The position numbers were made by a program, and so were the translations under genes. Shown here piece after piece: positions 1-64,000 of a stretch of DNA of 64,000 nt. The stretch comes from Lasiodiplodia sp. COLG20 (lineage: Eukaryota; Ascomycota; Dothideomycetes; Botryosphaeriales; Botryosphaeriaceae): assembly GCA_009801085.1 (NCBI GenBank), contig VNWV01000002.1, forward strand, positions 2,232,001 through 2,296,000. The letters run 5' to 3'. How positions within the stretch are numbered: position 1 is the first letter of the stretch; every line of letters begins with the position of its first letter. A model generated the notes under the pieces. It searched no databases. It was not told the DNA's origin and saw only the letters and a program-made list of their open reading frames with translations.

Positions 1-3000
1 GAAGAAACCCGAAGTCCGGTCATGATTGCGCTTCGTGATAATGCTCTCCTCCTCGGCTCTGGGCTCCTCGGCTGCTGGCTGCGGCGGCGGCACTGGCACC
101 GACGACCTCTTCCAGGTGATCTTCAAGAGTTCTTTTACGAACGCCTCGATAGGTTTCGCGAGTTTTTCGATGATGACGAGGGAGCCCGATCCGATGCCAA
201 TGCCTGTGCCCCATCCCCTCCTGGCGACAGCAGCGTCGGTGTTGCCGCCCTCGACGGCGACCTCGCTGCCCTCCACAGCCGGTGCTGGCGGTGAGCGCCG
301 CGACCAGCCCTCCAGCTCCGCCTCCGCCTCCGCCTCCAGCTCCTCCTCCTCCTCCCCCCTCTTCGTCTTCGTTGCACCATCATCAACCTTCTTCTTCGAC
401 TCCACCACCGGGTCGGAAGGAACCAGGCCCGTCACGACTCTCATGATGTAGTCGACGGCGATCTGGAGGGCGCTCTTTTTGCCTTCGGCCTCGGCGGCAA
501 CGTGAGCGACGGTGTTGCCATCGACGGTGAGGTCCAGTGCCACCGACGACCTCTTCATCCTCTTCCTCTTGTCGACCTCGTCGTCCGGCGGGGGATCGCC
601 GGCCGGGATGAACATGACTGGCGGCGTAGGATCTATTTCGCCCTGAATCGCACTGTCTATTATCCCAGCCCATTGGCCCGTCGTCCAGATGTCTTGTGGC
701 GACCTCTTCTTGGCAGCAACGGTGGTGTTGTCGTCGTCGTCGGTGGGGGCATGAGCATGAGCGAGATCGCGCGTCGCGACGTCGGTGAAGCAAAAGATGA
801 AGAATAATCTGCAGAGAATAAACTTGGCCGGCGTCCATTTCCGCTTGTCGAGCAGTGTGATGCTACTGCTGCTGCTGCCCTCGGCGGTGGCGACGGTTGC
901 ATCATCCGCGACGGCGGGAAGAAGATGGCGCTTGGTCACGACGTTGCTGCACCACCAGGGAAGTGGAGCTCCGCATTCCCGAAGGGCGCTCTCTTTCGCC
1001 TCGGGCTCGGCCGACCGCTTGCCAAGGGCGGTGTTATCGCTGCTGCTGCTGATCTGCGACGCAGCATCATCCAGACCACGACGCCAGACCACGGGGCAGA
1101 TGTAGAAGAATATGACACAGATGGCGGTCCTTGCCGGCTTCGAGAGCCTCTTGGCGATGATGGGCATGATGGGCATGTCGATGTCGCTGATGTCGCCGAA
1201 GCTGTCGTCGTCGCCGCCGTCCGCCAGCTCTCTCTTCTCCGGTCCATTGCCCTGAGCGTCTTTGCCATTTGACAGAATCGCCCACGGGCAAAGAAGGATG
1301 AAAAGTAGGCATATCGTCGCCTTCACCCCCGTCGGCATCGGTGGGTCCCCCCTCTTCGCGACGGTGACGGCAGAGCTGCTGCTGCTGCTGCCGCTGCCGC
1401 CGTCGGCCAGCTGTCTCTTTTCCCTTCCATCACCGTATAACGGGCACAAAAATGGCAGAAATATGCATGTCATCACCATCCCCGTCATTTCCGAGGTCGA
1501 TTTTACCCTCTTCACGAGGCTGACGACGGAGCTGCCGCTGCCACTGTTGTCACTGCCACTGCCGTCCACCAGCTGTCTCTTTCCGAGCTCTCCCGCCTCA
1601 TGTAATTCGTCCACCACCAGCCGTCTTCTCCTCTGTCCGCCGCCCTTTGGCCGATTGTCTATCTCCGAACTCATCGCGATCGGGCAGCCGACGAAGGGGA
1701 AAACAATGCAAATAGTGATCTTGAGCGCGTCAGGCATCCAGGGCGTCTTCCTCTTCGCAAGAAGATCAAGATCACGACGACGACGATGGTCGCCACTGCT
1801 GCCGTCTTCCGCCAGCTGCTGTCTTCTCTTCGGCTGATTTTCCTTCTCCGACACCATCGCGATCGGGCAGCCGATGAAGGGGAGAAGGAAGCACAGAGCG
1901 ATCTTGAGCCCGTCGGGCATCGGGGCCAACTTCCTCTTCGCAAGAAGACCAACATCACGACGCGTGACGACGGACCCGTCGAAGACGTTGCTGTCGCCCG
2001 CGACCGCGCTGCCGCCGCCCACCAGGCTCTCGCCGACGACGGTGCTGCCGTCGACGACGCTGGCCCCGTCCAGGATGTTGCTGTCGATGACGGTGCTGCC
2101 GCCCGCCACGGCGCTGCCGCCCAGCACGTCGCTGCCGCTCAGCGTCGAGCCTTCGGTCACGGCCGAATTGCCGGCGACGGTCGTGTCCTCCAGCGTGCTG
2201 TCGTCGATGACGGTGTCGTCGACGACGGTGCTGTGAAGGAGCGTGGTGTCTGAGACGGAGCTGTCGAGCACGCGGCTGTCGATGACGGTGCTGTTGGAGA
2301 TGATGGAGTCGTCGACGGTGCTGTTGGCGATGTTGCTTTGGTAGACGGCGCTGCCGCTGTTGATGTTGTTGCCGTTGTTATCACCGTTGTTGTTGTTGTT
2401 GTCATTGTTGTCGTTGTCGTCCTCGGTCTTCTTGAAAGTGGAGGAGTCGGTGCAGGTGCTGTCGTCGTTCTTCTTGGTGGTCGTGGCCGCCGCGGCCGAG
2501 CTGCTGTCGGCTTGCTTGTTGGCCGGGGGGTCATTGATGTTGGTGGAGACGACCTTGAACGGCCCGTTTTTCGTGACGCGCTGGGAGCCGGGGGACGGCT
2601 TCTTGGTGGTGGTGGCTGCGGAAGGGTTGTTGTCGGCCTTCTTGGCATCAGGCTTCTTGTCAGCGGGCTTCTTTCCATCAGGCTTCTTGTCGAAGGGTTT
2701 CTTGTCGGCAGGCTTCTTTTCGGCGGGCTTCTTTTCGGCAGGCTTCTGGTCGGCAGACTGCTTCTCGGCGGACTGCTTCTCGGCGGGCTTCTCATCAACA
2801 GACTGCTCCTCGGCGAACTGCATCCCGGCAGGCTTCTCATCATCAACGGGCTGCATCTCATTGAACTGCATCTCATCGACGGGCTGTATCTCAGCGGGCT
2901 GCATGACGGGAATGACCTCGACATCAGTCTTCCAATACGGGAACAGCCTGTTGAAGTACGTGGTGGTCGTCTCGACGGCGCGCTTCTTCTTCTTCTTGTA

Positions 3001-3204
3001 CGGAGCCGTGAGCAGCGTCGTCGCCGTCATGTTGGAGTGCCGCGGCGGTCCTTGCGCCGGGAGAGGCCAGTTGACGGGCTTCGCGAACATGGGGTCTTCG
3101 ACGACAACATGGCGACCTGGCCCCACGCTCCCCGTGATTGGGACAGCGGTGGCCAGCTCGCCGGCTAGGAGGCCGTAGAGGAGGAGGGGGACGTGGGGCT
3201 TCAT
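1..3204 (-). CDS. Secreted Kex2-processed repeat precursor (partial, 3' end off window)
   Basis: The frame is open from an ATG at 3204 to position 1, 1068 codons without a stop, so the 3' end lies outside the window. Residues 1-20 are a signal peptide (hydrophobic LLLYGLLAGELATA, then VPITG). Lys-Pro-rich KPAEK/KPADK repeats fill about residues 120-190. An Asn/Asp tract follows, then STVxDS-like repeats at about 289-414. From 415 on, dibasic KR/RR sites cut the chain: for example 415-416, 423-424, 484-485, 542-543, 565-566, 596-597, 617-618, 657-658, 685-686, 729-730, 758-759, 787-788, 879-880 and 1058-1059. Seven segments carry a Cys pair with 6-7 residues between (438/446, 499/507, 580/587, 632/639, 696/703, 744/752, 798/805), five of them ending CP. 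Kex2-processed repeat precursors in fungi release several peptides (RiPP-like, pheromone-like or cell-surface); which applies here is unknown. No modifying enzyme is visible nearby. An intron or pseudogene is unlikely given the signal peptide and the unbroken frame. Confidence 0.85.
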   Translation of the reverse strand, partial: MKPHVPLLLYGLLAGELATAVPITGSVGPGRHVVVEDPMFAKPVNWPLPAQGPPRHSNMTATTLLTAPYKKKKKRAVETTTTYFNRLFPYWKTDVEVIPVMQPAEIQPVDEMQFNEMQPVDDEKPAGMQFAEEQSVDEKPAEKQSAEKQSADQKPAEKKPAEKKPADKKPFDKKPDGKKPADKKPDAKKADNNPSAATTTKKPSPGSQRVTKNGPFKVVSTNINDPPANKQADSSSAAAATTTKKNDDSTCTDSSTFKKTEDDNDNNDNNNNNGDNNGNNINSGSAVYQSNIANSTVDDSIISNSTVIDSRVLDSSVSDTTLLHSTVVDDTVIDDSTLEDTTVAGNSAVTEGSTLSGSDVLGGSAVAGGSTVIDSNILDGASVVDGSTVVGESLVGGGSAVAGDSNVFDGSVVTRRDVGLLAKRKLAPMPDGLKIALCFLLPFIGCPIAMVSEKENQPKRRQQLAEDGSSGDHRRRRDLDLLAKRKTPWMPDALKITICIVFPFVGCPIAMSSEIDNRPKGGGQRRRRLVVDELHEAGELGKRQLVDGSGSDNSGSGSSVVSLVKRVKSTSEMTGMVMTCIFLPFLCPLYGDGREKRQLADGGSGSSSSSSAVTVAKRGDPPMPTGVKATICLLFILLCPWAILSNGKDAQGNGPEKRELADGGDDDSFGDISDIDMPIMPIIAKRLSKPARTAICVIFFYICPVVWRRGLDDAASQISSSSDNTALGKRSAEPEAKESALRECGAPLPWWCSNVVTKRHLLPAVADDATVATAEGSSSSSITLLDKRKWTPAKFILCRLFFIFCFTDVATRDLAHAHAPTDDDDNTTVAAKKRSPQDIWTTGQWAGIIDSAIQGEIDPTPPVMFIPAGDPPPDDEVDKRKRMKRSSVALDLTVDGNTVAHVAAEAEGKKSALQIAVDYIMRVVTGLVPSDPVVESKKKVDDGATKTKRGEEEEELEAEAEAELEGWSRRSPPAPAVEGSEVAVEGGNTDAAVARRGWGTGIGIGSGSLVIIEKLAKPIEAFVKELLKITWKRSSVPVPPPQPAAEEPRAEEESIITKRNHDRTSGFF

Positions 3205-3312
3205 CGGTGTTGTTGCTGCAACGTCGCTTGTCCGGACTTCTGGTTTTCTTTTTCGGGGATCGTTGATGGTGGTGGGGGGGTGGTTTGGGAAGGCAGCGAC
3301 TGCCTTTCTTGA

Positions 3313-3320
3313 TTTTTATA
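3313..3320 (-). promoter_or_regulatory. TATA-like box of the Kex2 precursor gene
   Basis: On the minus strand this reads TATAAAAA. It lies about 110 bp upstream of the start codon at 3204, a normal distance for a fungal core promoter. Assignment is by position and motif only. Confidence 0.45.
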
Positions 3321-6091
3321 ATGTTCCTGTGTGGAGGGATTCTTTGGATTCTGTGCGGCTGCGACTGAATTTTTACGACTTATGTTGAGGCTAATGAGCC
3401 ACGGATATGGTGGTCACGCTCTGGTTATGGATTTTTTTTATTGCTTTGTTTTCCCCTCAGGGTTCAGTACCGTAAGTCGGTTGTTGAGGTTGGGACCGAG
3501 AGTTACGATTTCTACGAAGATGAACACTTTGCGCTGATTGCTCTGCAGGTACAATGTTTGAATTTGATGAGATCGGTATTCGCAAGCCGAGTATAGAGCT
3601 TGCGGTTGAAGAGTCTAGTGTGAGAACCTGGAGCATTTTTGCGCTAGTACTCTTTGGGTAATAAGCAAAAGGTTTGGGCTGCGTTGAACCCCCGCCTTAG
3701 AGTACCAAATAAAGGACCCGATCTAGCTCTCTAAACCTGACTATCCTAAATCACTATAAATGTAATACTACAAATGCATTAATCCGATGTAACCCAAAAT
3801 AAGATCCCTCTAAAATCCGGGGAAACTGCTGTCAATAGAGACTCTCCTTTAGCAATCCGGCCAAACTCTATGGGAAGGAGGTGGATCTTCTCATCTAGAG
3901 TTCTCCTTTATTCTCTAGTTACTAAAGCATCGAACCCAGATACCGTTAATTTGTGCATTCTACTACGTAATCCAAAACAATTTTTAGAAACCCGCAACTA
4001 ATTAAAAGCTGTACAGTTGTAATCAACAAACGAGACCCCTAAGATTCGACGGCGGTCTAATGAGAAAAGAAAAACTTGGTTTTGCTGGGGCAGGGAAAGG
4101 GTCCTTCGGACGTAAGCCATGGGACCACGTAGGCACGCTAGTGAATGCAGGGCATCGGAAGGAGCAGTAGTGCCGGCCGTCGGATCTTTCACGAGGCTGG
4201 GGTATCCCCGGGATATCTTACGACGTTGAGGCCGTTTTGGCGGCAATTCATCAGACTGTAGCCAAGCTACGGCGGGGCGGGGCTGGGCAAGGGGAGAGAG
4301 AGATCATGGGGTGAAACCAATGGCGCTAGAGCAAAAAGCTTAAAAATAGGATAAAGAGGTGCACATGGATGAGAAAAAGGAGAGAGAGTTGAGGGCAAGG
4401 ATTGCTCCGAGTTCGAGCCAGAAAAGAGATTCGCACATTACTCGTCGGACATCCAAAGGGATGGAAAGACAGAAAAAGGAAAAAAGTGATATGTTGCTTT
4501 AAGCTTGGCCTTCAGCTAATATCAGCGGATTCCCAAGGAGGTGGGTTGTGACGCAAGTGGTGTCCAGCCTCGTTCCCCTGGCCTGTTTCGCCTTGACGCT
4601 GGGTGAGCCCGGCGGGCTGGGAAAGGGAATCTGCACCTCAGAAACCAGGGGAGATCCATGGTCTGGGAGAGGGATGACGAGGCGGCGCCGCTGCGCCACG
4701 CCGTTGCGGTCGACGGAACGAGTAAGTCGTTACATACCCGGCCCTTATGAACGGCGGGGACTGTCGGATTTATCCAAAGAGGCCTTGCATCCGCCTGGGA
4801 CAATAAAGTACGAGTCAGGTCTGTATCAGCATCGCTCACGGCCGAAAGGAAAATAGAAAAAAAGTTGGCACAACGTTTTCCTAAACCGAGCCCCAGGTGT
4901 GGAGCAGATAGCGCCACCGGAGACAGCGGCGACAGCGATGATGACGACGGGGCGGGAACGGTTGTGTTGATCATCAGACGGACGACGCCGCACATTATCG
5001 GACGTGGATCGGAGCCTTGGCCGGTGCGGCGCCCGCCGGCCCTACTCTCCGGCACATGCCTACTGGGTACGCACGCAGGCGCGAGCACGGGTGCTCTTAC
5101 CGGACGTAGAAGGTGGGCGGGGTGTGGGCCACATGTTAAAGTAGGATGGAAGACCGCGGTGGAGCCTGATGTAGCGGAGGAGTAAAAAAAGAAGGGCAAT
5201 TGTGGCTTGATTGGCACGCCTAAGAGCTTCAGAGCTTGGCAATGGCGACAATCGAGCCACAGACGGCAATCTCCTACCCCTTTGCTAGCGTGGCTGTGTG
5301 GGTGGGCGAGTGAGGGGTCAAAGAAAGGCGGAACCAGGGAGTTATTGCTCCAACGGTGGAGTTAGAAAGGACTGCGTTGGTGGCGTTAGCCTGTCTCAGC
5401 CCAGCCGTAATATAGTCATGGGCGGATCTTAATAAACCCCATCAATGCGGTGTCGGTTCTAGCATATCCCGAACAAAAGCCTTCTCACGTTAGCCTGGGC
5501 CTTCGCAAATGGAGAGCTGCCATTGGGTCGGTGAAGTCGGTGTTACAGATACTTTTCAGCATCGAACCGAAGTCTTGTCCTCTGTCTGTATCTGGCGGTG
5601 TCCAACTGTACAAGCGCGAGGAGAACGAGGCGGAACGTGACAAAAACATCGCTGATATTCCCTTTTTGACGCTTCTCCCCCACTCAAGTGCCAAAAACAC
5701 ACGCCGGAGCTATGCAATCCTCTACCTAGCTACTACCTACTGTCGTAACTTCGTGATGAGAGGAAGTCCAAATAAAAGATGATACCCTCGGAAAATGACT
5801 TCGGTAGCGACAGTCGGGAAAGAACAGACAGCAATACAGAAAACAGAGAGACAAGCCAGAAACGTGAAATACAACACTACAATGCCGAAATCCAGATAAA
5901 TGCAAACCCCGCCTAAAGAAACCTAGCCCAGCGCCAAACTCGGGGGTAAAAGGGATATATGTAAAAGACCACCATGCCACCCATTCATCGCGACATCGAA
6001 GGGGTATCGGATAAGAATGGAACAAGGAGGGAAAACGAAGTGAAAGAGCCACCCACGCACAACTACACAGCATCATACATCTACATCATCA
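3321..6091. other. Gene-free interval
   Basis: No convincing gene is seen. Positions 3640-4010 form an AT-richer patch that may be a decayed repeat. Several open frames between 4500 and 5260 overlap on both strands, are Pro/Arg/Ser rich, and lack a domain or splice pattern. The left part is upstream of the Kex2 precursor, and the right part is the 3' flank of the Rua1-type gene. Confidence 0.5.
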
Positions 6092-8115
6092 TCAGATCAT
6101 GCCGGCCCAGTTCCCTCCGTAGCCTTTTATCGAGGCGCCGACAACGCTGTCGTGTTGCTGATGGTGCGGTGTCGGAACATGGACGAGATGGTTCATGTAC
6201 GACTGCTGCGGCGCCTGCTGCGGTTGCTGATGCATTACCTGGTGTTGCGACACCATTGGCCCACGCCCACCGCGAGGCGAAGGCGTCGAGTCACTCCCAG
6301 GCGTCGTGGCGCCATAGGGAATTGAGTCTGGGATAGACTGCTCCTGCTTGATCGACGGAGTGCTCTGTTGGGGGTGGCTGCTGCTGTTAGGGCGCGAAGA
6401 CGAAAGCGAGACGGCAGTCGAAGGCCGGGTACTGCTAGCACCCCCGGCATTGCGAGAAGCCTGCTGCGAGGAAGTCTCGCGGCGACGCTTGGGACCATCT
6501 TTGGCCTTTGGATGAGTGTGACACTAGGAGACAGACATGTCAGTGTGACTGCAGTGGATGATTGGTTGACAATGGTAATGAAAGTCCCGAACATGACGCG
6601 TAAAAGCGTAGAGCTGAAATATGAGACCGATACAAGGGAGGGTTGTTAGAGGATATGGGAAGGATCCCTTACCTTGTAAGCGTGCCTGAACCACGTCGTG
6701 CCCTTCTTTTTGCTGCTGACCAGCGCTACCCAGTCGCCGCAGCTGCCACACAAGCCTTCCCACACGTCCAGGTTTCCCTCTGTGCGACGGGTATCCTGCG
6801 GACCCTGGAAAGCGGCGCCCGTGTTCGCACTGACGCCATGCGTGAACGACTTGTCGTACCAATAAGCGCTATTCTTCAGCACGAGCCACCTGCCCGGTTT
6901 GCACAGTCCGCACCAGCCCTCGCGCTTGTTGCCGTGCCCACGGACCCAGCGGGGGGTGTAGAGATCGCCCTCGAAGCGCAATTCCTGTTCCTTGGGCACC
7001 ATGTCGGGATCCGACGGGTGGAAATCCGCTTCCGGGGGGTCGGAAGGTTCCTGCTGCAGGGATGCGTACAGGTTAGGTGGCTCGGAGAAATCGGCGAAAT
7101 GGGCGGAGCAGCCGTGGTGCTGGTGGTCATTGCTCTGGAGCAGGCCATACATGCCCTGGGACGGAACAGGACGGGGGGCCTCCAATTGGTAGCGCTGGTG
7201 CGGAGGAGAGAACATTGGGCCCTGGGTGGATGGCAGCGGGTGCGGCTGCGAGGAGAGCACGTATTGGGACTGCGGGCGGTGCATGCTCATGGTGGTCGCG
7301 CCAAAAGCGGGCATCGACTGCGGGTTGAGGCGCTGGCCGTAGTTTGCAAAGCGATCCTGGACCTGGTGGACGGCGAGAGCCGGGGTCGACGTGGGTGCAG
7401 CGCCCGTCATGCCGGTTGACCACCTCTTCATGCGGTCGCTCTCGAGGGTGTAGGGCGACGAGCGAACGCTGGAGTGGCTGTGGGGGCCCGGCGAGGCGCC
7501 ACCGCGGCTTACGGTCCGCACGGGATCGTGGCGTTGCGGGGAGGTCAGGGGCGACAGGAGGTTGGGAGAAGGGTCCATGGGTGCCCAGCTGTCATAGTCA
7601 GACGCTGTGTAGGAGTGGGTGTCGGTCGTCTCGGACGAAAAGTCATCGTACGTGAAGCCAGTGCCGGTGCTCGTCGTCGAGAACGAGGCGCCGGAGAAGC
7701 GCTGCGAGGGGTTCTGCAGATAGCCGGTGTTGGGGTCCTGGCGCATGGTCGGGTTCTGCCTGAGATCAATGATGGGACTGTCCTCGTCGTGCGTCATGAA
7801 GGTAGGGTTGAAGTCGGGCATGTCTGGATCCATGTTAGGATAGTCCATCATCTCACACGCCTTTTGACACCATGATTCTGCGGAGGTCGTCAGGATTAAT
7901 ATCAGCGTGCTGGCGGGCGACGTACCAGTGTCGGCATGGGCGGGCTGGGCAGGGTAGCACTCGGTGCCTGAAGCGGAAGCAGGCCGCCAATGGTACTTCT
8001 GGCCACCCATGCTCGAGGGGCGCGAGGTGGCAGGCGGCTTCATGTCTGGCTGTGGCACCGACCACGTGCTGGCTGGCTGAAAGGGTTGCGCTTGTGCATT
8101 GCCATACGAATACAT
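6092..8115 (-). CDS. Rua1-type (DUF4451) zinc-binding transcription regulator
   Basis: Three exons are joined as complement(6092..6523, 6673..7877, 7926..8115), giving 608 residues with in-frame introns of 149 and 48 bp. The long N-terminal part is Ser/Pro/Gln/Met rich and disordered. The C-terminal third has the Rua1 C-terminal hallmark: LYTPRWVRG, then GWCGLCKPGRWL, KNSAYWYD, WEGLCGSCGDW, WFRHAYK and, across the last intron, CHTHPKAK. The Cys and His residues probably bind zinc. A basic KRRR stretch and a Gln-rich tail follow. Rua1 of Ustilago activates a glycolipid cluster; the ascomycete homologues are mostly uncharacterised, so only DNA binding and regulation are inferred. The frame stays open upstream of the chosen ATG back to about 8187, reaching an AG acceptor. 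A further 5' exon is therefore likely and the true start may lie upstream. Confidence 0.8.
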
Positions 8116-11100
8116 TATCTGCGGGCCGGAGCGAGAGGGATCCTGGACGAAAATATCGGGCGCACCAAGCGATGGACGATATCTTTATACAACGTCAGTG
8201 GTGTTTTCGGCTCTGGGGCAGACGACGGACTGGGATGTTGCATTGAATTCCATTTTTAACCGCTGGGAGGTCCTGGCCGCGCAAGTTAGCCTCGATTGGG
8301 TTGCATGATGACCTGCCGGACCCTTGGAGGGAGCGTGCAGCGGCACGCCTGGCTGGGCGACGGTGACGCCGACGAGCCGCGCAGACGCAAGGGAGGCGGC
8401 GGGCTTACCAAGAGTTAGGCTCTTCTCTGCTGTAGAACGACGTGGGGTGCGTGGCGTGGGTCCAAAGGAATGTACAGAGCAAGGTACCGAGTCGCAGCCG
8501 GCGCGAGCGGATAGCAGTGCTCAAGAATCAAAAACGAGTGTGCTGCGGAGAGGGCGAGCCAAAAGAGTGACAGGGCCAAAGTAGGGGAAGGCAGGCGTGA
8601 GCGGGCGGCGCGGCTGTATATGGGGACTGTGATCGCTACTACACGATGCCAGCATCAGATGGAAAGCGGCTTGGCTGCAGCATTCTGGAACAGCGCGAGC
8701 TGCCTCTCTCCACTGTAGCAGAAGCCGAGCGCTGAGCGCACGCCCATAGGGCAGAAGCTTGGCCGGCAGCTGCCCGGCAGCAGGCCGTAGCTGTGCGCGC
8801 CGCTTGGGGACGACCCGAAACGGGCGCGGTTTCAGGAGGCCAGGCCGGGCTTGCCTCGATCGGGCACTCGGAGAATAGTAGGACGGAGTCGGCTGCCAGC
8901 CGCGACGAGGAGTCGACGCAGCTGGCACTCTGAAACTGCTGCGCGGCGAAGCGAAGGCGAGCGCCCCTGCCGCAGCGTCGGTGGTCCGTCGCCGCCCGCC
9001 GACCGCGCCCGCCCGGGCCCAAGGCTCCGCTCCATGCCCCAAGCCCAAGCCCGCCGCCCGCCTGCCAGCCAGCCCAGCCGCTGCAACACCACCCCCGCGC
9101 GTCACCGTTGCATGCCGCCACGCCCGCAATCACGCGTCGCCAGCTCGCCCTCGGCCGCGCGCGCCGCTATCGACCGCATGCGCGCGCGCGTTGCACAGCT
9201 CGGCTATTCTCGCGCGTGCGCCGCCGTTGACGGCTTGGTTTGATCGCCGTGGGCCTCTGTCGCCGGGGCCTCAGGTGTCGGATGACTTGGCTCGCGACGG
9301 CCGGTCCACCGCGTGGAAACGTGACGGGCTGCAGACGAGGCGCACCGCTGCCGGCGCGGGGATGATCAGCGCGCTGCGAGTCAACTGCCACCCTCTTAGA
9401 CCGCTGCCCCTCGTGTCAATCTCCCGGCAACACGCCATGCTCCCGGCCCGCATGCTGACGGCACAACGCCCCAGATCCAGCTCCAGCGCATGATCGAACC
9501 GCGAGAGCCCATACTGCTTCCGCCCTCGCCTGCAGGCGCGCGAATACTTCTGTGCCACCAGCTCCACCACCCACAATATTCGCCGAGCACGTTCATCGAC
9601 GAGTGCTACGCCAACAGCTGGTACGGCCCGCCCTCAGGCGCATCCGGCAAGCTGACCACCTGCAAGCCAGAGCTTGTTCGGCAAGCGCCATCGACGGCAA
9701 TCCGCTGCCCGCCACTGGCTCTCGATTTCTGGCGCATCTCGCGCCCAAGGCCCGCCACGCGCCTCTCAGACCCTGTGGCAGATGATCTCGCTGACGTCCA
9801 TTGCAGATCGCGGCTGACAAGTCCCCAGCTGAAGCCGCTGCAGGTCATTGTCTCGTGCATCGGCACCATCGGGCGGCGACTGCTCGTGCTATGAAGGGCC
9901 TTGAGGCAAACTGCCACTTACCGCCAGAGTGGCCACGGCCCAAGGAACGCAAGATAATAGGCAAAGACGTTCCCGACCCGGACACGAATCCCATCCGCCG
10001 CCCTTCCTCCAAGGCTGCCATTTGTAGCGGCAGCGTACCCTAGCAGACCGCTCAGCCGGCATTCCAGCAAATCATGACCATCAGAGCAGATCACGATAAC
10101 GACGCACCTCCGGCATGGGGTCGGCCAAGCCAGTGAGCACTACATCGGATCAATCACCAACCACGAGGTCCAAATGCCATGGTTGCACCAGCGGGGCTCT
10201 TGCAATCCATGGCTTTCTTTTCGACGATCCATTCCTTGCGTCGCGCCCGGGGTATGAGGCACGCCGACAAAATCAGGACGAAACTGCATTTGTGCGTCCG
10301 ACTAAACGAACCCATGGCACCCAACACTTACGCTTGCCGCGCGCTATATGCGGAAGACAGGAAAAAAGCAATGACGCGAGCATCGTTCGCAGCTTGATCG
10401 CTCATGTGGGGCCATGTACAGACCCTGAATATTCAAGAGAGACACGGATTGGCGTGCCGACCTGTCGTACAGATCCGCAGGAGAGCCACAACCCCCGAGG
10501 ATGGCCCGCGGCAGCCTGACAGCCGCTACCGCAAGCAACTGAGCGTGCCGATTACGTTGGCACGATGCGACACGTCGTTCCCTGGGGCTCTGAGTCTCGA
10601 AGAGCGCGCGCGTACCTGACCACGGGGTGAGAGCCTGACCCAAGTTTTCAGGCAATCAATGGACGCATGACGACGGCGTTTGCCTCGTCTTGATTTTGAC
10701 CGCAAAAGGGAGGTAGCGATATCATACTGCCGAGGCCGACGAGACAACCCTGTGCAATCCACCACGCTAATCTGGATCGTTGACCAGATGAGCCGAGCCA
10801 GCGCAGCATGAACCCCAGCGGCGACGCCGCACAACATCTGAAAGTCTCAACTTAATCCTATGTGGCGATTCTCACAGGGTCATCCGGAGTGGACCGCTCC
10901 GCAATAGACTTGCGCCTGTGTTTCACTGCACACAAACGCCGCCAGAGGAATGTTCGCCGGACTTTTAAGCCACGGCTAAGCGCGCGGGTGGCGGCGATGC
11001 CTCCGCATTCTACGAGCCACATGGTTTTTGGCCGGTACACCATCCAGACGCACGTTGGCTGTAGGCATTGCCGACGGGCCATCCCGGGAAAGTTTAGCCC

Positions 11101-12826
11101 CAAGTGGGCTGAGTTCGGCGGTAGCCGTTGACGATGGCCGTTGTTCTCTCTTCTGCACGCGGTCTCCACGCTGGGCCCCCTTCCTTGGTTTCCGCGGTTC
11201 GAAGCTGTGAGTGACAGCAAGCCCGCGAGGCGATGTAACGAATGCTACCGCGGCTTCCACCAGCCCTACCCGAAGTTACAGCACGTTTGTTCGCTGTAGG
11301 ACTCCTCGCTACCAGCCGAAGTGACAGGGCGCTAACGGCTTCGCCGTGCGCCGTTAACGGCCAGGAAGTGGCGTGCCTGTCAGCATTAAGTTTGTGCGCC
11401 GCCAAGGTACAAGTCTTAACCAAGACGGTAAGCATCCAGACCTCACTTCTTGAGACCGATTCTCCAAAAATTTCGCCGATGCGAGTGGGCAGGGCGTAAC
11501 GTGGTTAATCAAGGGGTTGACGATCCCGTCGATCCAGCAGCGTTGTCTGCGAGCTAAAATCGCAGTCGATCGGCAGCCCACAACAGTTGCTGAAGAATGT
11601 TCCATCTGCTATTCCCGATGCGCAGTGGAACGGCTGTGCATTCCAATGACCACGCACATGTCTGCCTATTCTTTCCCTCGAGCACAGCATCGCCGTCGAC
11701 ACTCGGCCCTTTGTTTGCCTTATTGCCTTTCTCCTTGGCTGCCAGTCTGCACGGTTCGCTTGTGGTTGCACGACTGCGATGCTGTGTGTGAAGATGCTGT
11801 CTAGGCTTCGAATATCTCCTGGTGTTCACGTCGTTCACAGAGGGCGGAGCATGTTTCTGCATGCACACGCCTCTCCAATCCTGCGACATGATGTGGCATC
11901 CGTCCAATTACATTTTACACCGCCAGAATATACTTTCGAGGACACGATAATACCGTTGTGGTGATTGGATCAGTACTCTGTTAAGTTCCTCATGACGGTG
12001 GCCCGTACGCCCTGTGCCGCAGCCTTGCTGCGCCTGAGCTGTGACTTCTCTGCGGTAATAGCTTCACGTTCAAGCGCTCAACTAGCTGCATCAGGGAGAC
12101 AAGGCAACCTCGATCGCCCTTGTTCGCCGCCTCATTCTTCGTAGTTTATGCTGTGATTCTCAATGTGGCTGTTCGGATCGCTGTGTTGATCTCTTCAACC
12201 CTTTCGTTCTGGTTTCTCACATGATTGAACAAGATTACCGCTACAGGGACAAAACCTCGAACAAGAAACCATTGGCAGTAGCAGATGAGTGTCATAACCC
12301 TATTTCAAATACTTAAACCTTTGTCTCATGATTCGCGTACCAATAGCAAGAGACTTGAGATTTGGAATGCTCATACACGCCGTGTTCCATGATCAAAATG
12401 CATTGATGATGAGCTGGCTCACAGTATGAAAAGGCCAGCATGTGTCAAACTACAAAAGCTCCACTGGAAACAGAACCAGAAGAGGGAAATGCAGAAGAGT
12501 TCAGGAAAGTGGTCTCCTGTCATTGGCAGATTGCGTCGTCGTGGCAACGTTTCGCCTACTTCCCCCTCATGACGCGCGCTCCGGTTGGCCTGTCTCGCTC
12601 GGGCCAACGCTTTCCGATCCTCAATAGGGTGCTGACGGGTTTTCTCTAGATGAACGATGATCCGGCGGTGCCGTCGTTGCAGAGTCGTCTCCAACGCGCG
12701 TCTCGGTTTCTTCCTTGGAGCTGTCAGCTTTGCAAGCTCTTATCTTACGATCTATCAAGGTGATACCCCGTCGGAGGGGGCTGATGTGGCTCCGTCCCTG
12801 CCGGAGATAGGCGGCGCTGTGACCGT

Positions 12827-12842
12827 CCGTCCGGACGGACGA
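12827..12842. repeat. 16-bp perfect palindrome
   Basis: The sequence GTCCGTCCGGACGGAC equals its own reverse complement. Its TCCGGA core is shared with the hairpin elements elsewhere in the window. It could be a dimeric-factor site or chance. Confidence 0.6.
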
Positions 12843-14293
12843 CCTTGACTAGGTGGGAGGATGCTTTTGAAACGTGCTAACTCAAAAGATATCGGAAGAG
12901 GGAGGGACGATGGGAAGACAAGAGGCCTAGAGAGAAAACGGAAAAGCGCGTTTCGCGCTTAGCTTTGCTGAGGCTGGAAAGAAGTTAATAACGAACACGA
13001 CTTTTCTTCTTCTTTGCTTTCTGCTCTCCGAAACTATTGATTGCAATACGGTGGTCAATAGTCCGTCTTACTCGAGCCGTGCAGCGCGGCAGGCGGGCGT
13101 TGCCGGCGATGCGTCATCGACGGCTGTGGTAAACTCGGACCCTTATTATTGCTGCAATCCTCGACTATAAGCCCGCCCTGACCGATGCTGCAGCTCAAAG
13201 GCTGGAATCTTCGGCAGTCGGCCCGTCGTCGGCGCTATAGTCGCGACGGGCCTCTGGGCTGGTGGGAAACAAGAGAGGGTAACGTGCTGGTCATGGGGGT
13301 AATTTGTGTGCTGCGAGGGTACAAAAGCGGAAGGAAATGCGCGAGTGTTGATCCAAGCGTTTTGGAGTCTGCAATCATGGCGTGCCAGTGGACCTCTTTC
13401 CGGCGCTCTTGCTGACTCTCTCTCGTGCTCTCTCTCTCTATTTCTCCGCTCGGAACAAGGACGGCGGCGTTATTTTGGCTGGTATTATGGGAGGGTTGTG
13501 TGTAGTATATGATGAGTAAGGAACATTGCCCCCCATCGCGCCAGAGGCCAACACTGATCGCCTCCTGCCGCCTGTCTCTTTTGTCGTGCTGCATCTGCTG
13601 CCACCCTCTGCTCTAAACAGGCCATCAGGCGTTTGCCGGCGGCAAGACGCGCGCGCCACGCCACATAAGATAGACAGTTATAAGGCCCTGTTTTGCTCTC
13701 TTCTTCCACATCCCCTAGCGAGATCAAATATCGACAAGGCTGACCGCTGCTTCTTTCAGTTACCTAGGGAATCCTTTTCCCATTGGTGTGGTGGCCCACT
13801 CGCACTCTATTGCTTTCCCCCCTTACGAGTTTCCCCGGCCGAGCATCGATCGGCCGTGTGCCTTTTTGGTTTTGAACTGGGGCCCGCGATGTGGCGGTGG
13901 AGAGGGGGAGGGAGCATTCCCCAATTGCAGAAAACTCGCCGTGGCATTCCCTCCCTCTTCCGCCAGCGGAGCGCAAACAATACATGCTGACTCGGGCTCC
14001 TGACGTCACCAGCTATTCATAGCGACAACGCTGCCCGATTTCAATATTCTCAGGCAGGGGGAGAATGGGTGGAGAGAAGAAAAAAAAATAACTTCACCCT
14101 AATCGTCCAACGGCGCCGATGACGTCGGAGTTTATCCCGGACAACCTACCTACTACTCGGTCGTAAATCACAAGACCACGCAGAAAACGCACGCTCCGCT
14201 CTCACATCCCCTCTCTTTGCGCAAACGGCGGAACACAGACGCTCCGCTTAAGCGAACGTCGGGGCGTGCGCCTGGCGCGCGGGCGCCTCACTA

Positions 14294-14317
14294 CTCGCTC
14301 GCTCGCTCGCTCGCTCG
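14294..14317. repeat. (CTCG)n microsatellite
   Basis: Six uninterrupted CTCG units lie in a GC-rich, gene-free stretch. Confidence 0.85.
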
Positions 14318-15204
14318 TCTCCTCGGACCGAGAGGGGGAAACGGAGAGCAAAGACGACGACAACCTGACGGGGAGCTTGGTGAGATTACCGACGGACCGG
14401 TAACGAGAAACAACAGCACCTAGTCATCCCGAAACAAACGACCCCTTCTTCTGCGTGCACGGTCCCCGCTGCTACCTCGTGTATGATGAGCGCTCACGAT
14501 CCTTTCAACGGTTTTCGTGATTTCGTTTAAGCCGCCCCCCAAAAAACCTTGTTGATCATCGTCACAATGGCGCCGCGGGGACCTTTTTTTTCAATTTAAT
14601 TTTTTTTTTGTTTCGTTTCAAAACTTCTCTAACCGTTTAACCCCACATCCGTCTACCTACATACTTCGCTTCAGTCTTGTTTTCGCCTTTTGGGTAGTTG
14701 GTCACGGACGCCTCATTTTTTTTGCTGATGAAAGGGAAGAGAAAAGCCCACCACTAGAATCGAGATGGATTACAGAAAAGAGGAGGTGATGAACAGTAGA
14801 TCCCCCCCTTTATTTTTAGCCCTTTCCTTCTTCACGTGGAGCATTTACCACAAAAAGAGGAGGAGCGCTTTGTCCCTCATCGCTCCCCTTCTTCCGTTCC
14901 TTCGCTCCATCTTTCTACCGAAAAAGAGGACGAGAACCAAGAGACCCGCGATCAGCCCCCTCTAGTGCAGAGGAGAAAAAGCGGGCGCGCAGATGCTTTT
15001 GATTGGTCCGGAAGAGGGGTGTCAAAAGTTCGCGGGACAGTCTTTGTTCGACGGATAGTAGCTGTCAACTATGAAGATCATGAGGTGACTCACACACCCC
15101 CCGCCCCTCTCTTTTCGTACTTTGCATCTGAGCATTGGGGGCACATCGTATCAGACCGATACACTCTAACCAGATAGTCGAGTAGCGTATGCAGGCAGTT
15201 AAGT

Positions 15205-15227
15205 CGATAGTCGAAGTTCGACTATCG
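15205..15227. repeat. Perfect 11-bp-arm inverted repeat
   Basis: Arms CGATAGTCGAA and TTCGACTATCG are separated by one base, forming a tight palindrome in gene-free DNA. It is unrelated to the larger hairpin family. Confidence 0.6.
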
Positions 15228-15987
15228 TGTCTCACAGAGCCGAATTCCCGTTCCCATCCCCACCCTGTTCGATCATCGTGAGCGGGGCGCTTCGTCAGGA
15301 GAAAGGGGGGGCACGAGAGAGACTGTGTGTGAGGAAATGGCCAGCGCCTAATGCTTCCAACCCCCCACCTCGCCTCCCCCTTCGCTACGCTACGTCTGAC
15401 CCCCCTCCCCTTGATGAATGTCTGGTGAACGTTACATTCGGAGCCGAGTCAACAGTTATTTCGATTCGAAGATAGGCGAGCTGGGAAATGGTGCGAAGCG
15501 AGACTGGTGGAGCGCAGCGGGGTCTATGTGGCTCCGAATAGCCGTGTGTATGATCCGGGCGGCGTCACTGGCGTCGTCCTCATCCAGGGCTTCTCTGCGG
15601 ATTGTAAGGGAGATGTAAGATTAAAAATACGCAAAGAAAGGAGGTGGAAGAATTGGAGGGGGTTTAGGGTCTCGCCTTGCTTCGAACATTGGTGTAGCAG
15701 CGATAGTGAGATTGAGCGTACAGATGCTGGAACTCTCCTCGTCGTCGTACAGTCAATTTAGTACCCATCAACGCAGCTAATTGGCTGTGTAGAAGGCTTG
15801 TTCTCGCACTGACTGGCATAATGGGAATCAGTGTTTGCAAGACATGGGAGGCGGCCGGAATGGACGACACACATACATTCGAGAGATTGAATTTATCAGC
15901 GAGGCCAGCTATGCGTAGTGTAAAGCAAGTATATACACTATATGCGTAGAAAGTCTTCATACGCCCCGCCGAAATGGCACCATCTTA

Positions 15988-16128
15988 TGTACAGAGGGGC
16001 TTTGCAGCCGACGTCTAGCGTGAATTTATTTTCGCTCATGCCATGGGTAGTTGAAGCTATCATCCGGATGTAAATGTCGAATTAATAATTATACATTCCT
16101 GTCCGGACGATAGCTTCAATGACCCATA
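15988..16128. mobile_element. Hairpin element copy 1 with left outer arm
   Basis: The inner hairpin at about 16043-16128 has arms reading GGGTAGTTGAAGCTATCATC and, inverted, GTCCGGACGATAGCTTCAAT. It is AT rich between the arms. At 15988-16020 sits the outer arm shared with other copies (TGCAGCCGA..TCTAGCG). No matching right outer arm is visible, so this copy looks truncated on that side. No coding capacity is present, as expected for a MITE-like element. Confidence 0.75.
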
Positions 16129-16850
16129 TTTGTTCCTTTTTTATTTTTTCAGAAAAAAAAAGGAACAGAGGCATACTTACACTATGTTGTAGGGCCCTGT
16201 AAACACCTTCAAGGCAGCGCAAGTCGAGAAGCATATAGAAGCAAGACAGTATCATAGGCAGCACCCAATTGCATTCATTCATCAGTAGCCAAAAACTCAA
16301 TCTCGCTCCTCGAAAAAGATCTTCGTATACGCCGTCTGATTCCCGCTGATAACCCCACAACTCCAGCAGCCAAAAAAAAAAAAAAAAAACGGAAGACATC
16401 GCGCGTGTTGCGCACACTCCCACTGTTAAGACATAATAAGACTTGGAAAAAGGAGGAGAAACTGCCCAGAAACCACGAGCCCGGCTGACATGGAAAAATT
16501 CAGTCGTTTCGTTTTCTCAATATCCAAAGAGGAAGGGAGGGAAGCATGTGTTACTCCAGTCCCTGATTCTCCCAGCAATGCGTGCGAAGTATAACGACCT
16601 AGTCAATGGGGCCCAAAGCAACCCAGCCAAAGTCCGTCGAGGAAGACGCCGATTCGACCCGTTCGCCTTTACATCGTAGAGTATGCACCACTTGTTTCCG
16701 TAAATCATCCTTCGATATTTCTTTTTCTTCTTTTAGGCAAGTCCTCCATCAAACTCCTCTCATCCACGTCGAAAGAACACCAACCCGCTCCCTCCTCCAA
16801 GAAAGAAAAAATAAATCCCACTCAACCAAATCACCTCTTCCGCCCCCATC

Positions 16851-17961
16851 TCACACGTTCTCAACCCACGCATACACAAGCCCCGTCACCAACCCGCCCG
16901 CAACCCAAACCGCCGAGTACCCCGCCGCGCCGACCTGATCACCACCAGCCAACACGGTGCTAGCATGGACGAACGAATGCGCAGCAGTCAACACGACGAG
17001 CGTCGCCGTGCGCTTAATCAGCGTGCGCGCGCCGGCGCCGAACCACCAGAAGTTGTGGAAAAAGTGCTCGCGCAGACCGGCCGTCTCCGGGTTGAACGCC
17101 TTGCGCTTGGCATCGCCGCTTGTGCTGCTCGCAGCCAGACCGGGCACGAGGACGAACTCGCGCGCCGCGAGGCCGACGGGCAGCAGGCTGGCGACGAGGA
17201 AGGGCAGGTTGGCGGCGTGCGCGCTAGCCAGCGTCGGCAGCGCGTCGAAGTGCACCGTCATGAAGGCCGGCAGGAACGTCTGCAGCGACGCGAACAGCGC
17301 CACGCCGTAGACGGACGCGCCGAGCAGCGACGTCGCTAGCGCCGTCTGCGCGTCCGAGATGATGGCCCGGTTGGGCACGGCGGCGCGAGGGGCGCGCGGG
17401 TTGTGCGCGGGTGCGCGCGCGCGGAGGAGGCGGGTGGGCCCGGCGAGCGAGAGGGCGTCGATGCTAAGGCAGATGCCGATGGTGGTCGGCTCGACGGCGT
17501 AGAAGGTGTAGAGGAGGTAGTACCACGGCGCGTGGGTGAGGACGGATAGGGCGATGAGGTCGATGTCTGCATGGTACGTGGATAATTGTTAGCCTGACGG
17601 TGCACGCTTTTGAACTATGGCTTCCTGCAGGTGGATTGAGGTGCATTGGGGGTCTTGGAGAGCTGTTGCGCCACTTACCGTCAAAGTTTCCGAACCATGC
17701 CAGCGACAGCTCCGTCAGCTTCCACGCTATCGAGGATAAAACCCTCACATCCTCGTTCGAAGAGCGGGAAACTTCGCGTAGTTGCGGGTCAATGAAGCCG
17801 GATGCAGCGGACAGCAGTGACAATGAGGTTGTAAGGCTCAGCACGATGAGCAGCGGAAAGCGCACGAATCCAGGCAGGCGTGCGGCACGCGTAGGTGGCG
17901 GTGTTGAAGCGGTAGGCACGACGGCCCCGTCGTCGCGAGCCATTTCCGTCCTCGACGGCAT
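16851..17961 (-). CDS. Polytopic membrane protein of unknown function
   Basis: Two exons, complement(16851..17566, 17679..17961), encode 332 residues; the 112-bp intron splits an Asp codon. An in-frame ATG lies further upstream, but the start at 17961 (MPSRTEMARD) gives a short hydrophilic N-terminus directly before the first hydrophobic segment. About six or seven hydrophobic helices can be seen, beginning with FPLLIVLSLTTSLSLLSAAS, then around YYLLYTFYAV, ALATSLLGASVYGVALFASL, LPFLVASLLPVGLAAREFVL, TATLVVLTAAHSF and WVAGGLVTGLVYAWVENV at the end. No enzyme motif is recognised. It resembles conserved uncharacterised fungal integral membrane proteins. The gene ends about 720 bp beyond hairpin copy 1. 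Confidence 0.75.
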
Positions 17962-18542
17962 CTTTCGCACTGGGTGAAGTGGTGTTGCAGGGATGTGCGA
18001 TGAAGATGGCGGGGTGCGGTTGTGTTGATGGCAACAGTGCGCGGCAAGCTTTGGTGTTTTGGCGTTTGTTGCTTGGGACGAGCACGGGCGTTTTGCGTCA
18101 TGCATGGCTTGGCACTGACCTCAATGGCGCCTCATTCAGACCAACTCCAGACTAGTGAAGAACACCAGGAAAGTGCGCTTAGGCGCGGTTGCAGCCATGG
18201 GCACGCCTTTTGATTCTACAGGTATAATCGTACAGTACAGTTTTTTAACGCAAATCGCGTCGATCCAGAGCGGCGAGTCTTCTTTTTTTGCAGTAGTAGT
18301 CACAAGTAATAACCAGCGCCGAGCATGTGTACCCATGCCACCTGCCCTCCCAATGCAATCGCAACCGCCATCCAGTCATCATCCTGTCCAATAATGCTGA
18401 AAGAGGAGAGAGTGAGGCAAATATGTACCAAAAACGGGGGATTTGGAGAAAACACAACGAAGGGAAATCTTAAAAGGAATGAGCATGATACAATGCAGTA
18501 GAACTTTTCCCTGCGCTATAGTCCAAACTCCAAAACGCGCAT

Positions 18543-21500
18543 TTAGTTACCGCCGGCACGGCCCGGTCTCCGAGGGCCCTTCTGCTGCTTCTTCTTCGGC
18601 GTGCTCTTCTTCGGGCCATCGCCGCCCTCAATGTAGCGGACCAGCTCCTCGATGCTCTTCGTGTGCATGTCAACACCCGCAGCCGCGCTCGACGGCGCAC
18701 CGGCGGCCTCCGACGCCGTCTGACCAACGCTCGGCTGGGGACGCAGGTTCGTACGAGGCGTAAGCGGAATGCGGCGGAGGCGGCCCGCCTGCACGTCACG
18801 GACCTGCTTAGCCTGCGTAACAGCGCTCTGCGTAAGCTGCTCGAGCCACGACTCGGCCTCCTTGGTGTTGCGGTCGTTGGGGCCCAGGACCTGGTTAAAG
18901 ATGTTGAACGACTCGCGCATCTTGTTGACCGCCGAGTGCATGTCCCTGTCGAGAGCCAAGGCCTGCGACAGCTGGAAGAGCAGGGTAGCCGTGTTGATCG
19001 ACTGCTTACCCGAAACCTCTTCGCTGATGGCCAAGCACTGTTCAAACCACAGGCGAGACTCGTGGTACGCCTTCATCGTCTGGAGCATGACAGCCGCGTT
19101 GTTGATGGTAGTGATCGAGTCGGGGTGCTTGTTGCCGTAGATGACCTTCCACAGATCAAGAGCGTGGCGGATGTAGCCAAGAGCCGCCTTGGTGTTACCG
19201 TTGGCGTGCTCAAACAGGCCGAGGTTCAGGTAAGCCAGGACCGTCTCAGACGAGTCGACACCAAGAGTGCGCTCCGAGACGATGACGGCCTTGTGGGCCA
19301 GCTCAACGGCAGCATTCTTCTCCTCCAAACCGTAGAAGAGGGTGGAAAGCTGGTGGTAGACGCGAGCGACCTCGGGGTGGAGGACACCGTAGATCTGCTC
19401 GTGCAAGGAGAGGGACTCGAGGAGAAGCTCGTTACCAAGCTCCTTCTGGTCCTGGGCAATCGAGATGCGGCCCGCCTCGAGGGCTTCGTCGGCAAGAACG
19501 CTCTGTAATTGTGTTAGCTACGTACACATCGAAAAATATGGGGATGCTTACCTTGGGCGAGGCCTCCTTGATGACAGGGACGACGTTCTGAACATCGTCC
19601 GCACGGAAGGTGGCCTTCTGAGCCGGAGTTGCGGGAGAAGCAGTGCGAGCGGGAGAGCGATCTGCGCTCTTGTTCTTCTTGCCCTTCTTGCCAGAAGTGT
19701 GGCCGTTGGTGGCAGGCTTGAGGCTATCGGAAGACACAGGCTCAGGAATCTTTGCGGCGTCCTCCTTGGTGAAGGCGTATTCCTTGGCCTCGAGCTGCAG
19801 ACCAAGCTTCAGAGACACCTCACGAAGCACCTGGAGCTGCTTGCCGGCCTCGATCCAGTTTTCTCCCAGATCAAAGCGGAACCTCCTCCTAACCTCCTCG
19901 ATGACGGCGGCCTTGAGGCTCTCCGGCGTCAGAGTCTCGAAGCTAAAGTCAGCACCGGCGTAGAGAGCCTTGAGAGAGGCCTCGACCTCGGCGACCGGGT
20001 TTGCGTTAACCTCCGCACCAAGCAGACAGTTGAGCAGGTGAGCAACGCAAGCACCTGAGAATGGAGAAGGAAGGTAGCGGAGCTTCTCGTTGGCAATGTG
20101 CTTGAAGCCACGAGCAATCATCTCCTGCACCGCGAGGCGCCTCAGAGCCTTCAGTCTGGGCTCCTCCTTATCCGCCAGAGTCGCAATCCTTCCGAGGTAC
20201 CTCAGGTTGATACCGCGCTTGTGCAGCAGGCTGCTCAGGGACTGACCATCCATGGGGAAGCCAACATCACCTTCCTGAAGGTCGTGAATGAGGCGCGGGA
20301 TGACCTCCTGGGTAAGGTGCTCACAGGCCGCGCGAACCTCAGCCTCGTCCTTCGCGTACTCCTGCTTCTCCTCCTCAGTCTGAGGAACCTGACCACAGAA
20401 GATGTCGGGGTTGAGGGCAAACTGGAAGCCGGAGATGTCGACGCGTTCGTTTTCAGTCTCCTTCTTCTCTCCTTCAGCCTTCTCCTTCTCGCCCTCGGCC
20501 TTCTCGCCCTCGGCCTTCTCGCCTTCGGTCTTCTCCTCAGTCTTTTCCTCCTTCTTAGCGGCCTCCTTCGCCTCGTTACGCCTAGCAAGCTCAGCCCTGA
20601 TGTATTCCCTGAGCTTCGTGCGGCCGTAGGACTCAACGAGTTCGGACCTGAGGACAGCCATCCTGTGAGGGTAGTCCCTCTCCTTGTCCTTCGGCTTGCC
20701 ATCCTCGGAGGGGTCCTCCCAGCACTGCTCAAGCCAAGTCACATCGAGAGGAGTGATCCTGTAGAGGTCGAGCGCGTACTTCCTGCCGTCAGTTCCGAGA
20801 AGACCCTTGGTCTCAACGCTTCCCTCGAGATCGTGGCGCTTGTTCTCCTTGTCCCAGACAGCGTGCTTCTTGACCCTCAGAGCCTTCGACAGCTGCTCGA
20901 ACAAGGGCGCAAAAGCCTCGTTCTCCGCGACAACATCCTTGCCCTCAACTCCACCGTAGTCAATCTGGTGCTCACCAGGTTCCCTCTGCTTGAAGATACC
21001 GGGGACAATGCTCTGACCGACAATACGCTTGCCGAGGTAGTCAACAACAACGGTACCGGGAGTGAAAAGACCAGTAATGTCAAGCTGGTTCACAGCCTTC
21101 ACACCCATGACGTCCTTGCCAGTCGCAACGCGCGCGGCCTCGTCACCACCGTCAGTGGCGAAGGTACCAACACCATCAGCACCGAAAGAGAAGAAGATGT
21201 TGTTCCAGACGAAGATCTGGGCATCCTTAGCCTCAGTCGGGTTCAGAGGTGCGACCTCACCGCGGGCGACAAGAACAGCACCACGGACGGCAGCCTCGTT
21301 GTAATCCGCGAAAAGCTTGGAAGTCAGTCTCTCGCGGAAGACACGGTCCTGGACGGTTTCCCGGGGCAGCTCCCTGGTGGACTGGAATTCTTCGTTCCAA
21401 TCTCTGAGGTTGTCTGCGCTCTCCAGGCCGGAGATGAGGTAGTTCTCCTGGGTGCGGGTAATGTCAGCTTGGTGGCTGTTCGCAGTAGAGTTGGGCGGCG

Positions 21501-22628
21501 AAACGAGCCATGGGCTGGCCGGAATGGCGTTGGACAGCTGGAACATGGCAAGAGGGTCCTTGGCATTGTTGTACTCTAGGAGAGACTGGAACGCCGCCTC
21601 GAAGCCGGGGGACAGCTTCGAGATGAGCATGAGAAGAGAGTGTGCGGCGATGTCCTTCGGGGCTGCCCTGGGGAACGGGTCGAACTTCTGGTTGGTCGAC
21701 TTGTTCACGAAGAAGCCAGAGACGTGGGAAGTGACCTGGTACTGCTCGCCCTCGTTGGTGGTGATCTGAAGGTAGAGCAGGTGGCCCTTCGCACGGAGGT
21801 GGTACGGCGGAGGGTTCCAGGGCGAAAGCGAGATGGCCTTGACGGTCTTCGGCGCCGCTTCCTGAGGCTGAGGGAGCACAGTCTTGATTCCGGCAGCGGA
21901 CTCAAGATCGTAGCCATCCAGAGGGGTACCCTCCGCCTTTTCCTCAGCAGCAATCTTGGCCGCCACATCGTGGAGCAGAGAGATTCCGGCCTGGGAGCCG
22001 TGGGCAGTGTCGGTCCTGTCTCCGGAAGCGCCAATGAGTTCCCGCACTCGGATGAAGTGCATTCTGGCCTCCTTCTCAGTGTATGGGTCCTCCACCAGCT
22101 GGATCTCGGCGTCCGGGCCGATACCAGGGACTTCGGAAAGCTCGACGAAGTCATTGATCCGCTCACCGTTGTGCTCGAGGTGGAAGCAGGAGTATTGGAA
22201 GGTGTGCGGCGAATCGATGATGGACTGGCGGAGGTCTTGGACTTGTTCTTGCGTCGACGCCTGCGGGCTTTAGCACGTAAGGTTGGCATTGTTGCGGAGC
22301 GGAGTTTGACTGACAATCACTTGAGTCTGGAACGGCTCGTGCGGCAGCTTGACGTTGAGGGTGAAGACGTCTGCGCGGGAGGAATCAGCGGTCAATTCGA
22401 TTGGCGTGGCGGCATTGAACAATGGCAATGATTCACATACTCTCCACGGGCTGTTCGGCCTGCTCCTGCTCGCCGTTCTCGCCGGCGGCGACATCTCCAT
22501 TCAGGTTCTGGTCCGTGACGGTCGGCTCAGCGTTGGCTGGAGGGCAAACAGCGTTAGCATGGCTGGCATGGGTTTCGAGTCAAACGGACACACTTACCTG
22601 GAGTCGAAGCGTCATTGGCTTGGGCCAT
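18543..22628 (-). CDS. CLU1: Clustered mitochondria protein CLU1 (eIF3-associated TIF31)
   Basis: Five exons, complement(18543..19502, 19552..22260, 22315..22370, 22441..22536, 22598..22628), give 1283 residues, the normal size for the family. CLU proteins are cytosolic, bind mRNAs for mitochondrial proteins and keep mitochondria evenly distributed; the yeast protein also associates with eIF3. The N-terminus carries the CLU-N fold (FTLNVKLPHEPF, FQYSCFHLEHNG, VEDPYTEKEARMHFIRVREL). The central CLU domain includes SLLHKRGINLRYLG, a stretch well conserved in the family. The C-terminal third holds TPR repeats (YGVLHPEVARVYHQLSTLFY, LGVDSSETVLAYLNLGLFE). An unusual Lys/Glu insertion of tandem EGEKAEGEKA-type repeats follows the central part. 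The gene is divergent from the AAA ATPase gene with 612 bp between starts. Confidence is high because exon order and frame match the family throughout. Confidence 0.97.
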
Positions 22629-23240
22629 GGTGGAAAAGCGGAAACGGACCAATTAAGAAGGCGGTGCTGGAAGGGAAGGACTATGGGCGCACGCCGAGCT
22701 CAGGAGATGCGGGGGCTACGGGCGCATCTAAATGAAGTGGACGGAGGTGTGGAGGAGGGTGTTGGAGCTCGAAAAGTTTAGAGGATTTCTGACGAAGTTA
22801 GCCGGTCTTCCCCGAGGCGCACGCCCGCTGCGCTCACCGACGCACGGACCTGCCGGCCCACGGGCTGCATCGCCGCTGGACCGCCTGCCAATGCCACCGG
22901 TGCCATTCGCCGTAGGTGATGACGCTGGGTGGCCGTTTCGCGCATTTCTCGGCGCCATGCAGCGCACGCGACACGACGGCCTTTGCGCGGTCTGACTCTC
23001 GTTCCGCCTGCGATTTGCGATTGCCAAGCTTGCGCAACACAGGAGACCAAAACCACTCACTAAACCTGCGTGCCGCGCACACTTCCAAGGTCTCCCTGCC
23101 ACTGACTTCAGTCACTCTTTTCACCTCCCTTTCTTTCGCACACTCTTTCGCTCGTCCTTGCTTTTTTCACGCGCGCCAGCCCGTTCATTGGCCGGCTTCT
23201 TCTCGGACTTTTTTTTTCATCGCACCCCCGTTTGCACTCA
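22629..23240. promoter_or_regulatory. Divergent promoter CLU1 / mitochondrial AAA gene
   Basis: This 612-bp interval separates two start codons that point away from each other. Pyrimidine-rich tracts precede the plus-strand gene at about 23090-23220. No canonical TATA box was recognised. Both genes have mitochondrial roles, so shared control is plausible but not shown. Confidence 0.6.
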
Positions 23241-25176
23241 ATGTACGGCTATGCGGCTCCTGCTCTGCGGGCGCGGAGGCTGCAACCCGCACTACCCCGG
23301 CTCCAGCGATCAGCCAGATCTACTCTGGCGAACCGACGCCTTGCCGCTTATACCGTCGCACAGCAGGCGCGGGCGCCCGCTGCTGCCCCCAGGTTCCAAC
23401 TCCAGCCTCGACGCCTCATTTCAGGAGGCTCGCCTGCGCCACAGCCCGGCCAGCCAGATCCAACCGAAGCCGGCCCCGATCCTAGTGAGCGCCCAAGGAA
23501 TTCACACTCGAGCCATTCCCAGAATGGCAATGACTACCGCGAGACTGCTTTCAAGATGTTTGAGAGTGCCATGACGACCTTCGCTTCCGTCGCCGTCCTT
23601 GGGTATGTGGCCCGTGTGTTTGCTTTTGGTGTCGCAATCCTATGTCTTACTCTCGAACAGCGTCGTAGGCTACAGCTACAACAGATACTACAAGCACATG
23701 GTCCTCGAAAAGATGGACAATGCGTTCAACCCAGGAGACCCTGTTCTGGACCTCGCTCGCGGCAGGCCCCCTCGTCGCGAGGAGGCAGAGGATGGCTCCT
23801 GGATTATTCGTGAAGAACAGTCAAAGTTCGACTCCATCATTCGTGGAGAGGACAAAGGCCGCTACCACCTGCTTATTGGCGAGAAAGGCACCGGCAAAAC
23901 GTCCATGCTGATCGAGGCCATGTCCAAGATTGATGGAGATGGCGTTGCCATGTTCGAAGCTCATGCTGACCCAGAGATTTTCCGGATCCGTCTTGGAAAA
24001 GCGTTGGATTTCGAGTTCCACGAGGACAACATTGGTTCCTTGTTCTCAATCCGTGGTCCCAGGGATGCTTCGGCGCTGCTTGATGTCGAGAGAGCCTTCA
24101 ACAAGCTTGAAAAGGTTGCGCTCAAACGCAGAGACAAGTTTGGACGTCCGCTCATCCTTGTCATCAACAGCGTCCATCTCATCAGGGATGACGACGAGGG
24201 AAAAGATCTTCTGGAGCTCCTCCAGCAACGCGCCGAACAATGGGCCGCTGCCAATCTTGTAACCGTCATTCTAAACAGCGATGACTACTGGGTGTATGAA
24301 CGCCTCAAGCAGTACGCGACGAGGATGGAAGTCACCCCGATCAGAGATCTGGAGAAGAAGAAGGCCATCTCTGCGTTGAAGCACTACCGGTGGAAATGGC
24401 ACGGAGAAACCCCGAACGAGCAGGTCCTGGAGACCATTTACGACAAGATTGGTGGTCGACTTTCGTTTCTTAGCCGCGTGGCCAAATCCAAGGACATGCT
24501 TGCCCTCTGTGACAAGATATGCGAGGCTGAAAAGACATGGTTCCTTAACCAGTGTTGGATTCTCGGCATGGACATGGATGACGACGTCATGGATCAGCAG
24601 AAGTACGCTGTAAGTATCTCCTGTCGACGTCTTTCATATAACTCCACTGACGTCTCATTCAGTCGGCAGCTATGGTCCTGGCGAAAGCGCTCGTCGATCA
24701 GGAAAAGGAAATGGACAAAACTTACGACCCTGAGAAAGGACACATTCTTCCTCAGATTCCTCTTCACAAGGCAAGAGAAATCATGACGCGCGCAGACTTT
24801 ATTCAAAGCTACGATCACATCAACGTCTTCACGATTGACTCACGCGCCATGGTTAGAGCTGGTATGTGCTACTCCAAGTTTTCAAGACATTCTGCCGTGC
24901 ATCGATGGCTAACCTAATGCAGATTCCGTTCCTATGCAGAGAGCATTCCGAGAGATTTGCGAACTGCCCGGCTTCGACAAGTTCCTGGAGGACACTTTGG
25001 AGCGTATTGGTGATATCGAGAGCTTGGGCAGAACGAGAGAGCTGACCATCAAGGACCTCTGGGAAGGCGGCAAGTACAAGGTCACGACGCGCAATGCCAA
25101 GGGATACGTCGAGAAAGAGACCACGTTCGAGACTCTGCCTGGCCTGAAGGATGCCGATGACGACGACGACAACTAA
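23241..25176 (+). CDS. Mitochondrial AAA+ ATPase with fungal C-terminal winged helix
   Basis: Four exons (23241..23602, 23661..24609, 24663..24861, 24923..25176) give 587 residues. The start at 23241 yields an Arg-rich, acid-free N-terminus (MYGYAAPALRARR..) typical of a mitochondrial presequence. A hydrophobic segment spans the first intron (TTFASVAVLGVVGYSY) and may anchor the protein in a membrane. The Walker A motif is GEKGTGKTS, and the Walker B-like strand is LILVINSVHLI. An ATPase core and a helical C-terminal part (IKDLWEGGKYKV) follow, ending in an Asp-rich tail. Similar fungal proteins carry an AAA domain plus a C-terminal winged-helix domain and are poorly characterised. Nucleotide hydrolysis is inferred from the motifs; the substrate is unknown. 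Confidence 0.85.
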
Positions 25177-25576
25177 GTCATATCTGCCAGCATACTTAGC
25201 ATCTAGAGTTTTCCTTTGTGCATTTCGGTTGTGTTTTAGAACGCGTCCAAGCAAAGCGTGGCGCTTCGGGCTGGGGTGGCTGTTCGCTTTTGATTTAGAT
25301 ACCTGCTTATTGTTTAAACATAGTTAGTTTGCTTACATTCGGATTACAATTGACCTTATTTTGAAAGATTTACCTCTTCTTGCCCACGATGTGCGTCCAA
25401 AATTAACTGTTTCCTTATTAGGCTTAGCTCCTCGGGCGCGATGTGGCGCATCCCGTTGACGCTGGGGCCGAGCGCGCGCTTTTGTTGATCAACACCACGC
25501 TCCTTGACCTCGCGACAGCTTCATTTTCAGCAACGTCGCCAGCATCATAGCTCAACATCATAGCCCAGCATCCGCT

Positions 25577-28317
25577 ATGTCGCATAATAAAAACATTCTA
25601 GACAGTACGGTCTTGCCAACCCATTTGTGAAGGCCCATTGACTCTAAACAGTAAGCGTGTATTTAGACTCTCCAGCCGCTGGCGATCCGCCTTGGACAAC
25701 TGCTCGTTGCAACAGGCTGCTCCGCCCAATTACGGCGCAGATCAAAGTCTTGCGGGAAATTGTCTACCCACAGCTGAACGCAAGCGCCGCATCTAGATCT
25801 GCTTCTTCGTCCAAGGATGAGCCCATCTCAAGCGACAAGCAGCAGGAAGACGAAGAAACCGAGGATTCTGGACGTCGCAAGAAGTTCGATGATCCCGATT
25901 GGATACCGCATGCTACGGAGAAAAAGGGAACTAAGCGTTTCTATTCCAATCGCCCATCAAAAGCCGAAGCGCGCCCAGCGCCTCGGGAGCGCAAGCCTGG
26001 CGAAATCTCTATGCCTTCGCCTTTGATCGTCCGCCAAGTCAACTCTGGTGACTTTTCGCATGCTCCTTCCCAAAAGCCTTATGGTTGGCAATTTCTACAG
26101 ACCCCGAAGAAGCACAGGTTCCCTTTGCTCAAACACCACCATGGCCCAGACTTGTACGGGGAATCGACCATGCAGCACAGGCGCCATGTCGAGCGCCTCT
26201 TACAAGCCTTTCGGACGCTACTTCAAGCAACTAAAGCTCCAGAAAAGAGTCGCACATCGAGGACTGGGGCGCGCTCGTTGATGTCGACCTGCCTGCGACA
26301 GGTTCCTGCCTACATTGAAGGCCGACAGCAATGGGAAGAGGAGGAGAACGTCGACAAGGTAGATGCTAGCGAAGAAGTCTATCAGGATCTCGAATCCATG
26401 GGATCAGCCTCAGGCTGGCGGCCTTTGAGAGAAGTCGTGCGCGCTCACGGCGTAGCTCTCATCACCGCGGCTACCGCCGAAAAACTCCTGGATACTACCC
26501 ACATAAAAGAGCTCGTTCGACTGTGTCATTCGGCTCTTGCTTACCATGAGGCAGAGGAGATTCTGACGGCATTCGCGTTCACCACAGTACCACAGCAGCC
26601 TCCGAAGACTGCGAAGGACGAGTTCTTCCACTTCGGCAGTGGCATTGCCGCAGCCCACGCTTGGGCAGAGCAGATAGACGGATGGTCTTTCTTTTATCAC
26701 TTAGTACGCAGCATGCTAATCTCTAACCTTATTCCGGTTGAGTGGGCCGCAACTACACAATTCAAGAATATCTGGAGTAGGATTATCCGGCACATATCCG
26801 ACTCGAGTAATCCGGCGCATGCGGAAGCTTGTCAACTCATCCACGTCTTCTTATCTCTTGCCTGTGGCAGAAATCTGAAACACGTTGAAGGCATGCGGTC
26901 GGACGCAGCTGATGATGATAGTTTGGAGCCAATGAGCGTTCCCACCGGAGTAAAGACCGCCTTGAACACCACCGTCTCATCTCTATCCGCCATCTTCGCC
27001 GCGATATTCCTCCTACCGGACAATGAAGCGAGCTATGGCAGCAGAGGCAAATATGAGATACGATACACGCTTGAGGGTATTGCTGCAGACATCACTTACG
27101 ACATCCTTGGAGGCCATCTTGATACCGCGATTGCTCGATCCAGCTCGACTATCGAGCGGTTGAGTAACATCCTTACATGTGCTATCGTCACTGGTGTCTA
27201 CACACACGACAACGCTCCACACATCACCTTCGCACCTGTTGCGCATATCAGGGCTTTAACAGAGCTGGAGGAGAAAATAGGTCAGCAGTTGCTGAACCTG
27301 CCGGCCATAGTTTGCTCAGTTGCGGAGACATGCGGAAAGGCATATATGCCCAAGTCACAACAGAACGTCTTCCTAGTCCTGATGTCCGTGGTGGAGACTT
27401 TGAAGTCGTACCGAGTGTCATCGTTTGATGATGGCATTTTCACCGAATCAACTCTCTCCAACAAATGGGAGACCGTTGGCTTTCCTTCGTGGTTCTTGAA
27501 GCGCCTGGCTCTAGATTCTGCCCACGAGTTTGCCAACCACTCCCAAGATTCTCTGGGTAAAGTTTCCCGGACACCATCGCACAAAAAGACTCTGACAGTC
27601 GCAGGCATCAACCGAAGGGAGTACCTACAGTTCGCGCTCGACATCGAGAAGGAGATGGAAAACATCCAGATGCCCTACCGCGACACGTCCTTCTTCCACA
27701 AAGACGCAGAGTACCACGTCGGCTACCGTTGGGAGGCCGGCATCTCCGAGTGGGTCGAAGCCACGCCTCTCGTGCGCTTGAGCCATTCCCCAAGCCTGGC
27801 AGCAGCAGCCGAACCGCCGTCCAGCCCGACGACGGCGAAAGTGCTGTCCACCCCGTCCCGTCCCTCGCTGTCCCAGATCCTCTTGGCGAACAGCACGCCC
27901 GACGTCCTCGGCTACAACAATCACAACAACACCACACCGGCTCCCCTCTCCAAGAAGAGATTTTCTGCTGCTTCAGCTGCTCGTCCTCCTCCCAGCACGC
28001 CCGTCTTCACGAACACTCCCCTCGCGCTCAAGATGCTGCGGGATGATGATGACGACTACGACGACGAGGAAGACGGGGATGCGCTGCCCGATGATACGGC
28101 CGCTAGCAGCTCTGATGACGATACCGATGAGCTGGCCCTCACCAGTCCTGTCAAGCAGCAGCCGAGCCCGGAGCCTCCGCGCAAGCGGACGAGGAGGAGC
28201 GGCGGTGGTGGTAGAGGTAGCATCAGTGCCGGCCGCCGGACCACCGTTACCTCGCTGAGCTCGGCATTTGGTCTGGATGGCGCTGATGATAGTGAGGATG
28301 AGCTCAGTTTCTTGTAA
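25577..28317 (+). CDS. Conserved fungal protein of unknown function, 897 aa
   Basis: Two exons (25577..25604 and 25652..28317) are inferred. The first encodes only MSHNKNILD plus one base; the 47-bp intron has a CTCTAAAC branch-like motif and ends CAG. The long frame has no ATG at its 5' end, which supports this tiny first exon. The N-terminal 200 residues are charged, with a motif FDDPDWIP. The middle (about 240-640) is helical and hydrophobic-patterned without transmembrane segments. The C-terminus is Ser/Pro rich, followed by an acidic Asp/Glu run, basic KRTRRSGGGG and a final acidic EDELSFL. The basic and acidic tail suggests a nuclear protein. I do not recognise the family. Confidence 0.75.
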
Positions 28318-29601
28318 ATTCTTTGGCACTATTGGCCTTTGGGTTATTACTCACTTTTGGCATTTCTTGGGGTGGCATTGGGTGGTTTTGCATCGATTGG
28401 ATGCTTGGTATTGTATTGGTTGATTGCATTGGGCTGGGTCTGTTTAAGATACCCTTGGTTGCTGTCTATTGTTGTCTAGATATTGGAGTGGAAACAATGT
28501 ATAATTCTTGTCTCATTGTTGCATGTTTCGAAAGCCAAGCTAACGGGTATAAAATAAAAGCTAACATGTCATGGGTAGTTGAAGCTATCGTCCGGATGTA
28601 ATTGTGTAATTAATAATCATACATTCTCGTCCCGACGATAGCTTCAACTACCCACACATGTTGAAATTGCTAAGGCATAGTTACCCAATGTTCTAAGTGC
28701 CTACTATTCTTCGCGCTAGCCATAGGCGGTCAATCGACCGAGAGCTGCTGCCTACTAGAATCCATGAGTTGTGTCAAGTCCATTTTGACGATGGGTCCTG
28801 TTTGATGGTGTTGGGTATAAAGAAAATGTGGAGACGTTGTGTGACGTGACTGGACTCGATCGGAAACTGCCGTGAGATCGATTGGATAGCGTGGGCCTGG
28901 AGAGCCATGGCGGTCAGCTTCGTGGGCTCGGGGAATTTATTAGCCACCGAATCGTTCTCCGATGTGATTTCTTGAAACACACGAAGCTGTAGCCGATGTG
29001 TGGCGCAGATCACCTGGTGCAGAAAGGAACGTGAACGACGACTTTTGAATGATTGGTATTGGTGGCTGCATTCAGCTATGTGCTGTTCTCGTGAACTCCA
29101 AGTGGTGGGCAGTGCGAGGATTTGTTGCGTCTGTGCAACGGAAGTCCTGCGCCTTTACTGACGCTTAATTCCGAAGACTAAAATTGCTCGTGGTGAAAAT
29201 TGGTTGCGATGTCGGTCGGGGTCTGGGGAAGCTAAGGATCTTCAGCGGCGGAATGACATCACCGGCTCGGAGCTCGAGCTTCGAGCAAGCATGTGTATGC
29301 GTCGCAGCTAGCGTTCTAAGTACCTAAGTAACAAAGGAATCTTTCTACCTTCCTCCGTGTGAAGGCTACAAGGCCAGGCATCCATCAAGGCAACCAGGAA
29401 ACGCGCCTGGTGCCTGCCAGCACATGGAAGGCCTATAAGATCCATCGCATGCGGCAGTCGCCCACTGAGTGACCAGGGTTCCGGGACCACAGCCCACTCT
29501 CGCCCCTGCATTTCCCCGCGTTTTTCCAACCGCATTCGCTTGAACCCGCGCGCGCAAAACGAGAAATAATATCACCATTTCATCCCCACTTACCTTTGTC
29601 G
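28318..29601. other. Intergenic region with hairpin element copy 2
   Basis: Apart from the hairpin element near 28.6 kb no gene is seen. A GC-rich, pyrimidine-containing stretch at 29450-29600 is the likely promoter and leader of the Nudix gene. Confidence 0.5.
28563..28735. mobile_element. Hairpin element copy 2 with right outer arm
   Basis: The inner hairpin at 28563-28662 has long arms: AACATGTCATGGGTAGTTGA on the left and its near inverse on the right (TCAACTACCCACACATGTT). The central spacer is AT rich. Downstream, at about 28700-28735, lies the shared outer arm (TATTCTTCGCGCTAGCC). It has no coding capacity. Confidence 0.8.
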
Positions 29602-30656
29602 ATGCCTGACATAATCGATGAATTGTCCGCCGTACGCATCCCGGCGACGACGCGCCAGCCGGTCCGCTGGCCGCCGGTCGTCGCCAACTTTCCGTCCGAG
29701 CATCTGGTGATAGGCTGCGGCGTCGCCATCTTTCACGTCGCCTCCGCCCGCGTCGTGCTGTGCCGCCATACCCGCGATCGCTACTGGTTCCTGCCCAAAG
29801 GCCGTCGCGACGCGGGCGAGGAGACGAATCGAGCGGCGGAGCGGGAGGGCTTTGAAGAAGTACGTACTGCATATCATCGTCATCTCAGCATCAATTCCAC
29901 AAACGAAAGGAGATGAAGAAGAGGGTCCGCTTCCCAATTCCACATCGACGCCTACTAAACCAACCAATCATACCATCCCTCCATAAAGACCCCCGTCATC
30001 CCACGCATATAACCTCCAAAAGACAGATACCCCAAACTAACACCCAAAACCCCCCGCAGTCCGGCTACCGCAACCGCCTCCTCCCCCTCCCCGTCCACCA
30101 CCGACAACCTCAAAGCAGTGCCACCTCTCACGACACCACCCTACCCTCCCTCTCCTCCCTCTTCGTCACCGAGCCCCTCTACACCCAGCTCGTCCCCGTC
30201 TCCCCCCGCACCCAGTACCTCCTCTTCTGGTACGCCGCCGAGACGCTCCCGCCCGCCGTCGAAGCCGCCATGCCACCGCCGGCGCCCGGCGTGCCGTACG
30301 TCGCTGCTCCCCCTGCTCCTTCTCCTCCTCGTCGTCCGGACGATGCGGCAGCAGAAGTAGGAGAGTCAAGCAGCCTCCTCGCCCGCGTCCGCGCCGAGCC
30401 ACCCGACTACCAGCCGCGGCGGTGGGAAGGGACGGGCGTCGACGAGGAAGAGCTGCTGTACGAGAGCTTTTTGGTTCCGGTGCAGGAGGCAGGCAGGAAG
30501 TTGGGGGGCGGGGTGATGGCGGAGGTGGTGAGGAGGGGGTGGGAGGGGGTGGTGGAGAGGATGGCATTGGAGAGGGCGGGGGAGGAGCAGCAGCGGGTTC
30601 AGAGAGCTGGGGAGGGGGAGGGGGGAAGAGAGGGGGAGAAGGGGGATGTGGTGTAG
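29602..30656 (+). CDS. Nudix hydrolase
   Basis: Two exons (29602..29859, 30060..30656) encode 284 residues. The Nudix box G-x5-E-x7-RE-x2-EE-x-G is complete only after splicing: GRRDAGEETNRAAEREGFEE lies at the end of exon 1, and SGYRNRL opens exon 2. The preceding strand VVLCRHTRDRYWFLPKG fits the Nudix fold. Nudix enzymes hydrolyse nucleoside diphosphates linked to another moiety; the Glu residues bind Mg2+. The substrate cannot be told from sequence. Exon 2 includes Pro/Ala-rich and Gly/Glu-rich stretches. The extreme C-terminus is a low-complexity G-rich region, so the exact stop may be less conserved. No signal or membrane segment is visible. Confidence 0.88.
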
Positions 30657-31103
30657 ATATTTGTTAATTCCGCGTTTGTGTGTGTCTGGGACCCGTGATA
30701 TAGCAATAGAGGAGGACTTTTGCGTTTTGATGGGATTTTTACATTGTTTTTTTTCGTTTGTCTATCGTAAAGGAGCTGGCGCCATAGCTGGCGCTGTGGT
30801 GTTGCATAGATCTTGACCATGCTGTGATGCCAAACCCGCAAAAGAAGCCCACCCAATTGCCTTTTGTGGAACCAACAAGGGGTTAAAAGGAAAAGCGGGC
30901 AGAGGAGAATATGGTATAAGCCCGCCAAAGAAACTCGCCCAATCGCCGTTTTTTTAGAACCCAAGAGCAGGTGAAAGGAAAGACATGGATATCAGAAACC
31001 AAAGAAAAGAGAGAGAAAAGGAAAATCCAGATCGCCAAAAGCTCCATCGCTATAGGAAAGAAAAGCCCAAAACAGAAAGGTAGGAGGAGGCCATATGGCC
31101 CAT
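30657..31103. other. Convergent 3' flanks
   Basis: This gene-free interval lies between two convergent genes. Nothing beyond probable 3' untranslated sequence and short inverted tracts is seen. Confidence 0.5.
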
Positions 31104-33236
31104 TTAGAACTTCTTCGTCCTCTTGGTAGGACCCTGCCTTGCCCAGTCATCATCTTCTCCGTGGACCGTGGAGATGAAGCTGGCAGGGGATGACACGTCA
31201 CTGAGCTTGCGCCTCATCGGCACGGAAGTGCCAGCGGGCCAGATGCTGCCAGGGCTGCCGGAGGGGGTGAACGACTTGATCGGAGGAGTTCCTGGCATGG
31301 CAGGCGTAGCCTGCACCGCGTTGACAACACCGAACCTGCGCTTGGCAAGGGTAGATGAGCCACAGCTACTAGCAGTGGCAGGCGTAGTCGACCGGATGGG
31401 GGTGCCAGGGATGCTGGGAGTGGCCAGCTTGGCAGCAGCACTGGCCAGGACTGACGAACCGCCACCGCTCACGATGGGGACTGCAGGCTGCATGGGAGTG
31501 CTGGGTTGGACGACATGCTGGCCCATGTTGGGGACAGCCTGAACAGCAGGCTGAGGAGCAGTGGCCGGGATGACAGCAGGCGCAGCAAGCAGCTGAGTGC
31601 CAGGGACGGACTGGGCGACAGGCTGAGGAGCCATTGCGGACTGGGTGACAGCAGCAGGCGCGGACGAAGCGAAGGAGATCAAGCTGCCTCCTCCCTGAAA
31701 GCGCTGCTGAGCCGGCTGCGAGCGGAGCTGCTCCCAGTGCTGCTCCACCGCCCTCAGGACGTCGTCGCGCAGCGGGAAACCGAAGGTCAGGTCGCCCAGC
31801 CAGCCCAGCGGCGTGCCGGTCAGCACGTCGTTGTTCCACATCGCGACGACGTCGGGGCCGATGTTGTAGAGCGGGCCGCCCAGGAACATCTTGATGCGGC
31901 CCTCGCGCCACATGGTGACGGCCGAGGCGTGCACCTTGGGCGACAGCCAGGTCCAGTTGCGCTCGTGCTGGAGGAAGGCGGCGAGGTCGTTGACGCGCGT
32001 GTTGAAGAAGCGCATCGTGAAGGCAGGATCGTTGTCGTTGGTATTCTTGACGTCCTCACCGGGGAACGTGGTCCACGGGTGCAGGCACTTGCGCAGCTCG
32101 GCGAGCTGGCCGTCGGCGCCCTCGGGGCCGTAGAGCAGGTGCATGTGCTCGGGCGGGAGGATGCTGAGCGGGTGCGGGTGGAAGCGCGGAGGAGGCGGCG
32201 CGGTGGTGATGAGGCCGGTGATGGGAGGGGAGAAGGGAACTGGAGCTGGGACGTGCGGGTAGCGCTGAGAGGTCGGGCGGTAGCTGCGCGCCCAGTCTGA
32301 GTAGCGGCCTGTCTTGGTGTGCCATTCGTAGCGCTCGGTGTCGGCGTGGTGGGCGAGGAGCTTCTCGTTGGGGCTGAGCCTCTTGGTGGAGTTGGGGTTG
32401 GATGAGGACTTCGGGGAGGACGTGATAGGCGTCCGGGGACGAGGAGGGTAGGGAGGCGTGTAGCGCGGAGGTGAGAGGCTGTAGTAGCCGTTCGAAGGTG
32501 CCTTGACAAGCAGCGTCGTCGGGGTCCTGCGGGGAATGGTCGGAGTGCTTGGAAGTGAGGTGGTGGCTGCTGAGACTTGTGCGCGGGCTCGCTCTTGTCC
32601 GGCTTCGAAGGCAGCAGTGGCTTCTGCTTGAGCCAGGGCGTGCGCCGCTTCAAGTGCTGCTTGGGCTTGCGCTTGGGCATGTGCCGCCGCGGCTGCTGCT
32701 TCGGCTTCAGCCTTGACTCTGGTCTTGGTCGCGACCTTTTCGGCGCGCTCGAATTGCCATGTCTCGAAGGTGAGGACAAGTCCTTCCTTCCAGAGGTTCA
32801 GCTTGTGGAGGATGTGGAGAACGAATGGCTGGATGAAGTGAGAATAGATGGAGCCGCGCGCGCTTGAGTTGATAACGGCGTATGAAAGAGCAGCGACGCC
32901 CATTGAGATGAAGGCGAGGTCAGGCCAATTGATGACCGGGTATGCGACAAAGGTTGTGAGAAGGTGGGCCAAGGTGACAATGGGCGGGAAAACCGCGACG
33001 ATGATGCGGACAGCTGAAGTGACGATGGTACTGATGAGCGACATAACGAAGCCAAGTGCCGTCTGGACAATCGTTGAAGCGATGAAGATGGCGAGGGAAG
33101 CGGTGTCGACGATGAGCTCGGTGACAGTGGCAAAGAAGAAGACGATGAGAGCGAAGAAGCCGGAGACGATGGCGCTGAGCACATCGACGATGCTGTCGCA
33201 GAGCGGAGAATTGAAGGGCGAGATGTACTCGTCCAT
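31104..33236 (-). CDS. Membrane-anchored fungal protein with conserved central region
   Basis: A single exon encodes 710 residues if translation begins at MDEYISPFNSP (33236). The frame continues upstream to an earlier ATG at 33428, but that extension is Ser/Cys rich and lacks coding character. Residues about 15-145 form a highly hydrophobic region of several helices (for example FFALIVFFFATVTELIV). Next comes an Ala-rich charged helix, probably coiled coil, at about 165-225. A conserved-looking globular part follows near residues 370-560, with FNTRVNDLAAFLQHERNWTW and LTGTPLGWLGDLTFGFPLRD. A low-complexity Ala/Pro/Gln region precedes the basic end TKRTKKF. I do not recognise a named family. 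It may be an ER or nuclear-envelope protein, an inference from the helices and basic tail only. Confidence 0.75.
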   Translation of the reverse strand: MDEYISPFNSPLCDSIVDVLSAIVSGFFALIVFFFATVTELIVDTASLAIFIASTIVQTALGFVMSLISTIVTSAVRIIVAVFPPIVTLAHLLTTFVAYPVINWPDLAFISMGVAALSYAVINSSARGSIYSHFIQPFVLHILHKLNLWKEGLVLTFETWQFERAEKVATKTRVKAEAEAAAAAAHAQAQAQAALEAAHALAQAEATAAFEAGQERARAQVSAATTSLPSTPTIPRRTPTTLLVKAPSNGYYSLSPPRYTPPYPPRPRTPITSSPKSSSNPNSTKRLSPNEKLLAHHADTERYEWHTKTGRYSDWARSYRPTSQRYPHVPAPVPFSPPITGLITTAPPPPRFHPHPLSILPPEHMHLLYGPEGADGQLAELRKCLHPWTTFPGEDVKNTNDNDPAFTMRFFNTRVNDLAAFLQHERNWTWLSPKVHASAVTMWREGRIKMFLGGPLYNIGPDVVAMWNNDVLTGTPLGWLGDLTFGFPLRDDVLRAVEQHWEQLRSQPAQQRFQGGGSLISFASSAPAAVTQSAMAPQPVAQSVPGTQLLAAPAVIPATAPQPAVQAVPNMGQHVVQPSTPMQPAVPIVSGGGSSVLASAAAKLATPSIPGTPIRSTTPATASSCGSSTLAKRRFGVVNAVQATPAMPGTPPIKSFTPSGSPGSIWPAGTSVPMRRKLSDVSSPASFISTVHGEDDDWARQGPTKRTKKF

Positions 33237-34416
33237 GATGCGCGTCAGTGTGGTTTGTGGACGGGTGGTCAGAATGGAGGAAGAAGAGTTGGAGTTGCAG
33301 AGGAGAGGAGCCTGCAGCCGCGAAGATTTACTTGTAGGCGCAGCGCAGCAGCAGCGCATGTGAATGATGCCGACGCGCCTGGGGCTAAGCCTATTCGGGC
33401 AACTTGTGGTGGTTGGGCTATCACTCACTCACCTCACTTCCACTTTCGTGCTGCGCGCTGCACTTCGCACGCCGACAGATGCGAGGTCGAATCGCTCGAC
33501 ATTGCAACACGCTGGGCTAGCTGGCGCTCTCGTCCGGATAACGTTGTTCATATATATTGCGCATTTACGTCTATATCACCGCTTCAACTCCATGTGTTTG
33601 GAGTTGCAGTACTAAGCGAACCGACAAACGGGAAGAGTATATGTTCGCTGGAATTGCCTTGAGCGGGGCCAGATTGAAAGGTGTTCTAGCTTCTCGAATA
33701 TAATACATGACTGGGGGAGCTGGAGCTACTGTCCGGACATGAATGTTTGGTTTTTTTCTCGCGCAATCGCGTCCGGACGTTCGCTTCACTGCCCACCAGA
33801 TGTTCTTTTTTTGGTAATTGGGATATTTCCTGCGCCTTCACCCACGACATAAAGAGCGGATGCACGCGCACCTCCCAGGCCGCAAACTTAGTCATGCTTG
33901 TCGCGAGATCAAACACGCATAGTAGACGAAGTCAGACAGGAGAGTGGTTAAAGGGGAAGGGGGGTGGTGTCGCAGGCCGGCGGCTTGGCGACGGAAGCAT
34001 GAAGGCAGCAGCAGCGGGAAGCCGGCCAATGGCTACACAAGAACAGAGGGCGCAGCGCCGACGCGAGCGCGCGGCTGCAGGGCGAAAAGCATGGCGAAGA
34101 AGAAAAAGGGCCGGTTCTTTTTCCTATTGACGGCCGCTAGAGGGAAAAAAAGAAAGAAAAATTGCCTTGAACCCTGGGCTGCGCGGCCTGTGCTTCGGCT
34201 GCCGGGCGTTGACGTCGTTCGTCGATCCCTCCCGCGGCCAACCATCGTCCTTTTTTCGCTTTCTTTTGCTCTTTTCTTTTTTCTTTTGCCCAAGCCCACG
34301 CCCACGTTTGTTTTATTTTTTCCCTTGTCTCGCCGTCACACGTCCCCTTGTCTCGAAGCTTCTTTCCTTAAAGTCTGCACGTTTCCGGCCGGCCGCCGCG
34401 CGCGGTGCCCTTCACA
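33237..34416. promoter_or_regulatory. Divergent promoter region with hairpin copy 3
   Basis: This 1.2-kb interval lies between the membrane-protein gene (minus) and the AT-hook gene (plus). It holds hairpin copy 3 and, at 34240-34380, a strongly pyrimidine-rich tract typical of fungal promoters directly upstream of the AT-hook gene. Confidence 0.55.
33712..33796. mobile_element. Hairpin element copy 3
   Basis: The arms are diverged but recognisable: TGGGGGAGCTGGAGCTACTG then TCCGGA on the left; TCCGGACG, TTCGCTTCACTGCCCA on the right. It has lost the ATAGCTTC consensus in part and is probably an older copy. It sits inside a divergent promoter. Confidence 0.65.
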
Positions 34417-35544
34417 ATGGCGTCGCGACTCTCTGCCTCCAACTCGTCCGCCTTCTTTTCGCAAAATCCCGCGGCCTACTACTCGCAGTACGTGACCATG
34501 GATCCGCAAGCCCAGGTCCAGCCCCCGCAGCCAATCCACGAGCAAGCCATGTCGTCTCAGGCCCACGCGCCGCTCCCGCGCCAGCACCACCCGCAACAAC
34601 AGCCTCAGGCCCTGCACCACCAACCGCCGCCGCAGCAGCAGCAGCCACACGCTCAGACCAGATCGGCCCAGCCACAGCCGACCCACAACCACCACCACCA
34701 TCAAGAACAACAAGTAAAACTGGAACAAATTCCCGCCTCGCAAGCTGCAACCCCGGAGCCCGCCAAGCGCAAGCGCGGCCGCCCGCGCCTCAACCTCACC
34801 GACGAGGAGCGCGCCGAACGCGCGAAGCAGCAACAGGCCGCCTGGCGCAAAGAGTACAAGCGCCGCCGCATGGAGAAGGAGGCCCAGACCAAGGTTCGTC
34901 ACGAGCACGGGGACGTGCAGCAACAGCAGCAGCCACAGCAGCAGACGCCGTCCCACCTCCAGCAGCAACACCACGCCAATGCCATGTACCAGCGCCAGGC
35001 CGGTAACGGAGCTGCTGCAGGCACCCAGAGCCCGTTCTTCTCGTCATCGGCGGCGGCCGCGGCGGCAGCCTCCGGCGAGCCTTTCATCCACAGCTTCAAC
35101 GGCCTGAGCAGCGCCGCCAGTGCAAACGGCAGCTTCTCCTCACCGAATCACCATCAACAACAGCAGCAGCATCTCGGCGGGCCCGTAGCCATCGGCACTG
35201 GCTCCAGCTCCTTCTCCCAATCGCAGCAGCACCTCCACCAGCAACAGCAGCAGCAATCCGCCGACGACGCCTCCGAGTCGCTGCCTCAGTGGCGGGATAT
35301 CGACATCAACCTGCCCATCACCGGCGACTTGGTCGTCCGCACTGAGACGGCCGAGTTTTCGTGGCGTGGAAAGGTTCCGGGGAGGCTGAAGGTCATGTTC
35401 ATTCCGGACGACGGGGCTGTTGCCGCCTTAGCGGCGGCCGGTGGCGCAAGCGACGGAAGCGGCGGTGTTGGCAACGGAGGAGCAGGAGTGGGTGCAGGAC
35501 GGCCGAGTCCGACGAGTTGGAGGAGCGTGAACAGTTCGGAGTGA
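34417..35544 (+). CDS. AT-hook, Gln-rich nuclear protein
   Basis: A single exon encodes 375 residues. The start at 34417 (ATG in a CACAATGGCG context) opens a Ser/Ala-rich N-terminus. Gln/His/Pro-rich low-complexity sequence fills about residues 25-105. A canonical AT-hook PAKRKRGRPRLNLTDEE lies near 117-135; the GRP core inserts in the minor groove of AT-rich DNA. A basic helix follows (WRKEYKRRRMEKEAQ). Gln and Ala tracts come next, and a short ordered C-terminal part (WRDIDINLPITGDLVV, FSWRGKVPGRLKVMFIPDD) is the most conserved-looking segment. A chromatin or transcription role is inferred from the hook. Repeat tracts are coded by mixed CAG/CAA codons, so they may vary between strains. Confidence 0.82.
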   Translation: MASRLSASNSSAFFSQNPAAYYSQYVTMDPQAQVQPPQPIHEQAMSSQAHAPLPRQHHPQQQPQALHHQPPPQQQQPHAQTRSAQPQPTHNHHHHQEQQVKLEQIPASQAATPEPAKRKRGRPRLNLTDEERAERAKQQQAAWRKEYKRRRMEKEAQTKVRHEHGDVQQQQQPQQQTPSHLQQQHHANAMYQRQAGNGAAAGTQSPFFSSSAAAAAAASGEPFIHSFNGLSSAASANGSFSSPNHHQQQQQHLGGPVAIGTGSSSFSQSQQHLHQQQQQQSADDASESLPQWRDIDINLPITGDLVVRTETAEFSWRGKVPGRLKVMFIPDDGAVAALAAAGGASDGSGGVGNGGAGVGAGRPSPTSWRSVNSSE

Positions 35545-36796
35545 ACGAGGAACGAATGTGTTGGGGGTCCTGCTCCAGAGGATTCGCTCTGCTACGCCGA
35601 GCGGGATCTCCCAAAACACATTTGTTTCCATCAGCATACCTACAGGGACAGGCGAGATCGCGAGTCGCGACAACACGAAGGATGCGCGCTCGCTTATTTC
35701 GTGGCGAGCGGACTGTGGGAGAAAAAAAAAGCCTCCGCCCCCTGCAGCCGGGGGCCGCCATTGGGCGGTGGTCGCCTAGACGGAGGAGGCACCGGACGCG
35801 TTCGAAACATCATCACCCACACAGGGGGAACTTCCTCCGTGATTTGGGGCGCCGCAACTCTCCACTCCCCCTCCTTTTTTCTTGCTACGCGCCCACGAAG
35901 CAATGATCGACCTTGTTTATTCTGCTCCACTTGCCTCGATTCCCCCCGCTTTACGAGCCGGATCTATTGCTTCGCTTTGACTACAGCTCGCATCATCCGT
36001 AGGCCGCCAAACCCCAAACATACCATAACATCGCGGACATTGCATATCTACTCATATATTGCGGCTCAGCAACCAGCAACATAGGAAAGGACCCGCATTC
36101 TTCGACAAAATGCAGAGGCCAGACGGAGACCACGGCAAACCAGGTCCCAAACACGAGGCCGACGAATCCTTCATCATGCAAAAGCAGATGGTCTTTTCGC
36201 GCGTAACTGCTTGACACGAGGAAAAAGGGAGAAAAAAATAAAAGCGTTTCTCTACAATGCTGTACCTCGTCTCGATTGTGCCCCGCAAATCGCCATCGCC
36301 TATCAACCTCACGTTTCTGTCTCTCTCTCGCGCGCGCGCTTCAATGCGTTGTGTTTGTGTCGCTGTTCCAGCCCTCCACACCCCCCCCGGCACCCGTCCG
36401 TCCTACGTTCCATGCTTTCGCTACACGTTTTGCAACAGGAAGCGGAAGCGAGGTGGGTGAGGGGGAATACAAGGAGGATCATGGACAGAGGAAAAGGGAC
36501 GGACCAATGGCCATTATCTTCTGGATTTTTTTTTTCTTTTGGTGTTCGGGAGAGACACATCATGATATGGCCGATATAGCTTTGATCTTCTCTATCCGTC
36601 ACTCTCTTACCCCAGCACCTGGGAATGGTGGGAAGAGACAATAGCATTATTGCATTTACCAGACAGACAGGTAACGATGAATAAAGAATGAAGAAAAATT
36701 CGACACGAGAAAGTTGGGAGAAGCATTCCTTCCTTCCTGCATGATTCTAGGCGCGCGCGTATGGATGAGGACGGTTGTGGCAGGAACCGATAGAAC

Positions 36797-36820
36797 AAAA
36801 AAAAAAAAAAAAAAAAAAAA
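36797..36820. repeat. Poly-A tract of 24 bp
   Basis: An uninterrupted A homopolymer lies in gene-free DNA. A retroposed tail is possible, but no coding relic is recognised on its 5' side. Confidence 0.9.
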
Positions 36821-36956
36821 GCGCTAGGCTTTATCGTTACTGCTTTCGTTTTTCCCCTTCCTCCTCGCTGCATGTGGCCGCGGAGCGATCTGAGAGGTCG
36901 GGGTTTAAGAAAGGCAAGCGGGGGGGCGGGTGTCGTGTTTCGATGGTGTTCGTGTC

Positions 36957-37160
36957 TTACAGAGGAGTGGGCGTCGCAGCCGAATTAGGCTACCGTGAAT
37001 TCGTTATTTGCTCATGTCATGGGCAGTTAAAGCTATCATCAGGACGTGAATTTCGAATTAAAAAACTGTACATTCACGTCCAGATGATAGTAATTGATGA
37101 GGCATCGTTACCCCTAGCATTCTTCGCGCTGGCTTGCGGCTGCAGTACCCCGTATGTACA
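36957..37160. mobile_element. Hairpin element copy 4, both outer arms
   Basis: The outer arms are TTACAGAGGAGTGGGCGTCG followed by CAGCCGAATTAGGCTA on the left, and TTCTTCGCGCTGGCTTGCGG then CTGCAGTACCCCG on the right. The inner hairpin is at 37019-37104 (GGGCAGTTAAAGCTATCATC / GATGATAG). It is 204 bp in total with no coding capacity. Confidence 0.75.
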
Positions 37161-37466
37161 TGAAAGCAGAACTAGATTTTCCGTTGCGACACGTAGCTGG
37201 GTTAGGGCTTGCTGGGGGGCTAGAGAGCGGGGCTGGGGGCCAGATTTGCATGTGTGTATCATCATCATGTAGGGTGCAAGCGAGTCGACGGAAACGGCCG
37301 CTTACAGTAACCCAGACGAAGATGGGGCCTTGCTCGCGGACCTCTTTGTGGCGAAGGCTTCTCCAAATCGGAGCATGGATTTGCTTATTGCTGTCTCTTA
37401 TGCTACTACTTTTCGTTCCTATTAGGGGAAGATGTGAAGGGGGGAGGGGAGAAAGGAGGTTGGATT

Positions 37467-37469
<3 letters not shown>

Positions 37470-37498
<29 letters not shown>
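37470..37498. repeat. (AG)n microsatellite
   Basis: About fourteen AG units lie in gene-free DNA, 290 bp upstream of hairpin copy 5. Confidence 0.92.
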
Positions 37499-37499
<1 letters not shown>

Positions 37500-37795
37500 C
37501 ATTTACGCAGCAAGCGTCCTTGTGACTGCAGGAAAGATGCAGTCGGCTGGATGCGAAGGGAAGAGAACGGGAAGCACGAAAAGGGCAGGTATCGCCTATT
37601 GTGCATGGTGGATATGAATGTGCAACGGCGCCAAGTATCAGATAGATTTCTCGGTGCAATCATTGTGCTTTTTCCTTTTGTAGGTGCTCGCATATGTCGA
37701 AGGCTAATTTTATCGATGCTTCGGAAAATAAACAAAAGATCGAGGGCTTGGTAATAATGCCTGTCGGACTTCTTCCTCTTCTGGAGGGTCGCAAA

Positions 37796-38050
37796 TACAG
37801 AGGGATATTGCAGCCGAAGGTTAACATTACTTTATTTTTTTTTTCGCACATGTCATGAGTAGTTGAAGCTATCCGTAATGACAAACCGACAATTATACAT
37901 TCATATCCAGATGATAGCTTCCACTGTCCGCATAATCCCTCACAAGGATTATCAAAGATCATCCATCCATCCTGGAGAGCCGCAGTTACCCCTGTTCCAA
38001 GGCCCTGTTGTTCTTCGCGCTAGCCTTCGGCTGCAATAGCCCTCTATGTA
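37796..38050. mobile_element. Hairpin element copy 5, best-preserved nested element
   Basis: This 255-bp element has outer terminal inverted repeats. The left reads TACAGAGGG then ATTGCAGCCGAAGG; the right, inverted, reads TACATAGAGGGCTATTGCAG continuing into CCGAAGGCTAGCGCG. Inside at 37848-37932 is the inner hairpin (CATGTCATGAGTAGTTGAAG / GATGATAGCTTCCACTG). No open frame of note is present. It is a non-autonomous MITE-type structure with nested symmetry. No target-site duplication could be assigned with confidence. Confidence 0.78.
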
Positions 38051-38839
38051 GGAGCATCGCCTTGGCAAACAAGGGTGAGCGAATTAGGTGGCTATCATTT
38101 CTCGGGGTGAAGAGATGGCTTAATCTTTTGTGATCATCATGACTTTCATTTGTGCTTGTTTTCCTATCTACGCTTCGAAACAATGAGGAACGCGGAACGC
38201 GAAACCTAAACAAAACAGCAGGACGATAAACCGACTACTGTCTCTTCTATCAAACCTCCCTTTCTCCCCCTTTCTGTCGTGAGATACTGTTGCGTTATGG
38301 TTGTGAATGTAGAAACCCAGAAAAAAACCAAGATTCGCGTCGCTTGCATGATCGACGAACGAGCCTGTTTCCCTCGACATTGTATATGCTCATTTGTAGC
38401 TGCTCTTTTTTCCAACTAGGAAGTGCTAGTCAAAAAGCCGAGCAAAGAAAAAAAAGGAATAAATCAAAAATTGACAGCCAAAAGAAAGAAGGTTAAAATT
38501 TCAGTAATTATCGTACAGCGAAAGGATGAGGGAAACATTTGAGCAAGCGGACCAAAACGACAGCAGCAGTAGCAAGAGCAGTAGCAGTGGTAGGAGAGGC
38601 CGAAAGAAAATTGGACTTCGGAAGAGGCGTTCATGTATCGGACCGGACAACCCGTTTTTCGAGAAATTTCTACCATCATGAGGGCAAGGGATTGGATCAA
38701 CACCTCAAGCGCCACGCTCGTTCTAAGACACAAAGACACTTAAGAGAGTTGGGAAAGAAGCACCTTTTTGTAGGATGAATGGAAAGGTGGTTGGTTAAGA
38801 AGTGTATTTGTGATATAGATGCCTTTGCTTTTTGTTCGT

Positions 38840-40696
38840 TTACCAGGAGAACGCCTCCTCGAAGAAGTCGACGTTCCACCTGGTCTGGCGGTTGCGAGCG
38901 GCGCGCCTGACGTCGTCGGCGAGGGATCCAGTACCGCAGACGCTGATACCGCAGGCGCCGACGCCCTCCATCATCTCCTGGTCGACGAGGGCCTGGATGT
39001 TGGGCTTGCCGGGGAACATCTGCACGCTCGACGAGGGCGAGTGGATCTCCTTGGTGGAGCGCGGGCGGGTGACGAACAGGAGGATCTTGAGGACCTCGCG
39101 GCGGTTGGGCATCGACAGGATCTCCGTCATCCACGGGCGGATCCACTCGAGGTGCTCGGGCGACTGGATGACCCAGACGAGCGTGACGCGGCGGACGGCG
39201 GCGGTGCGCTTGTCGTAGGCGTCGACGAGGTGGCGGACGTGCGGGACCTGGTGGGTAATACCGATACCGGCGGCGAAGAGCATGACGGTGCCGTACGAGG
39301 TCAGGTCCTGGTAACCGTAGGGACCCTCGACCAGAGCACTGGTGGTAAGCTTGCCGGAGGGGCTCTGCTCGACCTTCTTGTAGAGGGTGTCGGTGAAGCC
39401 AGTGCGACGGCGGACGAGAAGGCTCATGGTGGTCTTGCCGAGGCCAGACAGGTCGAGGCGCTCGAGGGACATGCCCTTCTCCTCGCTCCAGGCCTCCTGC
39501 TCCTCACTCCAGGAAAGGGAGAAGGGGTGGGAGGTCCACCAGCCAATCGAGGGCAGGTACAGGTAGACGTGCTGGCCAGTCTTGAACCTCCAAGGGCGGG
39601 CGATCTGCAGGTTGATGCGAAGGCAGTCACCGGGAAGAGTCTCGATCTCGGCCTTGGTGCCACCGTTGCCAATGTTGCGGTAGATGATCCAGAAAAGGCG
39701 CAGGACGCGCTCAACAACCCAGAGGCCGAGGACAGCCTTGATGATGCCAAACTGGTGCAGTTCACCAGACTGGCAGTGGATCCAGACACCAGCAAGGCCG
39801 AGGGCGGCGAGCAGGATGTGGAAGTGGAGGAAAATCTCGTAGAAGGCGTGGCGGACGGGACCAGCGGCCTGGATCATGATGACCAGGAAGCAGAGGGTGC
39901 CCTACTTCACGGTTAATCAAATAAAAGCTGTGGGGCGGCGGGAGCAAAGCGGACTTACAATAGTACCCCAGAGGATGAACTGGCTGTGGCCAACGGCACC
40001 GCCAACGGCGGCCCAGCCACCCTTCTGGATCTTGGGGATCATCCAGGCAAGGGTGTGAGTAAGAGCCTGAAGGATGACGATGCGGCCAACCCAGCGGTGG
40101 ACGAGGTTGAAGGTGTCGAAAGAGATTCCGGTGATCTTGATGAGCGGGTTGTTGCGGCCAGCCAGGAGGAAGAGCGGGAGCATGTTCATGACACACAGAA
40201 CACCGGTGCGGTTGCGGAGCTCAGAGGCAGCACCGTCGCTGCTCCAGTCAATGAAGATGACGGAGAAGGCGGTGTTCATGCCAAAGTAGCCAACCAGGTA
40301 GATGGTCTGGAGACGGCTGGGGAGCGTGCCGATGTTGATGGCCCTTGACAGCTTGTACTCACGGTGGTGGCGGGTGCGGAGGAGGGGAGAGTCGAACAGG
40401 TAGCACTTGAAGCGGGCATACCACCAGTTGGGCTCGGCGAAGTAGCGCTGGTGGGGGTTGTTCAGGCAGGCAATGCCGCGCACGTAGCGGGTGAAGGTGA
40501 TGCCAATGAGGTAGACCATCAGGGCGACGGTGCAGGCGAGCCAGGTCCATCCGAGCCAGTAGGAGACGTTGATGTTGTTCTTGATGGCCTCCATCAGGGC
40601 GGCCAGCTTGGAGGGGCTCTGGGTCTCGCCGCCGTCGGCGACAGCGGAGGCGACCATGGTCGACAGCAGAACGGGGAGTGACCTTGCGGAAAACAT
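38840..40696 (-). CDS. Ferric/cupric reductase-like transmembrane flavocytochrome (FRE family)
   Basis: Two exons, complement(38840..39901, 39959..40696), give 599 residues with a 57-bp intron between codons. The N-terminus has a secretory-type hydrophobic segment (LPVLLSTMVASAVA). The ferric-reductase transmembrane domain follows, with paired histidines in RWVGRIVILQALTHTLAWM and RHAFYEIFLHFHILLAALGL as haem-ligand candidates. The FAD-binding motif is HPFSLSW, preceded by GQHVYLYLPS. NAD(P)H-binding elements are EGPYGYQDL, FAAGIGITH and VCGTGSLADDV near the C-terminus, which ends FEEAFSW as in many fungal FREs. Such enzymes pass electrons from NADPH across the plasma membrane to reduce Fe(III) or Cu(II) before uptake. 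No siderophore or permease gene is adjacent. The start at 40696 gives the expected length. Confidence 0.92.
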
Positions 40697-43600
40697 GGCT
40701 GTGGTTTTTTTGTTTTTGTTTACGGTGGGAGCGAATGTGGCGACGTCACTGGCCAGCAATGACGGTCAAGGAGCGAGAGTGATGTACCAGGCTCGCTGGT
40801 CGCGGGCGACAAAGTCTTTTCAGATAGTTGGGGGCGCCAGGGTGAGATGACGACGGTGTTGTATTGGGAGCAGCGACGCTAAGAATTCCGGCCGGGCTGG
40901 GCGGAATCTGGCTCCAAGAGTATCTGAAAGGGCCGCGGGCCTGGGTGGAAGAAGCGCACGACTTGCGGCGGCTCGAAGAAAAGAGGGAAGGGTCGAAGGA
41001 AAGGACGGTGCTGCGGGCGGCCAAGGAAATACCACAAAAAAGGAAGACCCAAGAGAGAAGGGCGGAGGCGGGCACTTAAGGAGCGAGGGTTTAGAGTTGA
41101 TTGAGTGGCGGCGGAGAATTGGCAGAGGCTTTGGCAGCGCGTCGTGGGGCCTGCAGGTTCTCGGGCCCCCTGGCCAGCCAGTGCTGATCGGCGGGTGCAA
41201 AGCGCTTGACGGGCCTGAGCACGCCGATTTGCTGAAACGCCCTCTTCCGCCCACGGAGATCTGCCCTGGCCCAGCGCCGCACGTTTCAGCGACCGCAGCC
41301 AGCATGACGCGCGTTGCCGGCCGCCGCTCTCACTCGCCCGCGTGCAACGCCCACCTGGCCACCGCCTTGGTCCTCGCCGACGACACGCCTAGCTTTCTCG
41401 TGCCTGCAGCGCGCACTCTGCACGCCCGTCACGCTGACGCCCGCCGCCCCGCCTTACTTCGCTCCATTCCGCATGACGCCTGTGCGCTGGGGGGCTCCGC
41501 TCCGCCAAAGCCGCAGCCGCAGCCGTAGCCGCAGGAGCGTGCGCGCATGTTTAGAGTGGGTTTGATTGCCGTGCGCGCCCGGCGGGAGAAACGCCCAGGG
41601 CTGACCAGCAATCTGGCCAGCCGAGCCCTCATTTCCCCCGCTGAAGACGCTGGCCGGCCAGTCCTCGCTGCTGCTAATAAGCCAGCTGCAAGAGAGTGGA
41701 GCCTGACTCATGCGCTCCAGCGCCGCGACTCTGCCTGAGCACGCCGCCAACAACGTCCCGCCGCCGTCGCCGCAGCGTTCCACGCCTCAACCACGGTTCG
41801 CGACGTCTCGCTGGCCGGCTACTTTTCGTCGGCCTTCTTTCCTGTCTCCTGCGTGTCGTCAGCTGCCGCCAGGAACGCCGTTGCGCCGTGGCGCCCATAA
41901 CGTTTCATGCTGCTCCCGTTTGTCTTTCCCAAAGCGGAAAAAAACTGTCTCATACCCCAACCCTCTCTATCGCCCTCGGTGTGACACCGCCGGAATACGG
42001 GGAAACTTCCTATTACCATCTGCGCGCAGACTCCGCCCCTCGGTCCTCTCCGGCCACTTGTTCCGCTAGTGAACTCTCTCTCCCTGCTCCGCATCTCGTA
42101 CCTGGCCACTGGGCCTGTGTAGCCACGATTAAGACGACGCCCATCATAAAGTCTATACGGATACCGTTCCGCCGGCTCCCCACCACGTGAGCAGTTCTGC
42201 AGCTTGCTGCAATCGGCGCGATGCATCGATTGCGCTGCAGCCATCGCCCGCGCGAAAGCCTGCAACGCCACGCTGTCACTCCACCCCAGGAACCATCGCA
42301 GTTGGTGGATGTATTGTATCGCCTCTAGCCCGCGCTGCAAGGGTGTACGAACGAACAGGCGGCGACAACCCGGACAGGAGTTCTCATGCGCTTCCTGTCC
42401 TCGTCATGGGCGCCTAGAGGCCCAAACGGCTTAGGAATCTGGCACGGAATTCGCCCGTTACCCAGGTGTAGGATGCCAGGCCAATCGGCGACGGCGCATT
42501 TCTCGTGTCGGGCGCCGCCTTCTCGAACCACCTCGTCTGGCACGTCATCGCGCCTATTCTTTCAGTAAATTAGGCTTGCAAGGCTGTGTCAAAACACTTT
42601 GTGACACCTCGCGTATGAGCTTACCGTTGTTCGGGGAGCCCTTGGCGACGCCTGGAACACGGTGCACTTCACGTCTCGTTCTAGCCTACGTACGCAGCTC
42701 GCTTGAAGATCGTTCTACGGCCTTAGCCATGCATACTGTCAAGTTTTGCCGTTCATATCAGTGCCGACGCCCGAGCTCCCGTCTCTCAACACCTAGGAAT
42801 TGCCGAGAGGAGACATATCAGCCTATCGCACACACTTCACAAACCATATTTGCATCAGACGCTAGCACACCGCACACGATCACGTTTGACGCCCTCTGTT
42901 GCTCGAAGTCGGTCTTAAACGCTTGCCCGAGCCGAACACCCGCGGAGCTCGGTCTTGATCGTCTTCGGCAGATAGCCGCCCAACTACCAGCGCACTGTCC
43001 AGTTTCGAAGCCGTAGGCCTGTGGTTTTGGACTTGGACCCGACTCAAAACCATTTCATGCCCTCCCTCCTTCCCGGTCCGGCCGAGATGTGTCCCTACTC
43101 AGACCATCGACTCGGTTCATCCACACTCACTCCTGACAATGCAACGTATCAAGCCCAGTGACACATTGCCGTCGACCCGCCCATCAATTTTTATTGCGCC
43201 GCTCAATAAAAGCAGACAGCCATGATATCAAGCCCATGGAACTTCTCAGACAGACTTTGTAGTGAAGTCTCCCCACTTTCCCGATAGACCCATCCACCAG
43301 CTTTCCCTACCTCAGCTGCGTATCAGCCTGCAACGCCTCAACGCCGACGTACACACTTACGCCGACAGTGCGCTCCATCGGCTGTGCTAGAACATTCCAA
43401 ACCTTGACGAGGACTGCACTGCTTAGAGCGACCTCTTTAGAGCTCCCTAAAGCAGAAAGGACCCCGATGAATGACGACGCCACGATAAGCAAGTGTGCCA
43501 GATTCCCTACATGCCATATCATTATTGATTTAGAAGCTATTACGGCTATCCGGTGATTGCCGCTTGTTCGTCTGTGCGAAGCCTAGATGCGGGCATTTGA

Positions 43601-45302
43601 GATTGCTTTTGCTTGGCTGTGAATGGATCGAAGATGGTCATGTTGTGCGACTCGACTACCTACAAGCAGCAATGCCTCATTTTATTTCTTGGGATAGCTG
43701 CATGCACAGCACTTTAGACCTGGAAGGCAAATTCTGGGCCCACAGAACTTTAATTTATAGCTAAGCATTCATCAATTTAGGCCGACTTTCTGGAAATCCA
43801 GGCAAGCTGACTACTGCAGGGCTTCATCTATCCCACTGCGGAGGCGCTGACCGCCACTACAAGCATATTTCCACCTCCACCAATGTACAACGACTGCCAC
43901 CAACCCACCAGTTCCGTGCAACCACAGCTCATATTAGTTCCAACCACACTCATGTGGTCGATAGGTCACAATGCCAGTATCATGCCTTTGCAGACGCCGT
44001 CCTACTGCACGCTCCCACCGACTAAATCCCACGGCAAAACCATGGAAGTTGGCATAATGACGCCAAATTTCATGCGCAGAGCACTATACTACATCATCGG
44101 GAGGACTTCTATTTTTTGAGTCTCGGTGGAGGCCGGATGTCGATCTGTGCTACCTTGATTGCCTTATTAGACCCATCTTAGAAAGGGGTGCCCGGGCAGC
44201 ACTTGGGGAAAAACGGCCCGACGATCACATGCTCGTGCCCTTTCCGCTAGTTAGCTGCTGCGGCTTGTTGCTGGCTCTTGCTTTTGCTTGCGAGGCGGTG
44301 CAGGACCGGATGCAAGGAGCACGGACAATCGTAAGTCTTTTGCGTTTTTTTGTACTGCCACATGCTGCCACATACATCATGCCTTCTTTTCCCACCGCGG
44401 TCTGTGCGATAAGCTTCAATCTTGCTCGTTCTTGGCTTCTCTTTCCTTCTCTCTCTCCCACCGGGTCCAGGGAGAACGAGGTCATCTGCACGGATGCATA
44501 TTTTCCCTTTTCTGCTCCGAGCATGGCGCAGCACGTTGCTAGTGCGAAGTGTTCGTGCAGGACCGCTGGCTTGGCCAATGAATGCTTCTAAGGGAGATCC
44601 CCTTCGATCTGGCCGTAGCGTTTGTTGTGAGATGGTTCTGTCTGCTGCCTTCTTGTCCTGCTGTCACGCCGGCTTCCTTCTGTGTTTTCCCCTTGCCTTG
44701 CTGGGAGAGCGGCTTGTTCCTCTGTTCTTTTCTGTCCACCTGCGATGCTGATGCCACTTTTACTTCCTTGTCTCAGGTTCTCATGACCCTTGCCCTTTTG
44801 CCACGGCGTGAGAGCATCGCCTGTTCCGGCCGGATGATCGCCGTGTCTCGGCATGCCCGGTGTCTCTCGCGGTCCAGCCCACTTCTGCAGCAAGTTCAAC
44901 CAACCATTTTGTTTCTGCCCTGAAAAATGAATACGTTGGAGCCAACATTGAGTAATGCATTCTATCTTAACTCCACCATACTCACACAAGCAGCTCCGAC
45001 CCAGCGTACTTCGAATAGTCATCGGTGTATTTTTTTTTCAATGCTCACAATGCCCGATGCAGATCTGCGCACGTTCTCGAATCTTTTATTCTCTCTCGGT
45101 AATACCCGAGAAGCGAGGAATGTGGGGAGGAAAGTTCCGAAGAATTCTTTCTTCTCCCTTGGTTGGTTGATTGGTTGGTTGGGGCGATGCGGAGAGGGGA
45201 GGAGGAGGCGCAGGAGGTGTATACGCAACATGCGTACGTGGACAAAAAAAAGTTCGTTACGCAAGCTTCACCAGAGTCTCACTTTTGTAGATGGACTCAG
45301 AT

Positions 45303-45336
45303 CCAGCCCAGCCCCAGCCCCAGCCCCAGCCCCCCT
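45303..45336 (-). repeat. GGGGCT tandem repeat, G-quadruplex capable
   Basis: On the minus strand four or more GGGGCT units run in tandem, giving at least four G-runs within about 34 bases, the usual requirement for a quadruplex. Confidence 0.6.
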
Positions 45337-46251
45337 TCAGGATTTCTTGTTTTTCTTTCGTGTGTGTGAGAGGTACGAGGGTACGAAGGTGTGTGTGTTT
45401 CTGGACACCAGTCTTCTGGACACCGTTTTTTTCTGCCGCTTCCCCTTGCATCAACCCTGGTCTCTCGTCATTCGTCTAGCCCGCATTCCCCGCGTTCGTT
45501 TGACGAACGTATGTGGGGATGACCTGTTTTCGTGTTGCACGGCTGCCACGTGCTGCTGGAACCCTCTGACTTCATTGGGGTTCGGTTGGCTAGGCGGAGT
45601 CTTGGAAGTGGTTCGAGCGGATGGGCTGCTGAGCAGGCCTTTTGATTTCGAAGTGACGCACGCCTTTGGATGTTTTTGTGCTGTGAGGCTGCCTGGTCTT
45701 TGCCTTCGTTAGTCGTTTCGAAGAATTGGAGTCGTCCGTCGTGGTGTAGATTTGTATGGAACAATAAGTTGAGGAACATGTGGGTTTTCAGCGCAATACC
45801 CCGGATGACTTTTTTTTTGGATTGTCGATATGCTCTTTATAAACCATTGAGGCGCGAGCGGCATTCACTCAAGATCCGCAGGTAAGTTGTGCTTCTTTAG
45901 TGTATTCAATTCACAGATTTGTGGATCTTATTGGACCTGTGAGGAATGTCACGATAGCCGCTTTTGGTGTGGAACTTAGACGATAGCGTAGGTTACACGG
46001 CCTCATGACTACACTTGAGCATATTCTTGTACTTTCGTTGATTCTATCGAATCGCAGCTTCGGTTGCTTCAATTTGAGAGATACGATAGAAGGCTCTTGC
46101 GTAATAGAATGCGAAATGGTAGCGCAAGCGCAGACAGTCCAATATAGATGAAGGCACAGCGAGCTTTGGAGCATCAATATCAGTTGTATGAGCCAAGAAA
46201 ACACCATAAGCACAGAGGGAAAGTCAATGGATGTGAGAAAAGAGTCATAAT

Positions 46252-46286
<35 letters not shown>
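46252..46286. repeat. (GTC)n trinucleotide tract
   Basis: About eleven GTC units. The minus strand would read as poly-Asp, but the surrounding frame is short and unsupported. Confidence 0.85.
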
Positions 46287-46417
46287 CTCGGGGGCGCCGC
46301 CCCGGAAAAAAAGCTCGTCGTCTATAGTAAAAAAAAAAAAAAAACTTTTCGTGCCACCAAAAAAACCCCGGCAGCAAAACCCCAGCGCAGAGAGGAGGAC
46401 GACACGAGCTTCCAAAA

Positions 46418-46446
46418 CCCCCCCAAACCCCCCCAAACCCCCCCAA
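46418..46446 (-). repeat. Decameric G7T3 repeat, G-quadruplex capable
   Basis: On the minus strand runs of seven G separated by TTT repeat three times, with further G-runs just beyond (to about 46490). It lies about 460 bp past the 3' end of the small membrane-protein gene. Confidence 0.7.
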
Positions 46447-46904
46447 AAAAACCCTCCCAGACCCAGACCCCAACCCCCAAACCCCAAGATCCTTCGCGGG
46501 TGCATACCGCAGCCAACCAACCACACTAACGTCACCTAGCCCGCGTACCACAAGGGCCGTTTGGGAGGCGGAAATAGGAATGGAGGTGACCTTGGCAGCT
46601 ACATATACCTGAGAAAAAAAGGAAAAAAAGAAACCCCCTCCACGAAATTGACGAGACAAGGCAGGCGACTGGCGCAGAGAGTCACTACCGAATCAAAAAG
46701 AAGACGGCATCAGTATGAACTCCCCATTCCTTAGGTAGACCTTCCTTCGTCCGACCAAAGTTGTCAAGACAGAAGCGAAGACTTCCGCGGAGGCGCAAAA
46801 CTGAGGTCCAGCGAGGACGAGACAAGCTCAGCCAAGACGAGGAATCAGTACCATTACAGTTTCCGATCCTGTCTTACCGGGGGACCCAGCCCCCGACTGC
46901 TTAC

Positions 46905-47858
46905 TTAATACCTCCGACCCGCAACGACACCGTAACGCGCCCGAGCGATGTCATCAAGACAGCCGCCAAGGTCGTTCAGCGCGCTGGAGTAAGGGAACGC
47001 GAGGCGCACCCAAGCGTCCACATCGTCACGCGTGCGCAGCGGGCGCGGGAGCGGCAGCAGCGGTCCACGGACTCCCGCAGCCAGCTGTTCGAAGCTGTAG
47101 CGGACTGGAGCCAGCTCCAGTCGCTTGGGGTGCTGCTGGTTGAGGGGAGAGCCTGACTGGTGAACCATGTTGCTACTGCCAGCGCCGTTGCCTGCGTTGC
47201 AAACGATCGGAGTGGCGGGCGGCGCAGCGGGCAAGCCGTCTCCCGTGAACTGCGGCGGCACCTGGAAGCGTGCCGTCTGGTACCAACTCATGGGAAGAGA
47301 AGGACCGCCGCCGAGTTCGGTGGAGAGCGGGAAGACGGCGTTCCGCTGCGAGAGCCGCTCGTGCTCGAGGGCGTCCTGCGCGAGGGCGGCGCGGCGTTCT
47401 GCGGCGTTGTTGAGCGCGCAGAATTGCCGGAAGCTGTGGGGGAAAGTGTCAGCGATAAGTCTAGATCTTCTGGGTCTGAAGGATTGTGTGCTTACCAGCG
47501 CTCCTCTGCCGTGTACCTTAGGTACTCCATGGCCGTATCCCAGAGGTAGGAAAGCACATGGGCGAAGCACCAGATGGTGAGGGCGAACACTGGGAACAAG
47601 AATTGGACCCAGGCGAAGGTGAGGACGGCGGAGGCGGAGGAGAAGGCGACCCAGAGCGCGAACGAGGGGAGAGCCCGGAGAAAATTGACGAAGCGGGCCG
47701 AAGGCTTGACCGGCGCGACGAGACTGCATGCGCAAGTTGCGTCAGTAAGAGCCTTTGGACGGTAGCAGATATGAGGTTGCTTACGCAAGGGTGCCGAAGA
47801 GGAGGAACATGGCGACGACGGCCACCAGACCGAAGTCGAGAACTTCGAGGAAGTTCAT
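46905..47858 (-). CDS. Small membrane protein of unknown function
   Basis: Three exons, complement(46905..47433, 47496..47723, 47785..47858), give 276 residues; the 61-bp introns both interrupt codons and the frame is kept. The start at 47858 opens MNFLEVLDFGLVAVVAMFLL, a hydrophobic helix that continues through LFGTLALVAP. Two or three more helices follow (ALPSFALWVAFSSASAVLTF, FLFPVFALTIWCFAHVLSYL). After a Cys-containing segment (CFRQFCALNNAAERR) the C-terminal half is hydrophilic, Pro-rich and probably cytosolic. No catalytic motif is recognised. Membrane topology is the only supported inference. The 5' leader is a run of CAT/CAC triplets. Confidence 0.72.
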
Positions 47859-48560
47859 GATGATGATGATGATGGTGATGGTGATGATGATGATGATGGT
47901 AGTGGTGGTGGTTGTGGTGGTTGCTGTTGCGGCTGTGGATGCGGCAAGTTTGAAGATGTGTGTTTGGGAGCAAGAGGAAGAGGAGCAGGCTTAAATCAAA
48001 ATATCGGCAGTATATACAGGGCGGGCATGTGAAAGGTGCACGAGCGGGTGCCGGGCGGAAGATCTGCGTGGACAGAATAGGAAAGCACGCGAGGTTGAAG
48101 TGAGTCTACGCAGCGCTGCGCTGGCCAGTCACTTCTTCAGAAATCCGCCAGCCTGCTTGCGCGCCGAATCTTCCACCCGGCGGACGGCTTACTATTGTCC
48201 GACGCACGCCTAAACGCCGTGCTGGACCAATTCAACTCAATGCGCCTCAATTGGGAGACAATATCAGCATTGCCCAATTGAGCAATCCACGTGACGGGTG
48301 CTATGCTTCAATGTCGTGGCCGCAGCCACTACCAACACCACGCCGGTCGGATTGACGAGAGGAAAAGCCGCTGGAGCGACTTATGAAGGGCTTGCGGGCA
48401 TTTGCGAAAGAGGGTGTTTGACATTGTTATGCCAGCAGCTGTGTCAAAGGCATGCGGCCCTCGAACGGCGCCAATCGCAAACTCACGCAACAAATAATCA
48501 AGGCTTGCAAGCAAAGATCTTGATTTTTATTATGCAGTAGGCCGGTTCGTTTGTTATCTC
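47859..48560. promoter_or_regulatory. Upstream region of the small membrane-protein gene
   Basis: This interval lies between the membrane-protein start codon and the hairpin at the end of TAD1. Positions 47857-47925 form an ATG/GTG triplet-repeat leader. No other feature is seen. Confidence 0.5.
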
Positions 48561-48659
48561 AACAAATCGGGGCAGTTGAAGCTGTTGTCCGGATGCCCTT
48601 GTTCACATATTATTCGTGCATTCACATCCGGACAGTAGCTTCAACTGCCCTGATTTATT
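48561..48659. mobile_element. Hairpin element copy 6, overlapping the TAD1 stop codon
   Basis: This is a 99-bp hairpin with long arms: AACAAATCGGGGCAGTTGAA at left and its near inverse (CAACTGCCCTGATTTATT) at right, with GTCCGGATG/CATCCGGAC inside. The right arm overlaps the last codons of TAD1 on the minus strand. Confidence 0.82.
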
Positions 48660-50115
48660 GCAATATCGAAGCTATCATCGGCTACATTGCTGGCCCATCC
48701 GCTCAGCGCGGCTGTCTTCGCCAGCTTTTTCACCTGCTGGCGCTCTAGCAACAGCGGGCTTCTCTTGAGAGCAGCATAGTCCTTGCTGTCAGCAAGTATA
48801 CTTACCAGCTCCGCGACTTCCGGGGTGGAGTCTTGGTTCAGGCGCTTGCCGATATCAGCTACAGAACTCCACATTGCCCGCCGCGAGACTACGCTTGCTC
48901 CTTTGATGTCGCCCTGCTTCCTTCCTTGAAGTGCGCCGTTGATGATGACCTCGTTGCGCAGTGGAGTGTACAGAGCACTCAGGTTACATGGAATGAGCTT
49001 CTGGCCTGGCAAAGCACTTCTTCTAGACCACTCAAACTCGGGCGAGACAGTCTGCACCTCAAAGGGCCGAAAAGTGTAGGCTTCAGGCCACGTTTGGCTT
49101 GTCTCAGAGCACAGCGGGGCCAATCTTCCTGAAGAGCCGAAGGCACGTGTGGTTGCCGCTGGTACGTGCTGAGATTCAGGCAAGATGAGAGTACGAAGGT
49201 AGGCAGTCCGCGGGTCGATGAGAAGGGCAGCTGGCGCATTAAGGAGAGAAGTGCATTGCTTTAGCGCAATTTTATCTGTACAGGATTTGCTCAGGGTTGG
49301 GGGAGCATCAGGACGAGCTGATATGGCGGGGTTATTAATAAGATATAGGCCACGACATGCGGTGGCGGACCTACCAGGCTTGCGGCGAACGACGCCGAGC
49401 TCCGAGAAATAACCTCGACCTCTGAGCACAACGTCCTCCTCCGACGCGGCGGACGTCGGATTTGCGGGCAGCGACCAGGGCGTGGGATCCTCTTGAGCGT
49501 CCATGGTTAGCTCCATGCTGGCGTCCCCGCACGGCGCCTCGGAACAGTACATGTGGATCTCCACGTCGCTCCGGAGGGCAAAGGGCTGCGGCACAGACCG
49601 AGATATCTCGTCCGCATCACGGCGCCTCACGAAATCCGAGACACGAGCCCCGGACGATACGAGAGCCGCGCACTCGTCGACCAGAAAACGGTTGAAGGCG
49701 CGGAGAGCTAGGATCTCGGCGTGCCAGTCGTGCAGCACGACGCCGCGGGCAGAGGGCACCTTGCTCGCGGGAAGGCACTTCATGCCTGTCCTACATGGTG
49801 CACGCTTAGTGTAAATAGTGGAGCACACAAGACCTTGGAAGGGGCACTACCCCAGAGCGATGCAGGTCAACGTGGGTCGGTCGTCTGCTCGCAATGGCAC
49901 GTTGGTGCGTCAGCCGAAAAGGGCACACGACGTCGCGGACTGATAAGGCGCGAGTAGCGTGTGATGTCTGTACCTATCGTTCGAGCAAGCACCACGCCTG
50001 CCAGCGGCACCCACTCTCGAGCGTGCTGGTCGCGCGCGCGCGGCTTGCACTTGGCCGGAAGCTTGTCGAAGGCGCGGAGCACGCAGCCCTGGACGTCGGA
50101 AGGTTCTGGCGGCAT
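48641..50115 (-). CDS. TAD1: tRNA-specific adenosine-37 deaminase Tad1 (ADAR-type)
   Basis: Four exons, complement(48641..49317, 49375..49790, 49851..49884, 49974..50115), encode 422 residues; one exon is only 34 bp. Tad1 converts A37 to inosine in tRNA-Ala. The N-terminus LPAKCKPRARDQHAREWVPL is typical. After splicing, TLTCIALGTGMKCLPASKVP leads to the zinc/catalytic motif HDWHAEILALRAFN, where His binds zinc and Glu moves the proton. The second zinc ligand lies in CSEAPCGDASMEL, and the third in SCTDKIALKQCTSLL. RRKPARPDAPPTLSKS, a family signature, crosses the last intron. The last five codons and the TGA stop (48641-48659) fall inside a hairpin element arm, so the C-terminus was remodelled by its insertion. 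The gene is divergent from the NT-C2 gene. Confidence 0.94.
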
Positions 50116-50497
50116 CGTGGATGTGCGTCGGACCGGAGAGATGTGATGAGAACGCGTGGGGTCGAGGGATGCGCGATTTGTGGACAAACAGGGCGTGCTG
50201 TCGCCTCGGAGATCGGGCGTCATCTGGACGCACAATCGAGCCGATGATGGCAGGGCTGGGAAGGCTTGGGGGCTTGTGCTGAGCCGCGAGTGGCCTGGCG
50301 GCCTGGGGAGTGGACACGCCGACTGAGGGTCGCGCCGCTCGGTTGCACTCCCGCGTCTCCATTCCACCCCCAGCCCTGCCATTCCGCGACCAGCGCCTTG
50401 CCCTGTACGGACGACGTGACCGCGACAGAACAGGAAGCGCCAGACCTGCCCCGAGCCTCGTCCTGTTTGATAAAAGGCCTCCGCGCTGCCCCCCACG
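50116..50497. promoter_or_regulatory. Divergent promoter TAD1 / NT-C2 gene
   Basis: Start codons pointing outward are 382 bp apart. The interval is GC rich with no clear TATA box. Confidence 0.55.
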
Positions 50498-51860
50498 ATG
50501 CAAGCTTTCGGTGAGATTCTCCGCCGCCAATGGCTCCGCGGCGCAAGTCTGTCGCATGGGCGAGTGAGTCGCTGACGGCTCTCGCAGTCCCCAAACACCG
50601 CCGAGTAAGACCCAAACCCGCGTCGCACTCCCCTCTCCGTGTGCTAACTGCTGTCGCAGCCCAAGTTCGACGTCCGCCTCAGAGTGCGTTCCCCAGATCC
50701 TGCCCCCCTCGCTTTGTCCCTGACCCCGCCCCGAACAGATCCTCGACCTGAACAACGTCCCGCTCGTCTCTGGTATTTCCTACGTGAAATGGCACATCCC
50801 TGGCTCCGCTGCCGCCGAGCACCGCGGTCGCACCGAGCGCCGTGCTATCAAGGAGCACAAGGTGTTTTACGTTTACGAGAAGCACATCCCTGTGCGCATC
50901 ACCATCCAGAACAAGTCCAAGATGCTGGAGGATGCCTGGATGCACTTTGAAGTCATACAAGAGTACAGCGCCGGCGGCAAGAGTGACAGAATCGTGTTGG
51001 GAAAGGTCGACATCAACCTGTCCGAGTATGTTGAGGCTAGCGAGCTGGAAGCCGACGGAGTAGTGCGCCGGTATCTCATGCAGGAAAGTAAAATCAACAG
51101 TACTCTAAAGGTTAGCTCCCCGAGACACCCGGGATGACGGTAGTGCTTATTCTGGTAGATCGGAGTCTATATGAGACAGGTCGACGGAGACAGGGATTAC
51201 ATTGCGTGAGTCGCACCTCGTAGCTGCGGGCCATCCTACGCTAACGCACTGCAGTCCTTCGTTAAAGAACGCTCAAGTTTTTGGAGGAATCGCAGGAATC
51301 ATAGCTGGAGAACAGGTGGAAGCAGACGAATCAGGCCGTATGCATACCACGCTCTTCCGATTGACTCGACTGACCTTATTCCAGACCTGCCGACCCTGAG
51401 TAAAAACAGCCGCGCCGACGGAGAACTGCAAGATATGTATCGTCGGACAGAAATCGCATTCTGGGCCGCGCAACCGGGAGAGCTCCGCGCCGACGAGTGC
51501 ATCGAGGACATATTCAGTGGAGGAGACGGATGGGGCAATTTGGAGGGCAAGAATATGGGCGATCGCTTGGGCGTGGAAGCAGACAGCACATCTATGAGCG
51601 ACAGCGGATCTCGATCTCCTCTACGCGGATGGCACAGGAGTAATCCTAGCCAGGGAAGCAACAAATCGCAGGATACGCTCAAGAAGGTGCGAATGGCTGG
51701 TCATGAGCGCGGGCTTTCTCTCCGCGGCAGGGCTAGTCTGGAACAACAGGCAAATCAGATGAAGGCTGAGGCGCAGATGGCAAGGCCTAGACCGGCCAAC
51801 GAGGTCGAGGAGCTGGATATTCGGGATGATTTGAGAAGCTGGACGCTTCCCGTGCATTGA
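50498..51860 (+). CDS. NT-C2 domain protein (EEIG1/EHBP1-type)
   Basis: Seven exons (50498..50510, 50588..50604, 50660..50683, 50739..51110, 51159..51205, 51255..51337, 51385..51860) give 343 residues. The first three exons are 13, 17 and 24 bp and together code MQAFVPKHRRPKFDVRLR, which runs directly into ILDLNNVPLVSGISYVKWHI. This is the usual start of fungal NT-C2 proteins, so the micro-exons are well supported. The N-terminal C2 domain covers about residues 8-175 (YVYEKHIPVRITIQNKSKML, VLGKVDINLSEYVE, RRYLMQESKINSTLKIGVYM). NT-C2 domains are thought to bind membranes or partners in trafficking. The C-terminal half is Ser/Arg/Gly rich and disordered. No transmembrane segment is seen. Confidence 0.9.
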
Positions 51861-52192
51861 AGGCGATTCAGGCATCGGAAGACCATCTATTGGTGGACAG
51901 CGCAGTTTTTTCACATTTTTGCATAGCATTGGGCGGAGTTCTCAAGAGGATTTAGATTTCTGTATAGAATAGCTGCCGTACAAACAGGCAGTTGTTAATA
52001 ATTTCTTGGCAGCTGCACGATGCGGTCTCGACGCGGCGGCGCGTCGGACTCCCGACTCGCCGGGTCCAAAAAAGTGCGATTCGGTCAGAGGCGGGTACCG
52101 AGCGCGCAAAGCTGCTGCTGCACGCCCCAGGAAGTGAAGAACTGCACAGCCAAGTCCGATCCAGCAGAACTCCAGCTTCTTTGCCTTTCCTT

Positions 52193-55100
52193 ATGCTTGC
52201 CCGGCAATCTTTGGGCGCATCAGTATGTCTACGATGCCGACTTAACCAGGCGCGATTGTTGCGTCTTGGACGCGCGCCTGTCGCACCTCTCGCCGCCGCC
52301 ACCACGATCTCATCCTCGTCCGCCTCGACCTTCACGAGCCTTGCCCGCCAATTACGAGCCAGTGAGCCATTCGCTGTCCCAGATGCCTTCCAGCCCGAAA
52401 TCCGTCGAGACACCTCTGAATCCAACCCGCTCAATCCCGTCATTCGCCATGTGTCCATAGAATCTCATAAAGGAATCAAGAGTAGTCGCGGGCACACGAC
52501 AAAGCACATTAAGCTCGACAAGCCCATCAGGGTCAATCGCAAGGGAGAGAGGATAAAAGAGATCTCGGCCCCGCTGCAGCGGAAATACCTGGGCGAGGAT
52601 TCGGAGGTGCTCATCCTGCGGGACATCACGCCCATACGGAAGAAAGAGAGGCAGTATCACGACGTCGACGATGCTTCTTCTTCTTCGGACACGGCCGCCA
52701 CGGGCGAGGAAGACGCCGCGACGAAGCGGCGGAGGGAGATACGAGAGGCGCTCGAGGCGTCGATAGCGGGCAAGCAGGCCGTGGCGGGCCAGGAAGAGGC
52801 CAACGAGCAGATCAACAAGCTGCGCCCGGTGTCGACCGAGGGCCCGCAGTACCCGGCTTTCATCTTGCGCAAGGACTTCAAGGCGCTGCGCACGGCGCTC
52901 AAGGACGGCTACGCCGTGGCTCAGCTGCGCCGCTACGCGGACGTGCAGGAGGACCTGGACCAGCTGCAGCAGCTGAAGCGCGAGGAGCGCGCGGAGCTGG
53001 GCGTGCTGTGGGAGTCGGCTTGGCAGGAAGGCACCTCGTCTATCGAGCAGAGGCTGCCCGAGGCCGATAGGCCGGATGTGCCGGTCGCTGCGCTGCCTAA
53101 GATGAAGGTGGTGGACCGGATCATAAGAGGGTTGTGGGGCGTGGGTGTCATCGAGGAGAGCGACGCGGTGGGCGAGATTGAGATCAAGCTTGAGCCGTGG
53201 CAGTTTGATCTTTTGACACTCGCGAAGCGTAAGGCAGCCTCGTGCGTGTGGTCCGCAGCTCTGCTAACCTTTTGCTGCAGAGAGCGAGAATTTCACCGTC
53301 CTCGACAATATCGGACATCAACGAAAAGTCCGGATTGAGTCGTATCGTCCCGAGAATATTCTTCGGTTCATCGCGGAGAGAGAGACCGCCGAGGCAGCTG
53401 TCACCGATATCGAGCGCCTGCTGAGACGGTTTTTGATCAAGAAGTTAGACTTGCAGGACTTCGAGTCGCTGCGTCAAAAGCGCGGTCTAGAGAAATTGAG
53501 GGATTTCTTCTCCCAGAGGGATTTGGAGTTCACTGCGAGATTGAGCAACACCGTCATCGACAGCTCATCCGAGTCCGCGGTAAGAGCGAGCGTTTCCCCC
53601 AGACTGGTAATCGCTGACTGTTTGCAGATCATGATCTACGCCATGGATACTAGCACTTTCGAGTTGGCACGACGAATCCTTATCAACATAATAAATCCTC
53701 CTTCTGGCGCCGAAACCAGCATTGTGGCCGATGCTGAAGGAGAGGGCTTCTTACAGACCAGCGGCGCTGACAGTTCATTACACCACCGGGATAGAAAGAA
53801 AAACTACGCACGCTGGACCTTTCCAGTCAAAAGAGAGGAGCCTACGCGCGAGGCGAGTCAAACTTTGGATGAAGAGCCGGCATCCGAAATACTGGAGGAT
53901 TCCACGGATACTCCGACGGAGGCACAGCCTGGCCACACTCCTGGTGACGGAACACAGGAAGCTGGCAGCGCTAACAGTCGATCGCAACCTGCTCAGAAAG
54001 TCATCGATTTCTTCACCTCACGATTTGGCCGTTCGAGTGATGCCTCAAGGGAGCCTCACGGCGCAACCCAAAAGGACTCTCTCTGGTCGCCTTTTCCGCT
54101 GATTGAGTACTATGCCACTTTTGGCAATATCCTTCACAAGCCTCCTCCAACCAACGACCCGCTATCGCCAATCTCCTTTCAAAACTTAGTCGAGCACGAA
54201 GGTGGTCCCAAGCGCATCTTCCTCCATACCCTTCCTGGATTCAGTCCGTTTCTACAACATATCACGTCCGAAGCAAGTCTCTCTCGCCATTGGAACGACG
54301 TATTACTGCCTGATGCTCTCCTTTTCCGCTTCATACCATCTCCGTGGGACCTCGAAGATCCATCCTCGCTGGAAGATTTCCCGGAGATGGGATTGCGGAT
54401 TCAGGTTAACCCACTATCGGGCAAAGCACGTTTCCAAGGATTGGGCATGACGCTTCGAGAGCGAAACATGGACGTGCTGATGCCTGGAAAGCCGGTTGAT
54501 GTCCGGTTCACCCAGCGTGAGGTTCTTTGGACGGAACAGGTCCTGGAGCGTTCTCACGAACTTCGGGGTTATCTCACTCGTATCACCACCAACATCGACG
54601 GCGGCGGAGCCATTCGAGCTCCTCCGACGCTAACAATACGGATTCCTGCTTGGTCTGTGAAGAATTCGGAGAAGTACAAACATCTACCGGTCGAGTTCAC
54701 GAAGTTCGGAAAAGAGTACATCAAGGAGTTCATCTACACCGGCGTCGAGCACAGGCAGATGTCCAGATACGACCTTCCAAACGGCCAGCACCGCGTGTCT
54801 TACACGTCTGTCGAAGGCGGCAGGATGGGTGGGCGTCGCGGCGAATTGCGTCTACGGCTTCGGAGGCCTGCCAAGACCACGGAGCAGTTGAAAGCACAGG
54901 TGCCGGGACTGGTCGAAGAGGCGTTCAACATAGCGTCTACGATCGAGGATGCCGTGCACCACAGGTTGCAGCCATCTGAGCCGAACGTCAAAAGTTATAC
55001 GTATCATAGCAGCTACAAGAGGCTCTCGCGTGAGGGAACGTGGGAGGAACCGCTGCCGCCCAATTACAGGGAACCTGATGATGAGGGTGGCAAGAATGTG

Positions 55101-55217
55101 GAGAAGGCGGCGTCGGAGGGTGGCGAGACTGAGCAGGCCACTGCCCAGGCAGAGGAAGAAGCTAATAACGCGCGCGTCGTGGATGGTGATGCGCCGTTGC
55201 AACCGGGTGCGAATTGA
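52193..55217 (+). CDS. SLS1: Mitochondrial inner-membrane regulator SLS1
   Basis: Three exons (52193..53228, 53281..53579, 53628..55217) encode 974 residues. The 48-bp second intron is in frame and would add 16 residues if retained. The N-terminus MLARQSLGASVCLRCRLNQA is an Arg-rich mitochondrial presequence. The SLS domain covers most of the chain: PAFILRKDFKALRTALKDGY, VVDRIIRGLWGVGV, SENFTVLDNIGHQRKVRIES, LIKKLDLQDFESLRQKRGLE and SWSVKNSEKYKHLPVEF-type segments near the C-terminal third. In yeast Sls1 binds the mitochondrial RNA polymerase through Nam1 and couples transcription to translation at the inner membrane. A Glu/Ala-rich tail ends the protein. It lies 332 bp downstream of the NT-C2 gene on the same strand and 1.1 kb upstream of TEF1. 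Confidence 0.88.
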
Positions 55218-58183
<2,966 letters not shown>

Positions 58184-58614
58184 GCGGTTCCTACCCAGGT
58201 TCCTCTTTTTTCTTCGTTCCCTTAGCGCAGACTACAAAAACGGGTTTTCGCCGAGGGTTTTCTGGTGATGGAGCATTTCTTACTTTTCTGACGGTTTACG
58301 AATCATGGGAAGGGAGGACTGCTAGATTTACTTCTATCCTTCCAACAAAAAATAGAAGTGACGATGTTCTGACAATTTTGTTCTCCCCTAATGTTGATGT
58401 GTTACGTGTACCGTGTACCGCGGAGTGGTGTTACTGCGCCCAGTCGCGATGTGTCCTTTCGCTCACTCGCAAATCGCTGATCTACCGATGTCCGTGCGTT
58501 CGCGGCAAAGTTCTCCGCAGATACTTGGACCTCATGTACTACTCAAACAAAGTCCTGTATGTCAAAACTGTAAAGGCTTATGCTTGGTGTAGCTCCAGCG
58601 GTAGACTACAAACT

Positions 58615-58716
58615 GGGCGACTATACAAATATTAGCATCATGATCATGCTAGTTGCGACGGTGAACGACTTACCTTTGGTGATCTTACCGGCGCCAGCCT
58701 TGTTCGCTGACTTTCG
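58615..58716 (-). pseudogene. Inverted, rearranged relic of the TEF1 3' end
   Basis: Read on the minus strand, 58671-58716 resembles the start of TEF1 exon 6 (AACAAGGCTGGCGCCGGTAA; codes roughly NKAGAGKITK). It is followed at once by a match to TEF1 intron 5 (GTAAGTCGTTCACCGTCGCA against GTAAGTCGTTCACCGTTGCA) and ends in TAGTCGCC, the exon 6 boundary. The order exon 6 then intron 5 differs from TEF1. It is therefore a shuffled duplication or derives from a lost paralogue. It is too short to be functional. Confidence 0.7.
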
Positions 58717-59220
58717 TAGCTTCATCCTCTACATACTTGTTATTGTTATTCAAATTACCTCTTACTCTACAATCCCGTATACGGCCAACCTATGAGCACT
58801 CGAAGCACTCACCAAAACGCCTTTGTCGTATTTGATTAAGCATATCTACGCCCACACGCTTCACATACCCCACAGTGCGTCACTAAATTTTTTTTACCCA
58901 CCCTTGGTTAAGCTACAATTAGCGAGCTTATCATCTGCCCCGTGCCCTTGCCGGTACCTCCCGGCGCTTCGCATGTTAGCTCCCGTAAGCCAGATGTGCG
59001 AGATCCTTGGGGTGATCTTTTTCCCTCATCAGTCTTGGGGGGGAAGGCTTGGGGCGGGGTGGGGCTCAGCAGCAACAGGGGGAAGTACGGAGATGATCCC
59101 GCCACTGAAGGCTCTGGGGATGTTATTGGTGGATGGCTACGTTTTTGGTAAGAGTGGGGGGCAGAAGGTTTTTTTTTGATCTTGTGGATGAGGTTGGTTT
59201 GCTGGGTATTGTGACATTTT

Positions 59221-59304
59221 GGGGGACGTGAAGCTATCGTCCGGATGCGTTTGTTAATATTATATGTCGAACATTCGCGTCCGGATGAACGCTTCATGTC
59301 CCCC
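59221..59304. mobile_element. Hairpin element copy 7
   Basis: Left arm GGGGGACGTGAAGCTATCGT then CCGGATGCG; right arm CGCGTCCGGATGAACGCTTC then ATGTCCCCC. The outer bases differ from the GGGTAGTTG consensus but remain paired, showing compensatory change. Confidence 0.75.
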
Positions 59305-59672
59305 CAACTTGTTGCAATTTTTGAGAGGACTGACCCCAGGTCCATTATGCATGAATTTTTGCTTCTCTACTTTGGTGGGTTGCGATGAGGTGAACTCATC
59401 TGCATCATCGACACCGAAGAAAGCGTCGATATAAGTGTTGCCCCTTGCCTAGGCACGTTATGTGCAGCAAATACCTCGGTTTGGGTTGAATCAGGTTCCA
59501 AATTTTGGACATGACCACAGGCTGACTATCTTCAAAGTTCTTCGTCGGCGGGGGGCTTCAGGAACTCGGTAGGTCCCGATATGACTATCGGGACCTACCT
59601 TCAGGTCACGCCCCCTCTCATCAAATACTGTCCTTATCAGCCAGATCCCTCTACAAGAAATCTGCACGTCTT

Positions 59673-59754
59673 GGGGCAGTTGAAGCTCACGTCCGGATGT
59701 GTTTGTAGCTTTTTAAATTCTACAAATACGTCCGGACGTTTGCGCCCACTCCCC
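59673..59754. mobile_element. Hairpin element copy 8
   Basis: The left arm is GGGGCAGTTGAAGCTCACGT, followed by CCGGATGTGTTTGTA; the right arm begins TACAAATACGTCCGGACG and ends CACTCCCC. The pairing extends into the centre through TTTGTAG/CTACAAA, making the longest stem of the family here. Confidence 0.75.
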
Positions 59755-60040
59755 GTATTTGTTAGAAATGATAGCTTAGAGAGAACACGCGACAGTCCAA
59801 AGTATCTTGTGACAAGATGGATTTCAAGGAAATCAATTTGCCTCTATTTTAGCTTGCTACTTTCTCTAATTGCCAATTGCCAATCGGACACCTGGCAGCA
59901 TATATATTCTCCGTTGCCTGCGGGTATTCCATAGATTTTGCTACATACATTCATTAAATGGTCTATACAAATATCCGTCAACTATATAATGAGCCTCTAA
60001 TCCCATCAAGACTCTATACCGACCTCTACTCTCCGCATTT

Positions 60041-60950
60041 ATGCTTAGACGCGTCAAGGGTCAAACTGTCGTGTTTATGGGAAAGGAACACACGATTGCG
60101 CAGAGTATCCCCCAATTCCGAATTACCACCCATGAGCTTGCGATGAACTCCGAGCAAACTCGACTTTACATCAAAGCGCACGACGATCCAACATCCACAT
60201 GGGTGTTCATAGATTCCTTTGCCATGCCACTACCGATCCTGCCCTCGACGCTTACAGGAAAGTCGGCGCAAAAAAGGTGACTGCCTCAGCACTAGCCAAA
60301 CTTGCGGCCCAGCCCGATGGCGGCTACTGTGCATTTGACCACAAGATCACACGACTCCGAGTATCTCACAGCGCAACTTCTTCAAGCGGATCCTCCAAGA
60401 AATCCGCTCCGCCCAAGCCATCCATAAATGAACCCAAGGCTTCCTCCATCACTTCATTTCTTAAAACCTCGTCCAATACACCAACAGGCACGTCGGTGGG
60501 TCCATCTGCAGCAGAAGCAACACCGCAACCTCATAAACCACCAGCTACGCATACCCCTCAGCCTTCGATTGCCCCAGCAAGGCCTATATCAACTTCTTCA
60601 TCTCTCTTCCCCCGGCCCGACCCTCAGTGAAGCCTCAAGTGGAGCCTGATGTGGAGCCTGGCGTACCAGATGTGCTCTGGGATGAGAGAAGCAGGCACTA
60701 TCACGTGGACTACTGGGCGGGCATGACAGCTTCCGACATGAGAAGTGTCATTGGAAAGAACATAGATCCAGAGGTATTTCGGAGGAACACGCCTGGTTTC
60801 TCAGGCAATAGGAAAAGCTCAACACCCGCCATCGACGATGAGGCCAGCGACAGTGTAGCAACAACGACCACGCCAAAGAAGGGGACAAAACGCAAGGCTG
60901 AGGTCCATGAGCAGGGTAGCGTTGAGAAGGATGGCGTGAAGCAGGATTGA
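60041..60950 (+). pseudogene. Frameshifted remnant of an unknown gene
   Basis: Three overlapping open segments in three frames follow one another: 60041-60280, 60199-60630 and 60627-60950. Together they read like one protein of about 300 residues. The middle part contains AAQPDGGYCAFDHKITRLRV, then a Ser/Pro/Thr-rich linker. The last part is DVLWDERSRHYHVDYWAGMT and ends KGTKRKAEVHEQGSVEKDG. Two frame changes without convincing splice sites suggest decay. Unrecognised introns cannot be excluded. The family is not recognised. Its 3' end merges into a minisatellite. Confidence 0.45.
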
Positions 60951-61081
60951 ACGGGATTGCTTTGAACAGGATGACGCTGAATAGGATTGCCTTGGACATT
61001 GTGGCGCTGAACATGGCGGCGCTGAACGGGATTGCCTGGAATAGGAGTCCTTTGAACAGGGTGGCACTGAATAGGATTTTT
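60906..61081. repeat. Degenerate 15-bp minisatellite
   Basis: About eleven units close to CTGAATAGGATTGCC run in tandem, with C/T and G/A changes between units. The first units lie in the reading frame of the decayed gene (EQGSV, EKDGV) and the rest continue past its stop. Because the period is a multiple of three the array would code for pentapeptide repeats. Confidence 0.75.
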
Positions 61082-61162
61082 CCATTGAGGAAACAAAAAT
61101 ATAATCGCTGCAAGTAACTTTTACTAGATGGCTGGCGTGGTCTTTCTTTTTTGCTCATGTCA

Positions 61163-61246
61163 TGGGTAGCTGAAGCTATCGTCCAGACGTGTATGTAGAT
61201 TTTTTCATTTCACATTTCCGTCCGGACGATAGCTTCAGCTACCCAC
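61163..61246. mobile_element. Hairpin element copy 9
   Basis: Left arm GGGTAGCTGAAGCTATCGTC, right arm TCCGGACGATAGCTTCAGCT then ACCC. The G-to-C pairing change in the outer arm is compensated on the other side. It is preceded by TTGCTCATGTCAT, the same flank as copies 1, 4 and 5. Confidence 0.85.
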
Positions 61247-61293
61247 GCGTTGAAATCGAGAGAAACAAATTTTTAAAAAAAAACACACTCGTC

Positions 61294-61327
61294 CTGCAAA
61301 ATCACGAAGCTGGCATACCCAACACTC
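61294..61327 (+). repeat. Long inverted repeat, left member
   Basis: It begins CTGCAAAATCACGAAGCTGG and continues CATACCCAACAC. The window ends with the inverted counterpart at 63969-64000, differing at two positions. The pair encloses 2.7 kb of decayed ORFs and hairpins. Confidence 0.8.
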
Positions 61328-61355
61328 TCCGCTCACAGAACCGCTTCACACGCCA

Positions 61356-61721
61356 ATCGACGCCGAGAAAGCTAAGGCACGTTCCAATGAGTACTTCTCG
61401 AAGTATTACAAGAAGACGAAGTCGACTATGACAGCTGGGGAGACCGAGGAGCACAAGAGAAAGAGGTGCGAAGCCACTCGTAGGTACCGAGCCAGCCGAA
61501 CCAAAAAGGAGAAAGAAGAGATCGAAGAGAAGCGCCGCATCCACCGCAACAAGCCGGAGAATCGTCGTCAGAAGGAACGTGAATATGCCGCCAACTACAA
61601 CGCCAAAGATGAGGTCAAGGAGCGCAAGAAGAAATGGTGGGCTGTCAACCCCGACAAGAGGCAGCAGTACTTGAATCAGTTTCCAAGAACAATTTCCGCA
61701 CCACCACAACAACAACAATAG
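61356..61721 (+). CDS. Basic helical repeat protein, copy A (possibly part of a mobile element)
   Basis: The frame is coding-like from about 61356 (IDAEKAKARSNEYFSKYYKK) through an internal ATG at 61428 to a TAG stop at 61719-61721. An AG acceptor just upstream (about 61338) suggests a preceding exon, so the start is not fixed. The product is almost entirely Arg/Lys/Glu helix with aromatic residues spaced like a helical repeat (EATRRYRASRTKKEKEEIEE, KERKKKWWAVNPDKRQQYL). This pattern resembles DNA-binding repeat regions near mobile-element nucleases, an inference only. A second, interrupted copy lies at 62041-62439. Confidence 0.45.
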   Translation: MDAEKAKARSNEYFSKYYKKTKSTMTAGETEEHKRKRCEATRRYRASRTKKEKEEIEEKRRIHRNKPENRRQKEREYAANYNAKDEVKERKKKWWAVNPDKRQQYLNQFPRTISAPPQQQQ

Positions 61722-62040
61722 CCGCCCCCAACGCTCCGCTCTTCCGCCCGCGCAATGCCCGCATCATCGCGGGAAACCCTCCCGCTCCCGCCCCACCAAT
61801 CCCGCAGTATCACATGCAGCAAGCGGTACCATCACAATGGGGTTCTATCCCCCGGTGTTTACAGCGCCTTGCGCGCCTATTCGCCCCGAACGCACATCCC
61901 ATCCATGGGGCAACTCTCCTACCATCATCACCGGCCACAGGCCAAGGCGAAAATTTCGTCTTAAATACACGCAACAATGAATGGGAAATTCGGCGCAATC
62001 GCCAACGAGGAGAGCAGAGCAAAGAAGGCGAAAAGGTGAA

Positions 62041-62439
62041 ATGATGATGGCTACGGGGCGATCTAGGTTTTTATTCTACCGTAGCAAGCCAGAAGTCCGT
62101 CAACAGGCACGGGAATACTCTGCCATGTACCGCGCCACGCATCAGGAGCAGGTCGACGCGTACTTCAAGAACCGCCGCAAGGATCCAAAGGTGAAGGAGC
62201 GCGATAGGAAGAATGCCTCAAGCTGGAGGGAGACTCACCCGGAACAGCAAAAGGCTACGCAGGACGCGTAAAACAACAAGGAAGAGGTCAAGAAGCGCAA
62301 GAAGGATTGGTGGGCTGAGAACCCAGCCAAGAAGCAGCAATACCAAGAGAACCGCAGGGCGAAGAAAGCCCGAGAGGAGCAGGAACAACTCGACGCTGAG
62401 GCCGAGGTCACCAAGGCGGCGAAGAGAGTCAAGAAGTAG
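62041..62439 (+). pseudogene. Basic helical repeat protein, copy B with in-frame stop
   Basis: The same frame runs from an ATG at 62041 to a TAG at 62437-62439 but is broken by TAA at 62269-62271. Before the stop it reads KPEVRQQAREYSAMYRATHQ and after it KEEVKKRKKDWWAENPAKKQ, the counterpart of KERKKKWWAVNPDKRQQY in copy A. The two copies are therefore paralogues from a local duplication. A single C-to-T change of CAA would explain the TAA, consistent with RIP-type mutation but not proof of it. Confidence 0.6.
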
Positions 62440-62749
62440 TATTCCTCGATGGGGTATCTGTGCGAGCATATGTGGGCTCCCGAGATGTTTACTTGCTGAT
62501 GTTACTGATGTGGCGTTTATGGGAGAATCTGCTGGGTCATTGAGAGGTTACTTGCTGGCATTACTCATGTGGCGTTCATGTTTATGAGCGCATTTGCTGG
62601 TCATTGAGCGGGCACTCGATTGTGTTACTGATTTGTTGTTCGTGAGCTTGAGGACTTTTCTGGGTCATTTCTGCACACATTTGTTTTGTTAACGATTACG
62701 ACACCAAGAGTTACAGCTTACAGTATACATCACATAGCAGTATTTAGTA

Positions 62750-62928
62750 TAGAGAGGTATCGCAGCCGAAGACTAGCGTGAAGAATAGCAAGGCCTTAGG
62801 CTTAAGTATGCCGCGGATCTTACTTGAAAAAAAAATAATATATGTGGGTAGGTGAAGCTATCGTCCGGACGTAGATGTAGATTTAATAATTATACGAAAA
62901 CGTCCAGACGATAGCTTCAACTCCCCCC
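62750..62928. mobile_element. Hairpin element copy 10 with left outer arm
   Basis: The outer arm at 62750-62790 includes TCGCAGCCGAAGACTAGCGT. The inner hairpin at 62844-62928 has arms GTGGGTAGGTGAAGCTATCG and CCAGACGATAGCTTCAACTC. It sits in a directly repeated block shared with copy 11. Confidence 0.8.
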
Positions 62929-63151
62929 TTAAGTCATATATATATATATACCATAAGCTGCTAGGGTGCGAACAAGTTCCTCGTCGACCAAGGCTGTTAA
63001 TGGGGAAAGGGCATAGCTCGAAGAGCTCTTCGTGGCAACCCTCTTTAAAAGTACCCAGCCAGATACCAAACAGGCCTTCGACGATCATACAGAGTGCTCT
63101 TATATATCGCCACTCTTTAACTGGCCTGGTTGTGTCGTTCTCCGCTGTCAC
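62858..63151 (-). pseudogene. Fragment related to the GIY-YIG-like ORF, copy 1
   Basis: The minus-strand frame starts TTRPVKEWRYIRALCMIVEG and continues FGIWLGTFKEGCHEELF. The DNA at about 63030-63140 matches that at 63610-63735 next to the GIY-YIG-like ORF, where the same protein segment can be read as TTRPVEEWRDTRALCMIAEG. It lacks the nuclease-like C-terminal part, so it is a truncated duplicate. Confidence 0.5.
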
Positions 63152-63276
63152 TAAGGTAAGGAAGTGCGGCTCACGGTCAACGCTTGTCTAGTGCATCAAA
63201 TTGTGGAAATAGTTTCGCCTTCGAGCAAGTTTGAGGTCAGTACTTGCAATACATAGGAAAGCCATCAACTATTAAC

Positions 63277-63678
63277 TTACTCGGTCTCCTTCACCTTCGG
63301 GTTCGGGTGCTCGAGACGCCTTGCCTTAAGGCCTCCACGGGAACGTGTAGCCGACCCAGAATAAATGTGCCAGTGGTGGCGGTCGTTAGGCGGTTCAAGA
63401 CGGCAGGCGTAGGCTCCCCATTCCCTTGTGTCAACCCAAGTCTCCGCCAACTTGACGAGGTCTTCGTTCATCGGAGCATCTGGCTGGTCGAGTAACTCTC
63501 GGAGCTCGGGAGTTGCATGCCGCCACAGCTCCGTCGCCCACTCCTTGGAAGTTTTCGTGGCGAGTAACTCATCGAAGGCTGCGTTACGAGTATTCGTTGT
63601 AGCGTAAACAGCTCTGAGTGACAGCCCACTCGGAAAGCGCCAATCCAGATGGCAAATAAGATTATAAGCCTTCGGCAA
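63277..63678 (-). CDS. Putative GIY-YIG-like nuclease fragment
   Basis: A 133-residue frame on the minus strand, ATG at 63678. It contains a helical N-terminal part (AFDELLATKTSKEWATELWR) and, near the C-terminus, HWHIYSGSATRSRGGLKARR followed by LEHPNP. The pattern hIYxGSAT..GGLxxR...H resembles the GIY-YIG fold, in which Tyr and Arg act in DNA cleavage, as seen in some fungal mobile-element proteins. The sequence is short, so this is probably one exon or a truncated relic. It lies within the inverted-repeat-bounded block. Confidence 0.35.
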   Translation of the reverse strand: MPKAYNLICHLDWRFPSGLSLRAVYATTNTRNAAFDELLATKTSKEWATELWRHATPELRELLDQPDAPMNEDLVKLAETWVDTREWGAYACRLEPPNDRHHWHIYSGSATRSRGGLKARRLEHPNPKVKETE

Positions 63679-63858
63679 TCATGCAAAGGGCCCTGGTATC
63701 CCGCCACTCTTCGACCGGCCTGGTCGTGTCGTTCTTTGCGTTCAAGAGAATCATGGAGTCTGGTTGTAAATGGTGAGCAGTATACTCGGGCGTAGTAGCT
63801 CATCTGGTTTTTGGAGCAGCTTTTTTTTTTCCTGTAAAAAGAAAAAGAAACAACCCGT

Positions 63859-63941
63859 AGGGAGTTGAAGCTATCGTCCGGACGTAAATGTAGAATTAAT
63901 AATTAAACAAAAACGTCCGGACGATAGCTTCAAATCCCCCC
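63859..63941. mobile_element. Hairpin element copy 11
   Basis: Left arm AGGGAGTTGAAGCTATCGTC then CGGACG; right arm CGTCCGGACGATAGCTTCAA. It shares the centre TAGAATTAATAATTA and the right flank CAAGTCATATAT with copy 10, so both belong to one directly duplicated block. Confidence 0.85.
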
Positions 63942-63968
63942 TCAAGTCATATATTATAAGCTGCCAGG

Positions 63969-64000
63969 GTGTTGGGTACGCCAGCCTCGTGATTTTGCAG
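63969..64000 (-). repeat. Long inverted repeat, right member (at window edge)
   Basis: Read on the minus strand this matches 61294-61327 with two differences over 32 bp. It touches the last base of the window, so its full length is unknown. Confidence 0.8.

What the first reader, a model, noticed from the sequence alone, without database searches (positions are those of the whole stretch)
1..1990. Kex2-type precursor with seven diversified two-cysteine cassettes
The sequence shows a secreted ORF over 1068 codons long whose C-terminal two thirds is cut by KR/RR sites into segments. Seven contain C-x(6-7)-C with a hydrophobic interior (LCFLLPFIGCP, ICIVFPFVGCP, CIFLPFLCP, ICLLFILLCP, ICVIFFYICP and two more diverged). 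Several share an upstream MPxxxK motif. The spacing is conserved while the interior varies, as expected for a precursor releasing a family of small cyclised or disulphide-bonded peptides. Fungal Kex2-processed repeat precursors are known, but this hydrophobic C-x6/7-C-P core is not one I recognise. Function is open: RiPP-like product, surface-active peptides or signalling.
Basis: partly seen in the sequence, partly recalled or inferred. Interest (0 to 1): 0.92.

Follow-up and report, generated by a model that had tools for sequence, protein, structure and literature searches.

The report
Fungal polyprotein of hydrophobic two-cysteine peptides
A plant-associated fungus appears to make one long secreted protein built to be cut into a family of short, very hydrophobic peptides that each carry two cysteines; the cutting pattern looks real, but what the peptides do is not known.

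Summary
The minus-strand frame starts at window 3204 with a signal-like N-terminus and stops 44 bases left of the window: 1082 codons, with no intron candidate touching the cassettes. Fourteen of 15 cysteines form seven pairs spaced 6 or 7; 19 of 20 KR sites lie after residue 416. Pair interiors are 44 of 45 nonpolar. New here: the KR just upstream of all 7 cassettes has Leu/Ile/Val at P4, a published Kex2 preference (PMC8528282), against 4 of 13 other KR sites. So it is very probably a Kex2-processed polyprotein. One neighbour gene is nearest to Lasiodiplodia. No paralogue and no database homologue was found. No UstYa match lies on this contig, so a dikaritin RiPP is disfavoured; disulphides are untested. 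Best reading: a stand-alone KEP releasing interface-active peptides, working like Ustilago Rep1, plus one amphipathic C-terminal peptide. A lytic Ece1-like role or an uncut membrane protein remains possible. New variant of a known kind; function is inferred, not shown.

The parts
1..3204 (-). polyprotein precursor gene; continues 44 bases beyond the left end of the window (1082 codons in all)
   Evidence: open frame; codon usage in this frame 0.154 against -0.227, -0.167 (other sense frames), 0.060, 0.006, -0.157 (antisense) and a uniform-synonymous null maximum of -0.142
3145..3204 (-). signal-peptide-like N-terminus (residues 1-20, by eye; no signal peptide program was run)
   Evidence: hydrophobic stretch LLLYGLLAG followed by ATA
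2605..2802 (-). Lys/Pro-rich KKPAD-type low-complexity stretch (about residues 135-200)
   Evidence: sequence; only composition-driven histone-like hits
1957..2349 (-). Ser/Thr/Val/Gly-rich stretch, possible beta-solenoid (residues 286-416)
1825..1932 (-). cassette 1, CFLLPFIGC, upstream site LLAKR
1774..1824 (-). spacer (R)QQLAEDG...
1621..1749 (-). cassette 2, CIVFPFVGC, upstream site LLAKR; near duplicate of cassette 1
1507..1575 (-). spacer QLVDGSGS...
1414..1506 (-). cassette 3, CIFLPFLC, upstream site SLVKR
1351..1413 (-). spacer QLADGGSGS...
1231..1350 (-). cassette 4, CLLFILLC, upstream site TVAKR
1147..1230 (-). spacer ELADGGDDD...
1078..1146 (-). cassette 5, CVIFFYIC, upstream site IIAKR
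928..1014 (-). cassette 6, CGAPLPWWC, upstream site ALGKR; least alike
703..840 (-). cassette 7, CRLFFIFC, upstream site LLDKR
106..216 (-). C-terminal KR/RR-bounded amphipathic segment (residues 997-1033), no Cys
   Evidence: highest 18-residue hydrophobic moment of the protein, 0.68

Best explanation
A stand-alone Kex2-processed polyprotein (KEP). The protein enters the secretory pathway; Kex2 cuts at the aliphatic-x-KR sites, freeing seven hydrophobic two-Cys peptides of 21-43 residues (KR ends removed) from acidic, Ser-rich spacers that keep the precursor soluble; Kex1 would trim the basic ends. The peptides then gather at interfaces (hyphal surface, air or plant surface, membrane), perhaps joined by disulphides between molecules, and so work like the Rep1 repellents of Ustilago maydis; the C-terminal amphipathic segment may be a separate membrane-active product. 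Shown by sequence: the frame, pairs, sites, spacing, hydrophobicity and P4 pattern. Inferred: secretion, cutting, trimming, assembly and function.
For: Cys pairing and KR number far above shuffles; interiors 44 of 45 nonpolar, p 1e-10, and 37 of 38 with the duplicate dropped, p 6e-9; P4 Leu/Ile/Val at 7 of 7 upstream sites, p 1.5e-5 (6 of 6, p 7e-5 with the duplicate counted once), against 4 of 13 other KR sites; four spacers share [QE]L[AV][DE]; two P_proprotein (kexin-type) genes in the genome; cassette size overlaps that of Rep1 peptides, 35-53 aa (PMC4617103 passages); no intron candidate reaches the cassettes.
Against: No homologue, transcript or peptide. The sites downstream of the cassettes do not follow the P4 rule well, and cassette 7's upstream site has Asp at P3, said to be unfavourable. 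Three cassette stretches exceed 1.6 in 19-residue Kyte-Doolittle windows, so some might be taken as membrane spans. dN exceeds dS between cassettes 1 and 2 (0.237, 0.156), not significant (p 0.78): there is no sign of purifying selection there; preservation of hydrophobic type in five changes has chance about 0.04. The upstream/other split of KR sites was made after seeing the sequence.
Confidence: 0.5

Rival explanations
1. Ece1-like polyprotein: one product, most likely the C-terminal amphipathic segment, permeabilises membranes, and the Cys cassettes are companions or co-factors.
For: Residues 997-1033 have the highest hydrophobic moment (0.68) and lie between RR and KR; Ece1 frees one lytic peptide among eight moieties (PMC7329392 passage) through Kex2 then Kex1 (PMC5784256 passages).
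Against: The segment is one of several and has net charge +1 only; it does not explain why seven two-Cys cassettes were kept. Sequences were not compared with Ece1.
Confidence: 0.2
2. The protein is not cut into peptides but stays as a wall or membrane protein with several short hydrophobic spans; the KR sites are incidental or partly used.
For: 19-residue hydropathy of 2.18, 2.14 and 2.01 in cassettes 1, 4 and 2; the weak model of cassette 1 is helical.
Against: KR number and P4 pattern; spans are short and broken by Pro/Gly in several cassettes; the KR sites bracket each span.
Confidence: 0.15
3. Dikaritin-type RiPP precursor whose cores are cyclised.
For: Signal peptide plus KR-bounded repeats is the shared architecture (PMC7329392).
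Against: 22 UstYa matches, none on C12; only one Tyr in the seven interiors, while Tyr is called mandatory for that cyclisation (PMC7329392 section 9). Genes for 22% of KEPs lie near DUF3328 genes, so lack of one is common.
Confidence: 0.05
4. Diverged alpha-type pheromone or other two-Cys signalling peptides.
For: Alpha-type pheromones of many Pezizomycotina carry two conserved Cys, also in 13 Dothideomycetes (PMC6339444 passages); an STE2 receptor gene is present; no canonical pheromone repeat was recognised elsewhere in the genome in the places examined.
Against: Cassettes are long, strongly hydrophobic and all different, unlike the short near-identical copies of pheromone precursors.
Confidence: 0.05

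Closest known systems
Rep1 of Ustilago maydis (repellents)
   Same: long secreted precursor cut by Kex2 into ten peptides of 35-53 aa that are amphipathic and surface-active (PMC4617103 passages)
   Different: no sequence comparison was made; here paired Cys around a nonpolar interior, peptides alternate with Ser/acidic spacers, and a long N-terminal part precedes them
KEPs (Kex2-processed repeat proteins), stand-alone class
   Same: signal-like N-terminus, many KR-bounded pieces, no homologue; 2560 of 7878 KEPs are stand-alone (PMC7329392)
   Different: cassettes are too diverged to be plain repeats (cassette 1 against 3, 5, 6 and 7: 29-30% identity)
Ece1 of Candida albicans
   Same: polyprotein with unlike moieties and an amphipathic one
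   Different: paired Cys cassettes and a possible beta-solenoid; Ece1 is 271 aa, this is 1082
Dikaritins (ustiloxin type)
   Same: Kex2-cut precursor
   Different: no UstYa match on the contig
Alpha-type sexual pheromones
   Same: two Cys in a Kex2-freed peptide; a six-residue spacing, as in the printed Xylona motif with its two Cys
   Different: not short, not near-identical, interior nonpolar

Membership tests
KEP (Kex2-processed repeat protein) | signal peptide | tested here: inconclusive
   looks like one by eye; SignalP not available
KEP (Kex2-processed repeat protein) | at least four fragments on cutting at KR/RR (PMC6339444) | tested here: met
   24 stretches ending in KR or RR plus a C-terminal tail
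KEP (Kex2-processed repeat protein) | at least three similar repeated motifs between sites, by the authors' own programs | tested here: inconclusive
   mean pair score of the seven Cys-aligned cores 6.0 against a shuffle maximum of -1.0 in 2000, driven in part by cassettes 1 and 2; the authors' pipelines were not run
KEP (Kex2-processed repeat protein) | not membrane-located by TMHMM (PMC6339444) | not tested
   program not available; three 19-residue windows above 1.6 suggest it might be discarded
KEP (Kex2-processed repeat protein) | peptides released by Kex2 | not testable with these tools
   only the P4 pattern, 7 of 7 upstream sites
Dikaritin RiPP | UstYa/DUF3328 gene nearby | tested here: not met
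   22 matches, none on contig C12
Alpha-type pheromone precursor | short near-identical two-Cys repeats | tested here: not met
   cassettes of 23-46 residues with their dibasic ends, all different
Alpha-type pheromone precursor | STE13 XA/XP dipeptides after the Kex2 site | tested here: not met
   the first residues after the seven upstream KR are KL, KT, VK, GD, LS, SA, KW; only cassette 6 begins SA, followed by EP, so one weak case
Rep1 repellent | amyloid-like, surface-active peptides on hyphae | not testable with these tools
   needs peptides
Ece1/candidalysin | sequence relation to Ece1 | not tested
Pentapeptide/hexapeptide beta-solenoid (middle part) | solenoid fold | tested here: inconclusive
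   hydrophobic period 5 power 1.59 and period 6 power 0.78, within the shuffle range (maximum 2.04); Pfam LbH hits far under their cut-offs

The most novel reading that the evidence does not exclude
A lineage-restricted fungal polyprotein that makes a diversifying set of membrane- or interface-inserting two-Cys peptides, with spacing and hydrophobic type kept while the interior letters change, freed from a secreted precursor with a solenoid-like pro-part: a peptide class that repeat-based and membrane-filtered KEP surveys would tend to miss.
Probability: 0.3. Interest if true: 0.75.

Novelty: new variant of a known kind. Interest (0 to 1): 0.55.

Why it matters
If the cassettes are released, they are a two-Cys hydrophobic peptide family that I did not find described in seven paper searches (the supplementary KEP tables could not be read). 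The aliphatic-P4 sites upstream of each cassette give a simple search rule for diverged KEPs: look for aliphatic-x-KR sites and Cys spacing, not for near-identical repeats. The two published survey methods that I read ask for repeats that score as alike, and one removes proteins with predicted membrane spans, so such precursors may be under-counted (inference, not tested).

Tried and rejected
Homologues: whole protein (E up to 0.001) and residues 419-720 (E up to 10) gave none, not even the protein itself, so this gene is not in that database. Only about 8000 candidates sharing most words, of 0.55-1.75 times its length, were scored each time. A control with a neighbour gave 8 hits, the best 89% to a Lasiodiplodia theobromae protein, so Botryosphaeriaceae proteins are held; absence of this gene there may still be an annotation gap. 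Paralogues: two own-genome searches found only the gene itself at E up to 1.

Pheromone check: pattern W-C-x6-C-W had 103 matches against 55 for the reversed control; 16 places chosen by eye were fetched and none had a KR-rich repeat frame. Pattern C-x6-C-W-K-R had 20 matches, control 9; 5 places fetched, none looked like a precursor. Pattern C-x3-G-Q-P-C had 20 matches, control 8; 18 fetched, none looked like a pheromone precursor. So the genome's alpha-pheromone was not identified, which neither helps nor harms the rival. The first loose pattern search was of no use.

Solenoid: hydrophobic period not above shuffles; structure weak. Low-complexity hits to histone-like and ribosomal proteins rejected as composition. 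Positive selection on cassettes 1 and 2 rejected as unproven (p 0.78). Loose intron candidates, 19, all lie within residues 27-149; strict ones, none. Of the antisense frames one scores weakly positive in codon usage (0.060); I take it as an echo of GC-rich third positions.

Full report
What is there. On the minus strand a frame of 1068 codons fills window 1-3204. Taken on into the genome (contig C12 of an 88-contig, 43.5 Mb assembly) it reaches a stop 44 bases left of the window, 1082 codons. The N-terminus looks like a signal peptide by eye. Codon usage trained on six other frames of the window favours this frame (0.154) over the two other sense frames (-0.227, -0.167) and the three antisense frames (0.060, 0.006, -0.157); a uniform choice among synonyms gives at most -0.142 in 500 trials. 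With a strict intron consensus there is no candidate; with a loose donor there are 19 combinations, all within residues 27-149, away from the cassettes.

Anatomy. After the signal-like part come a stretch ending in KKKKKR (residue 75), a Lys/Pro-rich stretch, an Asn-rich linker and a Ser/Thr/Val/Gly-rich stretch up to residue 416. From 417 the protein is cut up by KR and RR. The seven pieces with Cys pairs are residues 425-460, 486-528, 567-597, 619-658, 687-709, 731-759 and 789-834. Between them lie Ser-rich or acidic pieces; four share [QE]L[AV][DE] at or near the start (residues 463, 544, 598, 659). After 834 come further KR- or RR-bounded pieces without Cys, among them residues 997-1033, with the strongest amphipathic 18-residue window of the protein (0.68).

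More than chance. 15 Cys in 1082 residues, 14 of them in seven pairs spaced 6 or 7: 20,000 shuffles gave at most 4 pairs, 200,000 random placements at most 4. KR occurs 20 times against a mean of 3.76 and a maximum of 12 in the shuffles. The 45 interior residues hold one polar residue, an Arg in cassette 7; 44 of 45 nonpolar has p about 1e-10 against the background of residues 417-834, and 37 of 38 without cassette 2 has p 6e-9. The Cys-aligned cores resemble each other more than shuffled ones (6.0 against a maximum of -1.0), but much of that is cassettes 1 and 2, and cassette 6 scores below zero with all others.

Kex2 sites. A review states that Kex2 prefers Leu or another aliphatic residue at P4 and dislikes Asp at P3 (PMC8528282, first of three parts of the text read). 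In this protein the KR just before each cassette has P4 = L, L, L, V, I, L, L: 7 of 7, where Leu/Ile/Val make 20.4% of the C-terminal part (p 1.5e-5; 6 of 6 with the duplicate counted once, 7e-5). The other KR sites have it in 4 of 13; all 20 together in 11. This is evidence that the cassette N-termini are true cut sites, made after the sequence was seen, and it is weaker for the downstream sites. Cassette 7 has Asp at P3. The genome has two kexin-type P_proprotein genes.

Change between cassettes. Cassettes 1 and 2 are 81% identical in DNA over 111 bases, dS 0.156, dN 0.237; the excess of dN is not significant (p 0.78). The five hydrophobic-to-hydrophobic changes at and inside the Cys pair have a chance of about 0.04 of all keeping the type. 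So neither diversifying nor purifying selection is proved; the type of residue seems to be kept while the letters change.

Surroundings and organism. A neighbour (53433-55217) is 89% identical to a Lasiodiplodia theobromae protein, then 50% to Macrophomina, 45% to Neofusicoccum and 36% to Aplosporella, so the genome is Botryosphaeriaceae, most likely Lasiodiplodia. Neighbours tested with Pfam: 9 (Rua1-type regulator, TPR, AAA, ferric reductase, adenosine deaminase, eEF1A; 3 without a family) and 8 (UPF0261, MFS, TPR, alcohol dehydrogenase, KH, UAA transporter; 2 without a family). The MFS transporter and dehydrogenase lie roughly 10-20 kb to the left; I see no sign of a cluster, but not all genes were tested. 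UstYa: 22 matches, none on C12.

What it most likely is. A KEP in the sense of PMC6339444 (abstract, passages, sections 10 and 24 seen) and PMC7329392 (abstract, passages, sections 9 and 13 seen): of 7878 KEPs 2560 had no homologue, and 22% were near DUF3328 genes. The cassettes' length and nonpolar middle point to interface-active peptides such as Rep1, whose Kex2 products of 35-53 aa form surface-active fibrils (PMC4617103 and PMC9769878, passages only). The amphipathic C-terminal piece allows an Ece1-like role (PMC5784256, passages only). Which of these holds cannot be settled from sequence. AlphaFold with the seven cassettes as alignment gave a weak helix (pLDDT 62.5, pTM 0.31), which argues mildly against a bond within one peptide and fits either a membrane-lying or a membrane-spanning form.

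What is new. Seven paper searches listed no paper on hydrophobic two-Cys KEP cassettes by title or the abstract openings shown; no held paper has both Lasiodiplodia and Kex2. The KEP tables in supplements could not be read, so the protein or a relative may be listed there. I rate it a new variant of a known kind.

Noticed in passing
window 106-216 (-): KR/RR-bounded amphipathic segment without Cys near the C-terminus, the most amphipathic 18-residue stretch of the protein.
   Followed up: partly
window 1957-2349 (-): Ser/Thr/Val/Gly-rich stretch that one of five models folds as a beta-solenoid, weakly.
   Followed up: partly
window 2605-2802 (-): Lys/Pro-rich KKPAD-type repeat stretch with many KK pairs in the same precursor.
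   Followed up: no
window 6646-8115 (-): Next gene to the right has a Rua1 C-terminal domain (transcription regulator).
   Followed up: no
G000 contigs C7, C34, C57: Several UstYa matches lie close together (C7:294873-301323, C34:13567-17679, C57:26752-30607), which look like dikaritin-type clusters elsewhere in this genome.
   Followed up: no
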